Shown here piece after piece: positions 1 through 64,000 of a stretch of 64,000 nucleotides of DNA (position 1 is the first letter of the stretch; every line of letters begins with the position of its first letter). Under the pieces are notes generated by a model. It was not told the origin of the DNA and made no database searches. It worked only from the letters and a program-made list of their open reading frames with translations. Origin of the DNA: Chloracidobacterium validum (GTDB lineage: Bacteria; Acidobacteriota; Blastocatellia; Chloracidobacteriales; Chloracidobacteriaceae); NCBI RefSeq assembly GCF_018304825.1, contig NZ_CP072648.1, positions 479,501 through 543,500 of the forward strand. Direction: 5' to 3'. The position numbers were made by a program, and so were the translations under genes.

Positions 1-749
1 TCGAGACGCAGAATCTCGATGACCGGTATGAGTTGCTCGCGGCAGCCCTGCTTCCGGTTTATGAAAGTCTCCACGTTGAACCAGCCGCTCCCAAGCCAGA
101 AACACCGGTCTCCTTCACGCCAAGTCCCGTGAGCCGCTTCACGGCTAACGGGCATCAGGCAGCGTCGGCTGCCTACCGTGAAACACCGCCACGGGCTTCT
201 GAAAAGTCAAGCTTGGCCAGTTTATTTGAACAGGTTGAAGCCGCCGCGCGGGCGCGCGACGCGCTCACCACCAACCCATCCGGCACTCACCATGGCGAGG
301 AAATCCACCCCGGACAGGATCAGTCCGCCTTTGGAAAAACGATGCTGGAGGCAGACAGTGCCGCCCCAGGTTCACACCTCGACACATCGCGGCTCTCGCG
401 GCGATTGGCTGAAATTCTCAAAACTGCCGACCGGAATGATCACCTTGGTGACCCGGCGGACAGCTCCCAGCGCGCGTCAGAACCAGGTGGGGCAGACCAT
501 GGTGCTCCAGACTTGCATCTGGTGATGCCACCGCTCAAGTCGCGGCTCAAGCGAAACGGCACGCTCACGCCGGAACAGGATGTTGCGCGCAAGGCGGCCT
601 ATGTCGTCGGACAGGCGCGGGAATGGTATGGTCGTCCTGACATTACACTCCGTGAGGTACAGTCAGCCTGCGCCGCCTTCGGATTAGAGTTCAATGAAGT
701 TGCCGCGCGGACTGAGCTGGCAAAGCCGCTTGCTGAAGAAGTTTCCTGA
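1..749 (+). CDS. C-terminal part of an unrecognised protein, cut by the left edge
   Basis: The frame is open from the first bases of the window to TGA at 747-749, so this is probably the 3' end of a longer gene. A TTG at 33 could serve as a start, but nothing favours it. The middle is rich in Pro, Ser, Ala and charged residues and looks disordered. The last 60 residues or so look folded (an Ala/Arg/Glu-rich stretch around AYVVGQAREWYGRPDI). I do not recognise a family. Its last 56 bases overlap the longest reading of the following aminotransferase gene, which suggests co-transcription. Function unknown. Confidence 0.6.
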   Translation, partial: ETQNLDDRYELLAAALLPVYESLHVEPAAPKPETPVSFTPSPVSRFTANGHQAASAAYRETPPRASEKSSLASLFEQVEAAARARDALTTNPSGTHHGEEIHPGQDQSAFGKTMLEADSAAPGSHLDTSRLSRRLAEILKTADRNDHLGDPADSSQRASEPGGADHGAPDLHLVMPPLKSRLKRNGTLTPEQDVARKAAYVVGQAREWYGRPDITLREVQSACAAFGLEFNEVAARTELAKPLAEEVS

Positions 750-1929
750 GACCATCTCGCATACAGACGGCCATGTGCCGATCTTGGATCTGGAATCGCA
801 GTATCAGTCCCTCCGTCCGGCGCTCCAGGCAGCGTTCGAGCGCGTGTGTACTTCGCGGCAGTTCGTTCTGGGCGAAGAGGTTGCTGCCTTTGAGTCGGAA
901 GCGGCCAGTTACTTGGGTGTCGCCCATGCCGTTGGCGTCAACTCCGGCACGGACGCCCTCGTGATTGCCCTGCGCGCCCTGGACATCGGCCCCGGCGATG
1001 AGGTCATCACCACGCCGTTTTCATTTTTCGCCACGGCTGAAGCCATCAGCCTCGTCGGGGCCAAGCCGGTCTTCGTGGACATCGAGGCCGAAAGCTTCAA
1101 CCTCGATCCACGCGGCATTGCAAACCATATCACCCCGCGCACGCGCGCGCTGATGCCCGTTCACCTCTTCGGCCGTCCGGCTGCGATGGGGGCGGTGCTT
1201 GAAGCCGCCGAGCGCCATGGTTTGGCTGTTATCGAAGACGCGGCCCAGGCCTTCGGCGCGCGATACCTTCCGCCCTGTGCCGAGTGCAACGGTCAGCGCT
1301 GCACGTCCGCTACGCAGACACGACTACGCGGACGCTTCGTTGGGACGCTCGGAACGCTGGGCGCATTTTCGTTCTACCCATCCAAAAACCTCGGCGCGTA
1401 CGGCGATGGCGGTTTGATCGTCACGCATGATGCCCAACTGGCCGAACGCGCCCGCAAACTGCGGTCGCATGGGTCGCTGGTGGCTTATCAAAATGAAATG
1501 CTGGGCTACAACTCCCGGCTCGATGCCATTCAGGCGGCAATTCTGCGCGTCAAGCTGCCGTACGTCGAGGCCTGGAACAGCGCGCGGCGACGCATTGCGG
1601 AGCAATATAACGCCGCGCTTGCCCGACTGCCGGGACTGGTAACGCCGGACATCTCGCCAGGTCATGTCTTCCACCAATATACAGTGCGAATTTTGGGTGC
1701 GCGCCGCGACATCGTGCGTCAATTACTGACGGCGCAGGGCATCGGGACGATGGTTTACTACCCAACCCCGATTCACCGCCTGCCGGTCTATGCTGGTCAG
1801 TTCCCCCCGCAGCCCGTCAGCGAAGCCGTCGCTGGTGACGTGTTGAGCCTGCCCATCTGGCCGGAGCTGACCGATGCGGCGCGTGGTCGTGTGGTTGACG
1901 CGCTTGAGCAAGCGCTGGCCGCGGCGTAG
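694..1929 (+). CDS. DegT/DnrJ/EryC1-family PLP-dependent sugar aminotransferase
   Basis: Fold-type I aminotransferase of the family that makes amino sugars for surface polysaccharides or antibiotics. Visible marks are the N-terminal IxDLESQYQSLRP segment, GVNSGTDAL (phosphate site), EDAAQAFGA, and the PLP lysine in FSFYPSKNLGAYGDGG (about residue 231). Family members normally start just before the LDLxxQY motif, so GTG at 775 is a likely start. ATG at 694 is the longest reading and overlaps the upstream gene; neither has a strong ribosome site. Oddity: between GARY and GxLGxxGAFSF there is an insertion of about 20 residues with C195-x2-C198-x4-C203, absent from typical members. No sugar-biosynthesis genes adjoin it, so the substrate cannot be named. 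Confidence 0.88.
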   Translation: MKLPRGLSWQSRLLKKFPETISHTDGHVPILDLESQYQSLRPALQAAFERVCTSRQFVLGEEVAAFESEAASYLGVAHAVGVNSGTDALVIALRALDIGPGDEVITTPFSFFATAEAISLVGAKPVFVDIEAESFNLDPRGIANHITPRTRALMPVHLFGRPAAMGAVLEAAERHGLAVIEDAAQAFGARYLPPCAECNGQRCTSATQTRLRGRFVGTLGTLGAFSFYPSKNLGAYGDGGLIVTHDAQLAERARKLRSHGSLVAYQNEMLGYNSRLDAIQAAILRVKLPYVEAWNSARRRIAEQYNAALARLPGLVTPDISPGHVFHQYTVRILGARRDIVRQLLTAQGIGTMVYYPTPIHRLPVYAGQFPPQPVSEAVAGDVLSLPIWPELTDAARGRVVDALEQALAAA

Positions 1930-1981
1930 AGTGCATTTTTACCGAAAGCCATAACGAGAACGTAACTGGAAGCGAGGCAAC

Positions 1982-2704
1982 ATGCGAAGTGGTGGGCGAG
2001 CCGTCAACGCGCTGCGAACCGTACAGCTAACACCAAATGTGAACAAATATGCCGAAGGTTCCGTGCAGGTCGAGTTCGGCGATACACGAGTGATTTGCCT
2101 TGCCACCGTCGAAGACAAGGTTCCGCCGTTTCTCAAAGGCAAGGGAACGGGCTGGGTGACGGCGGAGTACGCCATGCTGCCGCGCGCTACCGACCAGCGT
2201 ACCCCGCGTGAAGTCACCCGCGGCAACCCCTCCGGCCGAACGCACGAAATCCAACGCCTGATCGGTCGTAGCCTGCGCGCGGTGGTGGACTTTGCCAAGC
2301 TCGGCGAGCGCACGGTTTACCTTGACTGTGATGTTACGCAGGCGGATGGCGGGACGCGCACGGCGGCCATCACGGGCGCGTTTGTCGCGCTGGTGCTCGC
2401 CGTGCGCAAGCTTCAGATGGCCGGCGTCGTGACGCACATGCCGGTGACGGACTACCTGGCCGCCGTCAGTGTCGGCATGGTCAACGGCCTGCCCATGCTC
2501 GACCTGGACTACCGTGAAGACTCAAAGGCCGAAGTCGATATGAATGTCGTTGGCACCGGCGATGGTCGTTTGGTTGAAGTTCAGGGCACCGCCGAACAAC
2601 GTCCTTTCACCCGCGAACAAATGAATACCCTGCTTGATCTTGCCACCCACGGAATTCGGGAGTTAATTACGCGCCAGCGCCAACTGCTAGGGCTTTTGGA
2701 ATAA
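1982..2704 (+). CDS. rph: Ribonuclease PH
   Basis: Phosphorolytic 3'-5' exoribonuclease that trims the 3' ends of tRNA precursors. At 240 aa it has the usual length. The N-terminus [12 protein letters not shown], the segment [18 protein letters not shown], the phosphate-site region [15 protein letters not shown] and the [14 protein letters not shown] motif are all characteristic and intact. ATG at 1982 follows a purine-rich AAGCGAGG stretch. It lies 52 bases after the aminotransferase on the same strand. No ham1 or other tRNA-processing gene follows. Nothing in the catalytic core is missing. Confidence 0.96.
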
Positions 2705-2831
2705 TGAGCGCAGCCTCCAGGCGGCGGTTTTCGTGCTAGGCGGTTCAGCTTACCCAAGGCTTCCTAACGTCCCGGTCGCTAAGACGGGAAGGTATCAAAT
2801 CTATCCACACCGGTTTCTTTATCTCGGCACC

Positions 2832-2847
2832 GGCAGGCGTGCCTGCC
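2832..2847 (+). repeat. Perfect inverted repeat next to a ribosome-binding site
   Basis: GGCAGGC-GT-GCCTGCC, a 7-bp perfect palindrome with a 2-base spacer. It is followed at once by the Shine-Dalgarno AAAGGAG (2848-2854) of the gene starting at 2865. As RNA it is a very short-looped hairpin; as DNA it could be an operator. The ribosome site also helps reject the longer frame from 2733. Confidence 0.5.
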
Positions 2848-2864
2848 AAAGGAGTAACGACATC

Positions 2865-3266
2865 ATGGGTCTCGCTGAACGTCGCGCCATCAAGGATTTT
2901 CGTGATAACACCTTTCCCAAGATCAAAGCCGCCCTGGATGCGGCCGCCGGATTTGAAGTCAATCTGGAGATTGACTGGGAAAACCTTGGTCAAGAAGGAC
3001 TTGCCGAGCTGGATTACCACCCCTTGCTTGAACGGGGTTACTTCAAGCCACTGATTGAGGCTTTCAAAGCCATTACGATTGACGACCTGGGACGCGACGC
3101 GCTCCGCGACGGTCTCAAAAAAGTCACCATTGGCTATTCGCGGTCGTCTGGTGAATTTTCCTTCAAAGGTGGGGAGTTGAAGTTCGACTATGACCTTCAC
3201 TATGCCAATGACGACTGGCTGTATCGCAAAACGCAGTTGCAACAAGTGCTTGAAAAAGGTCTATGA
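2865..3266 (+). CDS. Conserved-looking protein of unknown function (133 aa), paralogous domain A
   Basis: ATG at 2865 is preceded by AAAGGAG at 8-14 bases, so the longer frame from 2733 is rejected. It is a small, soluble, charged protein without signal peptide or membrane segment. It has an N-terminal helix (ERRAIKDFRDNTFPKIKAAL), a beta strand FEVNLEIDWE, a helical middle and a C-terminal TIDDLGRDALRDGLKKVTI / GELKFDYDL segment. The same arrangement recurs in the C-terminal half of the next gene, so the two are paralogous. The stop overlaps that gene's start as ATGA (3263-3266), implying translational coupling. Function unknown; hetero-oligomerisation is an inference from the coupling. Confidence 0.85.
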   Translation: MGLAERRAIKDFRDNTFPKIKAALDAAAGFEVNLEIDWENLGQEGLAELDYHPLLERGYFKPLIEAFKAITIDDLGRDALRDGLKKVTIGYSRSSGEFSFKGGELKFDYDLHYANDDWLYRKTQLQQVLEKGL

Positions 3267-4036
3267 CCAGTCCGGTTCAGCAACTACGGCGCTTGCCGGC
3301 CCGCCCGGTTGGCGTGGTGTTGGAAGCGATTGAGCAGATTCGACAAGCCAGGCGCGATGACTGGACATTGCCGTTGGTGAGTCTGTTCCTGACCAATGGC
3401 GCGACCATCCGGGGCGAGTACCTGTCCGGCCACGAACTCGGCACGGCGCAGGCAAGCATCCTGCTCCGAACTGTCCAGGTGGCCCAGTCCGATGCGTCGT
3501 CGCCGGGCTTCAATGCCGAGCCGAATGACGCCAGGCCGAATGACGTGAGATGGAACCTAGGGCTGGACGTCACCTACATTCCGGTGGCGAACATTTCAGC
3601 CCTGACCCTTCACCACACGCCTGACACGATTGCCCGGCTCTCTTTTGGGGCGGTGCGTGAACGCTCTGGTGAAGCGCCATCCCGGCTTGAACTCGAACGT
3701 CGTCTCCGCGCACTGACCGACTGGGTGCGGGCCGAGGTTGGCTGTGATGTGACGGCAACCATTGCCTGGGAAGCGTTTCCGCGCGGGGATACCGCTTTGC
3801 TCGATCTTGGCGCTCTGATTGCCGACCTCCGCCTGGTGCTTGGTGGTTTTGCGGCGGATGACCTTGGACGGGCAGCGCTTCGGGAAAGCCTTCAGTCAAT
3901 CGTCGTCAACGTGGGTGAGGCGGCGGCGGTCACGCTTCAGTCTGGTGAGTTACGTTACACGGTCGGGCTGGATGGGATGGAAACCAGGCTGTTCGACAGC
4001 CAGGAACTCCGCCGCGTCCTTGCCGCGCGACTCTAA
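3263..4036 (+). CDS. Two-domain protein of unknown function (257 aa); C-half paralogous to the upstream gene
   Basis: Coupled to the preceding gene through ATGA. Residues about 130-257 match it: ADDLGRAALRESLQSIVV against IDDLGRDALRDGLKKVTI, and GELRYTVGLDGMETRLF against GELKFDYDLHYANDDWLY, in the same order and spacing. The N-terminal half (about 25-115) is beta-rich, with SLFLTNGATIRGEYLSG, ILLRTVQV and DVTYIPVANISALTLHH. This resembles an Sm-like or small-barrel pattern, but that is a weak visual impression. There is no signal peptide or membrane segment. Only 12 bases separate it from the following substrate-binding protein. Function not recognised. Confidence 0.85.
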   Translation: MTSPVQQLRRLPARPVGVVLEAIEQIRQARRDDWTLPLVSLFLTNGATIRGEYLSGHELGTAQASILLRTVQVAQSDASSPGFNAEPNDARPNDVRWNLGLDVTYIPVANISALTLHHTPDTIARLSFGAVRERSGEAPSRLELERRLRALTDWVRAEVGCDVTATIAWEAFPRGDTALLDLGALIADLRLVLGGFAADDLGRAALRESLQSIVVNVGEAAAVTLQSGELRYTVGLDGMETRLFDSQELRRVLAARL

Positions 4037-4048
4037 ACAGGAAATCCA

Positions 4049-5221
4049 ATGCCGCTGTCTCGTCGGTTGCGTTTCATGTGGGTCTGGGTGGCGATGCTCG
4101 CCCTGGCCTGGGTCAGCGCCTGTGAACGCAGAGAAGCCGTTGCCGTTGGCGACGGCCTCCCCCCCGTGCTCAAAATTGGCGTGTACATGCCAATGACCGG
4201 CGACACCGCGACGTTTGGAACATCGTCCATGGGCGGGATTCGCCTGGCGACGGAACAACGCAATGCCGCCGGCGGCATTCGCGGTTCGCGCATCGAACTC
4301 ATCCTTGAAGACGACCGCGGCCAGCCCGAAGAAGCCAAAACCGTCGTGACCCGGCTCGTGACCCGCGACAAGGTCATCGCGGTGCTTGGTGAAGTTGGTT
4401 CGGCGCGCAGCATCGTTGCCGCGGCCGTGTGCCAGCAAAAGCGCGTGCCCATGCTGACGCCTTCCTCGACGAATGAAAAGGTGACGCGCAAGGGCGATTA
4501 CATCTTTCGCGTCTGTTTTATTGACCCATTTCAGGGCGAAGCCGCGGCGAAGTTTGCCGCCACAGTGCTCAACCTGACTCGCGCGGCGATCATGACCGAC
4601 GTGAAAAATGATTACAGCGTTGGTTTGACCAAGTCGTTTCGGGAGAGCTTTACCCGGCAGGGTGGAACGGTCGTGATGGAGAAGAACTATCAGGCCGGTG
4701 ACGCAAGCTTCAACGCGCAACTCACCAGCATTCGGGAAGCTGGCGTGGATTTCATCTATGCGCCGGGCTACTACGGCGACGTCGGGCAAATCATCAAGCA
4801 GGCCCGTGAACTTGGCATCCGCGTCCCCTTCATTGGCGGCGATGGTTGGGATTCCCCCGATTTATGGCGGGGCGGCAAGGCCGCGCTGGATGGCTGCTTC
4901 ATTACCAACCATTACTCGGTGGACAACCCCGACCCGCGGGTGCAGTCCTTCATTGCGGCTTATCGGGAACGTCACGGCGACACGCCCGACGCCTTGGCGG
5001 CGCTTGCCTACGACGGCGCGCAGGTGCTTTATGACGCGATTGAGCGGGCCAACAGTGTCAGTGGGGAAAAAATCCGTGACGCTTTGGCCGCGACGCGCGA
5101 TTTTCCTGGCGTGACCGGAACGATTACGCTGGACGCCAACCGCAATGCGGTCAAACCGGCGGTCATTCTCGAACTCCGGGATGGCGCCTATCATTACCGA
5201 ACTACCATCACCCCATCATGA
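4049..5221 (+). CDS. Lipoprotein periplasmic substrate-binding protein, branched-chain amino acid (LivK/Peripla_BP_6) type
   Basis: N-terminal hydrophobic signal ending in a lipobox-like VSAC (Cys25), then LKIGVYMPMTGDTATFGTSS, NAAGGIRGSRIELILEDDRGQPEEA and a two-lobe type I periplasmic-binding fold (390 aa). Such proteins deliver amino acids, amides or urea to ABC permeases. No permease or ATPase gene is nearby, so its transporter must be elsewhere, or it may act as a sensor subunit. It starts 12 bases after the preceding gene and was probably read from the same transcript. The ligand cannot be deduced. Confidence 0.9.
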   Translation: MPLSRRLRFMWVWVAMLALAWVSACERREAVAVGDGLPPVLKIGVYMPMTGDTATFGTSSMGGIRLATEQRNAAGGIRGSRIELILEDDRGQPEEAKTVVTRLVTRDKVIAVLGEVGSARSIVAAAVCQQKRVPMLTPSSTNEKVTRKGDYIFRVCFIDPFQGEAAAKFAATVLNLTRAAIMTDVKNDYSVGLTKSFRESFTRQGGTVVMEKNYQAGDASFNAQLTSIREAGVDFIYAPGYYGDVGQIIKQARELGIRVPFIGGDGWDSPDLWRGGKAALDGCFITNHYSVDNPDPRVQSFIAAYRERHGDTPDALAALAYDGAQVLYDAIERANSVSGEKIRDALAATRDFPGVTGTITLDANRNAVKPAVILELRDGAYHYRTTITPS

Positions 5222-5281
5222 GTCCTTGGGCGGCGTCTCCAGGCACAGGCCAGAGACCCCGCCCAAGAAGCACTAGAAGCC

Positions 5282-6850
5282 ATGAACAAAACTGATGCTT
5301 CAGGCGCGGAAACGCCAATTACGAACCAGCCAAATGCTTCCCGGCGGGCGTTTCTGGCGACGACTACGGCGGCACTGGCTGCTGGGAGCGTGACCGTATC
5401 CGGCGCACCACAAAAGCCGGCTTCCGCCAAGCGACGCCCTGGCGCTTCCCCGTCGGGTCAGACCTTCCCGGCCGGTTTCCAGTGGGGGGCGGCGACGGCG
5501 GCTTACCAAATCGAAGGCGCGATTGACGCGGACGGCAAGAGCCAGTCCATCTGGGATATGTTTGTCCGAAAGCCCAATGCCATTTGGCGCGGTCACACGG
5601 GCGAGATGGCCTGTGACCATTACCGGCGCTACAGGGAAGATGTCGCCTTGATGAAGCAGATCGGTCTGAAAGCGTATCGCTTCAGCCTGGCCTGGACGCG
5701 CATCCTGCCGGAAGGGACCGGAACGGTCAACGCCAAGGGCCTCGACTTTTATGACCGCCTGGTTGACGAGTTGCTCGCTGCCGGGATCACGCCGTTTTGC
5801 ACCCTCTATCACTGGGACTTGCCACTCGCGCTGCACCAGCGCGGGGGGTGGACGAAGCGCGAGAGCGCCGACTGGTTTGCCGAGTACACGACGGTGGCGG
5901 CCCGACGGCTTGGCGACCGCATCACCTACTGGATGACGCTCAATGAGCCGCAGGTATTCATTACGCTGGGCTACCAGGCCGGGCGGCATGCGCCGGGTCT
6001 GCTTCTCCCGATCAAGGATGTCCTGCAAGCGGGCCACCACGCGCTGCTGGCGCATGGCAAGGGCGTGCAGGCCTTGCGCGCCAACACCAGGAACGCCCAG
6101 ATTGGTTTTGCGCCGGCCACGCCCATCGCCTATCCGGCCACCGAGCAGCCTGACGATGTAGCCGCCGCGCGGGCCTTCAACTTCGGCATCCAGGGCTATG
6201 GTTTTCTATTCAACGCTTCGGTTGGGTTGCCGCTCAAGAACCCGTTCAACAATGCCTGGTGGATGGACCCGGTGTTCCTCGGCGAGTACCCGGCTGAGGG
6301 ACTTGCCCTGTACAAAAACGATGCCCCAACCATCGAGGCCGACGATCTGAAGGTTATTTCGACACCCGTGGATTTCTGTGGCGTCAACATCTACTTCGGT
6401 TTCAAGATTCAGTCGGATGGGCGTGGCGGCCCGAAGGTCGTGCTTCCGACTCCGGCGGCCCCGCTGACGGCCTTCGACTGGCCCGTTACGCCGGAGGCGC
6501 TCCGGTGGGGACCAAAATTTTTCCACGAACGTTACAAGCAACCGATATACATCACGGAAAACGGTCTCGCGCTCCGCGACTGGGTGGCACTCGATGGCAA
6601 GGTTCACGACCCGCAACGGATTGACTTCACGACGCGCTACCTGCGTGAATTACGCCGCGCGGTGGAAGATGGCGTGCCGGTGCGGGGTTACTTTCACTGG
6701 TCAATCATGGATAATTTCGAGTGGGCGGAAGGGTACAAGCAGCGGTTCGGGCTGGTGTATGTGGACTATGACACGCAAGTGCGAACACCCAAAGCCTCAG
6801 CGGCGTGGTATGCTCGTGTTATCGCCACCAACGGAGCCGTCCTGGGGTAG
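5282..6850 (+). CDS. Tat-exported GH1 family beta-glucosidase
   Basis: Glycoside hydrolase family 1. FPAGFQWGAATAAYQIEGA opens the catalytic domain, the acid/base Glu lies in TLNEPQ (about residue 222) and the nucleophile Glu in YITENGLA (about 426). HWSIMDNFEWAEGY near the C-terminus is also diagnostic. Before the domain is a roughly 60-residue extension containing SRRAFLA (Arg21-Arg22) and an Ala-rich hydrophobic stretch, a twin-arginine signal. Most bacterial GH1 enzymes are cytoplasmic, so a Tat-exported one is notable and suggests hydrolysis of oligosaccharides in the periplasm. It stands alone, with no sugar transporter beside it. Confidence 0.94.
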   Translation: MNKTDASGAETPITNQPNASRRAFLATTTAALAAGSVTVSGAPQKPASAKRRPGASPSGQTFPAGFQWGAATAAYQIEGAIDADGKSQSIWDMFVRKPNAIWRGHTGEMACDHYRRYREDVALMKQIGLKAYRFSLAWTRILPEGTGTVNAKGLDFYDRLVDELLAAGITPFCTLYHWDLPLALHQRGGWTKRESADWFAEYTTVAARRLGDRITYWMTLNEPQVFITLGYQAGRHAPGLLLPIKDVLQAGHHALLAHGKGVQALRANTRNAQIGFAPATPIAYPATEQPDDVAAARAFNFGIQGYGFLFNASVGLPLKNPFNNAWWMDPVFLGEYPAEGLALYKNDAPTIEADDLKVISTPVDFCGVNIYFGFKIQSDGRGGPKVVLPTPAAPLTAFDWPVTPEALRWGPKFFHERYKQPIYITENGLALRDWVALDGKVHDPQRIDFTTRYLRELRRAVEDGVPVRGYFHWSIMDNFEWAEGYKQRFGLVYVDYDTQVRTPKASAAWYARVIATNGAVLG

Positions 6851-6875
6851 CATCCAGGGCAGGGGAGTGAGGACC

Positions 6876-6965
6876 GTGACAGCTTTTATTTGTCACTGCT
6901 TGACCATTTGTCACCGCTTGCCACCTCGTCTTATAGTCCGCGCCTTGATTAGTCCGCGCCTCGAT
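6876..6965 (+). repeat. Two tandem duplications plus an inverted repeat upstream of the large kinase gene
   Basis: GTGACA (6876-6881) is inverted relative to TGTCAC at 6891-6896, and TGTCAC recurs at 6909-6914. An 18-base unit beginning TTTGTCACTGCTTGACC is tandemly duplicated (6889-6906, 6907-6924, with the end degraded). TAGTCCGCGCCTTGAT is then tandemly duplicated (6934-6949, 6950-6965, one mismatch). Arrays of this type before a start codon often bind a regulator, but none is identified. The rest of the 255-base gap to 7105 shows nothing clear. Confidence 0.6.
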
Positions 6966-7105
6966 ACGTTCGTTTCGGTCAACGGCTACCCAGCGGCGCG
7001 ATGGACGTGGCGTGGCGCGCCAGCCCCCGGCGCGCTCGGCTGCCATTCCTCCCTCCACCGATGGATGCTGTCTGATGCCTAGGTAATACCCGTAGAGTTA
7101 CGCTC

Positions 7106-10100
7106 ATGAAATCCTGTCCGAAATGTGGTGCGACCTATCCTGACGAATACAATGTCTGTCCCCAGGACGGTGCGCCGCTGGCTTCCGATAAGCCATCGGC
7201 CGTGGCGCGGGTGGTGGACGGGAAGTACCAAATCGTGCGCATGGTCGGACGCGGTGGCATGGGCGCGGTCTATGAAGCCATTCATTCCACGATGCAGCGG
7301 CGGGTGGCGCTCAAGATTCTCAATGCCGATTTGGTGTCCAATCCAGCGGCGCTCGAACGCTTTCGGCGGGAAGCCCTTCTCTCCGGCCGCCTCAAGCACC
7401 CGAATGCCATCACCATTTATGACTACGGCATGAGCGCGATAGGCGAAGCCTACATCGTCATGGAGTTCCTCGAAGGCCACAGCCTGGGGCAGGAACTCCA
7501 GCAAGCCAAAACGCTTTCGCCGTTGCGCGTGGTGTCGGTGCTGGCGCCAGTGTGTGACGCTGTTCACGCGGCCCATGCCGAAGGGATTATTCACCGCGAC
7601 CTCAAGCCCGCCAACATCATGCTGGAGAAGCTACGGACCGGTGAGACCGTCAAGGTGCTCGATTTTGGGATCGCCAAGCTGGCGATGAACAACCCCAGCC
7701 TGATGAATCTGACCGGCACGGGCATCATCGGCACGCCACAGTACATGTCACCGGAACAGTGCCAGGCGCACCGGATTGATGGACGCTCGGATGTGTACAG
7801 CATTGGCGTGATTGCCTACGAGATGCTCACCGGCAAGCTGCCGTTTGACGAACCCACGCCGCTGGCAACGGTCATCGCCCAGGTCAAGCAGAAACCCAAG
7901 CCGGTGCGCGAGTTGCGTCCAGACATTCCGCCCGCGCTCGAGGCGGTGGTGATGCGGGCGCTCGAAAAATCACCGGCCAATCGCCACCAAACCGCCGAAG
8001 AACTGTCTGAAGCTTTCCGCACCGTGCAGCGTCAGTTGTCACCGGGTGGAGCGGTCATTTCAACCCCCCCGGCGCTTGTGGCCTTGGCGTCGGAGTCACC
8101 ACCGGCACAGGAGCCATTCACCCGAATCGTGCCCGGCGAGCTGCCTCCCCCGGTTGGAGCCGGCGCCGCCGGACCAGATACCGTTCGCCCCCCAACCGGC
8201 ATGAGTGGCGGTGAGTTCATCGGGCGCACCCCAGAACTTGGGGTCCTGATTGCCGCTTGGCAATCGGTCGCCACCCGGCGCGGACGGCCCGTAGTCATCT
8301 TTGGAGAAGCCGGGATTGGCAAGACCCGACTCATCGAGCAATTCCTTATCCGGTTGGAAGATGTGGGTGAAGGCCAGCCGATGTTACTGCGGGTGCGCTG
8401 CCCAGACCCAGCGCGCGCCACCGTCGGGCAACTGCCACTATCGGACCTTCGCGCTGCGGCCATGGCCTACTTCAACCCGGAGCTGCGCGCGGTGCGGTCG
8501 CTTTCGCCGGCGGATGAGCAGTTTCTCGACGGCACGTTTTTTGCCAACCTATGTGATGAAACCTATGCGACGAAACTGGCCGCGCGGTTAGCGGCAGACC
8601 GCCATAGCTTTTTCGGTGACTTGACCTATCTGTGCCGACTCCTCGCACGGGAACGTGGCGCCGTCTTCTTTGTTGACGATGCCCACCATGCGGATGCGCT
8701 CCTGCTGGATTTCGTCAGCCATCTCATGCGTCAGAGTCGGGGCGACCGCCTGCTGGTCATTGTCGCCAGTCGTCCCCTGACAAGCCTGCTCGATGGCGCG
8801 CCGCCCCTGCGCAACTGGTTGCAGTCACTCGATGAGATGGGCGGCCACGATCAGATCAAATTGTCCGCGCTCTCCAATAGCGAAATCCGCCTGATGGTCG
8901 AGGGGTTGCTTGGAGCGCAGGTGCAACTGCCGGTGAGTGTCGCGCTGATGCTGGCCGAAGAAACCAAGGGCAACCCCTATTACGTCTGTGAAGTCGTCAA
9001 CACGATGATTGCCAATGGGCAAATCTCCCATGGCGAGGAAACCGGCTGGGTCTGCCAGGACGTGGACGAGTTTGACCTTCCAGAGTCCATTGCCACGCTG
9101 GTCAAGCCGCTTCTGGCGCGTTTGGAGGATAAGACGGCCGACGTTCTCGCCCATGCGGCGGTGATTGGCGAAGAGTTTACCTTCGATTTGCTTCAGTTTT
9201 TGACCGAGGCGACCGAAGAAGACCTGCTCGGAACGGTCGAAAACGCGCTCAAGCTGGGCTTTATCCGCGAGATGGCCGGATGGCGTGAAGACCGCTACAG
9301 CTTTGTCAACTCGATGTTGCACCGGGTGCTGTATCGGCGCATGACGCGGCGGCGGCGGAAACGGCTTCACGCGCGAATCGCCGAGCGGCTTGAGCAACAG
9401 TTGGCTTCGCCACGCGCCTCGGCGGCCGGACTGGGGCGGCAGGATTTCACCGCCGGCGATCTGGCCTATCACTACTTTCGCGCTGAAGAGTGGCGCAAGG
9501 CGATTGAATATGCCATCGAGGCCGGTTACGCCCGCTGGAGTGTCTATGCCTTTGCCGATGCCGGAAAGTTTTTCGGATGGGTGGCCCAAGCCCTCAGTCG
9601 GTTGCAGGGCGACGATACTGGGCCGCTGAGTCCAAGTGACGAAGCGCGCTATCGGCTGACCTATGGCACGCTGCTGATCGAGTGCGCGCAACCCGATGAC
9701 GCCCGCCACGAGTTGGAACGAGCCTTGGCGCTCTGTCAAGAACACAACCTAAATTGGTTAGGTCGGACGCAGGTCGGCATGGCGCGGCTGTATAACCTGA
9801 CTGGCGATGCTGATGGCGCGCTCAAGCTGGCGACGGCGGCGCTTCCCGTCCTACGCGCACAGGATGATGCCGCCGGACTCTGTTTGGCGTTGCTGACCGT
9901 CGCTGCCGCGCAAGTTGAGCGGGGGCGCCCGACAGCCGCGCTCGAAGCGGTTGATGAAGCCATGTATATCGCCGAGCGCGCGGGAGATCGCAGCAGCCAA
10001 GCCGCGGCTCGGCTTGGCAACGCGATTGTCAACGCGCGCCGGGGAAAGCTTGCCGAAGCGGTGTCGGATGCCCGGCAATCGCTGGCCATCGCCCGCAACG

Positions 10101-12088
10101 CAGGCAACATCTTTGAGGAACGGCGCGCTCTGGCGCTGCTTGGCGAAGTCAATCTCCAGCTCGCGCACCTGGATGAAGCGCAGGAATGCTACGCCGGCGC
10201 GCTGCGCATTGCCTACGCGCTTGGTCATCGCCAGGGTGAGTCGGTGGCGCTCAATGGTTTGGGCGAAGTCTTCATGCGGCGCGGCAGCGACACCGAAGCG
10301 CTGGAATACATCCAGCAAGCGGTGGATATTGCCCGCGACATCGGTGATGGAACCGCCGAAGCCCGCTACTTACTCAACGTAGGGCGCATTCGAAGGCGGC
10401 GCAGTGATGTCAAATCCGCCCTCAGCACGCTTCAGGCGGCGCTCCTGCTGGCTGAAACGATGGAAGTGCCACAAATCGAGGCAGAGATTTTGGCCGAAAT
10501 TGGCGATGCCCAACGAGCCGAAGGTGACCTTGCCGCGGCTGAATCCTGCTATGTGCGGGCATGTGAGCTGGCACGCGAAGTGGAGTCCCCGCACGTGCGA
10601 TGGAGTGCCGCCTATGGTTTGGCAGAGTGCCTCGTCCAGCGCCAGGACTTCGCCCAGGCGCAGGCCGCCCTTGAGGAAGCCCTGTCCGTGATTGCATCCC
10701 TTCAGTCGAACCTCCCAGACGACATCGTGGCGGCCACATTCCTGGAAAACAAACGCCCTGTTTTTGACCTCAAGGTTCGACTCGACCGCATGTTGGCTAC
10801 CACGCCAGCCCAGTCTGAACCACCCAAGGCCGCGCCCACCAAGGCCCTGCCGGACAAAGCCGCGCCGACCAAGCTGATGAGTGAGGTCAGTGCCGCCGAA
10901 GGCTCGATGGTTGCCGGGGAGTTGCTGCCCCCGGCCGCGTCCTCGGTAGCCGCGGATGCACCACCCTCGACCAGCGCGAAGCCACGGGCCAGCGTGAAGC
11001 CACAGGTCGGCGAGACCAAAGTACTTGGCTCGACAGCGCCGCGTGGGGCGGTACCTTCGGCCGAAATGCCAAGCGATATAGACGCGCTTCGCATGGATGC
11101 CAAGCGGAATCCTGGACAGCCAGGCGAGATTAGCGAATTTTCACTTGAAGAGTTACTCAATGACGTTGCGGCGTTTGCCGAGAATCTTGGCATGGGTGAG
11201 CTTTTCAACAGCGGTCGCCTCGCCGATGCCATCGTGCCGGTTGAAGACCGAAGCCGGGCCCCAGACATCCGGCCGCATTCAGCTCGTCCGACGCAACCCC
11301 ATTCGCTGCAAAGTGTCTTGCACAGCGTCGTGTCGCTGGAGTCCACTTGGCGTGAAATGCTCCAGACGGCGCGCGCAACCGGCGACCGCGACATCGAGCG
11401 CAAAGGTTTGATGCTGATGGCCTCAGCTTTTCACAGCCAGGGCGAAGTGGCGCGCGCGCGCGATTGCTACCAACGGGCAGTTCAGATCATGCGCGAAGTC
11501 AATGACCGCGCAAGCGAAGGGGCGATGCTCAACAACATTGGGGATACCTTTCGGCAAGAGGGACGTTATGCCGACGCTCTGGCTTACTACCGCTTGGCGA
11601 TTCGGAGTGCGCGTGAAAACAAAAACCAGCGTGTGCTTGAAATGGCGCTGGTGAATGCGGCGCAGATGTATGCGCGAACCGGCAACCTCCGTGAGGCCAG
11701 CCAGATGTTGGATGAAGCCCAAGTCATCAACCGAACCACCAGTGACGCCCAAGTGCGCGCTGAAATGCTCCAAACCATGGGCGAAGTTCACCTCGTTCGC
11801 AAGGAACTCACCCTTGCCCTTGACCGCAGCGTGGCGGCGGCGGCGGCGGCACGAGAACTCGGCGATACCGACGTCGAGTGGCGCGCTCAGTGGGTCATTG
11901 CCCGTTGTCGCTGGGCGCGGGGAGAGCGGCTCGAAGCCCTGACGGCCGCCGACCTCACGTTGCAGGCGCTCGACCGCCTGCTCGGAGAAGCCAATCCCCA
12001 CGACCAACGGCGACTGGCGCGTGAGCGCGGCGACATTGGCGCGGTCGTGGACGAATGGCGGCGAATCACCGATGACTTCCTGGTTTGA
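7106..12088 (+). CDS. Giant serine/threonine protein kinase with AAA-type ATPase and TPR repeats (1660 aa)
   Basis: Domains in order: a zinc-ribbon-like CPKCGATYPDEYNVCPQDG (residues 4-22); a Hanks-type kinase (about 35-300) with GRGGMGAVYEA, VALKIL, HRDLKPANIM and DFGIAKL all intact; a Pro-rich linker; an AAA/STAND-like ATPase with Walker A GEAGIGKT (about 400-407) and Walker B VFFVDDAHHAD; a helical region; a TPR block (about 780-1220); an Ala/Pro/Lys-rich linker; and a second TPR block (about 1400-1560). There are no membrane spans, so it is cytosolic. The architecture resembles large signalling scaffolds in Acidobacteria and Myxococcota. Inputs and substrates are unknown. The stop overlaps the longest frame of the next gene. 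Confidence 0.93.
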   Translation: MKSCPKCGATYPDEYNVCPQDGAPLASDKPSAVARVVDGKYQIVRMVGRGGMGAVYEAIHSTMQRRVALKILNADLVSNPAALERFRREALLSGRLKHPNAITIYDYGMSAIGEAYIVMEFLEGHSLGQELQQAKTLSPLRVVSVLAPVCDAVHAAHAEGIIHRDLKPANIMLEKLRTGETVKVLDFGIAKLAMNNPSLMNLTGTGIIGTPQYMSPEQCQAHRIDGRSDVYSIGVIAYEMLTGKLPFDEPTPLATVIAQVKQKPKPVRELRPDIPPALEAVVMRALEKSPANRHQTAEELSEAFRTVQRQLSPGGAVISTPPALVALASESPPAQEPFTRIVPGELPPPVGAGAAGPDTVRPPTGMSGGEFIGRTPELGVLIAAWQSVATRRGRPVVIFGEAGIGKTRLIEQFLIRLEDVGEGQPMLLRVRCPDPARATVGQLPLSDLRAAAMAYFNPELRAVRSLSPADEQFLDGTFFANLCDETYATKLAARLAADRHSFFGDLTYLCRLLARERGAVFFVDDAHHADALLLDFVSHLMRQSRGDRLLVIVASRPLTSLLDGAPPLRNWLQSLDEMGGHDQIKLSALSNSEIRLMVEGLLGAQVQLPVSVALMLAEETKGNPYYVCEVVNTMIANGQISHGEETGWVCQDVDEFDLPESIATLVKPLLARLEDKTADVLAHAAVIGEEFTFDLLQFLTEATEEDLLGTVENALKLGFIREMAGWREDRYSFVNSMLHRVLYRRMTRRRRKRLHARIAERLEQQLASPRASAAGLGRQDFTAGDLAYHYFRAEEWRKAIEYAIEAGYARWSVYAFADAGKFFGWVAQALSRLQGDDTGPLSPSDEARYRLTYGTLLIECAQPDDARHELERALALCQEHNLNWLGRTQVGMARLYNLTGDADGALKLATAALPVLRAQDDAAGLCLALLTVAAAQVERGRPTAALEAVDEAMYIAERAGDRSSQAAARLGNAIVNARRGKLAEAVSDARQSLAIARNAGNIFEERRALALLGEVNLQLAHLDEAQECYAGALRIAYALGHRQGESVALNGLGEVFMRRGSDTEALEYIQQAVDIARDIGDGTAEARYLLNVGRIRRRRSDVKSALSTLQAALLLAETMEVPQIEAEILAEIGDAQRAEGDLAAAESCYVRACELAREVESPHVRWSAAYGLAECLVQRQDFAQAQAALEEALSVIASLQSNLPDDIVAATFLENKRPVFDLKVRLDRMLATTPAQSEPPKAAPTKALPDKAAPTKLMSEVSAAEGSMVAGELLPPAASSVAADAPPSTSAKPRASVKPQVGETKVLGSTAPRGAVPSAEMPSDIDALRMDAKRNPGQPGEISEFSLEELLNDVAAFAENLGMGELFNSGRLADAIVPVEDRSRAPDIRPHSARPTQPHSLQSVLHSVVSLESTWREMLQTARATGDRDIERKGLMLMASAFHSQGEVARARDCYQRAVQIMREVNDRASEGAMLNNIGDTFRQEGRYADALAYYRLAIRSARENKNQRVLEMALVNAAQMYARTGNLREASQMLDEAQVINRTTSDAQVRAEMLQTMGEVHLVRKELTLALDRSVAAAAAARELGDTDVEWRAQWVIARCRWARGERLEALTAADLTLQALDRLLGEANPHDQRRLARERGDIGAVVDEWRRITDDFLV

Positions 12089-12168
12089 GCGCCATCTGCG
12101 TTCGCCCCTGTTTCCTGTTCGCGGATGCCCAACCCCCACACAATCCAAAGCCCGCGGGAGATGACACC

Positions 12169-14433
12169 TTGATAACGGCTTCCTCTCCGGCGACGGCGAC
12201 TGGAGCGACCCGGCTGCTGCGCCGGCCCATCGTCATTGGGACGCTCATCTACCTGCTGGCCTTTATCGTCCGGCTGTCCAACTTGGGCGGCGTCTTCACC
12301 GATGTTGGCATTTTTCCAATTTCAACCGATTCATTTTACCACCTGCGCCGTATTCACTGGGCCGTGACGCATGGGTTGGAAGTGCCGGATTTTGATCACT
12401 ATGTCAACTTCCCCGACGGTGCGAACGTCAACTGGCCGTTCGGCTTTGATTGGCTTTACGCGGCTGCCGCTCAGGGGTCCTATGCGCTTGTTCACGGGAG
12501 TGCGCAGCCCGATGAAGGTTGGATCACTGCCGTGGCGTGTCTGTTGACGCCGCTCATCGGTGCGTTCACGCCGTGCCTTGGCTACCTCGTGGCCGCGCGC
12601 TTGGCCCACGCCTGGGCTGGTATCGCGGCCGGATTCATCCTCATTTGGCTGCCTGCTCTGTGGGTCGTGTGTGCGGTTGGCTATGTTGACCACCACGTTT
12701 TTGAGTCCCTGTGTGTCGGGTTGTACCTATGGGCTGTCGCGCGCGCGCGTCCGACCTGGCGGCATGGTGTCTTGGCTGGAAGCGCCATGGCTGTCGGGCT
12801 ACTGTGCGCCACGATTATGCCCTTGCTCATCGGTTTTCATGCGTTGGTCACGGCGACTTGGTGGGTAACGCACCGAAAAGAGCCAGCGACGCATCAATCC
12901 CACGTACGAGTCAGCCTTTGTGCCTGGTTCACGCTCTTGGTATGGGTAGCGCCGTTTGTTGCCACGCGGATTGCCGAACCCCATGGCGTCAATCCATCGT
13001 TGGCAACGGCCTGGGTGGTGGCGCTTGGCGCAGCCGGCGTGACCCTAGCCGCTGTCGGTTGGACTGCGGGCTTTACGCGCCAGAACGTTTGGTGGGGGCT
13101 GGCCTGGCTTGGGCTGGGCCTCGGTGTGTTGCCGCGGGTTGTTCTGGCCGATGTCTGGCGCTTTGCGCGCTATGGCGTGATGCATCTGGTGGCCGCTGAC
13201 CCGTGGCTGGCCACCATCTTTGAGAGTCAACCGCTGCTCCGCTCTTCCTTTTTCGATACGACGAACAACTACACGGGATTTTTTTGGCTCTTGCCGGTCG
13301 CGTGGTTCAGTGTGGCCAGCCGGGCCTGGTTGAAGCCGATCCACGCCGCCAGCCGCTTGTGGGTGCTCCTGCTTTTTTCCATCACGACGACCGGACTGGC
13401 TCTGCTCCAACTCAAGTTCAGCGGTCTGTTTGCGGTTCCATTTGCGGTGGTGGTTGGGCTTGCGCTCGCCGAGCTGCCGAACCGGTTGGCGCGGTTGCCA
13501 CAAGTCAGCCCACGTCTTCAGTTGGCATTGCCCCTTGCCCTGTGTATCGGGATGCTTGCGCCCACCATCCACTTCACGCTGGGTGCGCCGACCTACATCG
13601 TGTCACCAAGCGGCGCGTTTGTGGATGTCGAGCCAACCCTGCGCTGGCTGGCGACCCACACGCCGGCGACGAGCCTCCGGGGCGACCAGCCAGATGATTA
13701 CGCCGTTTTGTGTGACTGGACGCCCGGCCACTGGGTGATTGGGGTAGCCGGCCGGCCGACCGTAGCTTCTCCACTGGGTCACACGACACCGCTCCGTGGT
13801 GGCATCCGGGATGCCGCCGCGATGTTTGTCCTTCCGCCAAGTGAGGCCTTCCAACTGATGGATGCTCGGCGGGTACGCTACGTCTTGGTGACGCCCTGCT
13901 CCCCCAAAGCACTGGCGCGAGATGCGGCATGGAACCCTGAAACCAGTACCTCCGCGCCCTGGGAAGATTGGAATGAACGCCTCAAAGGTTCACTCTATGC
14001 GCACTTAGTGGCCAAGGAAGGGGTGCCTCAGGGCGACACGGTCCTGACCCAACTCCGCCTGGTTTATGAAAGCGACTTTGAAACTGAGTACCCACTCTTC
14101 ACCCAGTATCACGCTGCCGGGAAGGTCTTTGAGCGCGTGCCGGGCGCGGTGGTGACCGGGCGCACGAAGCCAGGCGCGCGCATTGAGATTAAGACGCGCA
14201 TCCGAACCTACTTCCGGCGCGAGTTCGACTACAGGGATGAAGTCCAGGCTGACGAGCAGGGCTACTTTGCGCGGCGCGTGCCTTACGCGCAGCAAGTGTC
14301 ACCGACGACAACCCTTGCCGCCAATGCGCCGTACCAGATTGTGACGCCGGACGGCATCTTTACGGCCACCGCCACGGAGGCCGATGTCCAGCAGGGGCGC
14401 GCGCTTCAGTTGAGGCGTCTGGATGGCGAGTGA
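12169..14433 (+). CDS. Polytopic membrane protein resembling STT3/PglB-type oligosaccharyltransferases
   Basis: About a dozen hydrophobic segments, with an early DSFYHLRR motif and the segment FPDGANVNWPFGFDW that recall the catalytic DxD-type loop and lumenal loops of STT3/PglB proteins and GT-C glycosyltransferases. The C-terminal 250 residues are soluble and probably periplasmic. I prefer TTG at 12169, because GGGAG ends 8 bases before it; the frame also runs upstream to TTG at 12085, overlapping the kinase stop. The 3' end overlaps the convergent gene by 28 bases. It lies between two kinase genes and may transfer glycans to proteins or lipids, which is inference from the family. Confidence 0.75.
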   Translation: MITASSPATATGATRLLRRPIVIGTLIYLLAFIVRLSNLGGVFTDVGIFPISTDSFYHLRRIHWAVTHGLEVPDFDHYVNFPDGANVNWPFGFDWLYAAAAQGSYALVHGSAQPDEGWITAVACLLTPLIGAFTPCLGYLVAARLAHAWAGIAAGFILIWLPALWVVCAVGYVDHHVFESLCVGLYLWAVARARPTWRHGVLAGSAMAVGLLCATIMPLLIGFHALVTATWWVTHRKEPATHQSHVRVSLCAWFTLLVWVAPFVATRIAEPHGVNPSLATAWVVALGAAGVTLAAVGWTAGFTRQNVWWGLAWLGLGLGVLPRVVLADVWRFARYGVMHLVAADPWLATIFESQPLLRSSFFDTTNNYTGFFWLLPVAWFSVASRAWLKPIHAASRLWVLLLFSITTTGLALLQLKFSGLFAVPFAVVVGLALAELPNRLARLPQVSPRLQLALPLALCIGMLAPTIHFTLGAPTYIVSPSGAFVDVEPTLRWLATHTPATSLRGDQPDDYAVLCDWTPGHWVIGVAGRPTVASPLGHTTPLRGGIRDAAAMFVLPPSEAFQLMDARRVRYVLVTPCSPKALARDAAWNPETSTSAPWEDWNERLKGSLYAHLVAKEGVPQGDTVLTQLRLVYESDFETEYPLFTQYHAAGKVFERVPGAVVTGRTKPGARIEIKTRIRTYFRREFDYRDEVQADEQGYFARRVPYAQQVSPTTTLAANAPYQIVTPDGIFTATATEADVQQGRALQLRRLDGE

Positions 14434-16418
14434 ATCACCCGGCGAAGACGCTCGGCCAAGGCTTTGGCGGTTGGGCGCTCGACCGGCTGTTTGGCCAGCG
14501 CCGCACCGATGGCCTCAACCAGCTCGCTGGGGGCATCGGGTCGCCAATCCCGAATCGCTGATGGCGTGGCATGCAAAATGGCGTCGAGAACTTCGTAATA
14601 CGATTTCCCCTCGAAGGGAAGCCGCCCGGTGGTCATTTCATAGAGCACAATCCCCAGGGAAAACACATCACTGGCCAGGGTTGCCTGGGCGTCGTTGGCC
14701 GCTTGTTCCGGCGACATATACGTGACCGTTCCCACCAAGACGCCTGATTCGGTAATGTCCGATACTGCCTGCAAGTGCTCATCCGAAGCTGACAAGTGCG
14801 CCCATCCGGCTGAGGCATCCAGCTTCGCTAGACCAAAGTCAATGACGCGCACGTTACCTTGGGCGTCGAGTTGCAGATTGGAAGGTTTGATGTCGCGGTG
14901 GATCACCCCAATGGCATGAGCCGCGGCGAGTGCGTCGGCCGCCTGACTCCCAATTCGACAAACTTCGGCACAGTCAAAGCGCCCTTGCTCGGCAAGACAC
15001 TGCGCGAGCGTTTTACCGCGGACATACTCCATGACGAGATACGGTACACCGTCCACTTCACCAATCTCGTAAAGCGTGGCGATGTTGGGGTGATTGAGGT
15101 TGGAAACCATCCGGGCTTCGCGCAGAAAACGCTGCCGTGTTTCAGACTGATGGGCGTAGCGCGATTTCAGTACCTTGACCGCAACCTTGCGCCCAAGCTC
15201 CGCATCCCGCGCCAGAAAAACATCACCCATGCCGCCGCCGCCCAGGTGTTCTATCACCTCAAAACGCCCAAACTGGGACGGCATGGCAGTTTGTCCGTCC
15301 GGCTGAGGATCGCGTCGGAGGGTTCGGGTATCGTCCTGTGAAACAGCGCGCCGCGGTGGAGCAATCTCAATGGTCGGTGGCACAGGGGCATGCTCTCCGG
15401 TGCCACCGCTGTTACGTCCTGGGCGTGATACCACCGGCAGGAAGCGATGGGAAAACCAGCGCGCTTTTCCCGCCCCTTCGACGATGACATAGCCGGCACG
15501 TTTGAAATCCTCAAACACGTAGGTGTGTTCCCGCATCACCGGCTCGCCAGACGCCAGCGCCCGGCATACGGCCCGCTCGTCCGCCGAAAAATGCTCCCAG
15601 AGATAGCGAAAGTGCCCGCGGACTTCATCATCAAAGGCTTCTTCAATGGCGGCGTGGTCCAGATGCCCACTTTCTTGCAGTTGCTCAAAATAGATGGAGC
15701 AGGCGATTTGCAAGTAAAAAGGGAAGTTGCCGCTCAACAGACGGATGTCTTCGGCGTAGGGCGCCAGCGGAATCCCGTTTGCCTCTGACGGACGAGCAAT
15801 CAGTTCGTAGGCGTCATCATCTGGGAAGGCCCGCAGGTAAATGTTGGTGAAGATATTGAAGAAAGGGGAGTCAGCAATCTGATCGGCATGACAAAGTTCC
15901 TGGAGGTCACGCCCGGATGATGTGACATAGGCCACTTCGTAGTTGTTGGCCAGTGAGCGCAAAAAGGCAAAGAAATCAGCCGAGAACGCGCGGTTCGACG
16001 TGAGAATGTCAAACTCATCAAACACCGCGATCAGCTTGCAGTGCCGGACTCGCAGAGCATCCAGCGCCGCGTGAATGCCGTCGAAGCCATACTTGCCAGC
16101 CGCCGGCAGTCCGGCACCGCGCTGAATTTCAGCCAGCCAAATGTCCAGAAAATCATCGAGCGTCATGCGCCGCCGCTGCTGCAAGTCCAAAAACACAAAC
16201 ACGTATTCCTCATGCCGCGTCAGGTATTGCTGACGCACTTGCGGTGCGCACAAGTAGTTGAGGAGTGATGATTTGCCAATCCGGCGGTCGCCGACGACGG
16301 CAATGGACTGGGGCCGCCCGGCGCCCAAGCGTGAGAAAATACGGGCCACTTCCTTACGCCGACCGTAAAACTGGGCTGGGTCGTGAATGGCAACGCGGTT
16401 GAGGTAAGGGTTGGGCAT
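14406..16418 (-). CDS. AAA-type ATPase fused to a C-terminal serine/threonine protein kinase (670 aa)
   Basis: Residues about 1-320 form a P-loop ATPase: FYGRRKEVARIFSRL, Walker A VVGDRRIGKSSLLNYL, Walker B-like LIAVFDEFDILT and a sensor-like YVTSSGRDL. Residues about 385-660 are a complete Hanks-type kinase with HLGGGGMGDVFLARD, KVAVKVLK, HRDIKPSNLQL and VIDFGLAKLD, and the activation segment VGTVTYMSPEQAA. Having the kinase at the C-terminus reverses the order seen in the 1660-aa protein upstream. No membrane segment is visible. The ATPase half resembles STAND/AAA modules that sense a ligand, so nucleotide-controlled kinase output is plausible but unproven. Confidence 0.92.
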   Translation of the reverse strand: MPNPYLNRVAIHDPAQFYGRRKEVARIFSRLGAGRPQSIAVVGDRRIGKSSLLNYLCAPQVRQQYLTRHEEYVFVFLDLQQRRRMTLDDFLDIWLAEIQRGAGLPAAGKYGFDGIHAALDALRVRHCKLIAVFDEFDILTSNRAFSADFFAFLRSLANNYEVAYVTSSGRDLQELCHADQIADSPFFNIFTNIYLRAFPDDDAYELIARPSEANGIPLAPYAEDIRLLSGNFPFYLQIACSIYFEQLQESGHLDHAAIEEAFDDEVRGHFRYLWEHFSADERAVCRALASGEPVMREHTYVFEDFKRAGYVIVEGAGKARWFSHRFLPVVSRPGRNSGGTGEHAPVPPTIEIAPPRRAVSQDDTRTLRRDPQPDGQTAMPSQFGRFEVIEHLGGGGMGDVFLARDAELGRKVAVKVLKSRYAHQSETRQRFLREARMVSNLNHPNIATLYEIGEVDGVPYLVMEYVRGKTLAQCLAEQGRFDCAEVCRIGSQAADALAAAHAIGVIHRDIKPSNLQLDAQGNVRVIDFGLAKLDASAGWAHLSASDEHLQAVSDITESGVLVGTVTYMSPEQAANDAQATLASDVFSLGIVLYEMTTGRLPFEGKSYYEVLDAILHATPSAIRDWRPDAPSELVEAIGAALAKQPVERPTAKALAERLRRVIHSPSRRLN

Positions 16419-16454
16419 GACTGTCAGTGGCGAGGGGAGCGGACGTCTAGGTTA

Positions 16455-17444
16455 TCAGCCCTGGGTTGCCGTGTGGTTGTCCGGTACGGGTCCAGCGGCG
16501 ACCGGTAGGGCTTCGACAATGCGCTCCTGGAGGATGCTGGCTGATTGGCGCATTGCCGCCAGTTCGTCTGCGTCTAGCTCAGGCAAGATGCTGCTTTCGA
16601 GGCCGTTCTCACTCACGATGCTCGGCAGGCTCAGGCAGACGCGGGTCAGTCCATATTCGCCCTGCAACCGGACGCTGACCGGCAAAACGCTGCGCTGTCT
16701 GTTGAGAATTGTCTGAACCAGCCGCGCGATGACCAAGCCAATCGCTAGGTTGGTGTAGCCTTTTCGTTCGATGATGTCGTAGGCACTGCGGCGCGTTTGC
16801 TCGAAGATGGCATCCAGTGCCGGGCGGTCATAGGGACGTCCGTTGATGACATTGCCCACCAACCGCAACCCACCGATCCGCGCATCACTCCAGACGGGGA
16901 ACTCCGTATCGCCGTGCTCGCCCAGGATGTAGGCATGAACCGAGCGTGGATCGACGCCGTAGTGTTCACCTAGTAGGGCGCGGAAGCGCGCGGTGTCCAG
17001 CATGGTGCCTGTGCCGATGATGCGCTGGGCCGGGCGCGTCGAAAGCGCCTGCGCCACGTAGGTCAGCACGTCCACCGGGTTGGTGGCGATGACCAGCAAG
17101 GCATTGGGCGCGTGCTGGTCAAGTTCGCTCAAGATCGCGCGAAAAACAGCGACATTGCGCTCCATCAAATCGAGGCGGCTTTCGCCTGGTCGTTGGCTGA
17201 CGCCGGCCGCAATGACGATGACCTGGGCTTCAGCGAGGTCTGGATAGTTACCGACGCGCACCCGCGCCGGCCCGGCAAACGTTTGCCCGTGCATGAGATC
17301 AAGCGCCTCCCCCTCGGCGCGGGACTGGTCTTTATCAAGCAGAATGATGTCGCTAGCCGTACGCTGAATAAACATCGCGTAGGCGGCTGCCACGCCGACA
17401 TTTCCGGTACCGACAATGCCAATGGTGCGCTTCTGAATCGCCAT
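16455..17444 (-). CDS. ldh: L-lactate dehydrogenase
   Basis: NAD-dependent interconversion of pyruvate and lactate. The Rossmann GIVGTGNVGVAAAYA, the aspartate in IILLDKD that favours NAD, the substrate loop AGVSQRPGESRLDL (Gln at the specificity position, which distinguishes lactate from malate dehydrogenases, where it is Arg), GTGTMLDTARFR and the catalytic His in LGEHGDTEFPVWS are all present. Length 329 aa is normal. It starts at ATG 17442-17444 and transcribes toward the ATPase-kinase gene on the same strand. Confidence 0.95.
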   Translation of the reverse strand: MAIQKRTIGIVGTGNVGVAAAYAMFIQRTASDIILLDKDQSRAEGEALDLMHGQTFAGPARVRVGNYPDLAEAQVIVIAAGVSQRPGESRLDLMERNVAVFRAILSELDQHAPNALLVIATNPVDVLTYVAQALSTRPAQRIIGTGTMLDTARFRALLGEHYGVDPRSVHAYILGEHGDTEFPVWSDARIGGLRLVGNVINGRPYDRPALDAIFEQTRRSAYDIIERKGYTNLAIGLVIARLVQTILNRQRSVLPVSVRLQGEYGLTRVCLSLPSIVSENGLESSILPELDADELAAMRQSASILQERIVEALPVAAGPVPDNHTATQG

Positions 17445-17545
17445 ATCAGGTCATAGACAAACAACGGAGGTGTATTGTACTTTAACTTACAGTGCTGCTA
17501 TTGCCCCTGCGCCGCACTGATTTCCCTGCCCCTACCTACCTCAAG

Positions 17546-18412
17546 ATGAATTTGCTATTGCGACTTTGGGTCGGTTTGGCCTTAGTCGTGGTTTGTACAG
17601 CGACCGCTTGGTCACAGCAAGCCATTGTCAACTTACCATCCGCCGACATTACCCCCAAGGGGAAACATTTCTTGATGCACGAAACGCAGTGGCGGCCACA
17701 GCGCCCTGGCCGCTACTGGTATGCCACGAATTTTTACTGCTACGGGCTTGGCAAAAACACTGAGTTGGCCGTAACGACGTACAATAGCGGGACGCCACAA
17801 GCGCCCAATGAAAACATTGGTGTGGGCTTCAAAACTGCCATCCCGCTCTGGTCGAAAACGCATCCCAACCTAGAACTGAAGTGGACATTTGGGCAGATGC
17901 TGACCTACAACTTGCGTGGCAAGGGGTTGGGTGGTTTTACGTACTCGCATGGAAGTGTCGTCCTACCAAAGATACACACGCGACTGACGGCTGGGGTCAG
18001 TTTTGGTACGCAAAATCTCTTCAAGAAAACCACCGTTCATCCGATTGCTGACTTTGAGCAGCCTCTCATCAAGCACCGACTCTACTTGCTCGGAGAGTGG
18101 TTTTACGGTCGCCATGACTTTGGGTTCTTCACACCGGGCGTGCTCTTTCATCCAGCCAAGAACCATATCATCGTGGTTGCTTACAAACTTCCCAATCACC
18201 CCAGCAACGGCAAGAGTGGGCTGGTGATTGAGTATGGGTTCTTCTTTGGTGGTCACGAACATCAGTCCTCCCCGGCACATGATCATCCGACGCCAGAAGA
18301 TCACCATCCAGCGCCATCCCGGCCAGCATCCCACCCCGGCCCCGGTGACTGGCTTCCGGTGGAATTCATCCCGAAGCCTCACATAGACGAGAGCGACGCG
18401 GATTTCTTTTGA
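17546..18412 (+). CDS. Exported protein of unknown function with a His-rich C-terminal tail
   Basis: ATG at 17546 places a classic signal peptide (LLLRLWVGLALVVVCTATAWSQ) at the N-terminus; a GTG at 17492 would add 18 residues before it and is disfavoured. The mature part is rich in aromatic residues and alternating beta-strand patterns (RYWYATNFYCYGLG, LKWTFGQMLTYNL, YGFFFGG), which could be a small outer-membrane barrel. The last 45 residues contain HEH, HDH and DHH clusters between prolines, a potential metal-binding tail. No family recognised. It stands alone before a tRNA gene. Confidence 0.75.
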   Translation: MNLLLRLWVGLALVVVCTATAWSQQAIVNLPSADITPKGKHFLMHETQWRPQRPGRYWYATNFYCYGLGKNTELAVTTYNSGTPQAPNENIGVGFKTAIPLWSKTHPNLELKWTFGQMLTYNLRGKGLGGFTYSHGSVVLPKIHTRLTAGVSFGTQNLFKKTTVHPIADFEQPLIKHRLYLLGEWFYGRHDFGFFTPGVLFHPAKNHIIVVAYKLPNHPSNGKSGLVIEYGFFFGGHEHQSSPAHDHPTPEDHHPAPSRPASHPGPGDWLPVEFIPKPHIDESDADFF

Positions 18413-18482
18413 CAGTCGTTGACCAGATGAGTATCGTTCAAGACTTACTGTCGCGTCGTCAGGCGAGTGCTCAAGCGCTTGC

Positions 18483-18557
<75 letters not shown>

Positions 18558-18651
18558 TGGTTTCACGCTTTGGAGCTTGGCTTGACGGCGCGTCGGTCAT
18601 TTGTTTAGTCCGTCCCCACCCGAGCGGACTGATAGGGTAAGAGGTGGTTTT

Positions 18652-18685
18652 GCGGGCGAAGACTTCAGTGAAGTCAGCCGCCCGC
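18652..18685 (+). promoter_or_regulatory. Strong stem-loop in the thrS leader
   Basis: GCGGGCG (18652-18658) pairs with CGCCCGC (18679-18685), and inside it GACTTC (18661-18666) pairs with GAAGTC (18670-18675) around an AGT loop. The hairpin ends 17 bases before the preferred thrS start. No T-run follows, so it is not a classic terminator. thrS is autoregulated through leader structure in E. coli, so a regulatory role is plausible, but no resemblance to the tRNA-Thr anticodon arm is evident. Confidence 0.45.
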
Positions 18686-18702
18686 TTCATTGTTGTCTGG
18701 CC

Positions 18703-20634
18703 ATGGAGATGTCGTCTGCGCAACCTGTTTCTGCTTCGCCCCTGACGGCGTTTCGGATTCTCCAGTCCCGTGATCCCGAAACGGCCAAGCGGGCGATTGC
18801 TGTGCGCGTGAATGGCGAGCTGCGGGATACCACCTGCGAAGTCTCCGAGTCTGATACAGTTGAGCCCGTGCTTCCCGAAGACCCCGAGGCGCTCGAAATT
18901 TACCGTCATTCAACTGCGCACTTGCTGGCTGCCGCTGTTCTAGACCTGTTTCCCGATACCAAGCTAGGGGCCGGGCCGGCGCTCAAAGACGATCCCAAAG
19001 GCGGGTTTTATTACGACTTTTTGCAGGAAAAGCCCTTCACGCCGGACGATTTGGTTCGCATCGAAAAGCGAATGCGCGAAATCGCCAAGCGCAATACGCC
19101 ATTTCGCCGGGTTGAAATGCCGCGGGAAGAGGCTCTACAAAAGTTTAGCGCCGATGAACTCAAATGCTACTTCATTGGCGAAAAGGGCGGTGAGAACCCA
19201 AGTTTTTACACCCTTGGCGACCAGTTCATTGACTTTTGCCGGGGGCCGCACGTTCCGAGTGCTGGACGGATAAAAGCTTTCAAGTTGCTCTCCGTCGCCG
19301 GGGCCTACTGGCTCGGTAATGAAAACAATCCACAGATGCAGCGCATTTACGGAACATCGTTCTTTACCCAGGAGGCGCTTGACGAGTGGCTTCAGCAGCG
19401 AGAAGAGGCTGCCAAGCGAGACCACCGTCGGTTGGGCAAAGAACTCGATCTGTTTAGCTTCACCGACGAGGTTGGGAGTGGCTTGGCCCTGTTTCACCCC
19501 AAGGGCGCGCTGATTTTGCACCTACTACAAGAGTTTCTGTACGAAGCGTTGTTGGCCAACGACTACAACCTCGTTCGGACGCCGCATGTGGCGTCAAGTC
19601 GGCTGTGGGAAACGTCAGGGCATACCGCCAAGTACCGTGGCGACATGTACCCAGCGATGCAGTTCGAGGATGAGCCGGTCGAATACCAGCTCAAACCGAT
19701 GAACTGTCCGTTTCACATCCAGATTTACAAGTCGCAGCCGCGCAGCTATCGAGACTTGCCGATCCGCTATGCCGAAATGGGAACGGTGTACCGCTACGAG
19801 CGGTCTGGCGTTCAGCATGGACTGCTGCGGGTTCGCGGTTTCACGCAGGATGACGCGCACCTGTTCTGCACACCGGAAACCCTTGAAGCCGAAATCTTGG
19901 GCTGCCTGGCATTTGCTCAGAAAGTCTATGCCACGTTTGGCTTTGACTATAAGATTGAACTCTCGGTGCGCGATGCCCAGGATCATGCGAAGTACCTTGG
20001 TGACGATGAAGTTTGGACGCTGGCGGAAGCCGCGCTAACCAAGGCACTTGACAAGCTAGCCCTGCCTTACGTGCGCGTGGAAGGGGAGGCCGCCTTCTAT
20101 GGGCCAAAAATTGACATCAAGGTGATTGATGCCATTCGGCGCACCTGGCAACTGGCCACGATTCAAGTGGACTTCAACCTGCCGCAGCGATTTGGGCTAG
20201 AGTATATTGGTGCAGATAATCGTCCACATCCGCCGATTATGGTTCACCGGGCGATTTTGGGTTCTCTCGAACGCTTTTTTGGCTTGCTGATTGAGCATTT
20301 TGGCGGCAAGTTTCCGGTATGGATTGCGCCTGTTCAGGCGGCTATCCTGCCAATTGCCGACCGCCTGAATGATCATGCGGCAAATGTTGCGCGGCGGTTG
20401 CGAATGGCTGGCTTGCGCGTTGAAGTGGATGCGCGAAGTGAAAAGATTGGCGCGAAAATTCGTCAGGCACAACTGCGCAAAGTCCCATACATGCTTGTCT
20501 TAGGCGACCGCGAAGCCGAAACTGGGGACGTGGCGGTGCGGACGCGAAGTGACGGTGACATTGGAACCCTTTCAATTGAGGCGTTTATTGAGCGCGTGAC
20601 GGAAGAAGTGCGGCAGCGCGCCATAACCCCATAG
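18703..20634 (+). CDS. thrS: Threonyl-tRNA synthetase
   Basis: Class II synthetase charging tRNA-Thr. The order is TGS-like N-terminus, editing domain with [11 protein letters not shown] and [13 protein letters not shown], catalytic core with motif 2 [24 protein letters not shown], motif 3 and zinc ligands ([17 protein letters not shown]), and the anticodon-binding domain. ATG 18703 (643 aa) or 18709 is preferred. The frame runs back to TTG 18601, but that stretch lacks family similarity and includes the leader hairpin. It heads the classic thrS-infC-rpmI-rplT cluster. Confidence 0.96.
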
Positions 20635-20701
20635 AAGCGGTCGCGCACTGGGCGCGGCTAAGTTAGACTCGGCATGGTCCGCTTGTGGACGTTGCCCCAA
20701 C

Positions 20702-20718
20702 AAAGGAGTTGTCGTATC
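20702..20718 (+). promoter_or_regulatory. Ribosome-binding site positioned on an AUC codon of infC
   Basis: AAAGGAG at 20702-20708 is followed, 7 bases on, by ATC at 20716, in the IF-3 frame. No in-frame ATG, GTG or TTG lies within a usable distance downstream. The only in-frame ATG (20674) lies upstream of the ribosome site and has no site of its own. infC starts at a non-AUG codon (AUU) in E. coli, allowing IF-3 to repress its own translation. Confidence 0.7.
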
Positions 20719-21258
20719 GCCATCCCACCCAATCGGAGCGTCCGTGACCGTGGCCCACAAGTGCCGACGAATGAGCGGATTCGTCATCGTGAAGTGCGCG
20801 TCATTGATGAAGAGGGAAACCAGCTTGGCATCATGTCGCCTCAGCAGGCCCTGGCTATTGCCCAAGAACGTGGACTTGATCTCGTCGAGGTCGCTTCCCA
20901 GGCCAGCCCGCCAGTCTGTCGCATCATTGACTATGGCAAGTGGCAGTACGAGCAGAAGAAGAAGCAGCACGAAGCCAAGAAGAAGCAGACGGTGATTTCA
21001 GTCAAGGAGATCAAGCTGCGCCCTGCTATTGGTGATCACGATTATGAGTTCAAGAAAAACAATGCGCTTCGGGCGCTGGAGGAAGGCGACAAGGTGAAAG
21101 CCTCGGTGCGATTCATTGGGCGTGAGATTACCCACCGGGAGCTTGGAGAGCGCGTGTTATCCCGTTTGGAGAAAGACCTTGCCCATGTGGCGACGGTTGA
21201 AGTCCGTCCAAAGATGGAGGGCATGACGATGTTTGTTATTTTTACGCCCAAGAAATGA
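20716..21258 (+). CDS. infC: Translation initiation factor IF-3, probable AUC start
   Basis: IF-3 binds the 30S subunit and rejects non-canonical initiation. The N-domain ([41 protein letters not shown]), the Lys-rich linker ([14 protein letters not shown]) and the C-domain ([43 protein letters not shown]) are complete. From ATC 20716 the protein is 180 aa, the normal size. A start at ATG 20674 would add 14 Arg-rich residues that run through the ribosome-binding site. Non-AUG starts are a known feature of infC and permit autoregulation. Confidence 0.93.
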
Positions 21259-21383
21259 CCTGGCAACCAAGCCGCTAGGCGTGAATAGTGTGGTCTCACA
21301 AAAGCCCAAGTTGAGATAGCCAGAGATTTTTTGTAGGGAAGCGCACTTGCAGAAAGAAGCATTCGGTAGAAGGAGACGAAACA

Positions 21384-21584
21384 ATGCCTAAGCTGAAGAC
21401 ACATAAAGGAGCTGCCAAGCGATTTCGCTCAACGGCCAGCGGACGGTTCAAACGTGGGCACTCGCACTGTCGCCACATTCTAACGAAGAAGTCGTCGAAA
21501 CGCCGCCGCCATCTGGATATTGATACCTATGTCTCACCGGCGGATGAGGGGGCCATTCGGCAGATGTTACCTTATGGGAGCTAA
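21384..21584 (+). CDS. rpmI: 50S ribosomal protein L35
   Basis: A 66-aa basic protein with the typical [35 protein letters not shown] pattern followed by KRRRHL and a C-terminal acidic-aromatic end. ATG 21384 follows AGAAGGAGACG with good spacing. It is 125 bases after infC in the conserved infC-rpmI-rplT order. Confidence 0.96.
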
Positions 21585-21592
21585 CCCCTACG

Positions 21593-21617
21593 CCAGCCGC
21601 TTTTGGCTAGCGGTTGG
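21593..21617 (+). promoter_or_regulatory. Stem-loop in the rpmI-rplT spacer
   Basis: CCAGCCGCT (21593-21601) pairs with AGCGGTTGG (21609-21617), 9 bp with one G-U, loop TTTGGCT. It begins 9 bases after the L35 stop. No T-run follows. In other bacteria L20 represses this operon through rRNA-like structures in the leader, so this is a candidate L20 site or processing hairpin. The remaining spacer to 21747 holds only the rplT ribosome site GAGGAG. Confidence 0.45.
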
Positions 21618-21747
21618 GTTCACCAGTCCTGCGGCCAGTCCCACCTGTCAGACAAGGGTCTCAGGCCAGCCGCAAACTGAGTCGTTGTCGTAAACAAGTT
21701 GATACTTATAACTGTTTTTTGTTGCTTTTCGAGGAGTTGAGAACGTC

Positions 21748-22104
21748 ATGCCCCGCGCAAAACGAGGAAATAAACGCCTACAGCGCCGTAAGAAGATTTT
21801 GAAGCTTGCCAAGGGCTACAAAATGACCAAGAGCAAGCTCTATCGTTCAGCGAAGGAGTCAGTTGAGCGAGCGTTGAAGTTTGCCTACATTGGCCGTCGG
21901 ATCAAGAAACGTGACTACCGATCCTTGTGGATTGTACGGATTAATGCCGCGGCGCGACGGAGTGGGTTGAGTTATAGCCAATTCATGCACGGACTCAAGA
22001 AAGCCGGTATCCTGCTTGACCGCAAGGTATTGGCAAACTTGGCCGCAACCGATGAGTCCAGTTTTGCCAGCTTAGCGATCCAGGTCAAGCAAGTCCTTGC
22101 CTAA
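21748..22104 (+). CDS. rplT: 50S ribosomal protein L20
   Basis: A 118-aa basic protein with the [23 protein letters not shown] opening, [25 protein letters not shown] and the C-terminal [25 protein letters not shown] typical of L20, which binds 23S rRNA during early 50S assembly and often represses its own operon. Last gene of the thrS cluster. The GAGGAG ribosome site sits about 10 bases before ATG 21748. Confidence 0.97.
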
Positions 22105-22285
22105 CGTGGACGACTGAATATCGCGCCGGATGATTTCCGGTCTTTCCGGTGTCCTAAACTTGGCGCTGCCAGGAGGCAGCGCCTACTTCAACCACAAGCT
22201 GTCTCCACGGAAGCGGTTTCTCCAGGCTTTTGATCAAGACGAGTGTCTACTAGAGAGAACCGAATTGCCTTTTACTGCAAGCGGT

Positions 22286-22374
22286 GTGTTTGCTGCGCGC
22301 CCGTGCGCCGCGCGGACGGTCTGCCCGTTACGCAGTTCCGACCGCCGTGTTTGCTGCGCGCCCGTGCGCCGCGC
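22286..22374. repeat. 28-base GC-rich direct repeat in an intergenic region
   Basis: A 28-base unit starting GTGTTTGCTGCGCGCCCG occurs perfectly at 22286-22313 and 22347-22374, 61 bases apart start to start. Flanks also match partly: GCGGTGTG before copy 1, ACCGCCGTG before copy 2. Nothing else is supported in the 386-base gap 22105-22490; short frames there lack ribosome sites or recognisable products. The repeat adjoins the AT-rich methyltransferase gene and may mark an insertion or rearrangement. Confidence 0.7.
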
Positions 22375-22490
22375 TCCGGAAAGTAGCGTGGGCAGTCCTG
22401 ATTTCAACCTGTACAAGGTGCTAAACCGAGCATAAATGGCCATGTTCAATCCGTAGGGGCGCCTGGGTGTGGTCTGAGCAGATGGCTTCA

Positions 22491-23516
22491 TCAACGTTTC
22501 TGTATCAGAAACGTGTTTGATCTTTCTCCATGCGCTATTCCTGCCCAGCCGTCTTCTAAAACCTCTATTATTCTACAGTCTTCTTCGTCTGCGATACGGA
22601 AGATTTCCTTCTGAGGAAGGACATGCATTTCCATGTCCTCTCTTTTTATGTCGGATGACAGATATTCACGCAGAGAAAAACGATAGCCGAGGCGATATGT
22701 AGGAACTTGAAAAAAAGCTACACCTCCCGAATTCAGTGCCCTAAGCATTGCCCGTATTATGAATTGAATGATCGGTGGTGGATTGTGCTGAAGTACAATG
22801 ACTGAGTAGACAACATCTGTTTTTGGAAGCCGTATGTCTTCGGGAGAACTCAGCAAAACGAATTCTACATTTTTTAGATTGCTTTGGCTTATGTATTCTC
22901 TCGCTATCCTCAGATGGGAGCTTGATATGTCATAGGCTGTTACTTTGGAAAATTTATTGGCTAATGCAGCCGTAATGCGGCCGACGCCGCAGCCATACTC
23001 AATGCAGGTTTCATAGTCTGCCGGCTTTATACCATTCCTGAGAAGTGTAGCAAAAAAAGTTTCGACGTTTTCTTTACCAGATGAGTAAAAATCATCTTGA
23101 TTCGAGGTGATGTCTTCAGACTTAAATCTCTCACAGGTTAGTACTGACCAATATGGCTCAGTTTTGCCAAGTTTTTCCCATACAGTCTTAATGTGGGCGA
23201 AAATCTCCCGTAAGTCACTCGTAAACTCAATACTTAGTGGGGGTTCATTTCCTGACATCGGCAAATGGCATAAAGGCTGATTTTTGGATTTATATTCTTC
23301 AGAACTTAGAAACTCCGTCCTAATCTCGCGAGTCGTCAGTAGCTTTTTTCTTTTTTCTTCAACTACATAGTTGTTCTCTGGTTCTCTATCCAAAAAAAGC
23401 CTGTATGCCCATGTAACAGCAGCGTTGAGTTCATCTTCATCAACGATGTTTTTTTTCCAAATACTTAATAGCTTCTTAGGCATAAAAATGATCGGGATTA
23501 ATAAAGCAAGGGTCAT
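22491..23516 (-). CDS. SAM-dependent class I methyltransferase with N-terminal DUF4214-like segment; probably acquired
   Basis: Residues about 30-80 (AYRLFLDREPENN ... EIRTEFLSSEEYKSK) look like DUF4214, a segment often seen in exopolysaccharide and cell-surface glycan proteins. Residues about 145-300 form a Rossmann methyltransferase with motif I CIEYGCGVGRITAAL, AYDISSSHLRIAREY and VVYSVIVLQH. The coding sequence is visibly AT-richer than all neighbours, with AT-rich codons and T/A runs, indicating recent transfer. ATG 23483 is an alternative start that removes 11 hydrophobic residues. The substrate is unknown; a sugar or glycolipid is suggested only by the DUF4214-like part. Confidence 0.82.
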   Translation of the reverse strand: MTLALLIPIIFMPKKLLSIWKKNIVDEDELNAAVTWAYRLFLDREPENNYVVEEKRKKLLTTREIRTEFLSSEEYKSKNQPLCHLPMSGNEPPLSIEFTSDLREIFAHIKTVWEKLGKTEPYWSVLTCERFKSEDITSNQDDFYSSGKENVETFFATLLRNGIKPADYETCIEYGCGVGRITAALANKFSKVTAYDISSSHLRIAREYISQSNLKNVEFVLLSSPEDIRLPKTDVVYSVIVLQHNPPPIIQFIIRAMLRALNSGGVAFFQVPTYRLGYRFSLREYLSSDIKREDMEMHVLPQKEIFRIADEEDCRIIEVLEDGWAGIAHGERSNTFLIQKR

Positions 23517-23573
23517 CCCCCAACCGGAGTTGGAAACAGGCTTTCCCGCTGCTTGTCTGGAATTGCTGGATTG

Positions 23574-24029
23574 TTAGTTGTCTTGGCGTGCGTTGGCAGC
23601 CAGGCGCTTAGTTATTGCCACAAACTGCATCCGCAATGATGCAACTGTCTCTTGCAGTTGGCGCTCTTCCGCAGGGGCAAGGTTCCCCTTCGTTTTCTCC
23701 GTCAGCATCGCCAGTACGTCAATGTAATGGCGTCCGCCTTCGATATCCGGGGGGAGTCGTCCATACTGTGGATGCTCGATCAAGCCAAGCATCATCATCG
23801 CATTCGTTGCCAGCTCAAGCACGAACTCACTAAACAGCGGGTCTGCCTTCGGCGGCGTTTGGTGGGTGTCTGCCGGGTGATCGAGCGACACGGCCGGAGT
23901 CCGGTCGCTTGTGGGCGGAGGAATCGTTGCTTCAGACTCATCCCGTTCCGTATCAGCACGGACCGTCCCATCGGGGTTGAACAGCCGACGGTCGCTAACT
24001 TTGAATGACGAAGGCGCTTCTTCACTCAT
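23574..24029 (-). CDS. DUF1844 domain protein
   Basis: A 151-aa cytosolic protein. FKVSDRRLFNPDG at the N-terminus, a disordered Pro/Thr/Ser middle, then FSEFVLELATNAMMMLGLIEHP and YIDVLAMLTEKTKGNLAPAEERQLQETVASLRMQFV match the DUF1844 pattern found in Acidobacteria, Deltaproteobacteria and Planctomycetes. No function is established for the family. Its composition is normal for the genome, so the AT-rich island ends between it and the methyltransferase. Confidence 0.88.
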   Translation of the reverse strand: MSEEAPSSFKVSDRRLFNPDGTVRADTERDESEATIPPPTSDRTPAVSLDHPADTHQTPPKADPLFSEFVLELATNAMMMLGLIEHPQYGRLPPDIEGGRHYIDVLAMLTEKTKGNLAPAEERQLQETVASLRMQFVAITKRLAANARQDN

Positions 24030-24120
24030 GAGGGATTTCTCTCTGGCGCGAGCTGGTTTTTTGAATTTGCTGCGCCATGGTTGGTGATAGGTGTTTCTTT
24101 AGTGTGAAATCGGGAGAGCC

Positions 24121-24159
24121 GCGCTCACGCTAGCACACGGTGAGGACTACCGTGAGCGC
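24121..24159. repeat. Inverted repeat between DUF1844 and redoxin genes
   Basis: GCGCTCACG (24121-24129) is the perfect complement of CGTGAGCGC (24151-24159), and a nested CACGGT/ACCGTG pair lies between. It sits 39 bases beyond the stop of the redoxin gene on the minus strand, so it could end or stabilise that transcript. There is no clear T-run, so intrinsic termination is uncertain. Confidence 0.45.
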
Positions 24160-24198
24160 GTTGTTGGTTATTGCTTTTCTTATTGGTTCGCGCTTTTG

Positions 24199-24828
24199 TC
24201 AGTACTTGACGCTACAACCGTAGGGCTTCGTGGTCGGTGTTGCGACTGGCTTCCCGGCCATGACCGCCTCCAGCGCCGCCTCGACGTAGTTGACCTTCGC
24301 CTTTTCATTGGCATCGGTTGACACTGAGTCGTCAATCGCGCCCTGGTAAACCAAGTTTCCGGCTTGGTCAATCACGTACATGTGCGGGGTGGTCTTCGCG
24401 CCATAGGCCTTGCCAATGGTGCCTTCCGTATCAATCAAATACGCCGTTGGCGCGGCATTGCGCTCCTTGATCTTGGCGTTGATTTCAGCCGGGGCAAAGT
24501 GTCCCTGCTTGCCAGCCGCAGATGAGTTAATGGAAAGCCAAACAACGCCTTTGGCTGTGTACTTCCGCTGAAGCGCTTGCATGTTGCCGCTCTTGTAGTG
24601 CCGCACGACAAAGGGACAATCAAAGTTGACCCACTCAAGGACGACGATCTTGCCCTTGAAGTCGCTGAGGGAATGCTTTTTGCCGTTGCTATCCACGGCC
24701 GTAAACGCCGGCGCCGGAGCGCCAGCCGGGGGGGCCGCCGTAGCGGTGTTGACGGCGGTGCAGGCCGCAACAAATAGGGCCGCTGCCAAAGCGCAGAAGA
24801 CAGATGCACGTTTGAATGTACTTTTCAT
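24199..24828 (-). CDS. Redoxin/AhpC-TSA family lipoprotein
   Basis: The signal ends in a lipobox VAAC (Cys23), so it is a membrane-anchored periplasmic protein. The thioredoxin fold follows: APAFTAVDSNGKKHSLSDFKGKIVVLEWVNFDCPFVVRHY, with a single Cys in FDCPFV rather than CxxC, then AYLIDTEGTIGKAYGAKTTPHMYVID with the cis-Pro. It ends in YGCSVKY, so a second Cys sits at the extreme C-terminus, a layout common in this redoxin subgroup. A thiol peroxidase or reductase role is likely, but the substrate is unknown. No redox partner adjoins. Confidence 0.87.
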   Translation of the reverse strand: MKSTFKRASVFCALAAALFVAACTAVNTATAAPPAGAPAPAFTAVDSNGKKHSLSDFKGKIVVLEWVNFDCPFVVRHYKSGNMQALQRKYTAKGVVWLSINSSAAGKQGHFAPAEINAKIKERNAAPTAYLIDTEGTIGKAYGAKTTPHMYVIDQAGNLVYQGAIDDSVSTDANEKAKVNYVEAALEAVMAGKPVATPTTKPYGCSVKY

Positions 24829-25049
24829 CGCTGTACCTCGAGGAATGTATGCCGCATTGAGCAGCAGGTTAAACCAATCACATCGCTGAGTAAACGAATG
24901 CTCGGTCGGGGTGTTCCGAAAAACAACACGGGCGCATTGTAGTTTGGCTCCGCTGAGCTGACGATGCTTTTTAGCAGGTCACTCGACCGTACGCCTTGAA
25001 TGTCGGCCAAATCTTCGGCAACCTATGCCGGCCTTGTTCCAAGTGAGTC

Positions 25050-25961
25050 ATGAACGCCGCTTTATCGTCCAGCCCTGCACCCGCCACACCTGCGTCGCCA
25101 GCCTCCTTTGGTTTTTTTTACCGCATTGGGCTGACGGCTCGCCGCATTTTTCCAGCCATTGCCGACTTGGCCAGCAATGAAGTTTATGTCCTGGCTTCGG
25201 CCATAGCCTTCAATGCCTTACTCGCACTCTATCCCTTTCTGCTGCTGGTCCTGTTGACCTGTCGGGAGGTACTGCACTGGAACGCCGGGGTTGAAACGAC
25301 GCTGTTTTTGCTCAAGACGACCTACTTGCCGGTTGCCGAAGATTTCATTGTCCGCAACCTGCGCGCCGTCCTTGAAGAACACACAAATCGCGGGGTGGCA
25401 CTGGTTTCGGTCGGAGCGCTGATTTTTACTAGCGCGGGTATTTTTACCCCACTGGAGTTGGCACTCAACCGTGCCTGGCGGGTCAAGCAGCCACGAACCG
25501 GTTGGAAAAGCCAGGTGTTGGCCATGGGGCTTGTGCCGGTTTGTGGGGTGTGCTTTCTGATGATTGTCGCGCTGACGGCCGGGATGCAATGGCTCGCGGC
25601 GCAGACGATTGGGGGCGTTGCCGGTCCACGCTTTGCCTCGATTATCACACTGATAGCCGCCAAAGTGCTTTCGCTCCCGATTACCATCGGCATGCTTTTT
25701 GGGCTTTACATGGTGTTGCCCAGCGAGCGCCCAGCCGCTCGGCGCGTGTTGCCGATGGCAGTCTGGGTTGGGTTGCTTTGGGAAGCCGCTCACTACGTGT
25801 TCGTGGCCTGCCTCCCGCTGATTGACTTTCGCAAGACCTACGGCCCGTTTTACGTCACGGTATCGCTTGTGATGTGGGCTTTTGTGTCTGCGCTTTTGCT
25901 TTTGCTTGGCGCGAATCTCGCGGCGCTCGATGCGGCGTCCTCAACGACACGCCAGAAGTAA
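25050..25961 (+). CDS. YihY/BrkB family inner-membrane protein
   Basis: 303 aa with six hydrophobic segments. YVLASAIAFNALLALYPFLLLVL, GALIFTSAGIFTPLELALNRAWRVK and FRKTYGPFYVTVSLVMWAFVSALLLLLGANLAA are typical of the YihY/UPF0761 family, once misnamed ribonuclease BN and now usually described as putative transporters or integrity factors of unknown mechanism. It starts at ATG 25050 and ends 25 bases before aroC, so co-transcription is likely. Confidence 0.9.
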   Translation: MNAALSSSPAPATPASPASFGFFYRIGLTARRIFPAIADLASNEVYVLASAIAFNALLALYPFLLLVLLTCREVLHWNAGVETTLFLLKTTYLPVAEDFIVRNLRAVLEEHTNRGVALVSVGALIFTSAGIFTPLELALNRAWRVKQPRTGWKSQVLAMGLVPVCGVCFLMIVALTAGMQWLAAQTIGGVAGPRFASIITLIAAKVLSLPITIGMLFGLYMVLPSERPAARRVLPMAVWVGLLWEAAHYVFVACLPLIDFRKTYGPFYVTVSLVMWAFVSALLLLLGANLAALDAASSTTRQK

Positions 25962-25986
25962 CACCAAATCTGAAAGGAAGAGCGTC

Positions 25987-27174
25987 ATGCTACGCTTCAT
26001 CACCGCTGGGGAGTCGCATGGTCCGGCGCTGGTCACGATTGTTGAAGGACTACCGGCCGGATTGCCGATTGATATCGCAGCCGTCAATGCTCAACTTCGG
26101 CGCCGCCAACTCGGCTATGGGCGTGGCGGCCGCATGAAGATCGAACAAGACCGGGCGGAGGTGCTTTCGGGTCTGCGTCACGGGCGTACCCTTGGCTCAC
26201 CCGTTGCCTTGCTCATTCGGAATGCGGACTTTGAAAACTGGCAGACCGTCATGGCGAGCCAGCCAACACCAGACTGGGAGGCAATTGCCGATGATCCCAA
26301 GAAATCGCGCCGCCTGACGCGCCCACGGCCCGGCCATGCCGACCTGGCCGGCGGGCTGAAGTTCGCCACCCACGACCTGCGCGACATTCTGGAGCGCGCC
26401 AGCGCACGCGAAACGGCCGCGCGCGTCGCCGCCGGGGCGTTGGCCCGCCAGATGCTCGCGGTGTTCGGCGTTGAAGTGGTCAGTCACGTCATTCGCCTGG
26501 GCGGCATTCCGGCAGATGACTCCTTGGCGGAAGCGACGTGGGAACAGATTGTAGCCGTCCAGGAGAGCACCGTGCTCCGTTGCATAGACCCGGTCATCGA
26601 GGCTGAGATGGTCGCCGCCGTGGATGCGGCCCGTGAGCGGGGCGATACCCTGGGCGGCACGTTTGAGGTCGTTGTGCGCGGGCTGCCAGTCGGCCTTGGC
26701 ACCCATACCCAGTGGGATTTACGGCTGGATGGGCGGCTGGCACAGGCGATGATGTCCATCCAGGCCGTCAAGGCCGTTGAGATTGGGGCTGGCGTAGCCG
26801 TCGCGCATCGTTCCGGGGCGCAACTTCACGATGAGATTGCCTATGACGGCCGTGGATTCACTCGCCCAACCAACCATGCCGGAGGCCTCGAAGGCGGAAT
26901 AACGAACGGCCAGTTGCTCCGCCTACGCGGACACCTCAAACCGATTTCGACCCTGCGGCGCGCACTGCAAAGCGTGGATGTCGTCACGAAGGAAGCCCAG
27001 GCCGCTGCTTTTGAGCGTTCTGATACTACCGCCGTCCCGGCCGCCGGCGTCATTGCCGAAGCCATGACGGCCCTGGTTTTGGCCCAAGCGTGGTGTGAAA
27101 AGTTTGGCGGCGACTCGTTGGTTGAAATGCAGCGCAATGTTGAAGGCTATCGGGCGCAGACGGCCGCTTACTGA
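25987..27174 (+). CDS. aroC: Chorismate synthase
   Basis: Last step of the shikimate pathway: EPSP to chorismate, needing reduced FMN. ATG 25987 is chosen because AGGAAG lies 6 bases before it and MLRFITAGESHGPAL is the canonical N-terminus. The frame runs back to 25882 only as overlap with the YihY gene. Family signatures GESHG, YGRGGRMKIEQD, RPGHADLAG, ARETAARVAAGA and NHAGGLEGGITNG are present. 395 aa, slightly long but normal for this branch. No other aro gene is nearby. Confidence 0.96.
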   Translation: MLRFITAGESHGPALVTIVEGLPAGLPIDIAAVNAQLRRRQLGYGRGGRMKIEQDRAEVLSGLRHGRTLGSPVALLIRNADFENWQTVMASQPTPDWEAIADDPKKSRRLTRPRPGHADLAGGLKFATHDLRDILERASARETAARVAAGALARQMLAVFGVEVVSHVIRLGGIPADDSLAEATWEQIVAVQESTVLRCIDPVIEAEMVAAVDAARERGDTLGGTFEVVVRGLPVGLGTHTQWDLRLDGRLAQAMMSIQAVKAVEIGAGVAVAHRSGAQLHDEIAYDGRGFTRPTNHAGGLEGGITNGQLLRLRGHLKPISTLRRALQSVDVVTKEAQAAAFERSDTTAVPAAGVIAEAMTALVLAQAWCEKFGGDSLVEMQRNVEGYRAQTAAY

Positions 27175-27181
27175 GTCGCCT

Positions 27182-28162
27182 TCAATCTTCGACGACAAAG
27201 GCCCCAAGTCGGCAATAGCGGGCGTAGCGTTGCTCCATGAGTTTTTCTGGCGGCAAACCACGCAACGCTTCGAGTTGCTTGGCCAAGTACGGTTTTAGGA
27301 GTTCCGCCGCCGCCGCATGGTCGGTGTGCGCGCCTTCGCCCGGTTCGGGAACGATTTCGTCCACGATACCAGCTTCCTTGAGCGGCTCTGGTGTGATTTT
27401 CATCGCGGCTGCCGCCTTGTCGGCCTGACTGGCATCGCGCCACAGGATCGAAGCGCAGCCTTCCGGGGAAATAACGGAATAGATTGTGTTTTCCAGCATA
27501 AGGATGCGGTCACAGGCGCCAACGGCCAGTGCGCCACCTGACCCTCCCTCGCCGATGATAATGCCAATGGTCGGGGACGCCAACCGCATCATTTCGATGA
27601 TGTTGCGGGCGATGGCTTCGCCTTGCCCACGCTCCTCGGCCTCGATGCCAGGGTACGCGCCCGGCGTGTCAATGAACGAGACGATCGGTCGCCGAAACTT
27701 GGCCGCCATCTGCATCAGGCGGATGGCCTTGCGATAGCCTTCTGGCTTGGGCATGCCAAAGTTGCGGTACTTGCGGTCTTCCATCTTGCGCTGCTTGTAG
27801 TTCGCTTTTTGCTGCCCGACGATGAAGATCGGCTCCCCCTCAAAGCGGGCAAAGCCACAAACAATGGCCGGATCATCGGCAAAGCGTCGGTCGCCATGGA
27901 GTTCGTGGAAATCCGTGAACAGCAAGTGGATGAAATCCAGCGCATACGGGCGCTCTGGATGGCGGGCGAGTCTGACTCGGTCCATGGGCGTCATCTCGCC
28001 GCCGCCGTTCGTTGCGCCAAGGATTTCTTGCTGCAACTCACGCACACGAACCTGTAGCTTGCGAATCTCGGCGTCTTGTTCTGGCGTGTGCGGCGCAGAA
28101 GAAAGTTGTGTGAGCTGAGTTTCGAGAGCCTGAATCTGCGCGGTTTTTTCCGTTGACGACAT
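27182..28162 (-). CDS. accA: Acetyl-CoA carboxylase carboxyltransferase subunit alpha
   Basis: With AccD it transfers CO2 from biotin to acetyl-CoA, the first step of fatty acid synthesis. ATG at 28160-28162 gives 326 aa, the usual size; the frame continues to 28315 without family similarity. The N-terminal helix (ALETQLTQL ... IRKLQVRVRELQQEI) is followed by the crotonase-like domain: MDRVRLARHPERPYALDFI, HGDRRFADDPAIVCGFARF, IDTPGAYPGIEAEERGQGEAIA and EGGSGGALAVG. accD is not in the window. Its 3' end is 7 bases from that of aroC (convergent). Confidence 0.96.
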   Translation of the reverse strand: MSSTEKTAQIQALETQLTQLSSAPHTPEQDAEIRKLQVRVRELQQEILGATNGGGEMTPMDRVRLARHPERPYALDFIHLLFTDFHELHGDRRFADDPAIVCGFARFEGEPIFIVGQQKANYKQRKMEDRKYRNFGMPKPEGYRKAIRLMQMAAKFRRPIVSFIDTPGAYPGIEAEERGQGEAIARNIIEMMRLASPTIGIIIGEGGSGGALAVGACDRILMLENTIYSVISPEGCASILWRDASQADKAAAAMKITPEPLKEAGIVDEIVPEPGEGAHTDHAAAAELLKPYLAKQLEALRGLPPEKLMEQRYARYCRLGAFVVED

Positions 28163-28402
28163 GCTTTCGGCGATTGAAACGCAAGAGTGGGATGGGCGAA
28201 CGTGTCTCAGTGGCGGTTGAATGTAGCTGGCCTTGAGCGCGGCGACAAGTGACGCACGATCTGCGCCGCCGCACGCCAACGACATCGTGTGCTGCGCGCT
28301 TGCCATCTGACGCAACCGGCGGATATAGCCGTACGGCTTGAGCTATGTTAGCCTGCGGTGGCGGCCAATCCTGAGACGTACACAAAGGACTTACGCAGCC
28401 AC

Positions 28403-28849
28403 ATGGTAGGTCACTCCCCCGACCGGACGACGACCTCTCACGTCCAGCTCGACCGTCTGGAGTTTGTCATTCCCAGCGTCATTGCGCGCATGCATGACCT
28501 GCTGAAAGACCTCATGGATTTGCTCGAAGCCCGCGGCATCGCCGAGCCAAACTCGAATATCATGGTGGCGCTTGACGAGGCCATTGCCAACGCCATCAAA
28601 CATGGCAATCACGAGGATCCGACAAAAAACGTTCACGTGGTCGTTGAGTTTGCGGCCGACGAGGTTGTTTTCACCATCACCGACGAAGGAGACGGCTTTG
28701 ACCTCAAGTCGCTACCCGATCCCACCGATCCGAGTTGCTTGATGCGTACCTGCGGGCGTGGGGTGATGCTCATTTACCACCTGATGGATGAAGTCGAATA
28801 CAACGCGCGCGGCAACCAGGTTCGCATGAAGAAAAAGGCGGAACAATGA
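28403..28849 (+). CDS. Anti-sigma/regulatory ATP-binding protein (RsbW/HATPase_c type)
   Basis: 148 aa from ATG 28403; a GTG at 28358 is a longer option. The GHKL ATPase core shows ALDEAIANAIKHGN (N box), ITDEGDGFDL (G1) and CGRGVMLIYHLMDEVEY (G2), without a histidine phosphorylation domain. Such proteins are serine kinases or anti-sigma factors that respond to anti-anti-sigma partners. No STAS gene or alternative sigma factor adjoins it, so its target is unknown. ATGA overlap with the next gene (28846-28849) suggests a shared role with that membrane protein. Confidence 0.88.
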   Translation: MVGHSPDRTTTSHVQLDRLEFVIPSVIARMHDLLKDLMDLLEARGIAEPNSNIMVALDEAIANAIKHGNHEDPTKNVHVVVEFAADEVVFTITDEGDGFDLKSLPDPTDPSCLMRTCGRGVMLIYHLMDEVEYNARGNQVRMKKKAEQ

Positions 28850-29937
28850 CGGAATCGCCACTTCCTGGCCGCGCGGAAGAGCTGCCGAGTCTGCGCCAAC
28901 TGGCCGACCTCGAACCGCTTTCAACCGGAGACCTGATTGATCGCGCCGTTCAGGTTTATCGGCGCAACTTCGCGCCGCTACTGTACTTGGCGATTCTGCC
29001 AGTTCTGGCGAGCTGCGTTGGGACACTTCTGATAGCCTACACGAGCACCGGATTACGGGAATCCGTCGCCACGCTCCCGGTAATCATTGCCGGACTGTCG
29101 CTAGGGTACTTCTTGACGTACATCATCAGTCCGCTTTTACTCATGCTCATCACCGGTGGACTGACCCGGACAGTTGCGGACTTCGTCATGCTCGATACGC
29201 CCATTAGCTTTCGCCGCACTTGGCGACTGATACGGAGCCGGCTCTGGGCGCTGATTTGGGCGCAAATTTTGGGGTCTGTGCTGTTTTGGATGGCGCTGGC
29301 AGGGCTGGTCCTGGTTGAATTTTTCTTGCTCTGGGTGATGATCCTCGTTGCCCTCCTGCTATTTGGGTACCTTCCTCCAATGGTAGCCAGCCCACTGTTA
29401 GTCTTGCTGATAATGGTGATTGTCGCGCTCGGTTTTGTCAGCTATTGCGCGGTGGTCGCCCAGGTTGCGCTCATTCCAAGTGTGGTCATGATCGAGGGAC
29501 GCCGTGGCTGGGAGAGTATCGTCCGCTCCCTTCAGCTTGCGCGCGGCACCATCTGGCGAATCACCCAGATTACCCTCTTCGACATGGCCATTGCTTCATC
29601 GGTCATCTCGGCTATCGGGATTCCGATTGTGATATATGTCATTCTCAACGGCGATTTCGATGACCTCACGCGCACACCAACCTGGTTTATTCTAGCGGCC
29701 AACCTGGCTGACCAACTCGGCAAGCTCGTGACGCTGCCTATGTCCACGATTGCCTACTGCCTGCTGTACTTCGACATGCGAGTGCGGCGCGAGGGCTATG
29801 ACGTCGAGCTACTTGGAGCGCGCCTTGAAAACGCTTCGGCGCGCGGGTCCGCTACGACCCAACCACCCATGACCCCACGTCCCAGTCCGCCGGTGGTTGG
29901 GCCACCCAAAACAGAAGCAGCCACCTTCTCCCCATAG
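28846..29937 (+). CDS. Integral membrane protein of unknown function (363 aa)
   Basis: Translationally coupled by ATGA to the RsbW-like gene. A short soluble N-terminus (LSTGDLIDRAVQVYRRNFAPLLYLAILPVLASC) precedes about six hydrophobic segments, an amphipathic IEGRRGWESIVRSLQLARG loop and a Pro-rich tail. The layout resembles the membrane domain found in some glycerophosphodiester phosphodiesterases, but there is no catalytic domain. The loop with SLQLARGTIWRI is typical of that group. It may be a membrane anchor or sensor for the coupled regulator, which is inference from position. Confidence 0.8.
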   Translation: MTESPLPGRAEELPSLRQLADLEPLSTGDLIDRAVQVYRRNFAPLLYLAILPVLASCVGTLLIAYTSTGLRESVATLPVIIAGLSLGYFLTYIISPLLLMLITGGLTRTVADFVMLDTPISFRRTWRLIRSRLWALIWAQILGSVLFWMALAGLVLVEFFLLWVMILVALLLFGYLPPMVASPLLVLLIMVIVALGFVSYCAVVAQVALIPSVVMIEGRRGWESIVRSLQLARGTIWRITQITLFDMAIASSVISAIGIPIVIYVILNGDFDDLTRTPTWFILAANLADQLGKLVTLPMSTIAYCLLYFDMRVRREGYDVELLGARLENASARGSATTQPPMTPRPSPPVVGPPKTEAATFSP

Positions 29938-29984
29938 GGACGGCGGCTGCAACCCTCGGTCGTCGGGTCTGTATCCAGAAAAAG

Positions 29985-31316
<1,332 letters not shown>

Positions 31317-31328
31317 TCAGGGATGTCT

Positions 31329-32477
31329 TCACAGCCCAGCCTCTTTCCGCAAGATGTCGGCCTTGTCAGTGCGTTCCCAGGTAAAGCCTTCTTCGTTGCG
31401 CCCAAAGTGTCCATAGGCGGCGGTCGGCGAGTAAATCGGGCGCTGGAGATCAAGCGATTCGATGATACCGCGTGGTGTCATCTTGAAGTGAGACCGGATG
31501 AGTTCGACGATTGTGCTGGACGGAACCCGGCCTGTTCCAAAGGTTTCAACATAGACAGAAACTGGCTCTGCCACGCCGATGGCGTAGGCCAGTTGCACCT
31601 GGCATCGCTCAGCCAGCCCTGCCGCCACGACGTTTTTCGCCACATAGCGGGCCAAGTAGGCTGCTGACCGATCGACTTTCGTTGGGTCTTTGCCCGAAAA
31701 AGCCCCGCCACCATGTGGCGCATAGCCGCCGTAGGTATCCACGATAATCTTGCGGCCGGTCAAACCCGTATCGCCCATGGGGCCGCCCACCACGAAGCGC
31801 CCGGTTGGATTGATATGGAACTTGGTATCGGCGTCGAGGAGCCCATTGGTCATGACGTGGCGGATGACATGCCGCTCGATGTCACGCCGTAAATCATCCG
31901 TTTTGACTGACTCCGCATGCTGGGTTGAAACCACGACGGCTGCCACGCGATGGGGCTTGCCATCCCGATACTCGACCGACACTTGGGCTTTGCCATCCGG
32001 GCGCAGGTAATCCAGCGTGCCATCCCGGCGGACTTCGGCCAGGCGCTGCGTCAGGCGATGCGCCAGTTGAATGGGCAACGGCATGAGTTCCGGGGTTTCC
32101 GTGCAGGCGAAGCCAAACATGAGTCCCTGATCACCGGCCCCGCCGGTGTCCACCCCCATGGCAATATCCGGTGACTGGGCATTGATGGTCGAGATAACCG
32201 AACAGGTCTTGGCATCAAAGCCATATTCGGCATTGTCATAGCCGATCCGCCTGACCACCTCCCGCGCCACCGTTGGGAAGTCCACATAGGCCGTCGTCGT
32301 AATCTCTCCGGCAATGACCACGAGGCCGGTTGCCAGGAGCGTCTCACAGGCTACCCGACCGTTGGGATCGAGCCGCAAAACTTCATCGAGAATGGCATCG
32401 GAGATTTGGTCGGCCATCTTGTCTGGATGACCTTCGGTAACTGACTCAGAAGAAAACAGAAAATCACTGCTGTTCAA
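31329..32477 (-). CDS. metK: S-adenosylmethionine synthetase
   Basis: Makes SAM from methionine and ATP. 382 aa with [93 protein letters not shown] and [27 protein letters not shown], all canonical. The start is TTG (complement of 32475-32477), with GGAGGA (complement of 32484-32489) 6 bases before it. No in-frame ATG is nearby. The 5' leader is strongly structured. It precedes ahcY. Confidence 0.97.
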
Positions 32478-32483
32478 AGCATA

Positions 32484-32562
32484 TCCTCCACGAACCGCGC
32501 GGGCTTTGGATGCAGGCCGCGTGGTTCGTCCCTGAACCAGTGAACACCGTGCGCGGCTGCAT
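32484..32562 (-). promoter_or_regulatory. metK leader with two mutually exclusive helices (candidate riboswitch-like element)
   Basis: Plus-strand coordinates; the RNA is the complement. Fold 1: ATGCAG+CCGCG (32510-32515, 32517-32521) pairs with CGCGG+CTGCAT (32552-32562), enclosing hairpin TGGTTC/GAACCA (32522-32527, 32534-32539). Fold 2: ACGAACC (32490-32496) pairs with GGTTCGT (32523-32529), extended by 32498-32502 with 32517-32521. The 32517-32527 bases serve both folds, so they compete. Fold 2 abuts the ribosome site (32484-32489). No known SAM riboswitch consensus was recognised. The rest of the 378-base gap to recJ has a T-run (minus strand, near 32632) and nothing else clear. Confidence 0.55.
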
Positions 32563-32855
32563 GTAACCAGAAACCATGACTAAAATCGGGCTGAGCAAAA
32601 CTCAAAGTTGACAACCGTAACATGTGAAACAAAAAAAGCCAACCTATCCGACAGAGACCGCCCAAGCTGACGTCCGGCGACCACCGATGCTTCCACCTTA
32701 CGCTGCGAAGTGATTTGAAATCATCACGGTTTTGTGGAGATTTACCAGCCTATGGGGGATTGGCTAAGGGGGTGAACGCGCCGCGTCGGTCTTGGCCAGC
32801 AAGTTCCGCCAAGCCACTTCAAGCACTGGGCTTCAACCACGTGAGAAACGCCTTT

Positions 32856-34604
32856 ATGTCAAACGATATGCGTCGTTCCCTGAGCGGGGCGATCTGGAAA
32901 CGTGCGATGCCATCGGAAACGGATGTTCACCGACTGGCAACAGAGCTGGGTATTTCCCCACTGGTCGCGGCCTGCCTGGTCAACCGGGGCATCACCACGC
33001 CGGAACGGGCAACGGCCTTTCTCGCCCCAGACCTAGCGCATATTCCCGACCCGCAACCGATGTGGAATCTGGACGAAGCCATTCGCGTCCTGACGGGTGC
33101 GCTTAGTCGCCGTGAACGGGTTCAAATTGTTGGGGACTACGACTGCGATGGCACGACCGGACTCATCACGCTCCGCAATGTGTTGCGCTTGCTTGGTTCG
33201 GAGGATGACTGCGTTTCGTACTATGTCCCGGACCGTGAGCGCGAAGGCTATGGACTCAACCCAGGCATCATTGAACGGGCCGCCGCCGCCGGGGTTCAAG
33301 TTCTGGTGTCGGTGGATATTGGCATCACTGCCCATCAGGAATGGGACATGGCGCGCGAGCGGGGCATAACCGGTGTGTGCCTCGATCATCACACGGCACT
33401 GGGCAGTCGCGTTCCGTCCAGCGCCATTGTGGTCTGCCCCAAGCAGGCAGGTGATCCCTACCCGGAAAAGGACCTCGCCGCCTGTGGCTTGGCCTGGCAA
33501 ATGGCACGCGCCTTGCTCGACGAACGTCCCAACGGCGCAGCCATCTTGCGGTCGCTCACCAAGCTGGTGGCGATTGGCACCTATGCCGACCTCGTTCCGC
33601 TTTCGAGTTTGGCCAATCGGGCAATCGTGGCGGAAGGTCTCCGCGGCCTCAACCAAGGCTCGAAAAATCCCGGACTGGCAGCCTTGATGGAGGTTGCGCG
33701 GCTCGACCAACGGGTGATTGGCGCCAGCGATCTGGGCTTTCGGCTTGGCCCGCGCATCAATGCCGCCGGACGAATCGAAGGGACGACCCTGAGCGTGATC
33801 GAGCTATTTGATAGCCACACCCTGGAGGAAGCTCGCCCGCGCGCGCAGCAGATTGATGCGTGGAACACCGAACGCCAGGACGTCCAGCGGCGTCTCGTGG
33901 AGCAGCTCGAAAAACGAATCACCGATCAGGCCCAGGATGACTTCGTTTACGTTCTGGCCGGCGACCATGCGGACGGCTGGAAGCAAGGCGTGGTCGGCAT
34001 TGCCGCCTCGAAGGTCGTGGAAACCTATCACCGCCCGGCGCTGGTGTGCAGCCTGCGGGATGGCATCGCCCATGGCTCTGGGCGGAGCATTCCGCAGTTC
34101 AACCTCATCGAGGCGCTCCAGTGGGTCGGTAGCGACGGCTTATTTCTTCGCTATGGCGGACATCCGGCCGCGGCCGGTTTTTGCCTGCCCGTCGAGCGCC
34201 TGCCCGAACTCCACCGTCGGCTGAATGAGTACGCGCGGCAGACACTCACCCCGGATGATCTCATACGCGCCTATACCTACGATGGCAACTTGCCGCTGGC
34301 TGACCTGACGGTTGCCTTCGTGGAAAGCCTGGCACGCCTTGAGCCACATGGCATCGGCAATCCGGCCCCGCGGTTTGTTGTGCGCGGACGGATTCTTGAA
34401 CAGCGCGTTCTGAAAGACCTGCACCTCAAGCTCATTCTGGCGGATGACCAAGCCCGCATCGAAGTTCTCTGGTGGAACCAGCACGGATACGCCGGGCAGT
34501 TGCCAAAGCACACCTTGGTTGAGGTGCTGGGACGCCCTGACATCAATGTGTGGAATGGGAATCGGACAACCCAGTTTATCGCCACGGATATCCGACTGGC
34601 GTGA
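32856..34604 (+). CDS. recJ: Single-stranded-DNA-specific exonuclease RecJ
   Basis: 5'-3' exonuclease of recombination and repair. ATG 32856 (582 aa) is preferred; the frame runs back to 32715 without family similarity. DHH domain: VQIVGDYDCDGTTGLI, VSVDIGITAHQEWDMA, LDHHTALG; then DLGFRLGPRINAAGRI; DHHA1 domain with GWKQGVVGIAASKVVE, GSGRSIPQFNLIEAL and YGGHPAAAGF; then the OB-fold segment RLEPHGIGNPAPRFVVRG. The usual DYDADG is DYDCDG, and DCGI is DIGI; metal-binding acids remain. Divergent from metK. Confidence 0.95.
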   Translation: MSNDMRRSLSGAIWKRAMPSETDVHRLATELGISPLVAACLVNRGITTPERATAFLAPDLAHIPDPQPMWNLDEAIRVLTGALSRRERVQIVGDYDCDGTTGLITLRNVLRLLGSEDDCVSYYVPDREREGYGLNPGIIERAAAAGVQVLVSVDIGITAHQEWDMARERGITGVCLDHHTALGSRVPSSAIVVCPKQAGDPYPEKDLAACGLAWQMARALLDERPNGAAILRSLTKLVAIGTYADLVPLSSLANRAIVAEGLRGLNQGSKNPGLAALMEVARLDQRVIGASDLGFRLGPRINAAGRIEGTTLSVIELFDSHTLEEARPRAQQIDAWNTERQDVQRRLVEQLEKRITDQAQDDFVYVLAGDHADGWKQGVVGIAASKVVETYHRPALVCSLRDGIAHGSGRSIPQFNLIEALQWVGSDGLFLRYGGHPAAAGFCLPVERLPELHRRLNEYARQTLTPDDLIRAYTYDGNLPLADLTVAFVESLARLEPHGIGNPAPRFVVRGRILEQRVLKDLHLKLILADDQARIEVLWWNQHGYAGQLPKHTLVEVLGRPDINVWNGNRTTQFIATDIRLA

Positions 34605-34669
34605 ACGGTCCGCGCCGGCCCGCGATGGCGCTGACCGGCCGCTGCTCGCCAGCGTCGCTCAGTCTTTGC

Positions 34670-36664
34670 TCAAAAGATAGTTTCTGGGCTTTTTTGCGCG
34701 ACGTTTCCCGACTCACCGGCTTCTCCGAGGTAAACCGGTAAGTGAAAGAAGAACCGTGTGCCAACGCCAATTTGGCTTTCAACCCGCACGTCGCCGCCAT
34801 GGGCGGCAATAATGCTTTTGACGATTGATAGCCCCAAGCCAAAGCCGACGCCGGTTCGGTTGTTGCGGGACTGCCGATATACGTCGAAAACATAGGGGAG
34901 GTCTTCGGGCGGAATCCCCGTTCCGGTATCCAGGATCGATACTTCGACAAAATCCCGTCCGATATTGACGCCCTCACCATTCACGACGGCGACGCTCACC
35001 CGAATGCTCCCACCGGGTGGCGTGAATTTGATGGCATTCGAGAGCAGGTTGCTCATCGCGCGTTCGAGCTTGGATGCGTCTCCATAAACCAGTGGGAGTT
35101 CGGGGCTAGCGGTGTCAAAGGCGTAGTCAAGGGTTAGGTTGAGCCTCTTTCGTTGGGCTTCAATACAACTTGCCTCCCAGCACGGCCGAATGAAGGTCTG
35201 GGGTGTGACCGGTGCGCAGTTGAGTTTGAGCAACCCTTCTTCAGATTGATAGACGTGCTGAATGTTGCTGATCATATCGAGCGCCCGCTGTAGGCTGCTT
35301 TGTGAGACGGCGATCAACTGCCGGGAACTATCCTCGATGCTGGCATCGTCGAGGATTTCGAGCACGCTGTGAATGCACGTCAGCGGGGAGCGCAAGTCAT
35401 GGATGAGCGTTGCCGCAAAGCGCGCTTTGAGCTTGTCCAGTTCACGAAGCTTGATATTCGCTTCGGAGATTTCTTCGTTGAGCCGCCGCAACTCGTCTGC
35501 TGCGCGTTTTTGGTCGGCAATGTCACGTAGGGTGATGAGGAACTCAGCCGCGGACTGGTTGAAGTGAATGCCTGCAATTCGCCCGGCACACCACTGGGGT
35601 TGCTCGGTTGAAAGCTGAATTCGGGCTTCAAAGCTTGGTCGCTGACTCGCTTTGGTCAGTGAGTCAGCCAGCGCCGCCCGAAGCTTGGGCTGGTCTTCCG
35701 GCACAAACCAGTCGAAGAAGTTGCGCGCCATCAGTTGCCCCTTCTCATAGCCAAAATCAACCCGGTTAAGGTCATACACGCGGCCGTCCTGACTGATGTG
35801 CGCCACCATGTCCGGCAGCCCCATGAACAACGCGCGGAAGCGCGCTTCACTATCCATGAGTTGAGACTGAAGGTGCTTGGCGCTCGTCACATCCTGGCAC
35901 AGTAGGGCGATATAGCGTTGCTCTCCGACATCCACGGCCATGGCTGTCAACGCAATCTGGCACAGGTGGCCGTGTCGCACGCGCAGTGTTGTTTCAAGTT
36001 GCTCGCTATGGGGGCACTGGCGAAGTGACTGAACCATCAAATTGGGCAGCGTTTCGTCCAACCATAAGCCAAGGTCGTCTGGCCGCTGACCAATCAGCTC
36101 GTCGGCGCTGTAGCCTGTCATCTGAGCAAAGGCGGCATTGACTGCCGTGAAACGCAGGCTCCGCGCCGAAACCATGCAGCAGCCAATCGGGTTTTGGTCG
36201 AAAAACTTCTGGAAACGCTCCTCATTTTCCCGGCGGGTCAGCCCAAACAGCTTGTAGTACGTCACATCCCGCATGAAGCCAACGCCATACGTTATGCGTC
36301 CGGTCGCATCCCGGAGAACAAACGCCGTTTCGCGCACCCAGCGCAGTTCCTCGTTGGGGCGGATGATTCGGTACTCGATTTCCCAGTCGTAGCTCTCGAC
36401 TGGCGACTGCCAGCGGGCAACTCGGATGGCGCGGTCAAGCGGATGCAGGCGGTCATGGAGTTGCTCTGGGTTTTCTGTCGCGGCTGCCAGCGAAATGCCC
36501 CACAGTGACTCAAAGCCATTCCCCAAAAAGGTCACGCCCCCATCGGGCAGCCCCCGGAGCCAAACGGCATCGTGGCTTTGGGTAAGGATTTGATACGGTA
36601 GGCTTGATTCGATTTCCCCCGATAACCACGTTGGCGGGGACGTTTGGGGTCTGGAATCGGGCAT
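34670..36664 (-). CDS. Cytosolic sensor histidine kinase with three PAS domains
   Basis: 664 aa, no membrane segment. PAS 1 (about 25-140, followed by a PAC-like TYGVGFMRDVTYYK), PAS 2 (about 150-270; FFDQNPIGCCMVSARSLRFTAVNAAFAQMTGYSADELIG), PAS 3 (about 275-390), a coiled coil (RAADELRRLNEEISEANIKLRELDKLKARF), HisKA with the phospho-acceptor His in LIHDLRSPLTCI (about 423), and a full HATPase_c (NLLSNAIKFTPPGG, DTGTGIPPEDL, GVGFGLGLSIVKSI). No response regulator adjoins it, so it is an orphan kinase. No cofactor-binding PAS residue can be assigned with confidence. Confidence 0.93.
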   Translation of the reverse strand: MPDSRPQTSPPTWLSGEIESSLPYQILTQSHDAVWLRGLPDGGVTFLGNGFESLWGISLAAATENPEQLHDRLHPLDRAIRVARWQSPVESYDWEIEYRIIRPNEELRWVRETAFVLRDATGRITYGVGFMRDVTYYKLFGLTRRENEERFQKFFDQNPIGCCMVSARSLRFTAVNAAFAQMTGYSADELIGQRPDDLGLWLDETLPNLMVQSLRQCPHSEQLETTLRVRHGHLCQIALTAMAVDVGEQRYIALLCQDVTSAKHLQSQLMDSEARFRALFMGLPDMVAHISQDGRVYDLNRVDFGYEKGQLMARNFFDWFVPEDQPKLRAALADSLTKASQRPSFEARIQLSTEQPQWCAGRIAGIHFNQSAAEFLITLRDIADQKRAADELRRLNEEISEANIKLRELDKLKARFAATLIHDLRSPLTCIHSVLEILDDASIEDSSRQLIAVSQSSLQRALDMISNIQHVYQSEEGLLKLNCAPVTPQTFIRPCWEASCIEAQRKRLNLTLDYAFDTASPELPLVYGDASKLERAMSNLLSNAIKFTPPGGSIRVSVAVVNGEGVNIGRDFVEVSILDTGTGIPPEDLPYVFDVYRQSRNNRTGVGFGLGLSIVKSIIAAHGGDVRVESQIGVGTRFFFHLPVYLGEAGESGNVAQKSPETIF

Positions 36665-36679
36665 AGGCGTGACTCATGA

Positions 36680-36696
36680 CAAAGCTGTTAGCTTTG
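36680..36696. repeat. Short perfect hairpin in the kinase-ribB divergent spacer
   Basis: CAAAGCT-GTT-AGCTTTG, 7-bp arms. It lies 15 bases upstream of the histidine kinase start, possibly an operator or leader hairpin for that gene. The remainder of the spacer to 36907 shows no FMN-riboswitch-like sequence. Confidence 0.35.
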
Positions 36697-36907
36697 GGCT
36701 GACGGAACGTTCTGCGACAGACCACACGCCTGGTCGGTAGAGGTAGTCAATTTCGCTTTTGGTACGGTATGTCTAGTGCGTTGGTAGGCATACAACCCTG
36801 ACCCAACAAGCGGGATGGCAATTGCGAGACGCTGAAACAAGAACTACAAAGCGAACTTTACACCTTGAGTTGCCCCTCGCGTAAGCAGAAAGATGAAGAG
36901 GACTGGA

Positions 36908-38005
36908 ATGGAACTCGCTTCCATTGAAGAAGCCATTGCTGAGTTACAGGCCGGGCGCACCATCATCGTCGTGGATGACGAAGACCGGGAGAACGAAGGC
37001 GATCTCGTCTGTGCCGCGGAAAAAGTCACCCCAGACATCATCAACTTCATGGCGAAGTATGGTCGGGGGCTGATTTGTCTTTCCCTGACCGAGGAGCGTT
37101 GCGACGCCCTTGACCTCCCCTTGCAGGTGACAAACAACACCTCCGGCTTTGGCACGGCCTTTACGGTTTCGATTGAAGCGAAGCGCGGGGTCACGACCGG
37201 GATTTCGGCCGCCGACCGCGCCACGACGATCCTCACCGCCGTCAACCCGGCCACGCGCCCGGCGGACCTCGCCCGACCGGGGCATGTTTTCCCCTTGCGT
37301 GCGCGGCGTGGCGGCGTCCTAGTGCGTCCGGGGCAAACCGAAGCCAGTGTGGATTTGGCCCGCATGGCCGGGCTGACACCGGCTGGCGTCATTTGTGAAA
37401 TCATGAACGACGACGGGACGATGGCGAGACTGCCGCAGCTCATCGAATTTGCCCAACGACATGGGCTGAAAATCGTCTCGGTTGCCGATCTTATCCGCTA
37501 CCGCCTGGCCAACGAAATTCACGTGCGCTGCACGGCTGAAGCCGACGTGACGCTTCCATGTGGAAAATTTCGCGCCATGACCTTTCGGAGCGATATTACT
37601 GACGAAGTTCACCTAGCGTTGGTCATGGGGCAACCAGCCAGCCTGGATTCAGCTCTGGTCCGGGTTCATTCGCAAACGCTGCTGGGGGATGTGTTTGAGG
37701 TAGCAGGCGATGAGGCTGGTCACTGGCTTCGGTTGGCGCTCGACAAAATCGCCTCGGAAGGCGCTGGCGTGCTGCTCTATTTGCGGCAAAAACAAGCTGG
37801 AACCCACCTCGAAGAACACCTGCGCGCCATTGCCCGCGGGGAATCCATCATTCATGGGAACGTCCGCGACTATGGCACCGGTGCGCAAATTCTGCGCGCG
37901 CTAGGGCTGCACCGAATCCGGCTTCTGACCAACCATCCCCGGCGGCTGACAGCGCTGGAAGGCTTTGGGCTGGTCTTTTTAGACACGGTGCCGCTCGATG
38001 ATTGA
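36908..38005 (+). CDS. ribB: 3,4-dihydroxy-2-butanone 4-phosphate synthase fused to a degenerate GTP cyclohydrolase II domain
   Basis: ATG 36908 gives the canonical [10 protein letters not shown] start, with AGAGGA 5 bases before it (ATG 36893 is the longer option). Residues 1-205 are an intact Rib[58 protein letters not shown] and [15 protein letters not shown]. The C-half aligns with RibA, but the zinc site is gone: HSECLTG reads HSQTLLG and RCDCG reads GDEAG. GRxIGL reads QAGTHL, and about 17 residues before the RDY motif are missing. So riboflavin precursor synthesis from ribulose-5-phosphate is likely, GTP cyclohydrolase activity is not. Overlaps the next gene by 8 bases. Confidence 0.92.
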
Positions 38006-39230
38006 GCGACGGCGGTTGGCAACCATCGCTGGGCTGGTTGGCCTGGCCTGCGCAGTGCGGTTGGGCGTCCGATTGGCGCGTGGCGAAGCCACATTCTGGG
38101 AACAGAGTTACGGCTTTTATTTCGAGCTGGCCCAGAAACTTGTCCGTGAGCAGAGTTTTTGCCTGGATGCGGTGACGTGCGCCTATTGGACGCCCCTGTA
38201 TCCGGCATTTTTGGCGCTTGTTACCGCCGGCGAACGGAACTTTCTGGCAATTGCAATGGCGCAATCCCTGGTCGGTGGACTGACGACGTGGTGCGCCTAC
38301 GAACTGGCGCGGCTGTGGTTCGACGCGCGGGCAGGCTGGATGGCCGCCGGGCTGACGGCGCTTTATCCCTACTTCGTTGTCCATGACACGGCGCTGCAGG
38401 AGACCGGACTCTATACGGCAGCAACCGCGGCGGCGACCTTGGCCCTAGCCCGGATTCCAATCGCGCAACACCGGTTTCGTCAGGCCGGGCTGGCCGGGGC
38501 CTTAACGGGCCTGGCCATCCTTGTGCGCCCATCTCTGACGCCTTTCGTGCCGTTGGCGCTGGTGTGGTTGGGTCTGAGCTGTCAGGAACAGGCATCGCGC
38601 CGCTGGAAGCTGGTTGGCGGGTACGCGCTGGCATTGGCGCTCGTTTTGCTGCCGTGGATTGTCCGCAACGCCTTCGTTGTGGGACGACCGACACTGACGA
38701 CGCGCCTCGGGTATTCGCTGTGGGCTGCGCACAATCCCCACACGTTCACGCACTACCCAAGCGGGAGCATTGACCGCAGTACCGAAGCTGCCTGGGCCGC
38801 GATGACGTCGGATGAACTGGCCGCCGTCAGCCGGGCTGCCCTCCGTGAAACGTCCTTCGATGACTGGTTTCGGACACGGGCCTGGGCTTACATCCGCGCA
38901 CACCCGGACGTCGCTGCCTGGGGAGCGTGCCGAAAACTGGGCGCGGCGTTTTGGTGGCGACTGAATCCGCTCAAGGGCCCACGTGAACAATGGGTGTACG
39001 GCTTGTCCTACGGGTCGGTGATGCTGCTGGCCGGGATGGGCGTCTGGCAACTCGGACGCCGTAAGCAATGGCTTCCCATTTGGCTGTGCGGCGCGCATGT
39101 CGCGGCGTTCTGCTTGGTGACGGCCGTCTTTTGGGCACATACCAGCCACCGGAGCTACCTGGACGTGTACTTTATTGTCTTGGCTGGGGGGGCGTTGGCA
39201 TCAATCCGACGTGCTGTATCGCCCCGCTAA
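37998..39230 (+). CDS. Membrane glycosyltransferase-like protein (PMT/ArnT, GT-C type)
   Basis: 410 aa with about nine hydrophobic segments. The early [43 protein letters not shown] and [18 protein letters not shown] segments match the pattern of dolichyl-phosphate-mannose or ArnT-like glycosyltransferases that use polyprenyl-phosphate sugars. The expected catalytic acidic pair in the first periplasmic loop is not clear ([14 protein letters not shown]). It overlaps ribB by 8 bases, so it is co-translated with it, although no functional link is obvious. The acceptor is unknown. Confidence 0.8.
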
Positions 39231-39255
39231 GTCTTGGTTTTCGATGGACTCCCGT

Positions 39256-40308
39256 TCACAGAATGTCAGTCAAGAAACGGCGGATGTTCTCCACAGCCTG
39301 CCGGCAAGCTTCAAACGGTGCGTCACGGTGCGTCACCAAGCGGACCGTCGTGGGTGAGGCTGGGCCAGCTAGGACACCATAGGGCTTTAGCCGTTCACAA
39401 AACGCAGTCGCTGTAAGTCCGGTTTGCGTTACGTCGCACATCACGATGTTGGTTTCAACGCGGGTAATGTCAACGTGCAGTCTGGGGAGGTTGGCTAGTT
39501 CGGCGGCAAGCCAAGTAGCGTTGGCGTGGTCGGCGGCCAGGTATGCCGGGCCTTCCTCGAGTGCGACCAGCCCGGCAGCGGCCAACACGCCGGCCTGCCG
39601 CATCCCGCCACCGAACATCTTACGGACAACCCGCGCCCGTTCGATGAAGGCCTGTGTCCCAAAAATGAGCGATCCGGCAGGCGCACCCAGGCCTTTGGAA
39701 AGGCACACCATCACACTTGAAAATCCCTGCGCCAGTTCGGCGACCGTCCGTCCCAAGGTGACGGCCGCATTGAACAGGCGCGCCCCATCCAGATGCACCG
39801 GGAGGTTGCGCGCGGCAGCTTCGCGCAGAATCCGAGTCATTTCAGGCAGGTCGGCGACGGTTCCCCCATGCATATTGTGGGTATTTTCAAGGCAGATCAG
39901 CGCCGTTTGGGTGCGGTAGTACACGTTGGGTTGGATGGCCGCCGCAATGGCTTCCCAAGTGGGAAGCCCGCGTTCGCTAGGCACGAGGCGCGGCACAAGC
40001 CCCGACACGGCTGCCAGCGCGCCAAGCTCCCACTCGTAAACATGAGCGCGTGACTCGACGATGATTTCGCTTCCCGGTGGAGCATGCAAGCGTAGGCAAA
40101 TCTGGTTGCCCATAGTGCCGGTCGGAACAAACAGGGCTGCCTCGAAGCCAAGGAGCGCCGCCGCGCGCACCTGGAGTTCGTTGACAGTCGGGTCTTCGAG
40201 ATATACGTCATCCCCAACGGCAGCACGGTACATCGCCTCGCGCATGGCGGGCGACGGACGTGTCACCGTATCACTGCGTAAGTCAACCAGAGCGTTGGAA
40301 GGTGCCAT
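39256..40308 (-). CDS. ltaE: Low-specificity L-threonine aldolase
   Basis: PLP enzyme cleaving threonine to glycine and acetaldehyde. LVDLRSDTVTRPSPAMREAM, GDDVYLEDPTVNELQ, PTGTMGNQICLRLH, ENTHNMHGGTV, HLDGARLFNAAV and the PLP lysine in VCLSKGLGAPAGS are canonical. 350 aa is normal. Its ATG (complement of 40306-40308) shares the palindrome CATG with the ATG of the divergent alkyltransferase-like gene, so the promoters of both must lie inside the other's coding sequence or depend on upstream transcripts. Confidence 0.95.
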   Translation of the reverse strand: MAPSNALVDLRSDTVTRPSPAMREAMYRAAVGDDVYLEDPTVNELQVRAAALLGFEAALFVPTGTMGNQICLRLHAPPGSEIIVESRAHVYEWELGALAAVSGLVPRLVPSERGLPTWEAIAAAIQPNVYYRTQTALICLENTHNMHGGTVADLPEMTRILREAAARNLPVHLDGARLFNAAVTLGRTVAELAQGFSSVMVCLSKGLGAPAGSLIFGTQAFIERARVVRKMFGGGMRQAGVLAAAGLVALEEGPAYLAADHANATWLAAELANLPRLHVDITRVETNIVMCDVTQTGLTATAFCERLKPYGVLAGPASPTTVRLVTHRDAPFEACRQAVENIRRFLTDIL

Positions 40309-40669
40309 GAAGAGAAAGGCCTTACCGAGTTCAACGGATGAGATCAGCCCAACGTTACCACCGTTTGAGGCCGTTTATGCCGTGGTGCGGCAGATTCCAC
40401 CCGGTCGTGTCCTGACCTATGGTCAAATCTCACACCTGATCGGAGAACGGCTTTCGGCGCAGGGCGTCGGGTGGGCGCTGCAAGCTTGCGCGGCGCATCC
40501 CACGGCTGTTCCGTGGCACCGCGTGGTCAATGCGCGAGGTGGCGTCAGCACCGGCAAGTTGTCACTTCACTTGGCTAATGAGCAAGTGGCGCGACTTGAA
40601 AGCGAGGGTGTCGTCTTTCGGCAAGATGGAACGCTCGATCTCTCTGTCTATGGCTGGCTGCCCCGCTAG
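40307..40669 (+). CDS. Alkyltransferase-like protein (ATL; MGMT family lacking the active cysteine)
   Basis: 120 aa from ATG 40307, with GGAAGG about 5 bases upstream. It has the DNA-binding domain of O6-alkylguanine-DNA alkyltransferase: FEAVYAVVRQIPPGRVLTYGQISHLIG, GWALQACAAHP, and VPWHRVVNARGGVS. In true methyltransferases the motif is PCHRV; here the Cys is Trp (PWHRV), as in E. coli YbaZ and yeast Atl1. ATL proteins bind alkylated guanine and flag it for nucleotide excision repair rather than repairing it. The frame extends upstream to 40061 only as an antisense reading of ltaE. Confidence 0.92.
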   Translation: MKRKALPSSTDEISPTLPPFEAVYAVVRQIPPGRVLTYGQISHLIGERLSAQGVGWALQACAAHPTAVPWHRVVNARGGVSTGKLSLHLANEQVARLESEGVVFRQDGTLDLSVYGWLPR

Positions 40670-40871
40670 GTGGCCGGCAAAGGCTGAACTGCGTCCAGGA
40701 GGCGTCTTTGCGAGACCAAGCTGACGGTGACGGCTACGTACACCGCTGGGTCGGAAGTTGGACTACCCAATCTCCGCGCGTTTTTTATGATGGGTGTAAG
40801 GCTTCACGTCGCCTTGGCTGGTCAGTCCGCGATGTGGCCAAGCTTTGCTTACGTTTTGAGACTCTGTTGCC

Positions 40872-41417
40872 ATGCCGAAAATTTACGACATCGAGTACAC
40901 CCCTAACCCGGCAGCCCGAAAGATCGTGCTCAAAGAACCCATCACGGCACCGGGTGTTTCGCTCAGTTTTTCAAATCCACAAGATGCCGCGGCCCATCCT
41001 TTGGCGGAGGCACTCTTTGCTATTCCACATGTGAAAAGCGTCTTCATGATGGACCGTTTCATTACCATCAACAAAGATAATGAAGTGGAATGGGATGATC
41101 TGCTGCGCCAGGTGGCTATCCCGATTCGGGCGGCCGAACCCGTCACGGCCGGAAGCGCTCCAGCGGCGCCATCGGCCAAACGCGGAGAAAACCCAGACAT
41201 TGACCGTATCAATGACATACTTGATGCTCGGATTCGCCCTGGCCTCGCTGGCGATGGTGGCGGGTTGGAGGTGGTCAGTTACAGCGACAATACCTTGGCG
41301 GTGCGTTACCAGGGGGCCTGTGGGAGTTGCCCCAGTTCGATTTCGGGCACACTGTATGGCATTCAAAGCATCTTGCGTGACGAGTTCAACCCCGAACTAA
41401 CGGTGATTGCTGTCTAG
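40872..41417 (+). CDS. nfu: Nfu-type iron-sulfur cluster carrier protein
   Basis: 181 aa. The N-terminal domain ([18 protein letters not shown] ... [25 protein letters not shown]) is Nfu_N. A Pro/Ala linker leads to the NifU C-terminal domain [16 protein letters not shown] with the cluster-binding CGSC (Cys150, Cys153). It carries [4Fe-4S] clusters to client enzymes, particularly under stress. The 202-base region before it (40670-40871) holds no further gene. It stands alone, without isc or suf genes nearby. Confidence 0.94.
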
Positions 41418-41474
41418 CGGACGGCTCGTATGAGCCGCCCGCTTGCTTGGCTGTTTGGCTTGAAGGGAGCTGCG

Positions 41475-42023
41475 TTAGCGTATTTGGTCGAGAACTTGGC
41501 AGACCAAACGGCTGCGCTCGGCGGACACACCGCCGCGGACGATGGTTGAAATCCGCCCCTGTCGGTCTATGACAATCATATTACAAACATCGCTTTGGCA
41601 GTGGTACATGTCGGCTACACTCCCGCCCCAGTCCAACAGAACGCTTTTCGGCGCACGACTCCGCAGTTGGCTACGGATGATCGGACGAATCGGGCTTGGC
41701 ACGCCACGGAGAATTGCGATGCCTTGGATTTCGATGCTGTCGCCATATCGCTGGTATAGCTCACGAACCCACGGTTCGATTTGCTCCGAGCCGCCCCGGT
41801 CGCCAAGCATGAGCACCAGCGGCTTGGTGGTCGGAAAGGCGATGGTGCGCGGACGGTTGTACTGATCGGTAAGGGTAAAGGACTGTGCTTGGACGCCAAC
41901 CAACCTATCGGCAGCTAGAACACCGATGTGTTGCCCAGGTAAGGGCGTGAGAAAAGAAGCCAAGGTGAAAAGTACAGTCAGAAGTGCCACGAGCCAAGGC
42001 CCGGCAGCCGCTCGGCGAATCAT
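41475..42023 (-). CDS. Secreted thioredoxin-fold protein of unknown function
   Basis: 182 aa with an N-terminal membrane or signal segment (WLVALLTVLFTLASFL). The body reads as a thioredoxin-like fold: VGVQAQSFTLTDQYNRPRTIAFPTTKPLVLMLGDRG, VRELYQRYGDSIEIQGIAIL and NMIVIDRQGRISTIVRGG. No CxxC follows the first strand, where a redox site would be; the two Cys (YHCQSDVC) come late and precede the MIVIDRQGRI strand. It may be a SCO/AhpC relative that has lost redox function or uses the later pair. No informative neighbour. Confidence 0.75.
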   Translation of the reverse strand: MIRRAAAGPWLVALLTVLFTLASFLTPLPGQHIGVLAADRLVGVQAQSFTLTDQYNRPRTIAFPTTKPLVLMLGDRGGSEQIEPWVRELYQRYGDSIEIQGIAILRGVPSPIRPIIRSQLRSRAPKSVLLDWGGSVADMYHCQSDVCNMIVIDRQGRISTIVRGGVSAERSRLVCQVLDQIR

Positions 42024-42191
42024 CGTAAAGCGTACCCTCCAATCTTTTTCTGGGATTAATGCCTAGGTTTCTGCTGACCTTGCGTGCCAGCATAGCGAAA
42101 ACCTACGCCCAGACAGTGAGCGTAAGCTTACGAAGGCATCTTTCGGGCTGGCGTTGCCTAAAGACCCACGGCGACCTGCCTGCCCGCTGCC

Positions 42192-43259
42192 TTACTTGGC
42201 TGTAGCCGTGATCTCAGGAGAGATAGAAAGCAGGTCGCGCAACATGGCGGCGGCCGTCCCAACTGGCCCGTCCTCCATGCTGAAGGCCGTGGTACGTCCG
42301 AAGATGTCACTCTGATAGACGATACCGGCTTCCTGCATGCCGAGCCGGGCCAGTGGGTGAGACGCCGGTACGGTCGTTGGGCGGACGCTCAAGGCATACC
42401 GCCCCCCGGTGCTCCGTTCCGCTTTCGCCAACAAAATCAGGTTGCCCCCTGCGTGACGAGCGCGATGGATGTCATCTGGCGTGACATGTGTGATGCCTTC
42501 AACCGCAATATCAGAAAGTCGGGTTGGCTGACGCAGGACGGCATTGGCCAGAATGAGGAGTTTATTGGCGGCGTCCCAGCCCTCGACATCGAGTGTGGGG
42601 TCGGGTTCGGCAATCCCGATACGTTGGGCCTCGGCAAGGGCCTCCGCATAGGTTTTGCCTTCACCCATCATCGTGAGCATGACCTGGGTTGTGCCGTTGA
42701 GAACGGCCTCAATCGTCGCAATTTCGCCGCCGGCTAGGTCACGCCAACCAAGGTTGACACTGGGCAGCGCACCGGCCACCGCGCCGCTGAAGCGCAAGCG
42801 TGGCGCATGCCGGTCGCCTGACCAATCGCTGAGCCGAGCTAGTTCATCAAAGGCCACGACCAGCGCCCCCTTGCTGGCCATGACGACGTGCGTGCCACGT
42901 TGTAGCGCGGCGCGGATCACATCCAACCCAGGTTGTCCGGTGTGAATGTCCGTGGGGGTCGCTTCAAACAGTACATCGGCAGCAAGCTGCTCAATAGCCG
43001 CCAGCGTGTCACTGGACTGGATGTCGCCGCCGACCAGTTGAATGACACCTTGTTTGGCGCGTTTGCAAGCCACAATGGCTGCCGGGTCAAGGCCTTGCGC
43101 ACAGGTGATGCACCCGGAGGCGTCGGCGACGGCGACAAACTGAAGGACAACGCCATACCGTTCGCGGAGCAACGCGGCTCGGTTGGGAAGTATCTCGAGA
43201 AACGTGCGACCGATATTGCCTAGTCCGGTCAACATGCAGCGAAGAATGCGTGTTTCCAT
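42192..43259 (-). CDS. hom: Homoserine dehydrogenase
   Basis: NAD(P)H-dependent reduction of aspartate semialdehyde to homoserine, for threonine and methionine. MLTGLGNIGRTFLEIL is the dinucleotide site, DVLFEATPTDIHTGQPGLDVI and HVVMASKGALVVAF follow, then the catalytic region AVLNGTTQVMLTMMGEGKTYAEALAEAQRIGIAEPDPTLDVEGWDAANKL. At 355 aa it is the short form without the C-terminal ACT domain, so it should lack the usual threonine feedback site. No aspartokinase or thrB/thrC is adjacent. Confidence 0.94.
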   Translation of the reverse strand: METRILRCMLTGLGNIGRTFLEILPNRAALLRERYGVVLQFVAVADASGCITCAQGLDPAAIVACKRAKQGVIQLVGGDIQSSDTLAAIEQLAADVLFEATPTDIHTGQPGLDVIRAALQRGTHVVMASKGALVVAFDELARLSDWSGDRHAPRLRFSGAVAGALPSVNLGWRDLAGGEIATIEAVLNGTTQVMLTMMGEGKTYAEALAEAQRIGIAEPDPTLDVEGWDAANKLLILANAVLRQPTRLSDIAVEGITHVTPDDIHRARHAGGNLILLAKAERSTGGRYALSVRPTTVPASHPLARLGMQEAGIVYQSDIFGRTTAFSMEDGPVGTAAAMLRDLLSISPEITATAK

Positions 43260-43327
43260 AGGATTTCTGACAAGCTTGCGATCTGGCGCGGTTGACTTTG
43301 GGGTAGCCTAGAGAGGCAAGCCGTGAA

Positions 43328-43356
43328 TTGACGTTTAGGATTTGGTTTGCTAGCTT
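43328..43356 (+). promoter_or_regulatory. Possible sigma-70 promoter for tRNA-Val(CAC)
   Basis: TTGACG (43328-43333), 17-base spacer, TAGCTT (43351-43356). Transcription would begin near 43363, about 25 bases before the tRNA. The -35 box is good and the -10 box is weak. Confidence 0.4.
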
Positions 43357-43387
43357 ACCTTGCCCTAATGATTTGGAAGAGGCAAGC

Positions 43388-43464
<77 letters not shown>

Positions 43465-43887
43465 TTTCTGTTACGTCTGACGATCCTCTGCCGGCCCCGG
43501 GATCAAGTATGTGAACCGTGGCCTTACCATAGCAGACCATCTCGGCCAGGAAAAAAGCAATAGAGCCGGGTGTTAGCCATTGCCCCATCTGAGCACGTCG
43601 CTGGGAATCCAAGTGAGCAAAGGCTTGTACGCGGTGTTATTGAGCGCCAGTCGGAACGACACCCCTCCGCGAGCCGGAACATAGAGGTTTCGTTTCTTCA
43701 GCGCATTGGCCCTGCTTACGGGGTTCCTCACCTAAGCCGGCTGACATCTTTGGAGAACTCGCGCTAACTGGAGCACTTGTGTTTGTTGTGCAAACCCGCT
43801 ATGCCATGAACCGGCGCTTGCGGTGCGTCGGGTAGAGCGCCGACAAGTTGGCAGCGAGCTGAGACTGCGGTAATTCTGAAACCATTG
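43465..43887. other. Non-coding stretch between tRNA-Val and the ECF sigma operon
   Basis: About 420 bases without a convincing gene. Short frames here lack ribosome sites and family similarity. The antisense frame entering the tRNA (ending GLEPVTPRV) is the familiar translated-tRNA artefact. It could hold a small RNA, but no terminator-like structure was found to support one. Confidence 0.5.
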
Positions 43888-43912
43888 GGAACTTTAGATG
43901 AACGAGCGCGTT
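43888..43912 (+). promoter_or_regulatory. ECF-type promoter upstream of the sigma factor gene
   Basis: GGAAC (43888-43892), 16-base spacer, CGTT (43909-43912): the common ECF pattern GGAAC-N16-CGTT. Transcription would start near 43919, about 68 bases before the sigma gene ATG. ECF factors usually transcribe their own operon, so autoregulation is likely. Confidence 0.6.
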
Positions 43913-43986
43913 TAACATGGTCAAACTGCGCCATTGTGCGTTGCCTTGTATCAAGTGGCGACCTTTCGCGCGAGGAAAGAGTGTCA

Positions 43987-44631
43987 ATGTCTCGTCTGAT
44001 GAGTAGCGCCCTAGACTATCCCTTGCCAATTGAGATTCAACGAGTCGTGACGGTAGATGCCGCCAGCGACCATGAACTGATTGCGGCAGTGCAGGCCGGG
44101 GATGAATATGCTTTTCAAGAAATCGTCCGACGCTACCGAAATCCCATCACGAACTTTATCTTTCGGATGCTCGATGACTATGACCGGGCCGTAGAGTTGG
44201 CGCAGGAAACCTTTCTGCGGGTGTATGCCAATGCGGCGCGCTATCGGGCGACGTTTCATTTTTCCACCTACATCTACCGGATTGCGACCAACTTGGCGAT
44301 CAGCGAGTTGCGGCAACGTCGGCGTCGTAAGCTGGTTTCACTCTTTACACCCTGGGCGCGTCACGATGATGAGGAAGAGTCTCCACTTGATATTCCTGAT
44401 GAGCGCCCCTTGCAGGATAGCGACCTGATTGAACGTGAACGTCGGACTGCTGTGGCGCGCGCCATTCAAACCTTGCCGGAGAAGTACCGCGCAGCACTCG
44501 TGCTGCGCGATGTCGAGGGGCTGAGCTATGACGAGATAGCCGGCATCTTGAAGATTTCCGAAGGAACCGTGAAGTCACGCATCAACCGGGCCCGTGGGTT
44601 GCTGCGTGATAAGTTGCGCGCCTACCTATGA
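43987..44631 (+). CDS. ECF-family RNA polymerase sigma factor (RpoE-like)
   Basis: 214 aa. Region 2: DHELIAAVQAGDEYAFQEIVRRYRNPITNFIFRMLDDYDRAVELAQETFLRVY ... FSTYIYRIATNLA. Region 4: AIQTLPEKYRAALVLRDVEGLSYDEIAGILKISEGTVKSRINRARGLLRDKL. ATG 43987 is chosen, with GAGGAAAG upstream; the frame extends to 43885, but that part overlaps the predicted promoter. The gene is followed by an anti-sigma factor (31-base gap) and an HtrA-like PDZ protein, an arrangement that parallels RpoE-RseA with its periplasmic partners. Confidence 0.95.
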   Translation: MSRLMSSALDYPLPIEIQRVVTVDAASDHELIAAVQAGDEYAFQEIVRRYRNPITNFIFRMLDDYDRAVELAQETFLRVYANAARYRATFHFSTYIYRIATNLAISELRQRRRRKLVSLFTPWARHDDEEESPLDIPDERPLQDSDLIERERRTAVARAIQTLPEKYRAALVLRDVEGLSYDEIAGILKISEGTVKSRINRARGLLRDKLRAYL

Positions 44632-44662
44632 GTTACGTGCCGGGCCGCCAGGAGTGATCGTT

Positions 44663-45343
44663 ATGGCAAAGTGCCAAGTGATCCGTCGTCAACTAGAAGC
44701 CGTCGAACATGAACCTGATGCTCACTTGCCGGCCGAAGTCGGAGAACACCTCGACCAGTGTGTTCACTGCCGGGCCTATGTGGTGCAGATGCAAACCTTA
44801 CGAACACTTTTGTCCGAGCAACCACGGGTGATGCCACCGGCGACGTTCGATGCTGAAATCCGCTTGCGCTTGGGCCGCGAAGCCCATCGTTTTCGGGAAC
44901 CTTTTTTGGCGTGGATTCCAACGCCTGCCTTGGCTGTCTTGGCAGTGGCCGTTGTCGTGACCAGCGCACTGGCCGTTCGTTCATCCATGCAAATGGTTTT
45001 GCAGTCTCCACCCACCGTGGCCGAGGCGGTTGCCCTCCCGACCCTGCCTGAACGAGCGCTGGCCACCGCACTCAGCGTTCAGCTTGCCAGTAGCTTGCCT
45101 CCGGCACCGATATCCACTGCTACCCCCCGGATGACCTTGACGCCTTCCCGCTTGGGTCGGGCTACCTCCACGACGACCCGCCGGACCGGACCCGCGGCTG
45201 ACGCGAATGGGGTGGTCGTCCTGTGGCGCGGACGCACGGGTGAGCGGGTCATGCGCTTGCCATCCGTCGTCTATGGCGTGCAACCGGTGCTGGAGCGCCG
45301 TTCCGCGGCCGAGGGAGAGTCATCTGACAACTCCGTGTTTTAG
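44663..45343 (+). CDS. Zinc-binding anti-sigma factor (ZAS/RseA-like), single membrane span
   Basis: 226 aa from ATG 44663 (AGGAG 8 bases upstream). The N-terminal domain has the zinc motif His29-x3-Cys33-x2-Cys36 in GEHLDQCVHCRAYV, followed by a helix that would clamp the sigma factor. One hydrophobic span (ALAVLAVAVVVTSALAV, about 92-108) separates it from a Thr/Pro/Ser-rich periplasmic tail. It presumably holds the upstream sigma factor inactive until a signal arrives. No conserved site for regulated proteolysis can be read. Confidence 0.9.
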   Translation: MAKCQVIRRQLEAVEHEPDAHLPAEVGEHLDQCVHCRAYVVQMQTLRTLLSEQPRVMPPATFDAEIRLRLGREAHRFREPFLAWIPTPALAVLAVAVVVTSALAVRSSMQMVLQSPPTVAEAVALPTLPERALATALSVQLASSLPPAPISTATPRMTLTPSRLGRATSTTTRRTGPAADANGVVVLWRGRTGERVMRLPSVVYGVQPVLERRSAAEGESSDNSVF

Positions 45344-45359
45344 GGTGTCCCAAAACACT

Positions 45360-46811
45360 ATGTCCTATTGTGTACGTGTGCTTGCCGTGAGTTCCTTGGT
45401 GGGTGCGCTGCTGGGGAGTGTCATTGGATACGCCCAAGTCGGCGAGCGCTCACGCGATGAATCACCATCATTTCGCAAGGCCGAACCGCCGGTTGTCGGG
45501 CGCTGGATGGTTATCGTCACGCACCATGTGACCATGGGCGAGTTGACCGCAACGGTGGAAGATGCTTCGACGGCCGCCGTTCTGGACGGGACTTGCGCGC
45601 CGACGGATGTCATCCTGACCAATGTCACCACGGGGATCGTGGTGGATGACGAAGGGCATGTCCTCACGCAACTGGTCAACTTGCCACCCGACCACGCCAA
45701 TCCGACAATCATGGTCCAGACCCAGGACCACCAGGAACTTCGCGCCAAGTTTATTGGACGGGATGGCGCAACCGGCATGTGCGTCCTTCAGGTGCCAGGG
45801 TTGACGTTGCCGTCGCCGCCGATGCACTCGCTTATCCCGGCAAAAAAGAAAGCCCTGGCGCGGGATTCGCGCCTCTCGGTCAAACCCTCCATTCGTATCA
45901 TGATGCCGCTGTTTCAGCGCATGTCTGAGCGCCCGGTTCGCGGTCGGCCAGACAGTGGCGCGCTGCAAATTGTGTGGGATGAGATTGCAGCGGACTCAGT
46001 AGATGACGCCCCCTTGGCGTTGCCTGTCGAAGCCAACTGTGGGGTTGCCGTTGATCAGCAAAATCGGCTGGTGGCAATAGTGCAGCCGAAGGGCAAGCGG
46101 CTACAGGTGTGGCCGATTGAAGATGCCAAGCGGGTCACGCGCCGCATCATCGCTGCCGGGCGAAGTGTGCCGCACGGCTGGCTGGGTATCGAAGGAAAAA
46201 CCTTGACGACATTCCCAGCGCAGGAGCGTGCCAACCTCAAGGTCCGCGCAACCCACGGCGTTGTGGTGACGGCTGTTGTGCCGGGAAGTCCGGCTGAAGA
46301 AGCTGGACTGATCCCAGGAGATGTCATTCTGAAAGCTGACGGCCATCCACTTGAGTCACGACGTGAACTGAACGAAGCCGTGGTCAGCCATGCGGCCGGT
46401 GAAGTCTTGAATTTGCTTGTGGAGCGGGATGGTCAGCCACAGGTGTATAACGTCACCCTTGGGTCGCCCGAGGAAGTCCCAACCCTTAAGTCTCCACTGC
46501 CTGAGCACTTGGCGCTGGGGATCGTGTCCGTTGATCTGACCGCGCAGCTTGCGGCCTTTTTCGGCGTCACAGAGGGGCTTCTCGTTACGCACGTCTTCCC
46601 AGAAAGTCCAGCATCTGCCTCCGGCCTGCGCTCTGGTGATGTCATCATCGCGCTCGACGGCAAGGCCGTTCGGCGGGGTGAAGACCTGGCGACGGGGCTG
46701 CTACGGGTGGTCAGTCAGGGGGCTGGAGCCGCCGTCACGCTAGAAATCATCCGTGAACGGAAAGTGCAGCAGTTACCCCTGTCGCCGCTTGACCCGCTGC
46801 CAAAACTTTGA
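45360..46811 (+). CDS. HtrA/DegS-like protein with degenerate protease domain and two PDZ domains
   Basis: 483 aa, starting 17 bases after the anti-sigma gene. A signal or anchor segment (LAVSSLVGALLGSVIGYAQ) precedes a trypsin-like region: TGIVVDDEGHVLTQLVNL where HtrA has NNHV, GATGMCVLQVPG where the catalytic Asp (TDLAVLK) would be, and VEANCGVAVDQQNRLVAIV where GNSGGP would be. All three catalytic residues are therefore missing. Two PDZ domains follow (about 270-360 and 375-470; VVVTAVVPGSPAEEAGLIPGDVILK and LLVTHVFPESPASASGLRSGDVIIA). Probably a periplasmic binder of misfolded or exposed C-termini that informs the anti-sigma factor. Confidence 0.88.
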   Translation: MSYCVRVLAVSSLVGALLGSVIGYAQVGERSRDESPSFRKAEPPVVGRWMVIVTHHVTMGELTATVEDASTAAVLDGTCAPTDVILTNVTTGIVVDDEGHVLTQLVNLPPDHANPTIMVQTQDHQELRAKFIGRDGATGMCVLQVPGLTLPSPPMHSLIPAKKKALARDSRLSVKPSIRIMMPLFQRMSERPVRGRPDSGALQIVWDEIAADSVDDAPLALPVEANCGVAVDQQNRLVAIVQPKGKRLQVWPIEDAKRVTRRIIAAGRSVPHGWLGIEGKTLTTFPAQERANLKVRATHGVVVTAVVPGSPAEEAGLIPGDVILKADGHPLESRRELNEAVVSHAAGEVLNLLVERDGQPQVYNVTLGSPEEVPTLKSPLPEHLALGIVSVDLTAQLAAFFGVTEGLLVTHVFPESPASASGLRSGDVIIALDGKAVRRGEDLATGLLRVVSQGAGAAVTLEIIRERKVQQLPLSPLDPLPKL

Positions 46812-47676
46812 GACCCGGCTGCGATGGTGACGGGCTGATGGTCCAGGCGCTAGGTTCGCGCAAGAGTCGTCCAACCAGGGCTGAGTGCAAGCCATGCCCA
46901 GACCGCTCGGCCGTGATACGCCCTTGAATAGGCATGCCGAGCAGGGCAAAGTCGCCGAGAATATCGAGTACCTTGTGCCGGGCAAACTCATCAGGAAAGC
47001 GCAGTGGCTCTGGATTGAGCATCTTGTCAGCATCCAAAACGATGGCATTCGCTAGCGTCGCTCCCCGCACCAGACCGTGCTTGCGCAGCGCTTCGGCTTC
47101 TGCCAGAAAGCCGAAAGTTCGGGCCGGGGCGATAGCCTGGCAATAAGTTGCCGGCGTGACCTCGCAGATGAAGGTCTGGCGACCGATGCAGGGGTGGTCG
47201 AAGTCAATTGTGCTTTCAATGACGAAGCTGTCGTTCGGCTCGATGCTGATGCGCCGATTGCCTTCCGTCACTTCGATTCGCCGCTCAATGCGTAACACGT
47301 GCCGAGGAGCCGCGAGCGACAGGACACCGGCTGCCTCTATCGCCGCGACAAAGGGAAGCGCACTCCCGTCGAGGATGGGCACTTCACAGTTCGTGACATC
47401 CAAAATCGCATTGTCAATGCCACAGCCATAGAGCGCGGAAAGCACATGCTCAACGGTAGAAACCATGACGCCGGCCCGCATAAGGGTGGTGGCGTAGCTC
47501 ACATGGGTGACATGGTGTGGCGCAGCCAGAACTTCAAATCCGTTGAGGTCCGCGCGGCGAAAAACATAACCGGTGTCAGGGGGAGCGGGACAAAGCGTGA
47601 GTTCGACTTCCTGTCCCGTGTGCAAGCCAATGCCACGGACTGAAACTGCTTGGCGGAGTGTCGTTTGATGGATCAT
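46747..47676 (-). CDS. lpxC: UDP-3-O-acyl-N-acetylglucosamine deacetylase
   Basis: Committed step of lipid A synthesis, zinc-dependent. ATG at 47674-47676 gives the canonical start (MIHQTTLRQAVSVRGIGLHTG) and 309 aa; an upstream TTG at 47724 adds 16 unrelated residues. Zinc ligands are His in STVEHVLSALYG, and His and Asp in HKVLDILGD; the catalytic His region is SGHGLHSALVGRLL. Its presence shows an LPS-bearing outer membrane. The 3' end overlaps the convergent PDZ gene by 65 bases, linking lipid A and envelope-stress genes physically. Confidence 0.96.
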   Translation of the reverse strand: MIHQTTLRQAVSVRGIGLHTGQEVELTLCPAPPDTGYVFRRADLNGFEVLAAPHHVTHVSYATTLMRAGVMVSTVEHVLSALYGCGIDNAILDVTNCEVPILDGSALPFVAAIEAAGVLSLAAPRHVLRIERRIEVTEGNRRISIEPNDSFVIESTIDFDHPCIGRQTFICEVTPATYCQAIAPARTFGFLAEAEALRKHGLVRGATLANAIVLDADKMLNPEPLRFPDEFARHKVLDILGDFALLGMPIQGRITAERSGHGLHSALVGRLLREPSAWTISPSPSQPGLKVLAAGQAATGVTAALSVHG

Positions 47677-47905
47677 GTAAGGGAAGGTGAATGATGACTG
47701 GGACAAATTCAGGTCTTTGGGCAACCTGCTATCCAGAGCTGGAGCAGCTTTCGTGCCACAGCCCAGAAACCGACCTGGTCGCGCTTGTCCTTTGAAATCA
47801 AGATGTTAGGCTAGGCTGTAAGCGGCGGTGGCGGGTGCTTGGTGGTCGGTTGTCTGCACTGGATGCGCATTGCGTGAACAATTGGCCACACTAGTTGTTT
47901 CGATG

Positions 47906-48565
47906 TTACCCACAGTGTCCGTTTGGGAGTGATCGCCAGTGGCCGTTCCAGTCAAACCATTCGAGCGCGGAGAAGCGCTTTTTGTAGTCATAGTGGGATG
48001 GTTCATGGTAGGCATAGCCGGGGTAATAAAACTTATCTCCGCGCGCCTGCGAATACTCAATCTCAAGCAACATGGTGAAAATCCCCAGACTGTGCTTGGC
48101 GTAGTCTGGATCAAAGATGCCATAGACGCTGGAACTCGCTTGTTTCCCTAGATCAAGGAAGCTTTTGGCCACGAGGCGTTCGCCATCATAGACGGCGATT
48201 TCCTGGTTGCGACAGGGAACGGAAGCCGGTTCCGATGACAGAAACGAATAGATCGAGGTTGGGATATTTTCAGTGAACCGTTGCTTGTGGCGCTCGAAAA
48301 GCAGCTCAGTAGTCGCGTCAATTACCGTTGGTTGAATGATGACACGGAGGTTTCGGTTGCGGCGGCGCACGCGGCGTTGACTTTCCGAGAGGGTGAAGTT
48401 CGCCAGCTCAATGCGTAGCGGAAGCACATGTCGAACGCCATCGTTGGTCAAATTGACCCAGTAACGATAGAAATAGGTGCCAAAGTGACGCCAGCCGTGC
48501 GCCCATAACACATCCAACTGAGCTGCCGGTACGTAGGATGCTTCAAAGTACTGTCCGTGGGACAT
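47906..48565 (-). CDS. Aminoacyl-tRNA-protein transferase-like protein (ATE C-terminal / GNAT fold only)
   Basis: 219 aa. The C-half LGIFTMLLEIEYSQARGDKFYYPGYAYHEPSHYDYKKRFSALEWFDW matches the C-terminal domain of arginyl/leucyl-tRNA-protein transferases (ATE/Bpt), and SIYSFLSSEP and VYGIFDPDYAKHSL fit too. The N-terminal Cys-cluster domain of full-length Bpt/ATE is missing. It could be an N-end-rule transferase variant or a related acyltransferase that uses an aminoacyl-tRNA. The 181-base gap to lpxC holds nothing recognisable. Confidence 0.8.
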   Translation of the reverse strand: MSHGQYFEASYVPAAQLDVLWAHGWRHFGTYFYRYWVNLTNDGVRHVLPLRIELANFTLSESQRRVRRRNRNLRVIIQPTVIDATTELLFERHKQRFTENIPTSIYSFLSSEPASVPCRNQEIAVYDGERLVAKSFLDLGKQASSSVYGIFDPDYAKHSLGIFTMLLEIEYSQARGDKFYYPGYAYHEPSHYDYKKRFSALEWFDWNGHWRSLPNGHCG

Positions 48566-48603
48566 AAGCCTCGGCTATGCGCCAACCGGCGGACACCGAA
48601 CGT

Positions 48604-49413
48604 TTATTTGCGCTTGAAGACTCGCTTGATGTCAGGCGTGAACTCATTGATGAGATTCGCCACAAAGTTGAACCCAAGCGCTAGGTTGCCAAATCGAACG
48701 CCATCCCCGCGGATGGTGTAGCGGCTCGGATACCAGGCAATCTGCGCAAACGCCCCACCATAGTCCGCCGCCAGATTGGCGATGGCCGGACGCACCTTGC
48801 CATCGTCATTGTAGGTGACAAAGACAAACGCGAGGGCATGTCCGGTCCGCTTGAAGAAGCCTTTTTTGGCGCTCCGAACATAGCGCGGCTCATGTTTGAT
48901 GAGCGCAGCCAGCCCTGACTGGATGCTGTTGGTGATGATATTGTTGCCGAACTCGGAGGCCAGGCGGCGGCTGTAACCTTTGATCCCGCCGCCCCACTCT
49001 GGAGGCGAATTTCCGGCTTGGGCACCAATTGCCGGACCAGCCGCGCCAAACACAGCCGCCGGGCTCCAGTACGTTGTTCGCAGGTAATACTGCCAGCGCT
49101 CTTTTCCACTCAGGGGGTGGTAATCGTCTTCGGAAACCGTGCCCCTGCCCGAAGCAAAGTTGACGCTCGTTCGGTCTTTTTTTTCAGATGGCGTGGCATC
49201 TGGGGGGGACGGGGTAGTTAGCGTCCCGCCCCCGTCCTGGACTGTTTCTGCCGGGCGTGGGGCCAGGTCGGTTGCGCGCGCGGGAATATACTGGGCAGCC
49301 GCTTGTGTCGTGCCCAAACTCATGAAAAGGGTCAGGGATGAGATGAAAACAATGGCACGCCAATCACTGTGTTGCCAATCACTGCGGTGGAGCATGAGGT
49401 TACACTCGCTCAA
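48604..49413 (-). CDS. Exported protein of unknown function, acidobacterial-type family
   Basis: 269 aa with a signal peptide (AIVFISSLTLFMSLGTTQAAAQ), a disordered Pro/Thr segment, then a conserved-looking block: KERWQYYLRTTYWSPAAVFGAAGPAIGAQAGNSPPEWGGGIKGYSRRLASEFGNNII, LIKHEPRYVRSAKKGFFKRTGHAL and NDDGKVRPAIANLAADYGGAF. Proteins of this kind recur in Acidobacteria without known function. Amphipathic helices and Gly-rich turns suggest membrane association. It is read divergently from the DUF3108 gene. Confidence 0.75.
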   Translation of the reverse strand: MSECNLMLHRSDWQHSDWRAIVFISSLTLFMSLGTTQAAAQYIPARATDLAPRPAETVQDGGGTLTTPSPPDATPSEKKDRTSVNFASGRGTVSEDDYHPLSGKERWQYYLRTTYWSPAAVFGAAGPAIGAQAGNSPPEWGGGIKGYSRRLASEFGNNIITNSIQSGLAALIKHEPRYVRSAKKGFFKRTGHALAFVFVTYNDDGKVRPAIANLAADYGGAFAQIAWYPSRYTIRGDGVRFGNLALGFNFVANLINEFTPDIKRVFKRK

Positions 49414-49572
49414 TTGAGACTAGGGGAAGATACGTCGTTGCATTGTGCCGAAGCGCGCGCGAGGATACAAACTCACAACCACTTGGCGCGGTACCCTAGC
49501 CAACACCTTGTCTGGGAATCGGCATCAGACGGGTTGTGCCGATTGTTTCTTGAGAAAGGGTCTGGTTCTACA

Positions 49573-50475
49573 ATGGTGAAATGGAGTGCAGGCGCTCAGG
49601 AGAAGCGCTCCCGCTGGCGCGGTGGCCGCCTCACCGCTGTCTTTGCGATGCTTCTGGGCTTGGTGGGAAGTGTCCCGTTTGGGATGGCGCAGCAGCGCCC
49701 ACGAGTGGTTGGCCCGGTGGATACTGCCGCAAATGGCGGGTCCTCAGTTGCGCCGGTCGTTGCCCGTCACAAGTTTATTGTCGGGGAAAAACTCGTCTAT
49801 GGCGTGCGGGTCAATGTGCCGAGCCTGGGCCTGCGGGACGCGCCGGTTGCCAAGTTCTCAACCGAAATCGTTGAGCGTGGGCAGTTTCATGGGCGTGAAG
49901 GGCTGCGTCTCGTCGTTCGCGCCGAAACCACCGGATTTGTCAAGGCAACGCTATTTGATCTCGATGACCGTTTTGTGACCTACCTTGATCCGGCGACTCG
50001 CTTGCCCTATCGGGCTGAGGCTGACATTAAGGAGGGGGGACGGGTTGAGCGTACCGTGACGGTTTTCGACCAAGTGAAGCGGACCGCTCAGCTTAGTGAT
50101 GGCCGTCTCATCAGGTTGAAGAGTGATGTCTATGACCTGGCCGGTCTTTTGTGGACAACCCGCAATTTGGATTTTGATGGAGCGGCCAAGACTGTTCTAT
50201 CAGCCCTGAATGATCGGAATGGCGCTGTGATCATGGTTGAAATCGAACGCCTTGGACGGGAAACTCTCAGGGTTGCCGGCCAGGAAGTGCCGGTTGTGCA
50301 GCTTGCGCTGCGTCCTGTGGACGCCACCGGTAAACCCTCTGATGAGCGTAAGATTCGGCTCTGGATTACAGACGACGCGCAACGCTATGCCGTACGTATT
50401 ACGGGAGGCAACGAGATGGGCGAATTCAAGGCCGAACTCTCCCGCTTTCCCAACCAGTCACCGGTTGCCGAGTAG
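49573..50475 (+). CDS. DUF3108 domain exported protein
   Basis: 300 aa from ATG 49573; the frame extends upstream to 49369 but crosses the start of the divergent gene. A signal (LTAVFAMLLGLVGSVPFGMAQ) is followed by FIVGEKLVYGVRVN and a long beta-rich body ending KIRLWITDDAQRYAVRITGGNEMGEFKAEL, typical of DUF3108. These proteins look like LolA/LolB-type beta sheets, and a role in the outer membrane has been suggested for the fold, but no function is established. Its stop lies 6 bases from the convergent MerC-like gene. Confidence 0.85.
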   Translation: MVKWSAGAQEKRSRWRGGRLTAVFAMLLGLVGSVPFGMAQQRPRVVGPVDTAANGGSSVAPVVARHKFIVGEKLVYGVRVNVPSLGLRDAPVAKFSTEIVERGQFHGREGLRLVVRAETTGFVKATLFDLDDRFVTYLDPATRLPYRAEADIKEGGRVERTVTVFDQVKRTAQLSDGRLIRLKSDVYDLAGLLWTTRNLDFDGAAKTVLSALNDRNGAVIMVEIERLGRETLRVAGQEVPVVQLALRPVDATGKPSDERKIRLWITDDAQRYAVRITGGNEMGEFKAELSRFPNQSPVAE

Positions 50476-50481
50476 CTGGTG

Positions 50482-50913
50482 TCAGTGGTGGCAGGTCGTG
50501 CAAGTATGGACAAAGCGGTGGTTGGTTAGGTTTGCGCCGGCAACAAACAGGGCCCCAGTCACCATCCCGGATGTCTCCAGTGACGAGCCTTCATCCACCA
50601 GCCACTTGGTGCTGAGAATGAGTCCAAAGCCAAGTGCAAACAACGCCAGCGGTTGGAATCGCCGGTGGCGTTGGTAATAGCTTGGAAGTAGGGTCAAGAG
50701 TCCAATCGCTCCCGTAAAGCCGATGAGTGACCACTCAATCCACGGTTCGGTGAGCAGGCTCAGTCCAATCAGGGGCAGCACACCGATGAGCAGTGGCATG
50801 GCCAGGCAGTGAATGGCGCAGACAAATGAGGCAGTAGCGCCAATCCAGGTTAGCCGGTCTAACCAAGTCAAGCGGTTGAGCGGTTGACCTGGGCTGGCGG
50901 TTGACTTGGACAT
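50482..50913 (-). CDS. MerC-domain membrane protein
   Basis: 143 aa with four hydrophobic segments. The signature SFVCAIHCLAMPLLIGVLPLIG in the first span has the Cys-x3-Cys pair of MerC proteins, which can move mercuric ions across the membrane; most chromosomal relatives have no demonstrated function. It ends VHTCTTCHH, a Cys/His cluster able to bind a metal. No merA or merR adjoins, so mercury resistance is not supported here. Confidence 0.85.
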   Translation of the reverse strand: MSKSTASPGQPLNRLTWLDRLTWIGATASFVCAIHCLAMPLLIGVLPLIGLSLLTEPWIEWSLIGFTGAIGLLTLLPSYYQRHRRFQPLALFALGFGLILSTKWLVDEGSSLETSGMVTGALFVAGANLTNHRFVHTCTTCHH

Positions 50914-51031
50914 GTCGCCTCCAATAAGGAAAATTACTGTTTAGTCTGCGGCCACGATACCTATCCGGCGCATCAATCGCAACCGTCCGCGCCGTTTGCT
51001 GAGGTTCCTTTCGAGCTACCTTGACACAAGG

Positions 51032-51060
51032 TTGACGAAGTCCATCTAAGACTCTATGCT
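51032..51060 (+). promoter_or_regulatory. Sigma-70-type promoter for rpsT
   Basis: TTGACG (51032-51037), 17-base spacer, TATGCT (51055-51060). Transcription would start near 51067, leaving a leader of about 45 bases that contains the ribosome site GAGGAG. Confidence 0.55.
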
Positions 51061-51110
51061 AACTAGCTCATTTTGAGTTTAAAGATTTCTGAGGAGATGA
51101 GCTAACGCAT

Positions 51111-51476
51111 ATGCCAAACAAGGCTTCTGCCATCAAGCGGGTTCGCCAAACGGAACGGCGTAACGTTGTCAACCGCCGTAATCGGAGCCGCTTACGGACC
51201 TTTATCAAAAAGTTTCGGGCGGCGCTCAGAAAGCCAACGACTGACGACTTGGCCTTGCTTGAGCCGCAAAAACTCGCTGGGGTCAAGCGGAAAACGGCGA
51301 CCGGAATTCAGAAAGTCTATTTGGAAGCCATCTCGGTTATTGATAAGTCGGTGCAGAAAGGCGTTATTCACCACAATACGGCATCCCGTTACAAGTCCCG
51401 TCTGTGGCACCGCATTGAGTCGGTGTTGCTCCAGCACAAGGCAGGAAGCAGCGCCACTCCGGCTGCCAATGCCTGA
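51111..51476 (+). CDS. rpsT: 30S ribosomal protein S20
   Basis: Binds 16S rRNA during early 30S assembly. MPNKASAIKRVRQTERRNVVNRRNRSRLRTFIKKFRAAL and the C-terminal AISVIDKSVQKGVIHHNTASRYKSRL are typical. At 121 aa it is longer than the usual 85-90: about 20 residues are inserted between the helices (KPTTDDLALLEPQKLAGVKRKT), and there is an Ala/Ser tail. The stop overlaps the start of the next gene (51469-51476). Confidence 0.95.
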   Translation: MPNKASAIKRVRQTERRNVVNRRNRSRLRTFIKKFRAALRKPTTDDLALLEPQKLAGVKRKTATGIQKVYLEAISVIDKSVQKGVIHHNTASRYKSRLWHRIESVLLQHKAGSSATPAANA

Positions 51477-52677
51477 GCGGATAGCGCCTTGTGTGGCCTA
51501 TTGCCTAGCTGTTTGTTCAGCGGCACGGTGGGTCTGGCGAAGTGTTCTAGTGGTTGGGCTAGCCTGGACTTGGCTGCCGACCACCATCAACGCTCAGGAG
51601 CAAAGACACCAGTTTTTGTCCGGTGGCAGTGCCGCGACGAAGGTATCGCTTGCTGAAGCCAACTTGGCCCTTGCGGCTCGCTATGCCCCGATTTTCTATC
51701 AAGGGTTAGGGGAGACACCGCGTTTCGACTACATTACCAACTTTGATTTTGATGACGACTGGCAGGGGGATAACAACTGGCAAAACGCCGAAGACCCCCG
51801 TTTCCCACTCGCGGCGTGGGTGTATTTTTCAGTTTGCGAAACCACAACGCACTATTTCATCCACTACGCCGTGTTTCACCCGCGTGATTGGAAGGGTGGG
51901 AATCGGCGTGGGGTAGTGATGAGCGACCTTCTGCGTCTGGGTGCGCGCTACGGGCGGAACTACGATCCAACCGGCGTGGTAGATGACCTAGTGCTCGCCC
52001 ATGAAAATGACCTAGAAGGCTGTTTGGTGGTGGTTGCCAAAGCGCGCGCCGGGCAGTCCGCAGGCGAGCGGGTTGTTTTTGTTGAGTCGCTCGCCCACAA
52101 CAAATTCCTGCGCTACCGGCCCGGCTCAGGACAGTCACAGGATACCATTCGACTTGAGAACCAGCGCCCATTGCTCTTTATCGAGCCGCGCGGTCATGGC
52201 ATCGAAGCCTACCGTGGCAGCCAGCGCCAGCTTCGTGCTTCGGTCAAGGGAACCGTGCGGTATGAATACACCGGACAGCCCGGCGTCCCCGGAGATGGCG
52301 ACCCGCCGCCGCAGTTGGGCTATGCGTTAGTCCCCATCGAAACCACACTTTGGACCCGTGCGCAATCTGGCCGAAATGAGACCTATGGAGAGCAATTCAA
52401 TTACGGCACGCGGCATATCACGGTTGGTGGCAGACGCCGCGGGATTTGGCTCGGTGTGCTCGGTTCGGCGTTTCTGGGAACGCATGGCGGGCGCAACATG
52501 GCGCGTCCACCCTGGGGGTGGTTTGACCGAAATGAGCGTCACCGTCCCCTTGGTGAGTGGTACTTTGATCCGGCCGTGACCATCAAGCGCCACTTCCAAC
52601 TGGGCAATAGCTTCTCAACGAGTTATACCGCTCACCCACTGTTGCGGCCGGCAGCCAGCCGTTCTCAGCGCGACTGA
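51469..52677 (+). CDS. Exported protein of unknown function (402 aa)
   Basis: ATG 51469 overlaps the rpsT stop by 8 bases; the frame continues back through rpsT, but that part is a shadow. A signal segment (VWRSVLVVGLAWTWLPTTINAQ) leads to LALAARYAPIFYQGLGETPRFDYITNFDFDDDWQGDNNWQNAED, WVYFSVCETTTHYFIHYAVFHPRDW and HENDLEGCLVVVAK. The body is rich in Trp, Tyr and Asp. It faintly recalls Vps62-type (DUF946) folds (beginning RYAPI, later FHPRDW), but this is weak. Coupling to a ribosomal protein gene is unusual for an exported protein. Confidence 0.75.
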   Translation: MPERIAPCVAYCLAVCSAARWVWRSVLVVGLAWTWLPTTINAQEQRHQFLSGGSAATKVSLAEANLALAARYAPIFYQGLGETPRFDYITNFDFDDDWQGDNNWQNAEDPRFPLAAWVYFSVCETTTHYFIHYAVFHPRDWKGGNRRGVVMSDLLRLGARYGRNYDPTGVVDDLVLAHENDLEGCLVVVAKARAGQSAGERVVFVESLAHNKFLRYRPGSGQSQDTIRLENQRPLLFIEPRGHGIEAYRGSQRQLRASVKGTVRYEYTGQPGVPGDGDPPPQLGYALVPIETTLWTRAQSGRNETYGEQFNYGTRHITVGGRRRGIWLGVLGSAFLGTHGGRNMARPPWGWFDRNERHRPLGEWYFDPAVTIKRHFQLGNSFSTSYTAHPLLRPAASRSQRD

Positions 52678-52729
52678 AGCGACTGGTCAGCCGTCTGTCC
52701 CACCTGGCCCGGCTAAACTGCACCAAGGC

Positions 52730-53353
52730 TCAACCAGCATCGAGCGGTTGGCGGCTTTCCTGGTTTGGCAACAGCCATGCACCAGCGGGCGTCAAGAACT
52801 CAACCCCGGCAAGAAATCGCCCTTCTTCCTCGTCATCGGGCCGGATATTGCGCACCGTGGCTTCGATGGTTTCACTGGCGTCCCCGCGTGTGCCAAAAAG
52901 ATGAACCCGTTCGCCTAGGGCAAACTCAGTCGCAACGCGCAGCCGCGCGCCAACCAGACTGGTGACTTCGACAACGGCCAGCTCTGCCCAGAGCTTGCGC
53001 CGCACGTCATTCGAGACCAGGATGACCGGGTGCGAGGCTGGAAAGCGTGGCGCGCGGCGTTTTCCATTTGGGTCAGGGTCAGGTTCGAGGGCCGGCAGTG
53101 GAGCTTTTGGCTTCCGCGAAAATGCCACTTCCTCAATGGCCCGTTGCAGCAGCTTTACGCGGCTTCGTTCGAGGCGCTGCGCTTCCAGAACGTCCCACAG
53201 CAGAAGGTGGACATTGGGGTCGGGTGGGTCGCTCCATAGCGCGGCGTAGATGCGCATCAGGGCATCTTCATACTCACCTCGCTGAAAAGCCTGTCGCGCT
53301 AACTCAAAGTTCGTTGGTTGCACACGCTCGACGGGGTTAGATGCTGTCGCCAT
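52730..53353 (-). CDS. PilZ-like domain protein with TPR-like N-terminus
   Basis: ATG 53353 is chosen; ATG 53407 in the same frame adds 18 residues, and neither has a clear ribosome site. The N-half (FELARQAFQRGEYEDALMRIYAALWSDPPDP) is TPR-like. The C-half begins KRRAPRFPASHPVIL, matching the RxxxR start of PilZ, and continues AELAVVEVTSLVGARLRVATEFALGERVHLFG. The second c-di-GMP motif (D/N-x-S-x-x-G) reads VTSLVG, so its first residue is altered and binding is doubtful. A signalling or adaptor role is inferred from the domain. Confidence 0.75.
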   Translation of the reverse strand: MATASNPVERVQPTNFELARQAFQRGEYEDALMRIYAALWSDPPDPNVHLLLWDVLEAQRLERSRVKLLQRAIEEVAFSRKPKAPLPALEPDPDPNGKRRAPRFPASHPVILVSNDVRRKLWAELAVVEVTSLVGARLRVATEFALGERVHLFGTRGDASETIEATVRNIRPDDEEEGRFLAGVEFLTPAGAWLLPNQESRQPLDAG

Positions 53354-53431
53354 GGGTGTTGTCAGGATTGTCAAGTCTGCGCCAAGCGAAAGTTTCCAGT
53401 TTGACATTGACTGATTTTTGCATTGTTACGC

Positions 53432-55402
53432 TCAATGAGAAAAGGCCAACGCTGTGGCCAGCCGAAGATTGGCATGAGCTTGCTCAGAAGAAGAATCAAT
53501 CTTGATCGCCTCGGCGAATGCGTGTCGCGCCGCGACGTAATCACCTTGCTCGCCACAAACGCTCCCTAAATTCATCCAGCCGTCAGCTAGGTTGGGATCA
53601 AGCGTCACTGCCTGTTCGAGCGCCGCGCGGGCTTCTGCCATACGTCCGAGACGTAGCAGGGTGATGCCATAGCCTGCCCACGTTTGGCCGAGGAACGGGT
53701 CACGTCGTAGCGCATCTTCATAGACGGCACAGGCTTCGACGTATTGCCCTCCGCGGTAAAAGCCAGCCGCCGTCTTGGACAAAACGTCGCCAGGAGGAAG
53801 GTACTGTTGCTTTCCGGCGGCGTACCAGTCCAGCGCCTCGGCTGTTCGTCCCTGGCGCGCAAGTAAATTCGCCAGCGAAAAATAAGCCTGCCACCCTAGC
53901 GGATTACCCGCAATCGCGTCCCGAAACAGGGCTTCGGCTTCAGACAGCCGATCCAGCCGCATGTAAAGCTGACCAAGCGCGGTGCGCGGCGCGGCGCGAT
54001 GCGCGCCAATTGCAATCGCTTGCTGGAGCGCTGCCTCCGCGGCGGCTAGATTGCCGGAATCTTCATAGACTTTGGCCATGGCCAACCAACTCTTCGGGTT
54101 GCCTGGCGCGTCGCGCAATAGCGCCCGGCTGTAGGCTTCGTTGTCCGTCCAGTCTGGATTGCGCGTGATGGTTCGCCAGGACATCAGCCCAAGGATGGTG
54201 ACACAGGCCAAAATTGCCGCGCGACGACCAGTCGGCGACCGTTCGTAAAGAGTAGCCAGCCCAAGTCCACCCAGAAGGCAAATAGAGAGCGAAGGCAGGT
54301 AAAGCACCCGTTCAGCAATGACGAGTCCGGTTGGGACGATGATGTTAGAAACCAGTGAGATCGAAACGAAAAACATCAGGATGGCGAACGCGACCACCGG
54401 CTGTCGTCGCCAGGCCCAAATACCAAGACCAATAACGACCACGACGAGGGTTAGTGACGTCGCGACCCGCGGGGTAAGGGTGGCGACTTTCGGGAAAAAG
54501 CTGAAATCGTAGAAAGCACAGAGCTTGTAGGGAAAAATAAGCAAGCGGAAGTATTCCACTAGGCCCTGTGACATGGTGAGGATGCGGGTCAGCCAAGGGT
54601 CATTGTGAAAGTAGGTTTGGTCGCTTTGCACGCCGAAGCGTCCATTCACGAGCCAGCGCGTGACAATGTTGCTGCCAGCAACCGCCAAAAATCCACTCAT
54701 CTCAAACAGCAAGCGCTGCCAGTCCTGGCGTGTTTGGAGTCGCCCGGCGCAGAGTTCAGCCAATCCAATAACGCCAATGAGCGTAATGGCACTTTCCTTG
54801 GCGTACATTCCCACGGCAAATGCGGCCCACGCCAGCCAGCGCCAGTGCCGACCTTCTCCGGTGCGCAAATAGGCGTGCCAACTGAGAAAACCAAAACTGG
54901 CTGCCAGTAACTCCGTGCGTCCCACCACCTGAGTGACGGCCTCAACATGCACTGGATGGGCTGCAAAAAGGAGCGCCGTAAACAGAGCAAGGTGTGACCA
55001 GCGCGTGTAGGTGTGAACCAACCCGTACACCAGACAACTGTTGATGGCGTGGAGTAGCAGGTTGACCAAGTGGTAGCCGAGTGGATGGAAGCCGTGAACA
55101 GCATAGTTGAGCGCCAGGCTCACGTTGACAATCGGACGGTACGTGGCCAATTCTTCGTAGCCAATGCCCCAGTACGGTTGAGCAAAGACCCGGTAAACAT
55201 GTGGCAGGTCGCGGATGGCGCGATTGATTGTGACGACAAAGACATCATCTTGCGCGAAGCCACAGTTGAGGCTGTTCGCATAACCAATCACAACCACCAG
55301 GGTAATCAAGAGACAAGCCGCACGTGGCGACATCGCGGCTGGCCGACGGTCACGCACGGTGACTTGCACCTCCGTGATAGGTGAACAATTGCTTGCGGAC
55401 AT
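53432..55402 (-). CDS. Membrane glycosyltransferase-like protein with C-terminal TPRs (TMTC-like)
   Basis: ATG 55402 is preferred; the frame extends to 55552, and an inner ATG at 55333 is also possible. About ten hydrophobic segments begin with SLNCGFAQDDVFVVTINRAI (acidic pair as in GT-C enzymes) and TYRPIVNVSLALNYAVHGFHPLGYHLVNLLLHA, then five to six TPRs (AWLAMAKVYEDSGNLAAAEAALQQAIAIG onward). The layout matches TMTC/PMT proteins that O-mannosylate exported proteins. Its start shares CATG (55400-55403) with a possible start of the opposite gene. Confidence 0.88.
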   Translation of the reverse strand: MSASNCSPITEVQVTVRDRRPAAMSPRAACLLITLVVVIGYANSLNCGFAQDDVFVVTINRAIRDLPHVYRVFAQPYWGIGYEELATYRPIVNVSLALNYAVHGFHPLGYHLVNLLLHAINSCLVYGLVHTYTRWSHLALFTALLFAAHPVHVEAVTQVVGRTELLAASFGFLSWHAYLRTGEGRHWRWLAWAAFAVGMYAKESAITLIGVIGLAELCAGRLQTRQDWQRLLFEMSGFLAVAGSNIVTRWLVNGRFGVQSDQTYFHNDPWLTRILTMSQGLVEYFRLLIFPYKLCAFYDFSFFPKVATLTPRVATSLTLVVVVIGLGIWAWRRQPVVAFAILMFFVSISLVSNIIVPTGLVIAERVLYLPSLSICLLGGLGLATLYERSPTGRRAAILACVTILGLMSWRTITRNPDWTDNEAYSRALLRDAPGNPKSWLAMAKVYEDSGNLAAAEAALQQAIAIGAHRAAPRTALGQLYMRLDRLSEAEALFRDAIAGNPLGWQAYFSLANLLARQGRTAEALDWYAAGKQQYLPPGDVLSKTAAGFYRGGQYVEACAVYEDALRRDPFLGQTWAGYGITLLRLGRMAEARAALEQAVTLDPNLADGWMNLGSVCGEQGDYVAARHAFAEAIKIDSSSEQAHANLRLATALAFSH

Positions 55403-55430
55403 GGACCCCGTACCTAATGCATCCCCCAAT

Positions 55431-55826
55431 ATGCTTAACCGGACTGCCATGATGGCATATCTGTCTGGACTCGTCTTCACGACAGCGGTTTTTGTGGTGA
55501 GCTTGTGGTATCGCCCTCCCGATGTACCCACCCTGTCGCTGTGCACGCTCAAAGTGACGACCGGGATCGACTGCCCTACCTGCGGCTTGACCCGCGCATT
55601 TTGTGCCTTGGCAAAAGGTGAATGGCAGCGAGCGCTCCATTTTCACCCAATGTCGCCAGTGATTTTTGCCTTGTTTGGGTGGTGGTGGTTGCGCTCCCTG
55701 CTGCATCTGGTTGGAAAGCGTTCCTGGGTCAATCGAGTCGAAGCCTGGTTTCCCCCTTTCTTGACCATCCTCGTCGTAGTGACTGGGATACTGCTCAGTT
55801 GGGCGCTCAAGCTCTGGTTGTGGTGA
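55431..55826 (+). CDS. DUF2752 small membrane protein
   Basis: 131 aa from ATG 55431; earlier in-frame ATGs at 55401 and 55359 are possible, but they run toward or into the opposite gene. The signature GIDCPTCGLTRAFCALAKGEWQRALHFHPMSPV is diagnostic of DUF2752 (Cys-x2-Cys-Gly ... Cys). Three hydrophobic segments. Function unknown; family members often sit beside envelope genes. It ends 161 bases before the kinase gene, and that gap holds nothing recognisable except the GAGGA ribosome site. Confidence 0.82.
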   Translation: MLNRTAMMAYLSGLVFTTAVFVVSLWYRPPDVPTLSLCTLKVTTGIDCPTCGLTRAFCALAKGEWQRALHFHPMSPVIFALFGWWWLRSLLHLVGKRSWVNRVEAWFPPFLTILVVVTGILLSWALKLWLW

Positions 55827-55987
55827 GCGGAGATTCACCGTTGAACTTGCGTCTCTGGACGTGTAACTTACAGTTCCTCAAGGTTTGGGCGTGCTTTGGC
55901 GCCAGCCCGGAGCTTTCGCAACGCATGGGTAGGCGCTGGTTTGTAGCCAGGTTCGACTTTTCCCCAACCATCCCATGAGGATTCGCC

Positions 55988-57970
55988 ATGCGCGACGCTT
56001 CCGTTTCCAGTGGCGCGTCGTCAGTCCCACCGGCTTTGCTCGCCGGTTTGACGATGCATTTGCCGTTGAATATGGCTCCAGAGCCGTCCCCAGTCAGTCC
56101 CTCTCAATCTGATCCATTTGTTGGACGGACGCTCGACGGCAAGTACAGCATTGAACGCCGCATTGGTCGCGGCGGCTCAGGGGCGGTGTATCGGGCGCGG
56201 CACTTGTTGATACACCGCACGGTCGCTGTCAAAGTGCTTTCCCGCGATCTCGTTGCCGATGAAGACGCTTTAGCGCGCTTCCGCCGCGAGGCCGCCATGG
56301 CTGGACGGCTCAAGCACCTCAACATCGTCTCCGTCATGGATTTCGGCATCACGCCCGACGGCGTGGCCTATCTCGTGATGGATTTCATCGAAGGCAAGAG
56401 CCTGCGCCGCATCCTCGACCAGCAGGGTCGGGTTGCGCTTGAAAAGCTCGTTCGCTGGATGAAGCCAATCTGTTCGGCCGTGCACGCCGCACACCGCAAG
56501 GGGATCATCCACCGTGACCTCAAGCCCGACAATGTGATGATCGAGGTCGTGGATGACGAAGAAATACCACGGGTGCTCGATTTCGGCATCGCCAAGCTGG
56601 CAGATGCCGTTGCCGTCAGCAGTGATTTCAATACCGAGACGGGCAGCGTCATGGGAACGCCCCACTACATGTCACCGGAGCAATGCGAAGGTAAGCCCCT
56701 TGACCCACGTTCTGACATCTACAGCTTGGGGACGCTAGCCTACGAATTACTCACCGGTAACGTCCCATTTCCGGGTAAGGTCACCACCACCGTCATGATG
56801 CAGCAAGTGACGGCGACGCCGCGTCCACTCCGCGACTTGCGCCCAGACTTGCCGGAGGCCGTCGAGCTATGCGTGATGCGGGCGTTGAGCAAAAACCCGG
56901 CAAAACGTCAGGCGACGGCGCTTGACCTCGCACTCGAACTCGAAACGGCACTGGCCTCGCTTGCATTCGAATTGCCATCCGCCGCCCCGGATGCCTGGCG
57001 GCCAGAAGCGTCAATCGCGCGCGTCACCGGGGATTTCCGCGCGCAATTGCGTGAAGCTGCTGCGGTCGCGCCACCGTTGCCAGTCGTGCGCTCGGCCCCA
57101 TCTGTAAAAGTGTTGCCACCCACGCCAGTGGCACAAGAGGATGCCGTCATGGTTCACGAGGGCCGGGAGTGCCTCGCCGTGGCCGAGCAACGTGCCGCTA
57201 CCGTCAAGCTTCCTGGAGCACACCCGTCGCCAGCATCGGCAGAGGTAGCGGATGACCAGCCGTTGCCAAGCTTTCAAGTGCTGCCAAGCCTTCAGACGGC
57301 GGATGCCCTGCCTTCCGAAGGCGACGCTGTTGGGACGGCGTTGCCGTCAGACAAGCCGCTAGGGAGACGGCTGGCAACGCCACCGCTCGAAGCCCCACCG
57401 CCCACTGAGCAAAAGGCGCGCCCATCATCACCTGCGCTGTCAGCAGACCGTGTCCGGCTGCGCCACGCCACGTCGCCAGTTGATTCACGACCGATGCCGC
57501 ATCGTGTGTGGTCTGAACGGGTTGCTTGGTCAGCGCTTGGACGCTGGGGGCGCTTGGCTGTTGGACTGATGGGAATTGTATTAGTTAGTTACGCCCTCGT
57601 CATCTATGGTCTATACCGGCAAGCCAACACCGCACTTAGTCACCGCCTTGCCACACTCGCCCAAGACCGCCAGCAACCATTGGCAACACTACGCGACCGC
57701 GCCTTGGACCTGTGTGCGGCATTGAAGCTCCAAACCGAGCGCATCCGGGTACGACTTGATCCACCCAACCAGAAGGTGACGCTCCAGGTACATTACCGGC
57801 GTTCGATCTTGGGCATCCCACTGCACTTTCAGTCTGAAGTGGTAGCATCCAGGCCGATGACGCTCGATATGCTGGCTGGCGTCGCGCCGACGCAAGCTGA
57901 GTTGGTCAATGTCTCCGCGCGCGAGCTTGACCGGTATCGCGCCGAGCAGGCGGCGGCTGGGCGGAGGTAA
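55988..57970 (+). CDS. Transmembrane serine/threonine protein kinase (PknB-like)
   Basis: 660 aa from ATG 55988, with GAGGA 7 bases upstream. The kinase domain (about 48-315) has RRIGRGGSGAVYRARH, TVAVKVLS, HRDLKPDNVMIEV, VLDFGIAKLAD and GTPHYMSPEQCEG, all intact. A long Pro/Ala/Ser linker (about 320-515) leads to one membrane span (VGLMGIVLVSYALVIYGLY, about 522-545) and a C-terminal extracytoplasmic domain of about 115 residues, coiled-coil-like at first. It presumably senses something in the periplasm. It is the third kinase in the window, none beside a phosphatase. Confidence 0.93.
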   Translation: MRDASVSSGASSVPPALLAGLTMHLPLNMAPEPSPVSPSQSDPFVGRTLDGKYSIERRIGRGGSGAVYRARHLLIHRTVAVKVLSRDLVADEDALARFRREAAMAGRLKHLNIVSVMDFGITPDGVAYLVMDFIEGKSLRRILDQQGRVALEKLVRWMKPICSAVHAAHRKGIIHRDLKPDNVMIEVVDDEEIPRVLDFGIAKLADAVAVSSDFNTETGSVMGTPHYMSPEQCEGKPLDPRSDIYSLGTLAYELLTGNVPFPGKVTTTVMMQQVTATPRPLRDLRPDLPEAVELCVMRALSKNPAKRQATALDLALELETALASLAFELPSAAPDAWRPEASIARVTGDFRAQLREAAAVAPPLPVVRSAPSVKVLPPTPVAQEDAVMVHEGRECLAVAEQRAATVKLPGAHPSPASAEVADDQPLPSFQVLPSLQTADALPSEGDAVGTALPSDKPLGRRLATPPLEAPPPTEQKARPSSPALSADRVRLRHATSPVDSRPMPHRVWSERVAWSALGRWGRLAVGLMGIVLVSYALVIYGLYRQANTALSHRLATLAQDRQQPLATLRDRALDLCAALKLQTERIRVRLDPPNQKVTLQVHYRRSILGIPLHFQSEVVASRPMTLDMLAGVAPTQAELVNVSARELDRYRAEQAAAGRR

Positions 57971-58038
57971 TCGGAAAGCCAGCCAGTGGCCACGCAGCCA
58001 GCCGGTTCCGGCAAGTCATAGTTGACAATTTCTTTTTT

Positions 58039-58051
58039 TAGACTTAGTCTA
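58039..58051 (+). promoter_or_regulatory. PerR/Fur-type operator before the regulator gene
   Basis: TAGACT-T-AGTCTA, a perfect 13-base palindrome ending 9 bases before the regulator ATG. Its core TAGAnnnAGTCTA recurs before the rubrerythrin gene at 58521-58533. The 6-1-6 layout matches the class of PerR/Fur boxes, so negative autoregulation is likely. Confidence 0.7.
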
Positions 58052-58060
58052 GTCCTCGTT

Positions 58061-58501
58061 ATGAAACGACTCGCTGTTCAAAATGTGACTGACCTCATTC
58101 GCGCGCAGGGGCTGAAGCTGACGCCGCAACGCTTGGCCATTGTCGAATACTTACAGCAGTGCACCCATCATCCGACGGCCGATGAAGTGTGGTCGGCTGT
58201 GAATGCGAAGTTTCCAATGGCTTCGCGGGCAACGGTTTACAACACACTTAACTGGCTTTTGGAAAGCGGTCAGTTGGCTGAAATCCAGCAGGACGGGGTG
58301 ATGCGTTTTGATCCAAACCTTGACCCACACCACCACTTTGTCTGTCGGCGGTGCGGGCGAGTCGAAGATGTGGACTACGATGTGATTGCACCCTGGCCGC
58401 AGTGCACGCTGCCTGGACGACACGTCATCGAGGGGTTCGAGCTGACGTTACGTGGCTTGTGCGCCACTTGCGTGCAGACCACATCAGACGTGACCTCGTG
58501 A
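58061..58501 (+). CDS. perR: Fur-family regulator, PerR-like
   Basis: 146 aa from ATG 58061. The winged helix includes LTPQRLAIVEYLQQCTHHPTADEVWSAV and ASRATVYNTLNWLLESGQL. Metal-binding parts: FDPNLDPHHHFVCRRCGRVEDVDYD (HHH cluster and first Cys pair) and LCATCV (second Cys pair), the four-Cys structural zinc site of PerR/Fur proteins. PerR rather than Fur is suggested by the target genes (rubrerythrin, flavin reductase and Dps follow) and by the shared operators. It would sense peroxide through a metal-catalysed oxidation and derepress this cluster. Confidence 0.85.
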   Translation: MKRLAVQNVTDLIRAQGLKLTPQRLAIVEYLQQCTHHPTADEVWSAVNAKFPMASRATVYNTLNWLLESGQLAEIQQDGVMRFDPNLDPHHHFVCRRCGRVEDVDYDVIAPWPQCTLPGRHVIEGFELTLRGLCATCVQTTSDVTS

Positions 58502-58516
58502 TTTTTTTTACTTCCT

Positions 58517-58537
58517 GATTTAGATGGAGTCTAAATC
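58517..58537 (+). promoter_or_regulatory. PerR/Fur-type operator before rubrerythrin
   Basis: GATTTAGA-TGGAG-TCTAAATC, perfect 8-bp arms around 5 bases. Its centre TAGATGGAGTCTA matches the regulator's own operator in 10 of 13 positions. It lies 16 bases after the regulator stop and 37 bases before the rubrerythrin ATG. Confidence 0.7.
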
Positions 58538-58574
58538 TAGGCACTTTCTATGCAATAAGGAGACACCGACCACC

Positions 58575-59063
58575 ATGCGTGAACCAAAAACCAAAACCGA
58601 GCAGAACCTCCAGGCGGCTTTCGCCGGCGAAGCCATGGCAAACCGCCGTTACCTTTACTTTGGACAGTTGGCGCGTAAGCTGGGCAACGAGGAAGTCGCC
58701 CAGCTTTTCGAGCGGACGGCTGATGAAGAAACCGGGCATGCCTTTGCGCATCTCCAGTTGATGTATCCAGAATCCGAAATGACCGTCGAGAAACTGCTGC
58801 GGATTGCCTACGAGGGCGAAATGTACGAAACGGAGCAAATGTATCCGACCTTTGCCGAAGAAGCGCGGCAGGAAGGTGAAGCTGATGCCGTGGCGGAGTT
58901 CATCGAGCAAGGGGCCGAGTCGCTTGAACATGCAGAACGCTTCAAAGCCATGCTCAATCGGGCGGCCAAGCAATTCAAGGCTTTCGGGCGCGTCGAGGCG
59001 GCGCACGCGAAGCGTTACGCGGACGCGCTCGAAAAGGTCGCTGCCAATTGCGTGCAGCCGTGA
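58575..59063 (+). CDS. Rubrerythrin-like diiron protein without rubredoxin domain
   Basis: 162 aa from ATG 58575 (AAGGAG upstream); the frame extends back to 58524 across the operator. Ferritin-like four-helix bundle: TEQNLQAAFAGEAMANRRYLYFGQLARKLG, LFERTADEETGHAFAHL, AYEGEMYETEQMYPTFAEEARQEG and EQGAESLEHAERFKAML, with the Glu/His ligands (EExxH repeated). The C-terminal rubredoxin Cys4 domain is absent (about 160 aa instead of 190), so electrons must come from another protein. It reduces hydrogen peroxide and sits under PerR-like control. Confidence 0.93.
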   Translation: MREPKTKTEQNLQAAFAGEAMANRRYLYFGQLARKLGNEEVAQLFERTADEETGHAFAHLQLMYPESEMTVEKLLRIAYEGEMYETEQMYPTFAEEARQEGEADAVAEFIEQGAESLEHAERFKAMLNRAAKQFKAFGRVEAAHAKRYADALEKVAANCVQP

Positions 59064-59136
59064 GATGAACCGGCGCGCGGCGGGCGTCCGTTGGCACGGG
59101 CGACGCCGGGCGCTGCTCAATACCAGGAGCCTCGAC

Positions 59137-59652
59137 ATGGAATATCTTGTTTTGGCAACGTCCCTGCGGTCTGGCAGCCACAGCCGAATCATGGCCCAGC
59201 GCCTGGTTCAGTCTTATGCCCAACGCGGCGCGCGCGCCGCGTTGGTGGATTTGCGCGATTATCCGCTGCCGTTGTGTGATGGTGAGTCAGCCGGGGAACA
59301 TCCCCAAGTGGCAAGCCTGGAAGCTTTGATTGCCAAGGCGCGCGTGGTGACACTGGCAGTTCCGATTTACAACTATGACGTCAACGCTGCCGCGAAAAAT
59401 TTGATTGAGCTGACCGGCCAGGCCTGGGAAGACAAGATCGTTGCTTTTCTCTGCGCAGCCGGTGGACAGAGCAGCTATATGTCTGTGCTGGGATTGGCTA
59501 ACTCTTTGATGCTGGACTTTCGAGCCGTGATCGTCCCACGCTTCGTCTATGCTACCTATGCGGACTTCGCCGATGGAAAACTCACTTCGCCCAAAGTCGA
59601 GACGCGAATCGAGCAACTGGCTGAAGCTTCGATGAAACTTCGCTATGCCTAA
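59137..59652 (+). CDS. NADPH-dependent FMN reductase family flavoprotein
   Basis: 171 aa from ATG 59137, with AGGAG 8 bases upstream; the long frame back to 58804 is a shadow of the rubrerythrin gene. Flavodoxin-like fold: EYLVLATSLRSGSHSRIMAQRL (FMN phosphate loop), AKARVVTLAVPIYNYDVNAAAKNLIEL and KIVAFLCAAGGQSSYMSVLGLANSL. It may supply electrons to rubrerythrin or reduce iron or quinones. The position between rubrerythrin and Dps genes supports an oxidative-stress role, which is inference. Confidence 0.88.
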   Translation: MEYLVLATSLRSGSHSRIMAQRLVQSYAQRGARAALVDLRDYPLPLCDGESAGEHPQVASLEALIAKARVVTLAVPIYNYDVNAAAKNLIELTGQAWEDKIVAFLCAAGGQSSYMSVLGLANSLMLDFRAVIVPRFVYATYADFADGKLTSPKVETRIEQLAEASMKLRYA

Positions 59653-59748
59653 CTCAGTCGTATCACTGGGTGATGGATTGAGTTGGAGCGCGTCCATTGT
59701 TCTGCCACGGTTCCACATTTTCACAGCTTTTTCCACAGGAGGAACGTT

Positions 59749-60243
59749 ATGAGTGAACGACTTCACGCAACGCAAATTGACCTTCCAGAAGAGATTCGGG
59801 TTTCGGTCATTCGGCTGCTCAACCAGTCGTTGGCAACGGCACTCGATCTCAAAACCCAGGTCAAGCAAGCCCACTGGAATGTCAAGGGACCACAATTCTT
59901 CGCGCTCCACGAGCTATTTGATGACATGGCCGGCGAGTTGGACGGCTTTGTTGATGACCTTGCCGAGCGGGTGACGGCATTAGGTGGCACAGCCATGGGC
60001 ACGGCCCGGATGGCCGCGGCCGGTTCGACGCTGCCGGAATATCCAACCGACATCCAGGATGGGCTGGATCACGTCAAGGCACTGGTGGAACGCTACGCGC
60101 CGTTTGCCAAACACGTTAGAGCGACCATTGCTGAAACGGATGCTTTAGGCGACGCCGATACGGCCGATCTCTATACCGGCATCTCCCGCGCTGTTGACAA
60201 GCGCTTGTGGCTGCTGGAGGCTCACTTGCAAGCGCCCCGCTGA
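59749..60243 (+). CDS. dps: Dps-family ferritin (DNA protection during starvation)
   Basis: 164 aa from ATG 59749, with AGGAGG upstream. LNQSLATALDLKTQVKQAHWNVKGPQFFALHELFDDMAGELDGFVDDLAERVTALGG carries the ferroxidase ligands (H in KQAHWNVKG; D and E in HELFDDMAGELD), as in Dps. It forms 12-mers that oxidise Fe(II) with peroxide and store it, and some bind DNA; there is no Lys-rich N-terminal tail here, so DNA binding is doubtful. Its own upstream 96 bases show no clear copy of the TAGAnnnAGTCTA operator. Confidence 0.92.
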   Translation: MSERLHATQIDLPEEIRVSVIRLLNQSLATALDLKTQVKQAHWNVKGPQFFALHELFDDMAGELDGFVDDLAERVTALGGTAMGTARMAAAGSTLPEYPTDIQDGLDHVKALVERYAPFAKHVRATIAETDALGDADTADLYTGISRAVDKRLWLLEAHLQAPR

Positions 60244-60271
60244 ATGGGCCTGCTTTTCATGCCTTCATCTC

Positions 60272-61231
60272 ATGCCTTCATTGGTTGAATGCGTTCCAAA
60301 CTTCAGCGAGGGGCGGCGGCCCGACGTGGTCGCCGCCATCGTCGCGCAGATCGAACGCGCTTTAGGGCAATCCGTCCTGGATGTTCATCGAGACGTTGAC
60401 CACCACCGATCCGTCGTGACCTTTGTTGGGGCGCCGGAGATGGTTGAGCGGGCTGCCCTAGCCGGTGTCGCGGCCGCCGTGGCGCGGTTAACGCTTCAGA
60501 CGCATGTTGGCGTCCATCCACGCATTGGCGTGGCCGATGTCGTGCCCTTTGTCCCGGTGTCAGGCGTCACGATGGCCGAGTGTGTCGCGCTGGCACACCG
60601 GGTCGGCCGCCGGGTGGCAGGCGAATATGGGCTTCCCGTGTTTTGTTATGGCGAAGCCGCATGCCAGCCAGCTTACCGGGATTTGGCAGCCATTCGCCGG
60701 GCTATTCGTACGTCACCAACCTTTCCGCGGCCTGACTTCGGTCCGGCTCAACCTCACCCAACCGCCGGTGCCGTTGCCATCGGGGCGCGGGATTACCTCA
60801 TTGCTTTCAATGTGGAGCTGTTGACCGACGCGCTGGATGTCGCCAAAGCGATTGCGCGTGACCTGCGCGCGGCCCAGAGCGGCTTGCCGGGCGTCAAGGC
60901 GCTTGGTTTGCGGCTGGCTTCGCGTGGGACGGTGCAGGTTTCGATGAACCTGACGGACACGCGCCAAACTCGCCCGGTTGATGTCTTCAACGCGGTGGTC
61001 GCTGCGGCAAAACGCCATGCCGTGGCGGTTGGGCGTCCTGAATTGGTTGGTCTCATACCGACGGCGGCTTCCGCCGTCGGGTTTGATGGTAGCTGTTTCG
61101 AGGGGGCACTGGCCGGCGCTCTGTTCCCGGATGAAAAAATCCTGGAACGACGGCTGAAGCTCATAAGTGACGAAGAAGGGGTGGGAGGCAAGCATGACAT
61201 TACTGGAAAATCTCCGGCGGCGGGCGGCTGA
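60272..61231 (+). CDS. ftcD: Glutamate formimidoyltransferase
   Basis: Transfers the formimino group from formiminoglutamate to tetrahydrofolate, in histidine breakdown and one-carbon supply. 319 aa from ATG 60272. [61 protein letters not shown] and [17 protein letters not shown] are diagnostic. Only the formiminotransferase domain is present, not the cyclodeaminase domain of the mammalian fusion. No hut genes are adjacent. The 3' end overlaps pta by 38 bases. Confidence 0.94.
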
Positions 61232-62201
61232 ACTCAACAAGCACATTGTGTTACCGGAAGGCGACGACCCCCGCACGCTGCGGGCGGCAGCCATGTGCCT
61301 TGACCAGGGAACGGCTCGCGTGACCTTGTTGGGCGATGCTGCCCTGATTCGGTCCCGCGCCCGCGAGCTGGGACTTGAACCAGACCGTTTTCCAATCGTC
61401 GAACCAGGCACGGATCCGGCCCATGAGTCATTCGCCCAGGCGTTTTATGAACGCCGGCGATCCAAGGGACTGACCCTGGAGCAGGCGCGTGAGGTGATGC
61501 GCGATCCGCTGTATTTCGGGAATATGCTGGTTCACACCGGCCAAGCTGATGGTTCAGTCGCCGGAGCGACCCACTCGACGGCAAAAACAGTGCGGGCCGC
61601 GCTCCAGGTGATTGGGTTAGCCCCCGGCTTCAACATTGTTTCGAGCTTCATGCTGGTGACCGTCAAGGAGCCAGCCTTTGGCGCGAATGGCAGCTTTTTG
61701 TTTGCGGACTGCGCCATTGTAATCGAGCCGTCATCGGCTGAGTTGGCCGACATTGCCATTGCTGCTGCTGAAAACTGCCGTACGTTTCTAGGCGTGGAGC
61801 CACGGGTGGCCCTACTGTCGTTTTCCACCCGGCGCAGCGCGGATCATCCGCTGGTGGACAAGGTTGCGGAGGCTGTCCGCTTGGTGTCCGCGCGCCAGCC
61901 GAACCTCCTCGTGGATGGGGAAATCCAAGCGGATGCCGCTATTGTGCCGGTCGTTGGAGCCCGCAAAGCTCCCGGCAGCCCCGTTGCCGGGCAAGCAAAC
62001 GTGCTTATTTTTCCGAGCCTTGAAGCCGCCAACATTGCCTACAAACTGGTTGAGCGGTTGGGGCAGGCGACTGCCATTGGCCCAATTTTGCAGGGACTTG
62101 CCAAGCCAGCCAATGACCTGTCGCGGGGCTGTGACGCCAGCGACATCCTGGATGCCATCGCCTTGACCGCGCTTCAGTCGGAGCAGTTGCGGGCTTCCTA
62201 G
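61194..62201 (+). CDS. pta: Phosphate acetyltransferase
   Basis: Interconverts acetyl-CoA and acetyl phosphate. 335 aa from ATG 61194, with GGGAGG 5 bases before it. [97 protein letters not shown] and [20 protein letters not shown] are canonical for the short class without the N-terminal DRTGG domains. No ackA adjoins. It overlaps the preceding gene by 38 bases. Confidence 0.95.
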
Positions 62202-62382
62202 CATAGGGCCGCCGCTGGCTAGTTCCGACAGATAGGTTTGACACCCCTTTCACATTGGTGATAGAAGGCGGGCACTTCTGGTTGAGATTCCTGAGTGTTT
62301 CTTGTTTCCGTCCTAATCCGTTCTCACAGATTGTGCGCTCGGAATCTCGACGCCATTCAGACCGCGATTTTTTGGAGAAGCC

Positions 62383-63708
62383 ATGACTTCATACATTAGT
62401 CTTTGGCGCGCGTCCGCATTCTGCGTGTTGACCGCTTGCGGAGCGTCCGTGACGTTGGCGCAGTCGCCCGTGCCAACCACGATTGCGCCGACTAGTTCGC
62501 CTGGACGTACGCTCATTGCGACCGCCGAGCGGCACTACAGGCAAGGTGAAGAAGCCTTCCGCAACGGAAACTTTGAGGCCGCTCAACGGTGTTTTGCCGC
62601 GGCTAAATCCGTGCTTGAACAAGCGCCAGAGCAACTTCGCGCTGAACAGGACGTTCAGGCTTACGCTTTTGAATTACAAGGGCGTATCGAACTCTTGCAA
62701 ACTGGGTTGCGTCAATCGGCGCTGGTGGCAAGTGGTTCCTATCGGGATGAGCTGGCCGCGCTGGACGTGAGCCGCATTAGCACTCGCCCAACGAGCGAGC
62801 TTGATATGTCAAACTTTGACTTCAAGTTCACGGTGACAGCTCAGGTTTACCAGTTCATGAACTTCTACACGGTTGGGCGGGGACGCGCCACGATGGAGCG
62901 CGGACTGGTTCGCTCAGGCCGCTACCGTGAGATGGCCGAGCGCATCTTCGCCGAGGAAGGTGTGCCAAAAGACCTAATCTGGCTGGCGCAGGTCGAGTCG
63001 GTTTGGCAGCCCCGCGCGTTGTCCTTCGCCAAGGCGCGCGGTATTTGGCAGTTCATTCCAGGAACGGGTGCGCGTTTTGGTCTCCGCCAAGACGCTTACA
63101 TGGATGAGCGGGTCGCGCCTGAAGCTTCAACCCGCGCTGCGGCGCGTTATCTCAAGTTTTTGCACAACTACTTTGCCGGTGACTGGTTGCTGGCAATGGC
63201 CGCCTATAACTGTGGTGAGCGGAATGTCGAGCGCGCGATTGAGCGGTGCGGCTATGCCGACTTCTGGGAACTACACCAGCGTGCACTGCTACCCCGTGAA
63301 ACCCAGAATTATGTCCCGGCAATTCTGGCGGTGATTGCAATTGCTAAAAATCAGAAGCAGTATGGTTTCGATGTGACCCCTGAACCGCCCATGCGGTATG
63401 ACACCTTCCCGCTTGACACACCAACCTCGCTAGCTGTGGCTGCTGAGGCGCTCCAGATGCCAATCAGTGAACTTTCAACGCTCAACCCGGAACTGCACCG
63501 GGGACTTGCGCCGACCGGTTTCAACCTCAAGATTCCCGCCGGTACACGCGAGCGGTTTGCCGTAGCCTATGCTGCGCTTACACCACAGGACCGGCTTGGT
63601 TCAGCGCCGGCTACCCCGACCTTGGCCGAAGGCCGGTCGGTGGCCCAGCCGCGTTATACCACGCGCAATGCCCGCACGACGGGTCGTCGTTATCGTACGC
63701 GGTACTAA
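62383..63708 (+). CDS. Membrane-bound lytic murein transglycosylase (MltD-like) with LysM-like C-terminus
   Basis: 441 aa. A signal (ASAFCVLTACGASVTLAQ; Cys followed by GASV could also be lipidated) precedes a helical region. The SLT domain has catalytic Glu in WLAQVESVWQPRALSFAKARGIWQFIPGTGARFGL, then AAARYLKFLHNYFAGDWLLAMAAYNCGERNVERAI and PRETQNYVPAILAVIAIAKN. A LysM-like segment follows (DTPTSLAVAAEALQMPISELSTLNPEL ... FNLKIPAGT). It cleaves peptidoglycan with 1,6-anhydro formation. The 181-base gap before it has no clear element. Confidence 0.92.
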   Translation: MTSYISLWRASAFCVLTACGASVTLAQSPVPTTIAPTSSPGRTLIATAERHYRQGEEAFRNGNFEAAQRCFAAAKSVLEQAPEQLRAEQDVQAYAFELQGRIELLQTGLRQSALVASGSYRDELAALDVSRISTRPTSELDMSNFDFKFTVTAQVYQFMNFYTVGRGRATMERGLVRSGRYREMAERIFAEEGVPKDLIWLAQVESVWQPRALSFAKARGIWQFIPGTGARFGLRQDAYMDERVAPEASTRAAARYLKFLHNYFAGDWLLAMAAYNCGERNVERAIERCGYADFWELHQRALLPRETQNYVPAILAVIAIAKNQKQYGFDVTPEPPMRYDTFPLDTPTSLAVAAEALQMPISELSTLNPELHRGLAPTGFNLKIPAGTRERFAVAYAALTPQDRLGSAPATPTLAEGRSVAQPRYTTRNARTTGRRYRTRY

Positions 63709-63742
63709 GACCGATTTGGTTGCTCGACTGAAGGACTCTTCG

Positions 63743-63790
63743 GCCCCGTTGGCTGCGTTCCTAGCTGGGATGCTCCAAACGGGGCTTTTT
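63743..63790 (+). terminator. Intrinsic terminator after the transglycosylase gene
   Basis: GCCCCGTT (63743-63750) pairs with AACGGGGC (63778-63785), followed directly by TTTTT (63786-63790). The 27-base loop can fold further. It lies 35 bases after the transglycosylase stop and just before pyrF. Confidence 0.8.
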
Positions 63791-63800
63791 CGTGCGCTGC

Positions 63801-64000
63801 ATGACCAGCCCTGAGCTTTCGCCGGCCGCGCGGCTTTTCGTGGCGCTTGACACCCCAGACCCGGCTTTCGCCGAGCGGCTCGTTCATGGATTGTCGCCCT
63901 ACGTTGGTGGGTTCAAGATCGGAAAAACGTTGTTTACGGCAGCCGGCCCGTCAATTGTGGCCTTGGCGCTGGCGACGGGCGCGCGCGTGTTTCTGGATTT
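63801..64000 (+). CDS. pyrF: Orotidine-5'-phosphate decarboxylase, N-terminal part cut by the right edge
   Basis: ATG 63801 opens a frame with no stop before the window end. The translation MTSPELSPAARLFVALDTPD, then AFAERLVHGLSPYVGGFKIG, then KTLFTAAGPSIVALALATGA and RVFLD, matches the start of OMP decarboxylase: beta strand 1 with VALDTPD, VGGFKIG (the lysine and loop of strand 2), and RVFLD leading to the DxKxxD active site just past the edge. Last step of UMP synthesis. It starts 10 bases after the terminator, so its promoter may overlap the terminator or be read through. Confidence 0.9.
   Translation, partial: MTSPELSPAARLFVALDTPDPAFAERLVHGLSPYVGGFKIGKTLFTAAGPSIVALALATGARVFLD

Follow-up and report, generated by a model that had tools for sequence, protein, structure and literature searches.

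A conserved leader upstream of metK-ahcY in Chloracidobacterium, probably a genus-specific cis-regulatory element

The window – the whole stretch of DNA analysed here, 64,000 nt in length – belongs to the genome of Chloracidobacterium validum (3.66 Mb in two contigs), which was compared with those of six congeners (G001-G006). Its minus strand carries metK (31329-32477), a gene of 382 codons that begins with TTG and whose orthologues in the six congeners are 91-93% identical. As the preliminary description of this locus had stated, ahcY (29985-31268, minus strand) follows metK downstream of the leader; the two genes adjoin in all seven genomes of the genus and in five other genomes checked. 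An oppositely oriented neighbor, which from its sequence we take to be recJ, lies opposite metK-ahcY in all seven genus genomes. The seven best named relatives of metK come from Blastocatellia and other Acidobacteriota (very near records may be omitted from this set). Two genomes of the same class (G023:C25 and G027:C2) hold a second, divergent metK that is 54% identical to the C. validum gene; the copy in G023 contains one in-frame TGA.

Upstream of metK, a predicted -35 element (TTGGCT, 32637-32642, minus strand) and a predicted -10 element (TACGGT, 32614-32619, minus strand) are separated by a 17-nt spacer. The first five bases of the -35 element are TTGGC in six of the seven species and TCGGC in G004, and by eye the element aligns with a TTGACA found ahead of metK in other Blastocatellia; the 17-nt spacing is likewise kept in six of the seven species, with 14 extra nt between the elements in G004. 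From sequence alone we infer a transcription start near 32607, which would place it upstream of 32562. Little conservation is evident upstream of the promoter-like pair. Between recJ and the metK promoter, all seven species carry a lone conserved block, GTAAGGyGGA (32692-32701, minus strand), which may be a signal for recJ on the opposite strand.

The conserved unit is the metK 5' leader (32478-32607, minus strand), which spans 130 nt in C. validum and, counted from a conserved CTTT, 130-142 nt across the seven genus genomes. Alignment of the seven species gives a fixed order: promoter-like pair, box 1, box 2, a variable middle, R1 and the ribosome site. Box 1 (CTCAGCCCGATTTTA, 32581-32595, minus strand) is found across the genus as CTCAGCCCGAyTTTC and near forms. 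Box 2 (GGTTTCTGG, 32567-32575, minus strand) reads GGTTTyTGG in all seven species, with an alignment consensus of TGGTTTyTGG. R1 (CATCCAAAGCCC, 32501-32512, minus strand) contains ATCCAAA in five of the seven and CCAAAACC exactly in four; in G004 it is CGGAAACC, which pairs better with box 2, and in G006 it carries a 3-nt deletion. The ribosome site (GGAGGA, 32484-32489, minus strand) is represented by GTGGAGG in every species, shifted by a single alignment column in G001.

Mean pairwise identity across boxes 1 and 2 (28 nt, picked by eye) is 87% in the seven species, versus 52% at four-fold codon sites of metK. The 150 nt before metK contain 44 invariant columns with a mean pair identity of 0.64, and the same measure applied to four control genes gave 7-24 invariant columns and mean pair identities of 0.38-0.52: 16 columns for ribBA, 24 for hom, 15 for a peroxiredoxin-like gene and seven for recJ (names presumed from the gene sequences), where some of the ribBA and recJ stretches lack a start-codon anchor and the hom stretch also covers the end of an opposite-strand tRNA gene. 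Conservation of the leader exceeds the neutral expectation. A leader model, built from the same seven genus genomes in which its matches were scored, found a single strong match in each, before metK (E from 2.7e-32 to 7.7e-25), and the five remaining matches at E<=10 had E values of 1.78 or worse. A convincing second copy turned up neither in these seven genomes nor in the remaining 155 of the class, the class-wide search being one with stricter filters, in which 19 candidates were scored per listed genome and weak relatives were possibly missed. The single match among those 155, in G110 (E 0.016 per single genome, with 162 searched), reads by eye as coding and its locus has no metK; a second exact match to box 1 in G002 falls within a reading frame of 512 codons. 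Over the seven genomes box 1 had 32 matches versus 31 for the reversed sequence, and box 2 had 11 versus 8. A conserved leader ahead of a metabolic-pathway gene, a feature by which riboswitches are recognized, is present here, and the leader is probably a genus-specific cis-regulatory element of metK.

The preliminary description recognized no consensus of the known SAM, SAM/SAH or SAH classes in the leader, and the covariance models of Rfam 15 concur, with no match at E<=10 between 32300 and 32900; no Rfam family matches the leader, and hence none of the SAM, SAM/SAH and SAH classes of that database does. At the gathering score the whole window yielded two tRNAs only, and the metK loci of 20 relatives yielded no match. 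Five matches at E<=5 appeared in the seven genus loci; every one of them concerns an unrelated family, is at chance level below the gathering score and falls outside the leader. SAM-I (RF00162) is common ahead of metK, where it usually acts as a transcription terminator switch. No match to it was found in 58 genomes of this lineage, C. validum included, in a search with stricter filters that lose weak matches; the same search was positive in three of 14 control genomes. Given no SAM-I in these 58 genomes and no Rfam SAM class at the metK loci examined, control of SAM synthesis in this group needs explanation. SAM-III (the SMK box, RF01767) controls translation of metK by pairing around the ribosome site; the present leader differs in that the SAM-III model has no match and the genus leaders revealed no conserved pairing partner for the ribosome site. 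The SAM/SAH riboswitch (RF01727) resembles it in being lineage-restricted and directly upstream of metK (PMC2864571), but is a compact H-type pseudoknot (PMC7367207) whose model does not match the leader. The nearest precedent is the SAM-Chlorobi motif (RF01724), a candidate RNA that is likewise lineage-restricted and found in leaders of metK and ahcY operons, together with strong promoter sequences (PMC2864571); it differs in occurring in another phylum, and its model has no match in the leader of C. validum or those of the genus. Preliminary in-line probing of SAM-Chlorobi in that study revealed no binding of SAM or SAH (PMC2864571). Among leading matches in the open-licence literature on Chloracidobacterium riboswitches, on metK riboswitches with Acidobacteria and SAM, on transcription starts and on SAM riboswitch classes, no report of the leader was found, and none of those on transcription starts names Chloracidobacterium thermophilum.

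Attention had been drawn to this leader by two helices. In helix A the 5' arm (32552-32562, minus strand) pairs with the 3' arm (32510-32521, minus strand; 32562-32552 with 32521-32510), giving 11 bp with one bulged C and a duplex energy of -17.3 kcal/mol; in helix B the 5' arm (32517-32529, minus strand) pairs with the 3' arm (32490-32502, minus strand, read as 32502-32490), giving 12 bp with one A.C mismatch and a duplex energy of -20.7 kcal/mol, and ends against the GGAGGA ribosome site (32489-32484). Both are as originally described, the TGGTTC/GAACCA hairpin is present, and because 32521-32517 is shared the two helices exclude each other. Pairs of this kind arise readily by chance: 177 of 300 dinucleotide shuffles of the C. 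validum leader contain overlapping helices that both reach 11 bp or more (G-U pairs allowed, plus one mismatch or bulge). None of the six congeners has either helix in full, the best being nine of the 11 pairs of A in G005 and G001 and ten of the 12 pairs of B in G004. The 106-nt region does not stand out in its minimum free energy (z -0.47; 58 of 200 shuffles were equally low), and in the seven-species alignment, C. validum included, the columns of helix A pair in 72.7% of cells and those of helix B in 75.0%. The competing A/B folds are mostly particular to the C. validum genome: a real conserved leader was reached via a reason mostly local to that species.

The only pairing above chance, and this in nascent RNA, is that of box 2 with R1. 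In this long-range helix (P1) the 5' arm is GGUUUyUGG of box 2, and the 3' arm (32509-32502) is CCAAAACC, or CCAAAGCC in C. validum, where helix A extends P1. The predicted probability of box 2-R1 pairing in RNA ending at R1 is 0.85 in C. validum, 0.53 in G003, 0.80 in both G002 and G004 and 0.83 in G005, with G006 (0.00) and G001 (0.12) barely forming the helix; the mean is 0.56, and five of the seven species reach 0.5 or more. Permutation of the R1 columns equalled this mean in four of 300 cases and the five-species count in five of 300; permutation of the box columns equalled neither (0 of 300 for each). Duplex strength alone was matched by 21 of 500 permutations, the joined-block consensus was not significant (76 of 500), and 95.9% of cells are paired with zero two-sided changes. 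P1 was picked by eye from the alignment before testing; because it was chosen after looking, among about six helices, these permutation figures are suggestive only. Together the folding predictions lend moderate support to the pairing of box 2 with R1 during transcription. From the end of R1 to +15, P1 pairing drops in all five P1-forming species at 37 and 50 C, and at 55 C in four of the five (in G004 it passes from 0.61 to 0.62); in G002 and G004 it strengthens first on addition of the ribosome site.

Covariation in both helices, the test proposed along with the original observation, was not significant overall across the seven species. Helix A has four pairs with two-sided change and a covariation score reached by two of 500 shuffles, in an alignment where 27% of its cells are unpaired and under a shuffle control that ignores relatedness; helix B has two such pairs and is not above shuffles. 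The consensus fold is not above chance (z -0.65; 74 of 300 column shuffles equally low). When arms were swapped between species, the true arms were equalled in 1578 of 5040 swaps for P1 (2880 for the P1 core alone), 835 for P2, 1112 for P3 and 4800 for H1. The true register gives more paired cells than slid registers for H1 plus P2, P1, A and B alike, an advantage partly expected where structures derive from the same sequences; H1 plus P2 pair in 92.4% of cells with one two-sided change. Two of these candidates were rejected. Hairpin H1, between box 1 and box 2, has stems that are 94.3% and 100% paired, but, the swaps aside, column shuffles did as well 28 times in 300 and permutations 147 times in 500; hairpin P2, ahead of the ribosome site, has a single two-sided change and was also matched by 28 of 300 column shuffles.

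In a C. validum transcript ending at 32501, where the 3' arm of helix B starts, the mean predicted probability is 0.94 for P1 and 0.95 for A; when the transcript reaches the ribosome site helix B stands at 0.97, and at +15 A stands at 0.34 and B at 0.64. Of 35 pairs stable at 32501, 29 are lost on reaching the ribosome site, as happened in two of 200 shuffles, or in one of 120 when the truncation point was allowed to vary. G006 refolds too (three of 120 shuffles), though without P1, and refolding is not clearly above chance in the other five species (G003, 76 of 120; G002, 9; G001, 49; G004, 19; G005, 80). At 142 nt the ensemble energy for C. validum is -46.3 kcal/mol with A and P1 forced and -47.2 kcal/mol with B forced; as modeled, little energy separates the two folds. 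That the arrangement is the layout of a translational switch, as had been proposed, is not clearly supported: a switch of that kind would be expected to conceal the ribosome site in one state, and the site is not clearly hidden in either. The probability that GGAGGA is unpaired is 0.82 with B forced and 0.58 with A plus P1 forced at 142 nt, versus 0.24 and 0.38 respectively at 172 nt; the sign of the difference therefore depends on length. No conserved ribosome-site partner emerged among the seven species, and the partners seen in single folds, early metK codons included, vary between species. In the A-forced fold box 1 pairs with the block around the ribosome site, but this candidate was discarded: 490 of 500 permutations were as strong.

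These data are consistent with the following sequence of events. A promoter close to 32642-32614 would drive transcription of the metK-ahcY operon and yield a leader some 130 nt long; during transcription box 2 would pair with R1 across the variable middle to give P1, extended by A in C. validum; P1 would then weaken as the start region emerges, with helix B taking over in C. validum. The balance of early and late folds may set the level of metK translation and in this way provide feedback on SAM synthesis, in response to SAM, SAH, methionine, a protein, or the pace of transcription alone. That the leader is a cis-regulatory RNA in this sense – the balance of folds tuning metK, whatever the signal, and a SAM-cycle riboswitch being counted within it – is a proposition to which we attach an even chance. 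The structural evidence for it comes from seven species.

A second reading, possible though not one we would expect to prevail, is that the leader is fixed and does not switch: it would serve mRNA stability or ribosome loading, and the helices would be incidental to a G+C-rich leader. The frequency of A/B-type helix pairs in shuffles (177 of 300), a consensus structure not above chance and unclear refolding in five of the seven species all agree with such a leader; it leaves unaccounted for the conservation of boxes far from the ribosome site and the complementarity of box 2 and R1 above chance.

Within the reading as a cis-regulatory RNA, the particular case of a SAM-cycle metabolite riboswitch of an undescribed class – a ligand holding either P1/A or the alternative fold and so altering metK translation – is unlikely. 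The metK-ahcY context, the conserved leader, the near-equal folds predicted in C. validum, and the lack of any Rfam SAM class in the leader and of SAM-I in the 58 genomes argue for it; against it are covariation that is not significant overall, a consensus structure not above chance (z -0.65), and a leader known in one genus and before one gene only. SAM-Chlorobi, from the same context, also counts against it: preliminary in-line probing of that motif revealed binding of neither SAM nor SAH (PMC2864571). Unlikely, too, is the specific form in which the switch is kinetic: P1 would form first, the variable stem would close an aptamer, and a SAM-cycle ligand would decide displacement as the ribosome site emerges. 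Were this so, the leader would represent a SAM-cycle riboswitch class absent from Rfam. It is in any case a short RNA suited to testing, and would be a new class if it bound a SAM-cycle compound; if it did not, it would resemble SAM-Chlorobi as probed so far in a preliminary way (PMC2864571).

The boxes might instead act as DNA, forming an operator for a repressor just past the transcription start, which we regard as decidedly unlikely. Neither box is more than about 45 bp from the inferred start, and SahR, an SAH-responsive DNA regulator, controls metK and ahcY in Proteobacteria (PMC4239095). The sites of MetR and SahR described there are palindromes (PMC4239095), but when the promoter and boxes were scanned for inverted repeats (arms of six exact or of eight allowing one mismatch, with a gap of at most 11), six of the seven species had none and C. 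validum had only the TGGTTC/GAACCA hairpin; moreover, R1, far downstream, is likewise conserved, and the boxes are not enriched elsewhere in the seven genomes.

Very improbable is a short upstream reading frame that runs from box 2 to the metK start and couples translation: an [AC]TGGTTT frame is open to between -3 and +14 of the metK start in all seven species, and differences between G005 and G001 lean to third codon positions (2, 0, 6; five codons synonymous, two not), but chance would readily leave such a frame open (493-935 of 1000 shuffles per species), the start codon is CTG in G004 and G006, by eye no ribosome site comes ahead of it, the differences between G003 and G002 are even over codon positions (6, 5, 4; two codons synonymous, nine not), and the other frame ends early in three of the seven species. 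A frame of 63 aa (32474-32665, minus strand) has a TGA that overlaps the metK TTG, and the stretch of it within the leader stays open as far as metK in four of the seven species only. In the sister genera G007 and G009 (L009, L010) the metK leader is, by eye, without the boxes, and a different hairpin (TTCCTCA...TGAGGAA and TTTCTCA...TGAGGAA) lies ahead of the ribosome site.
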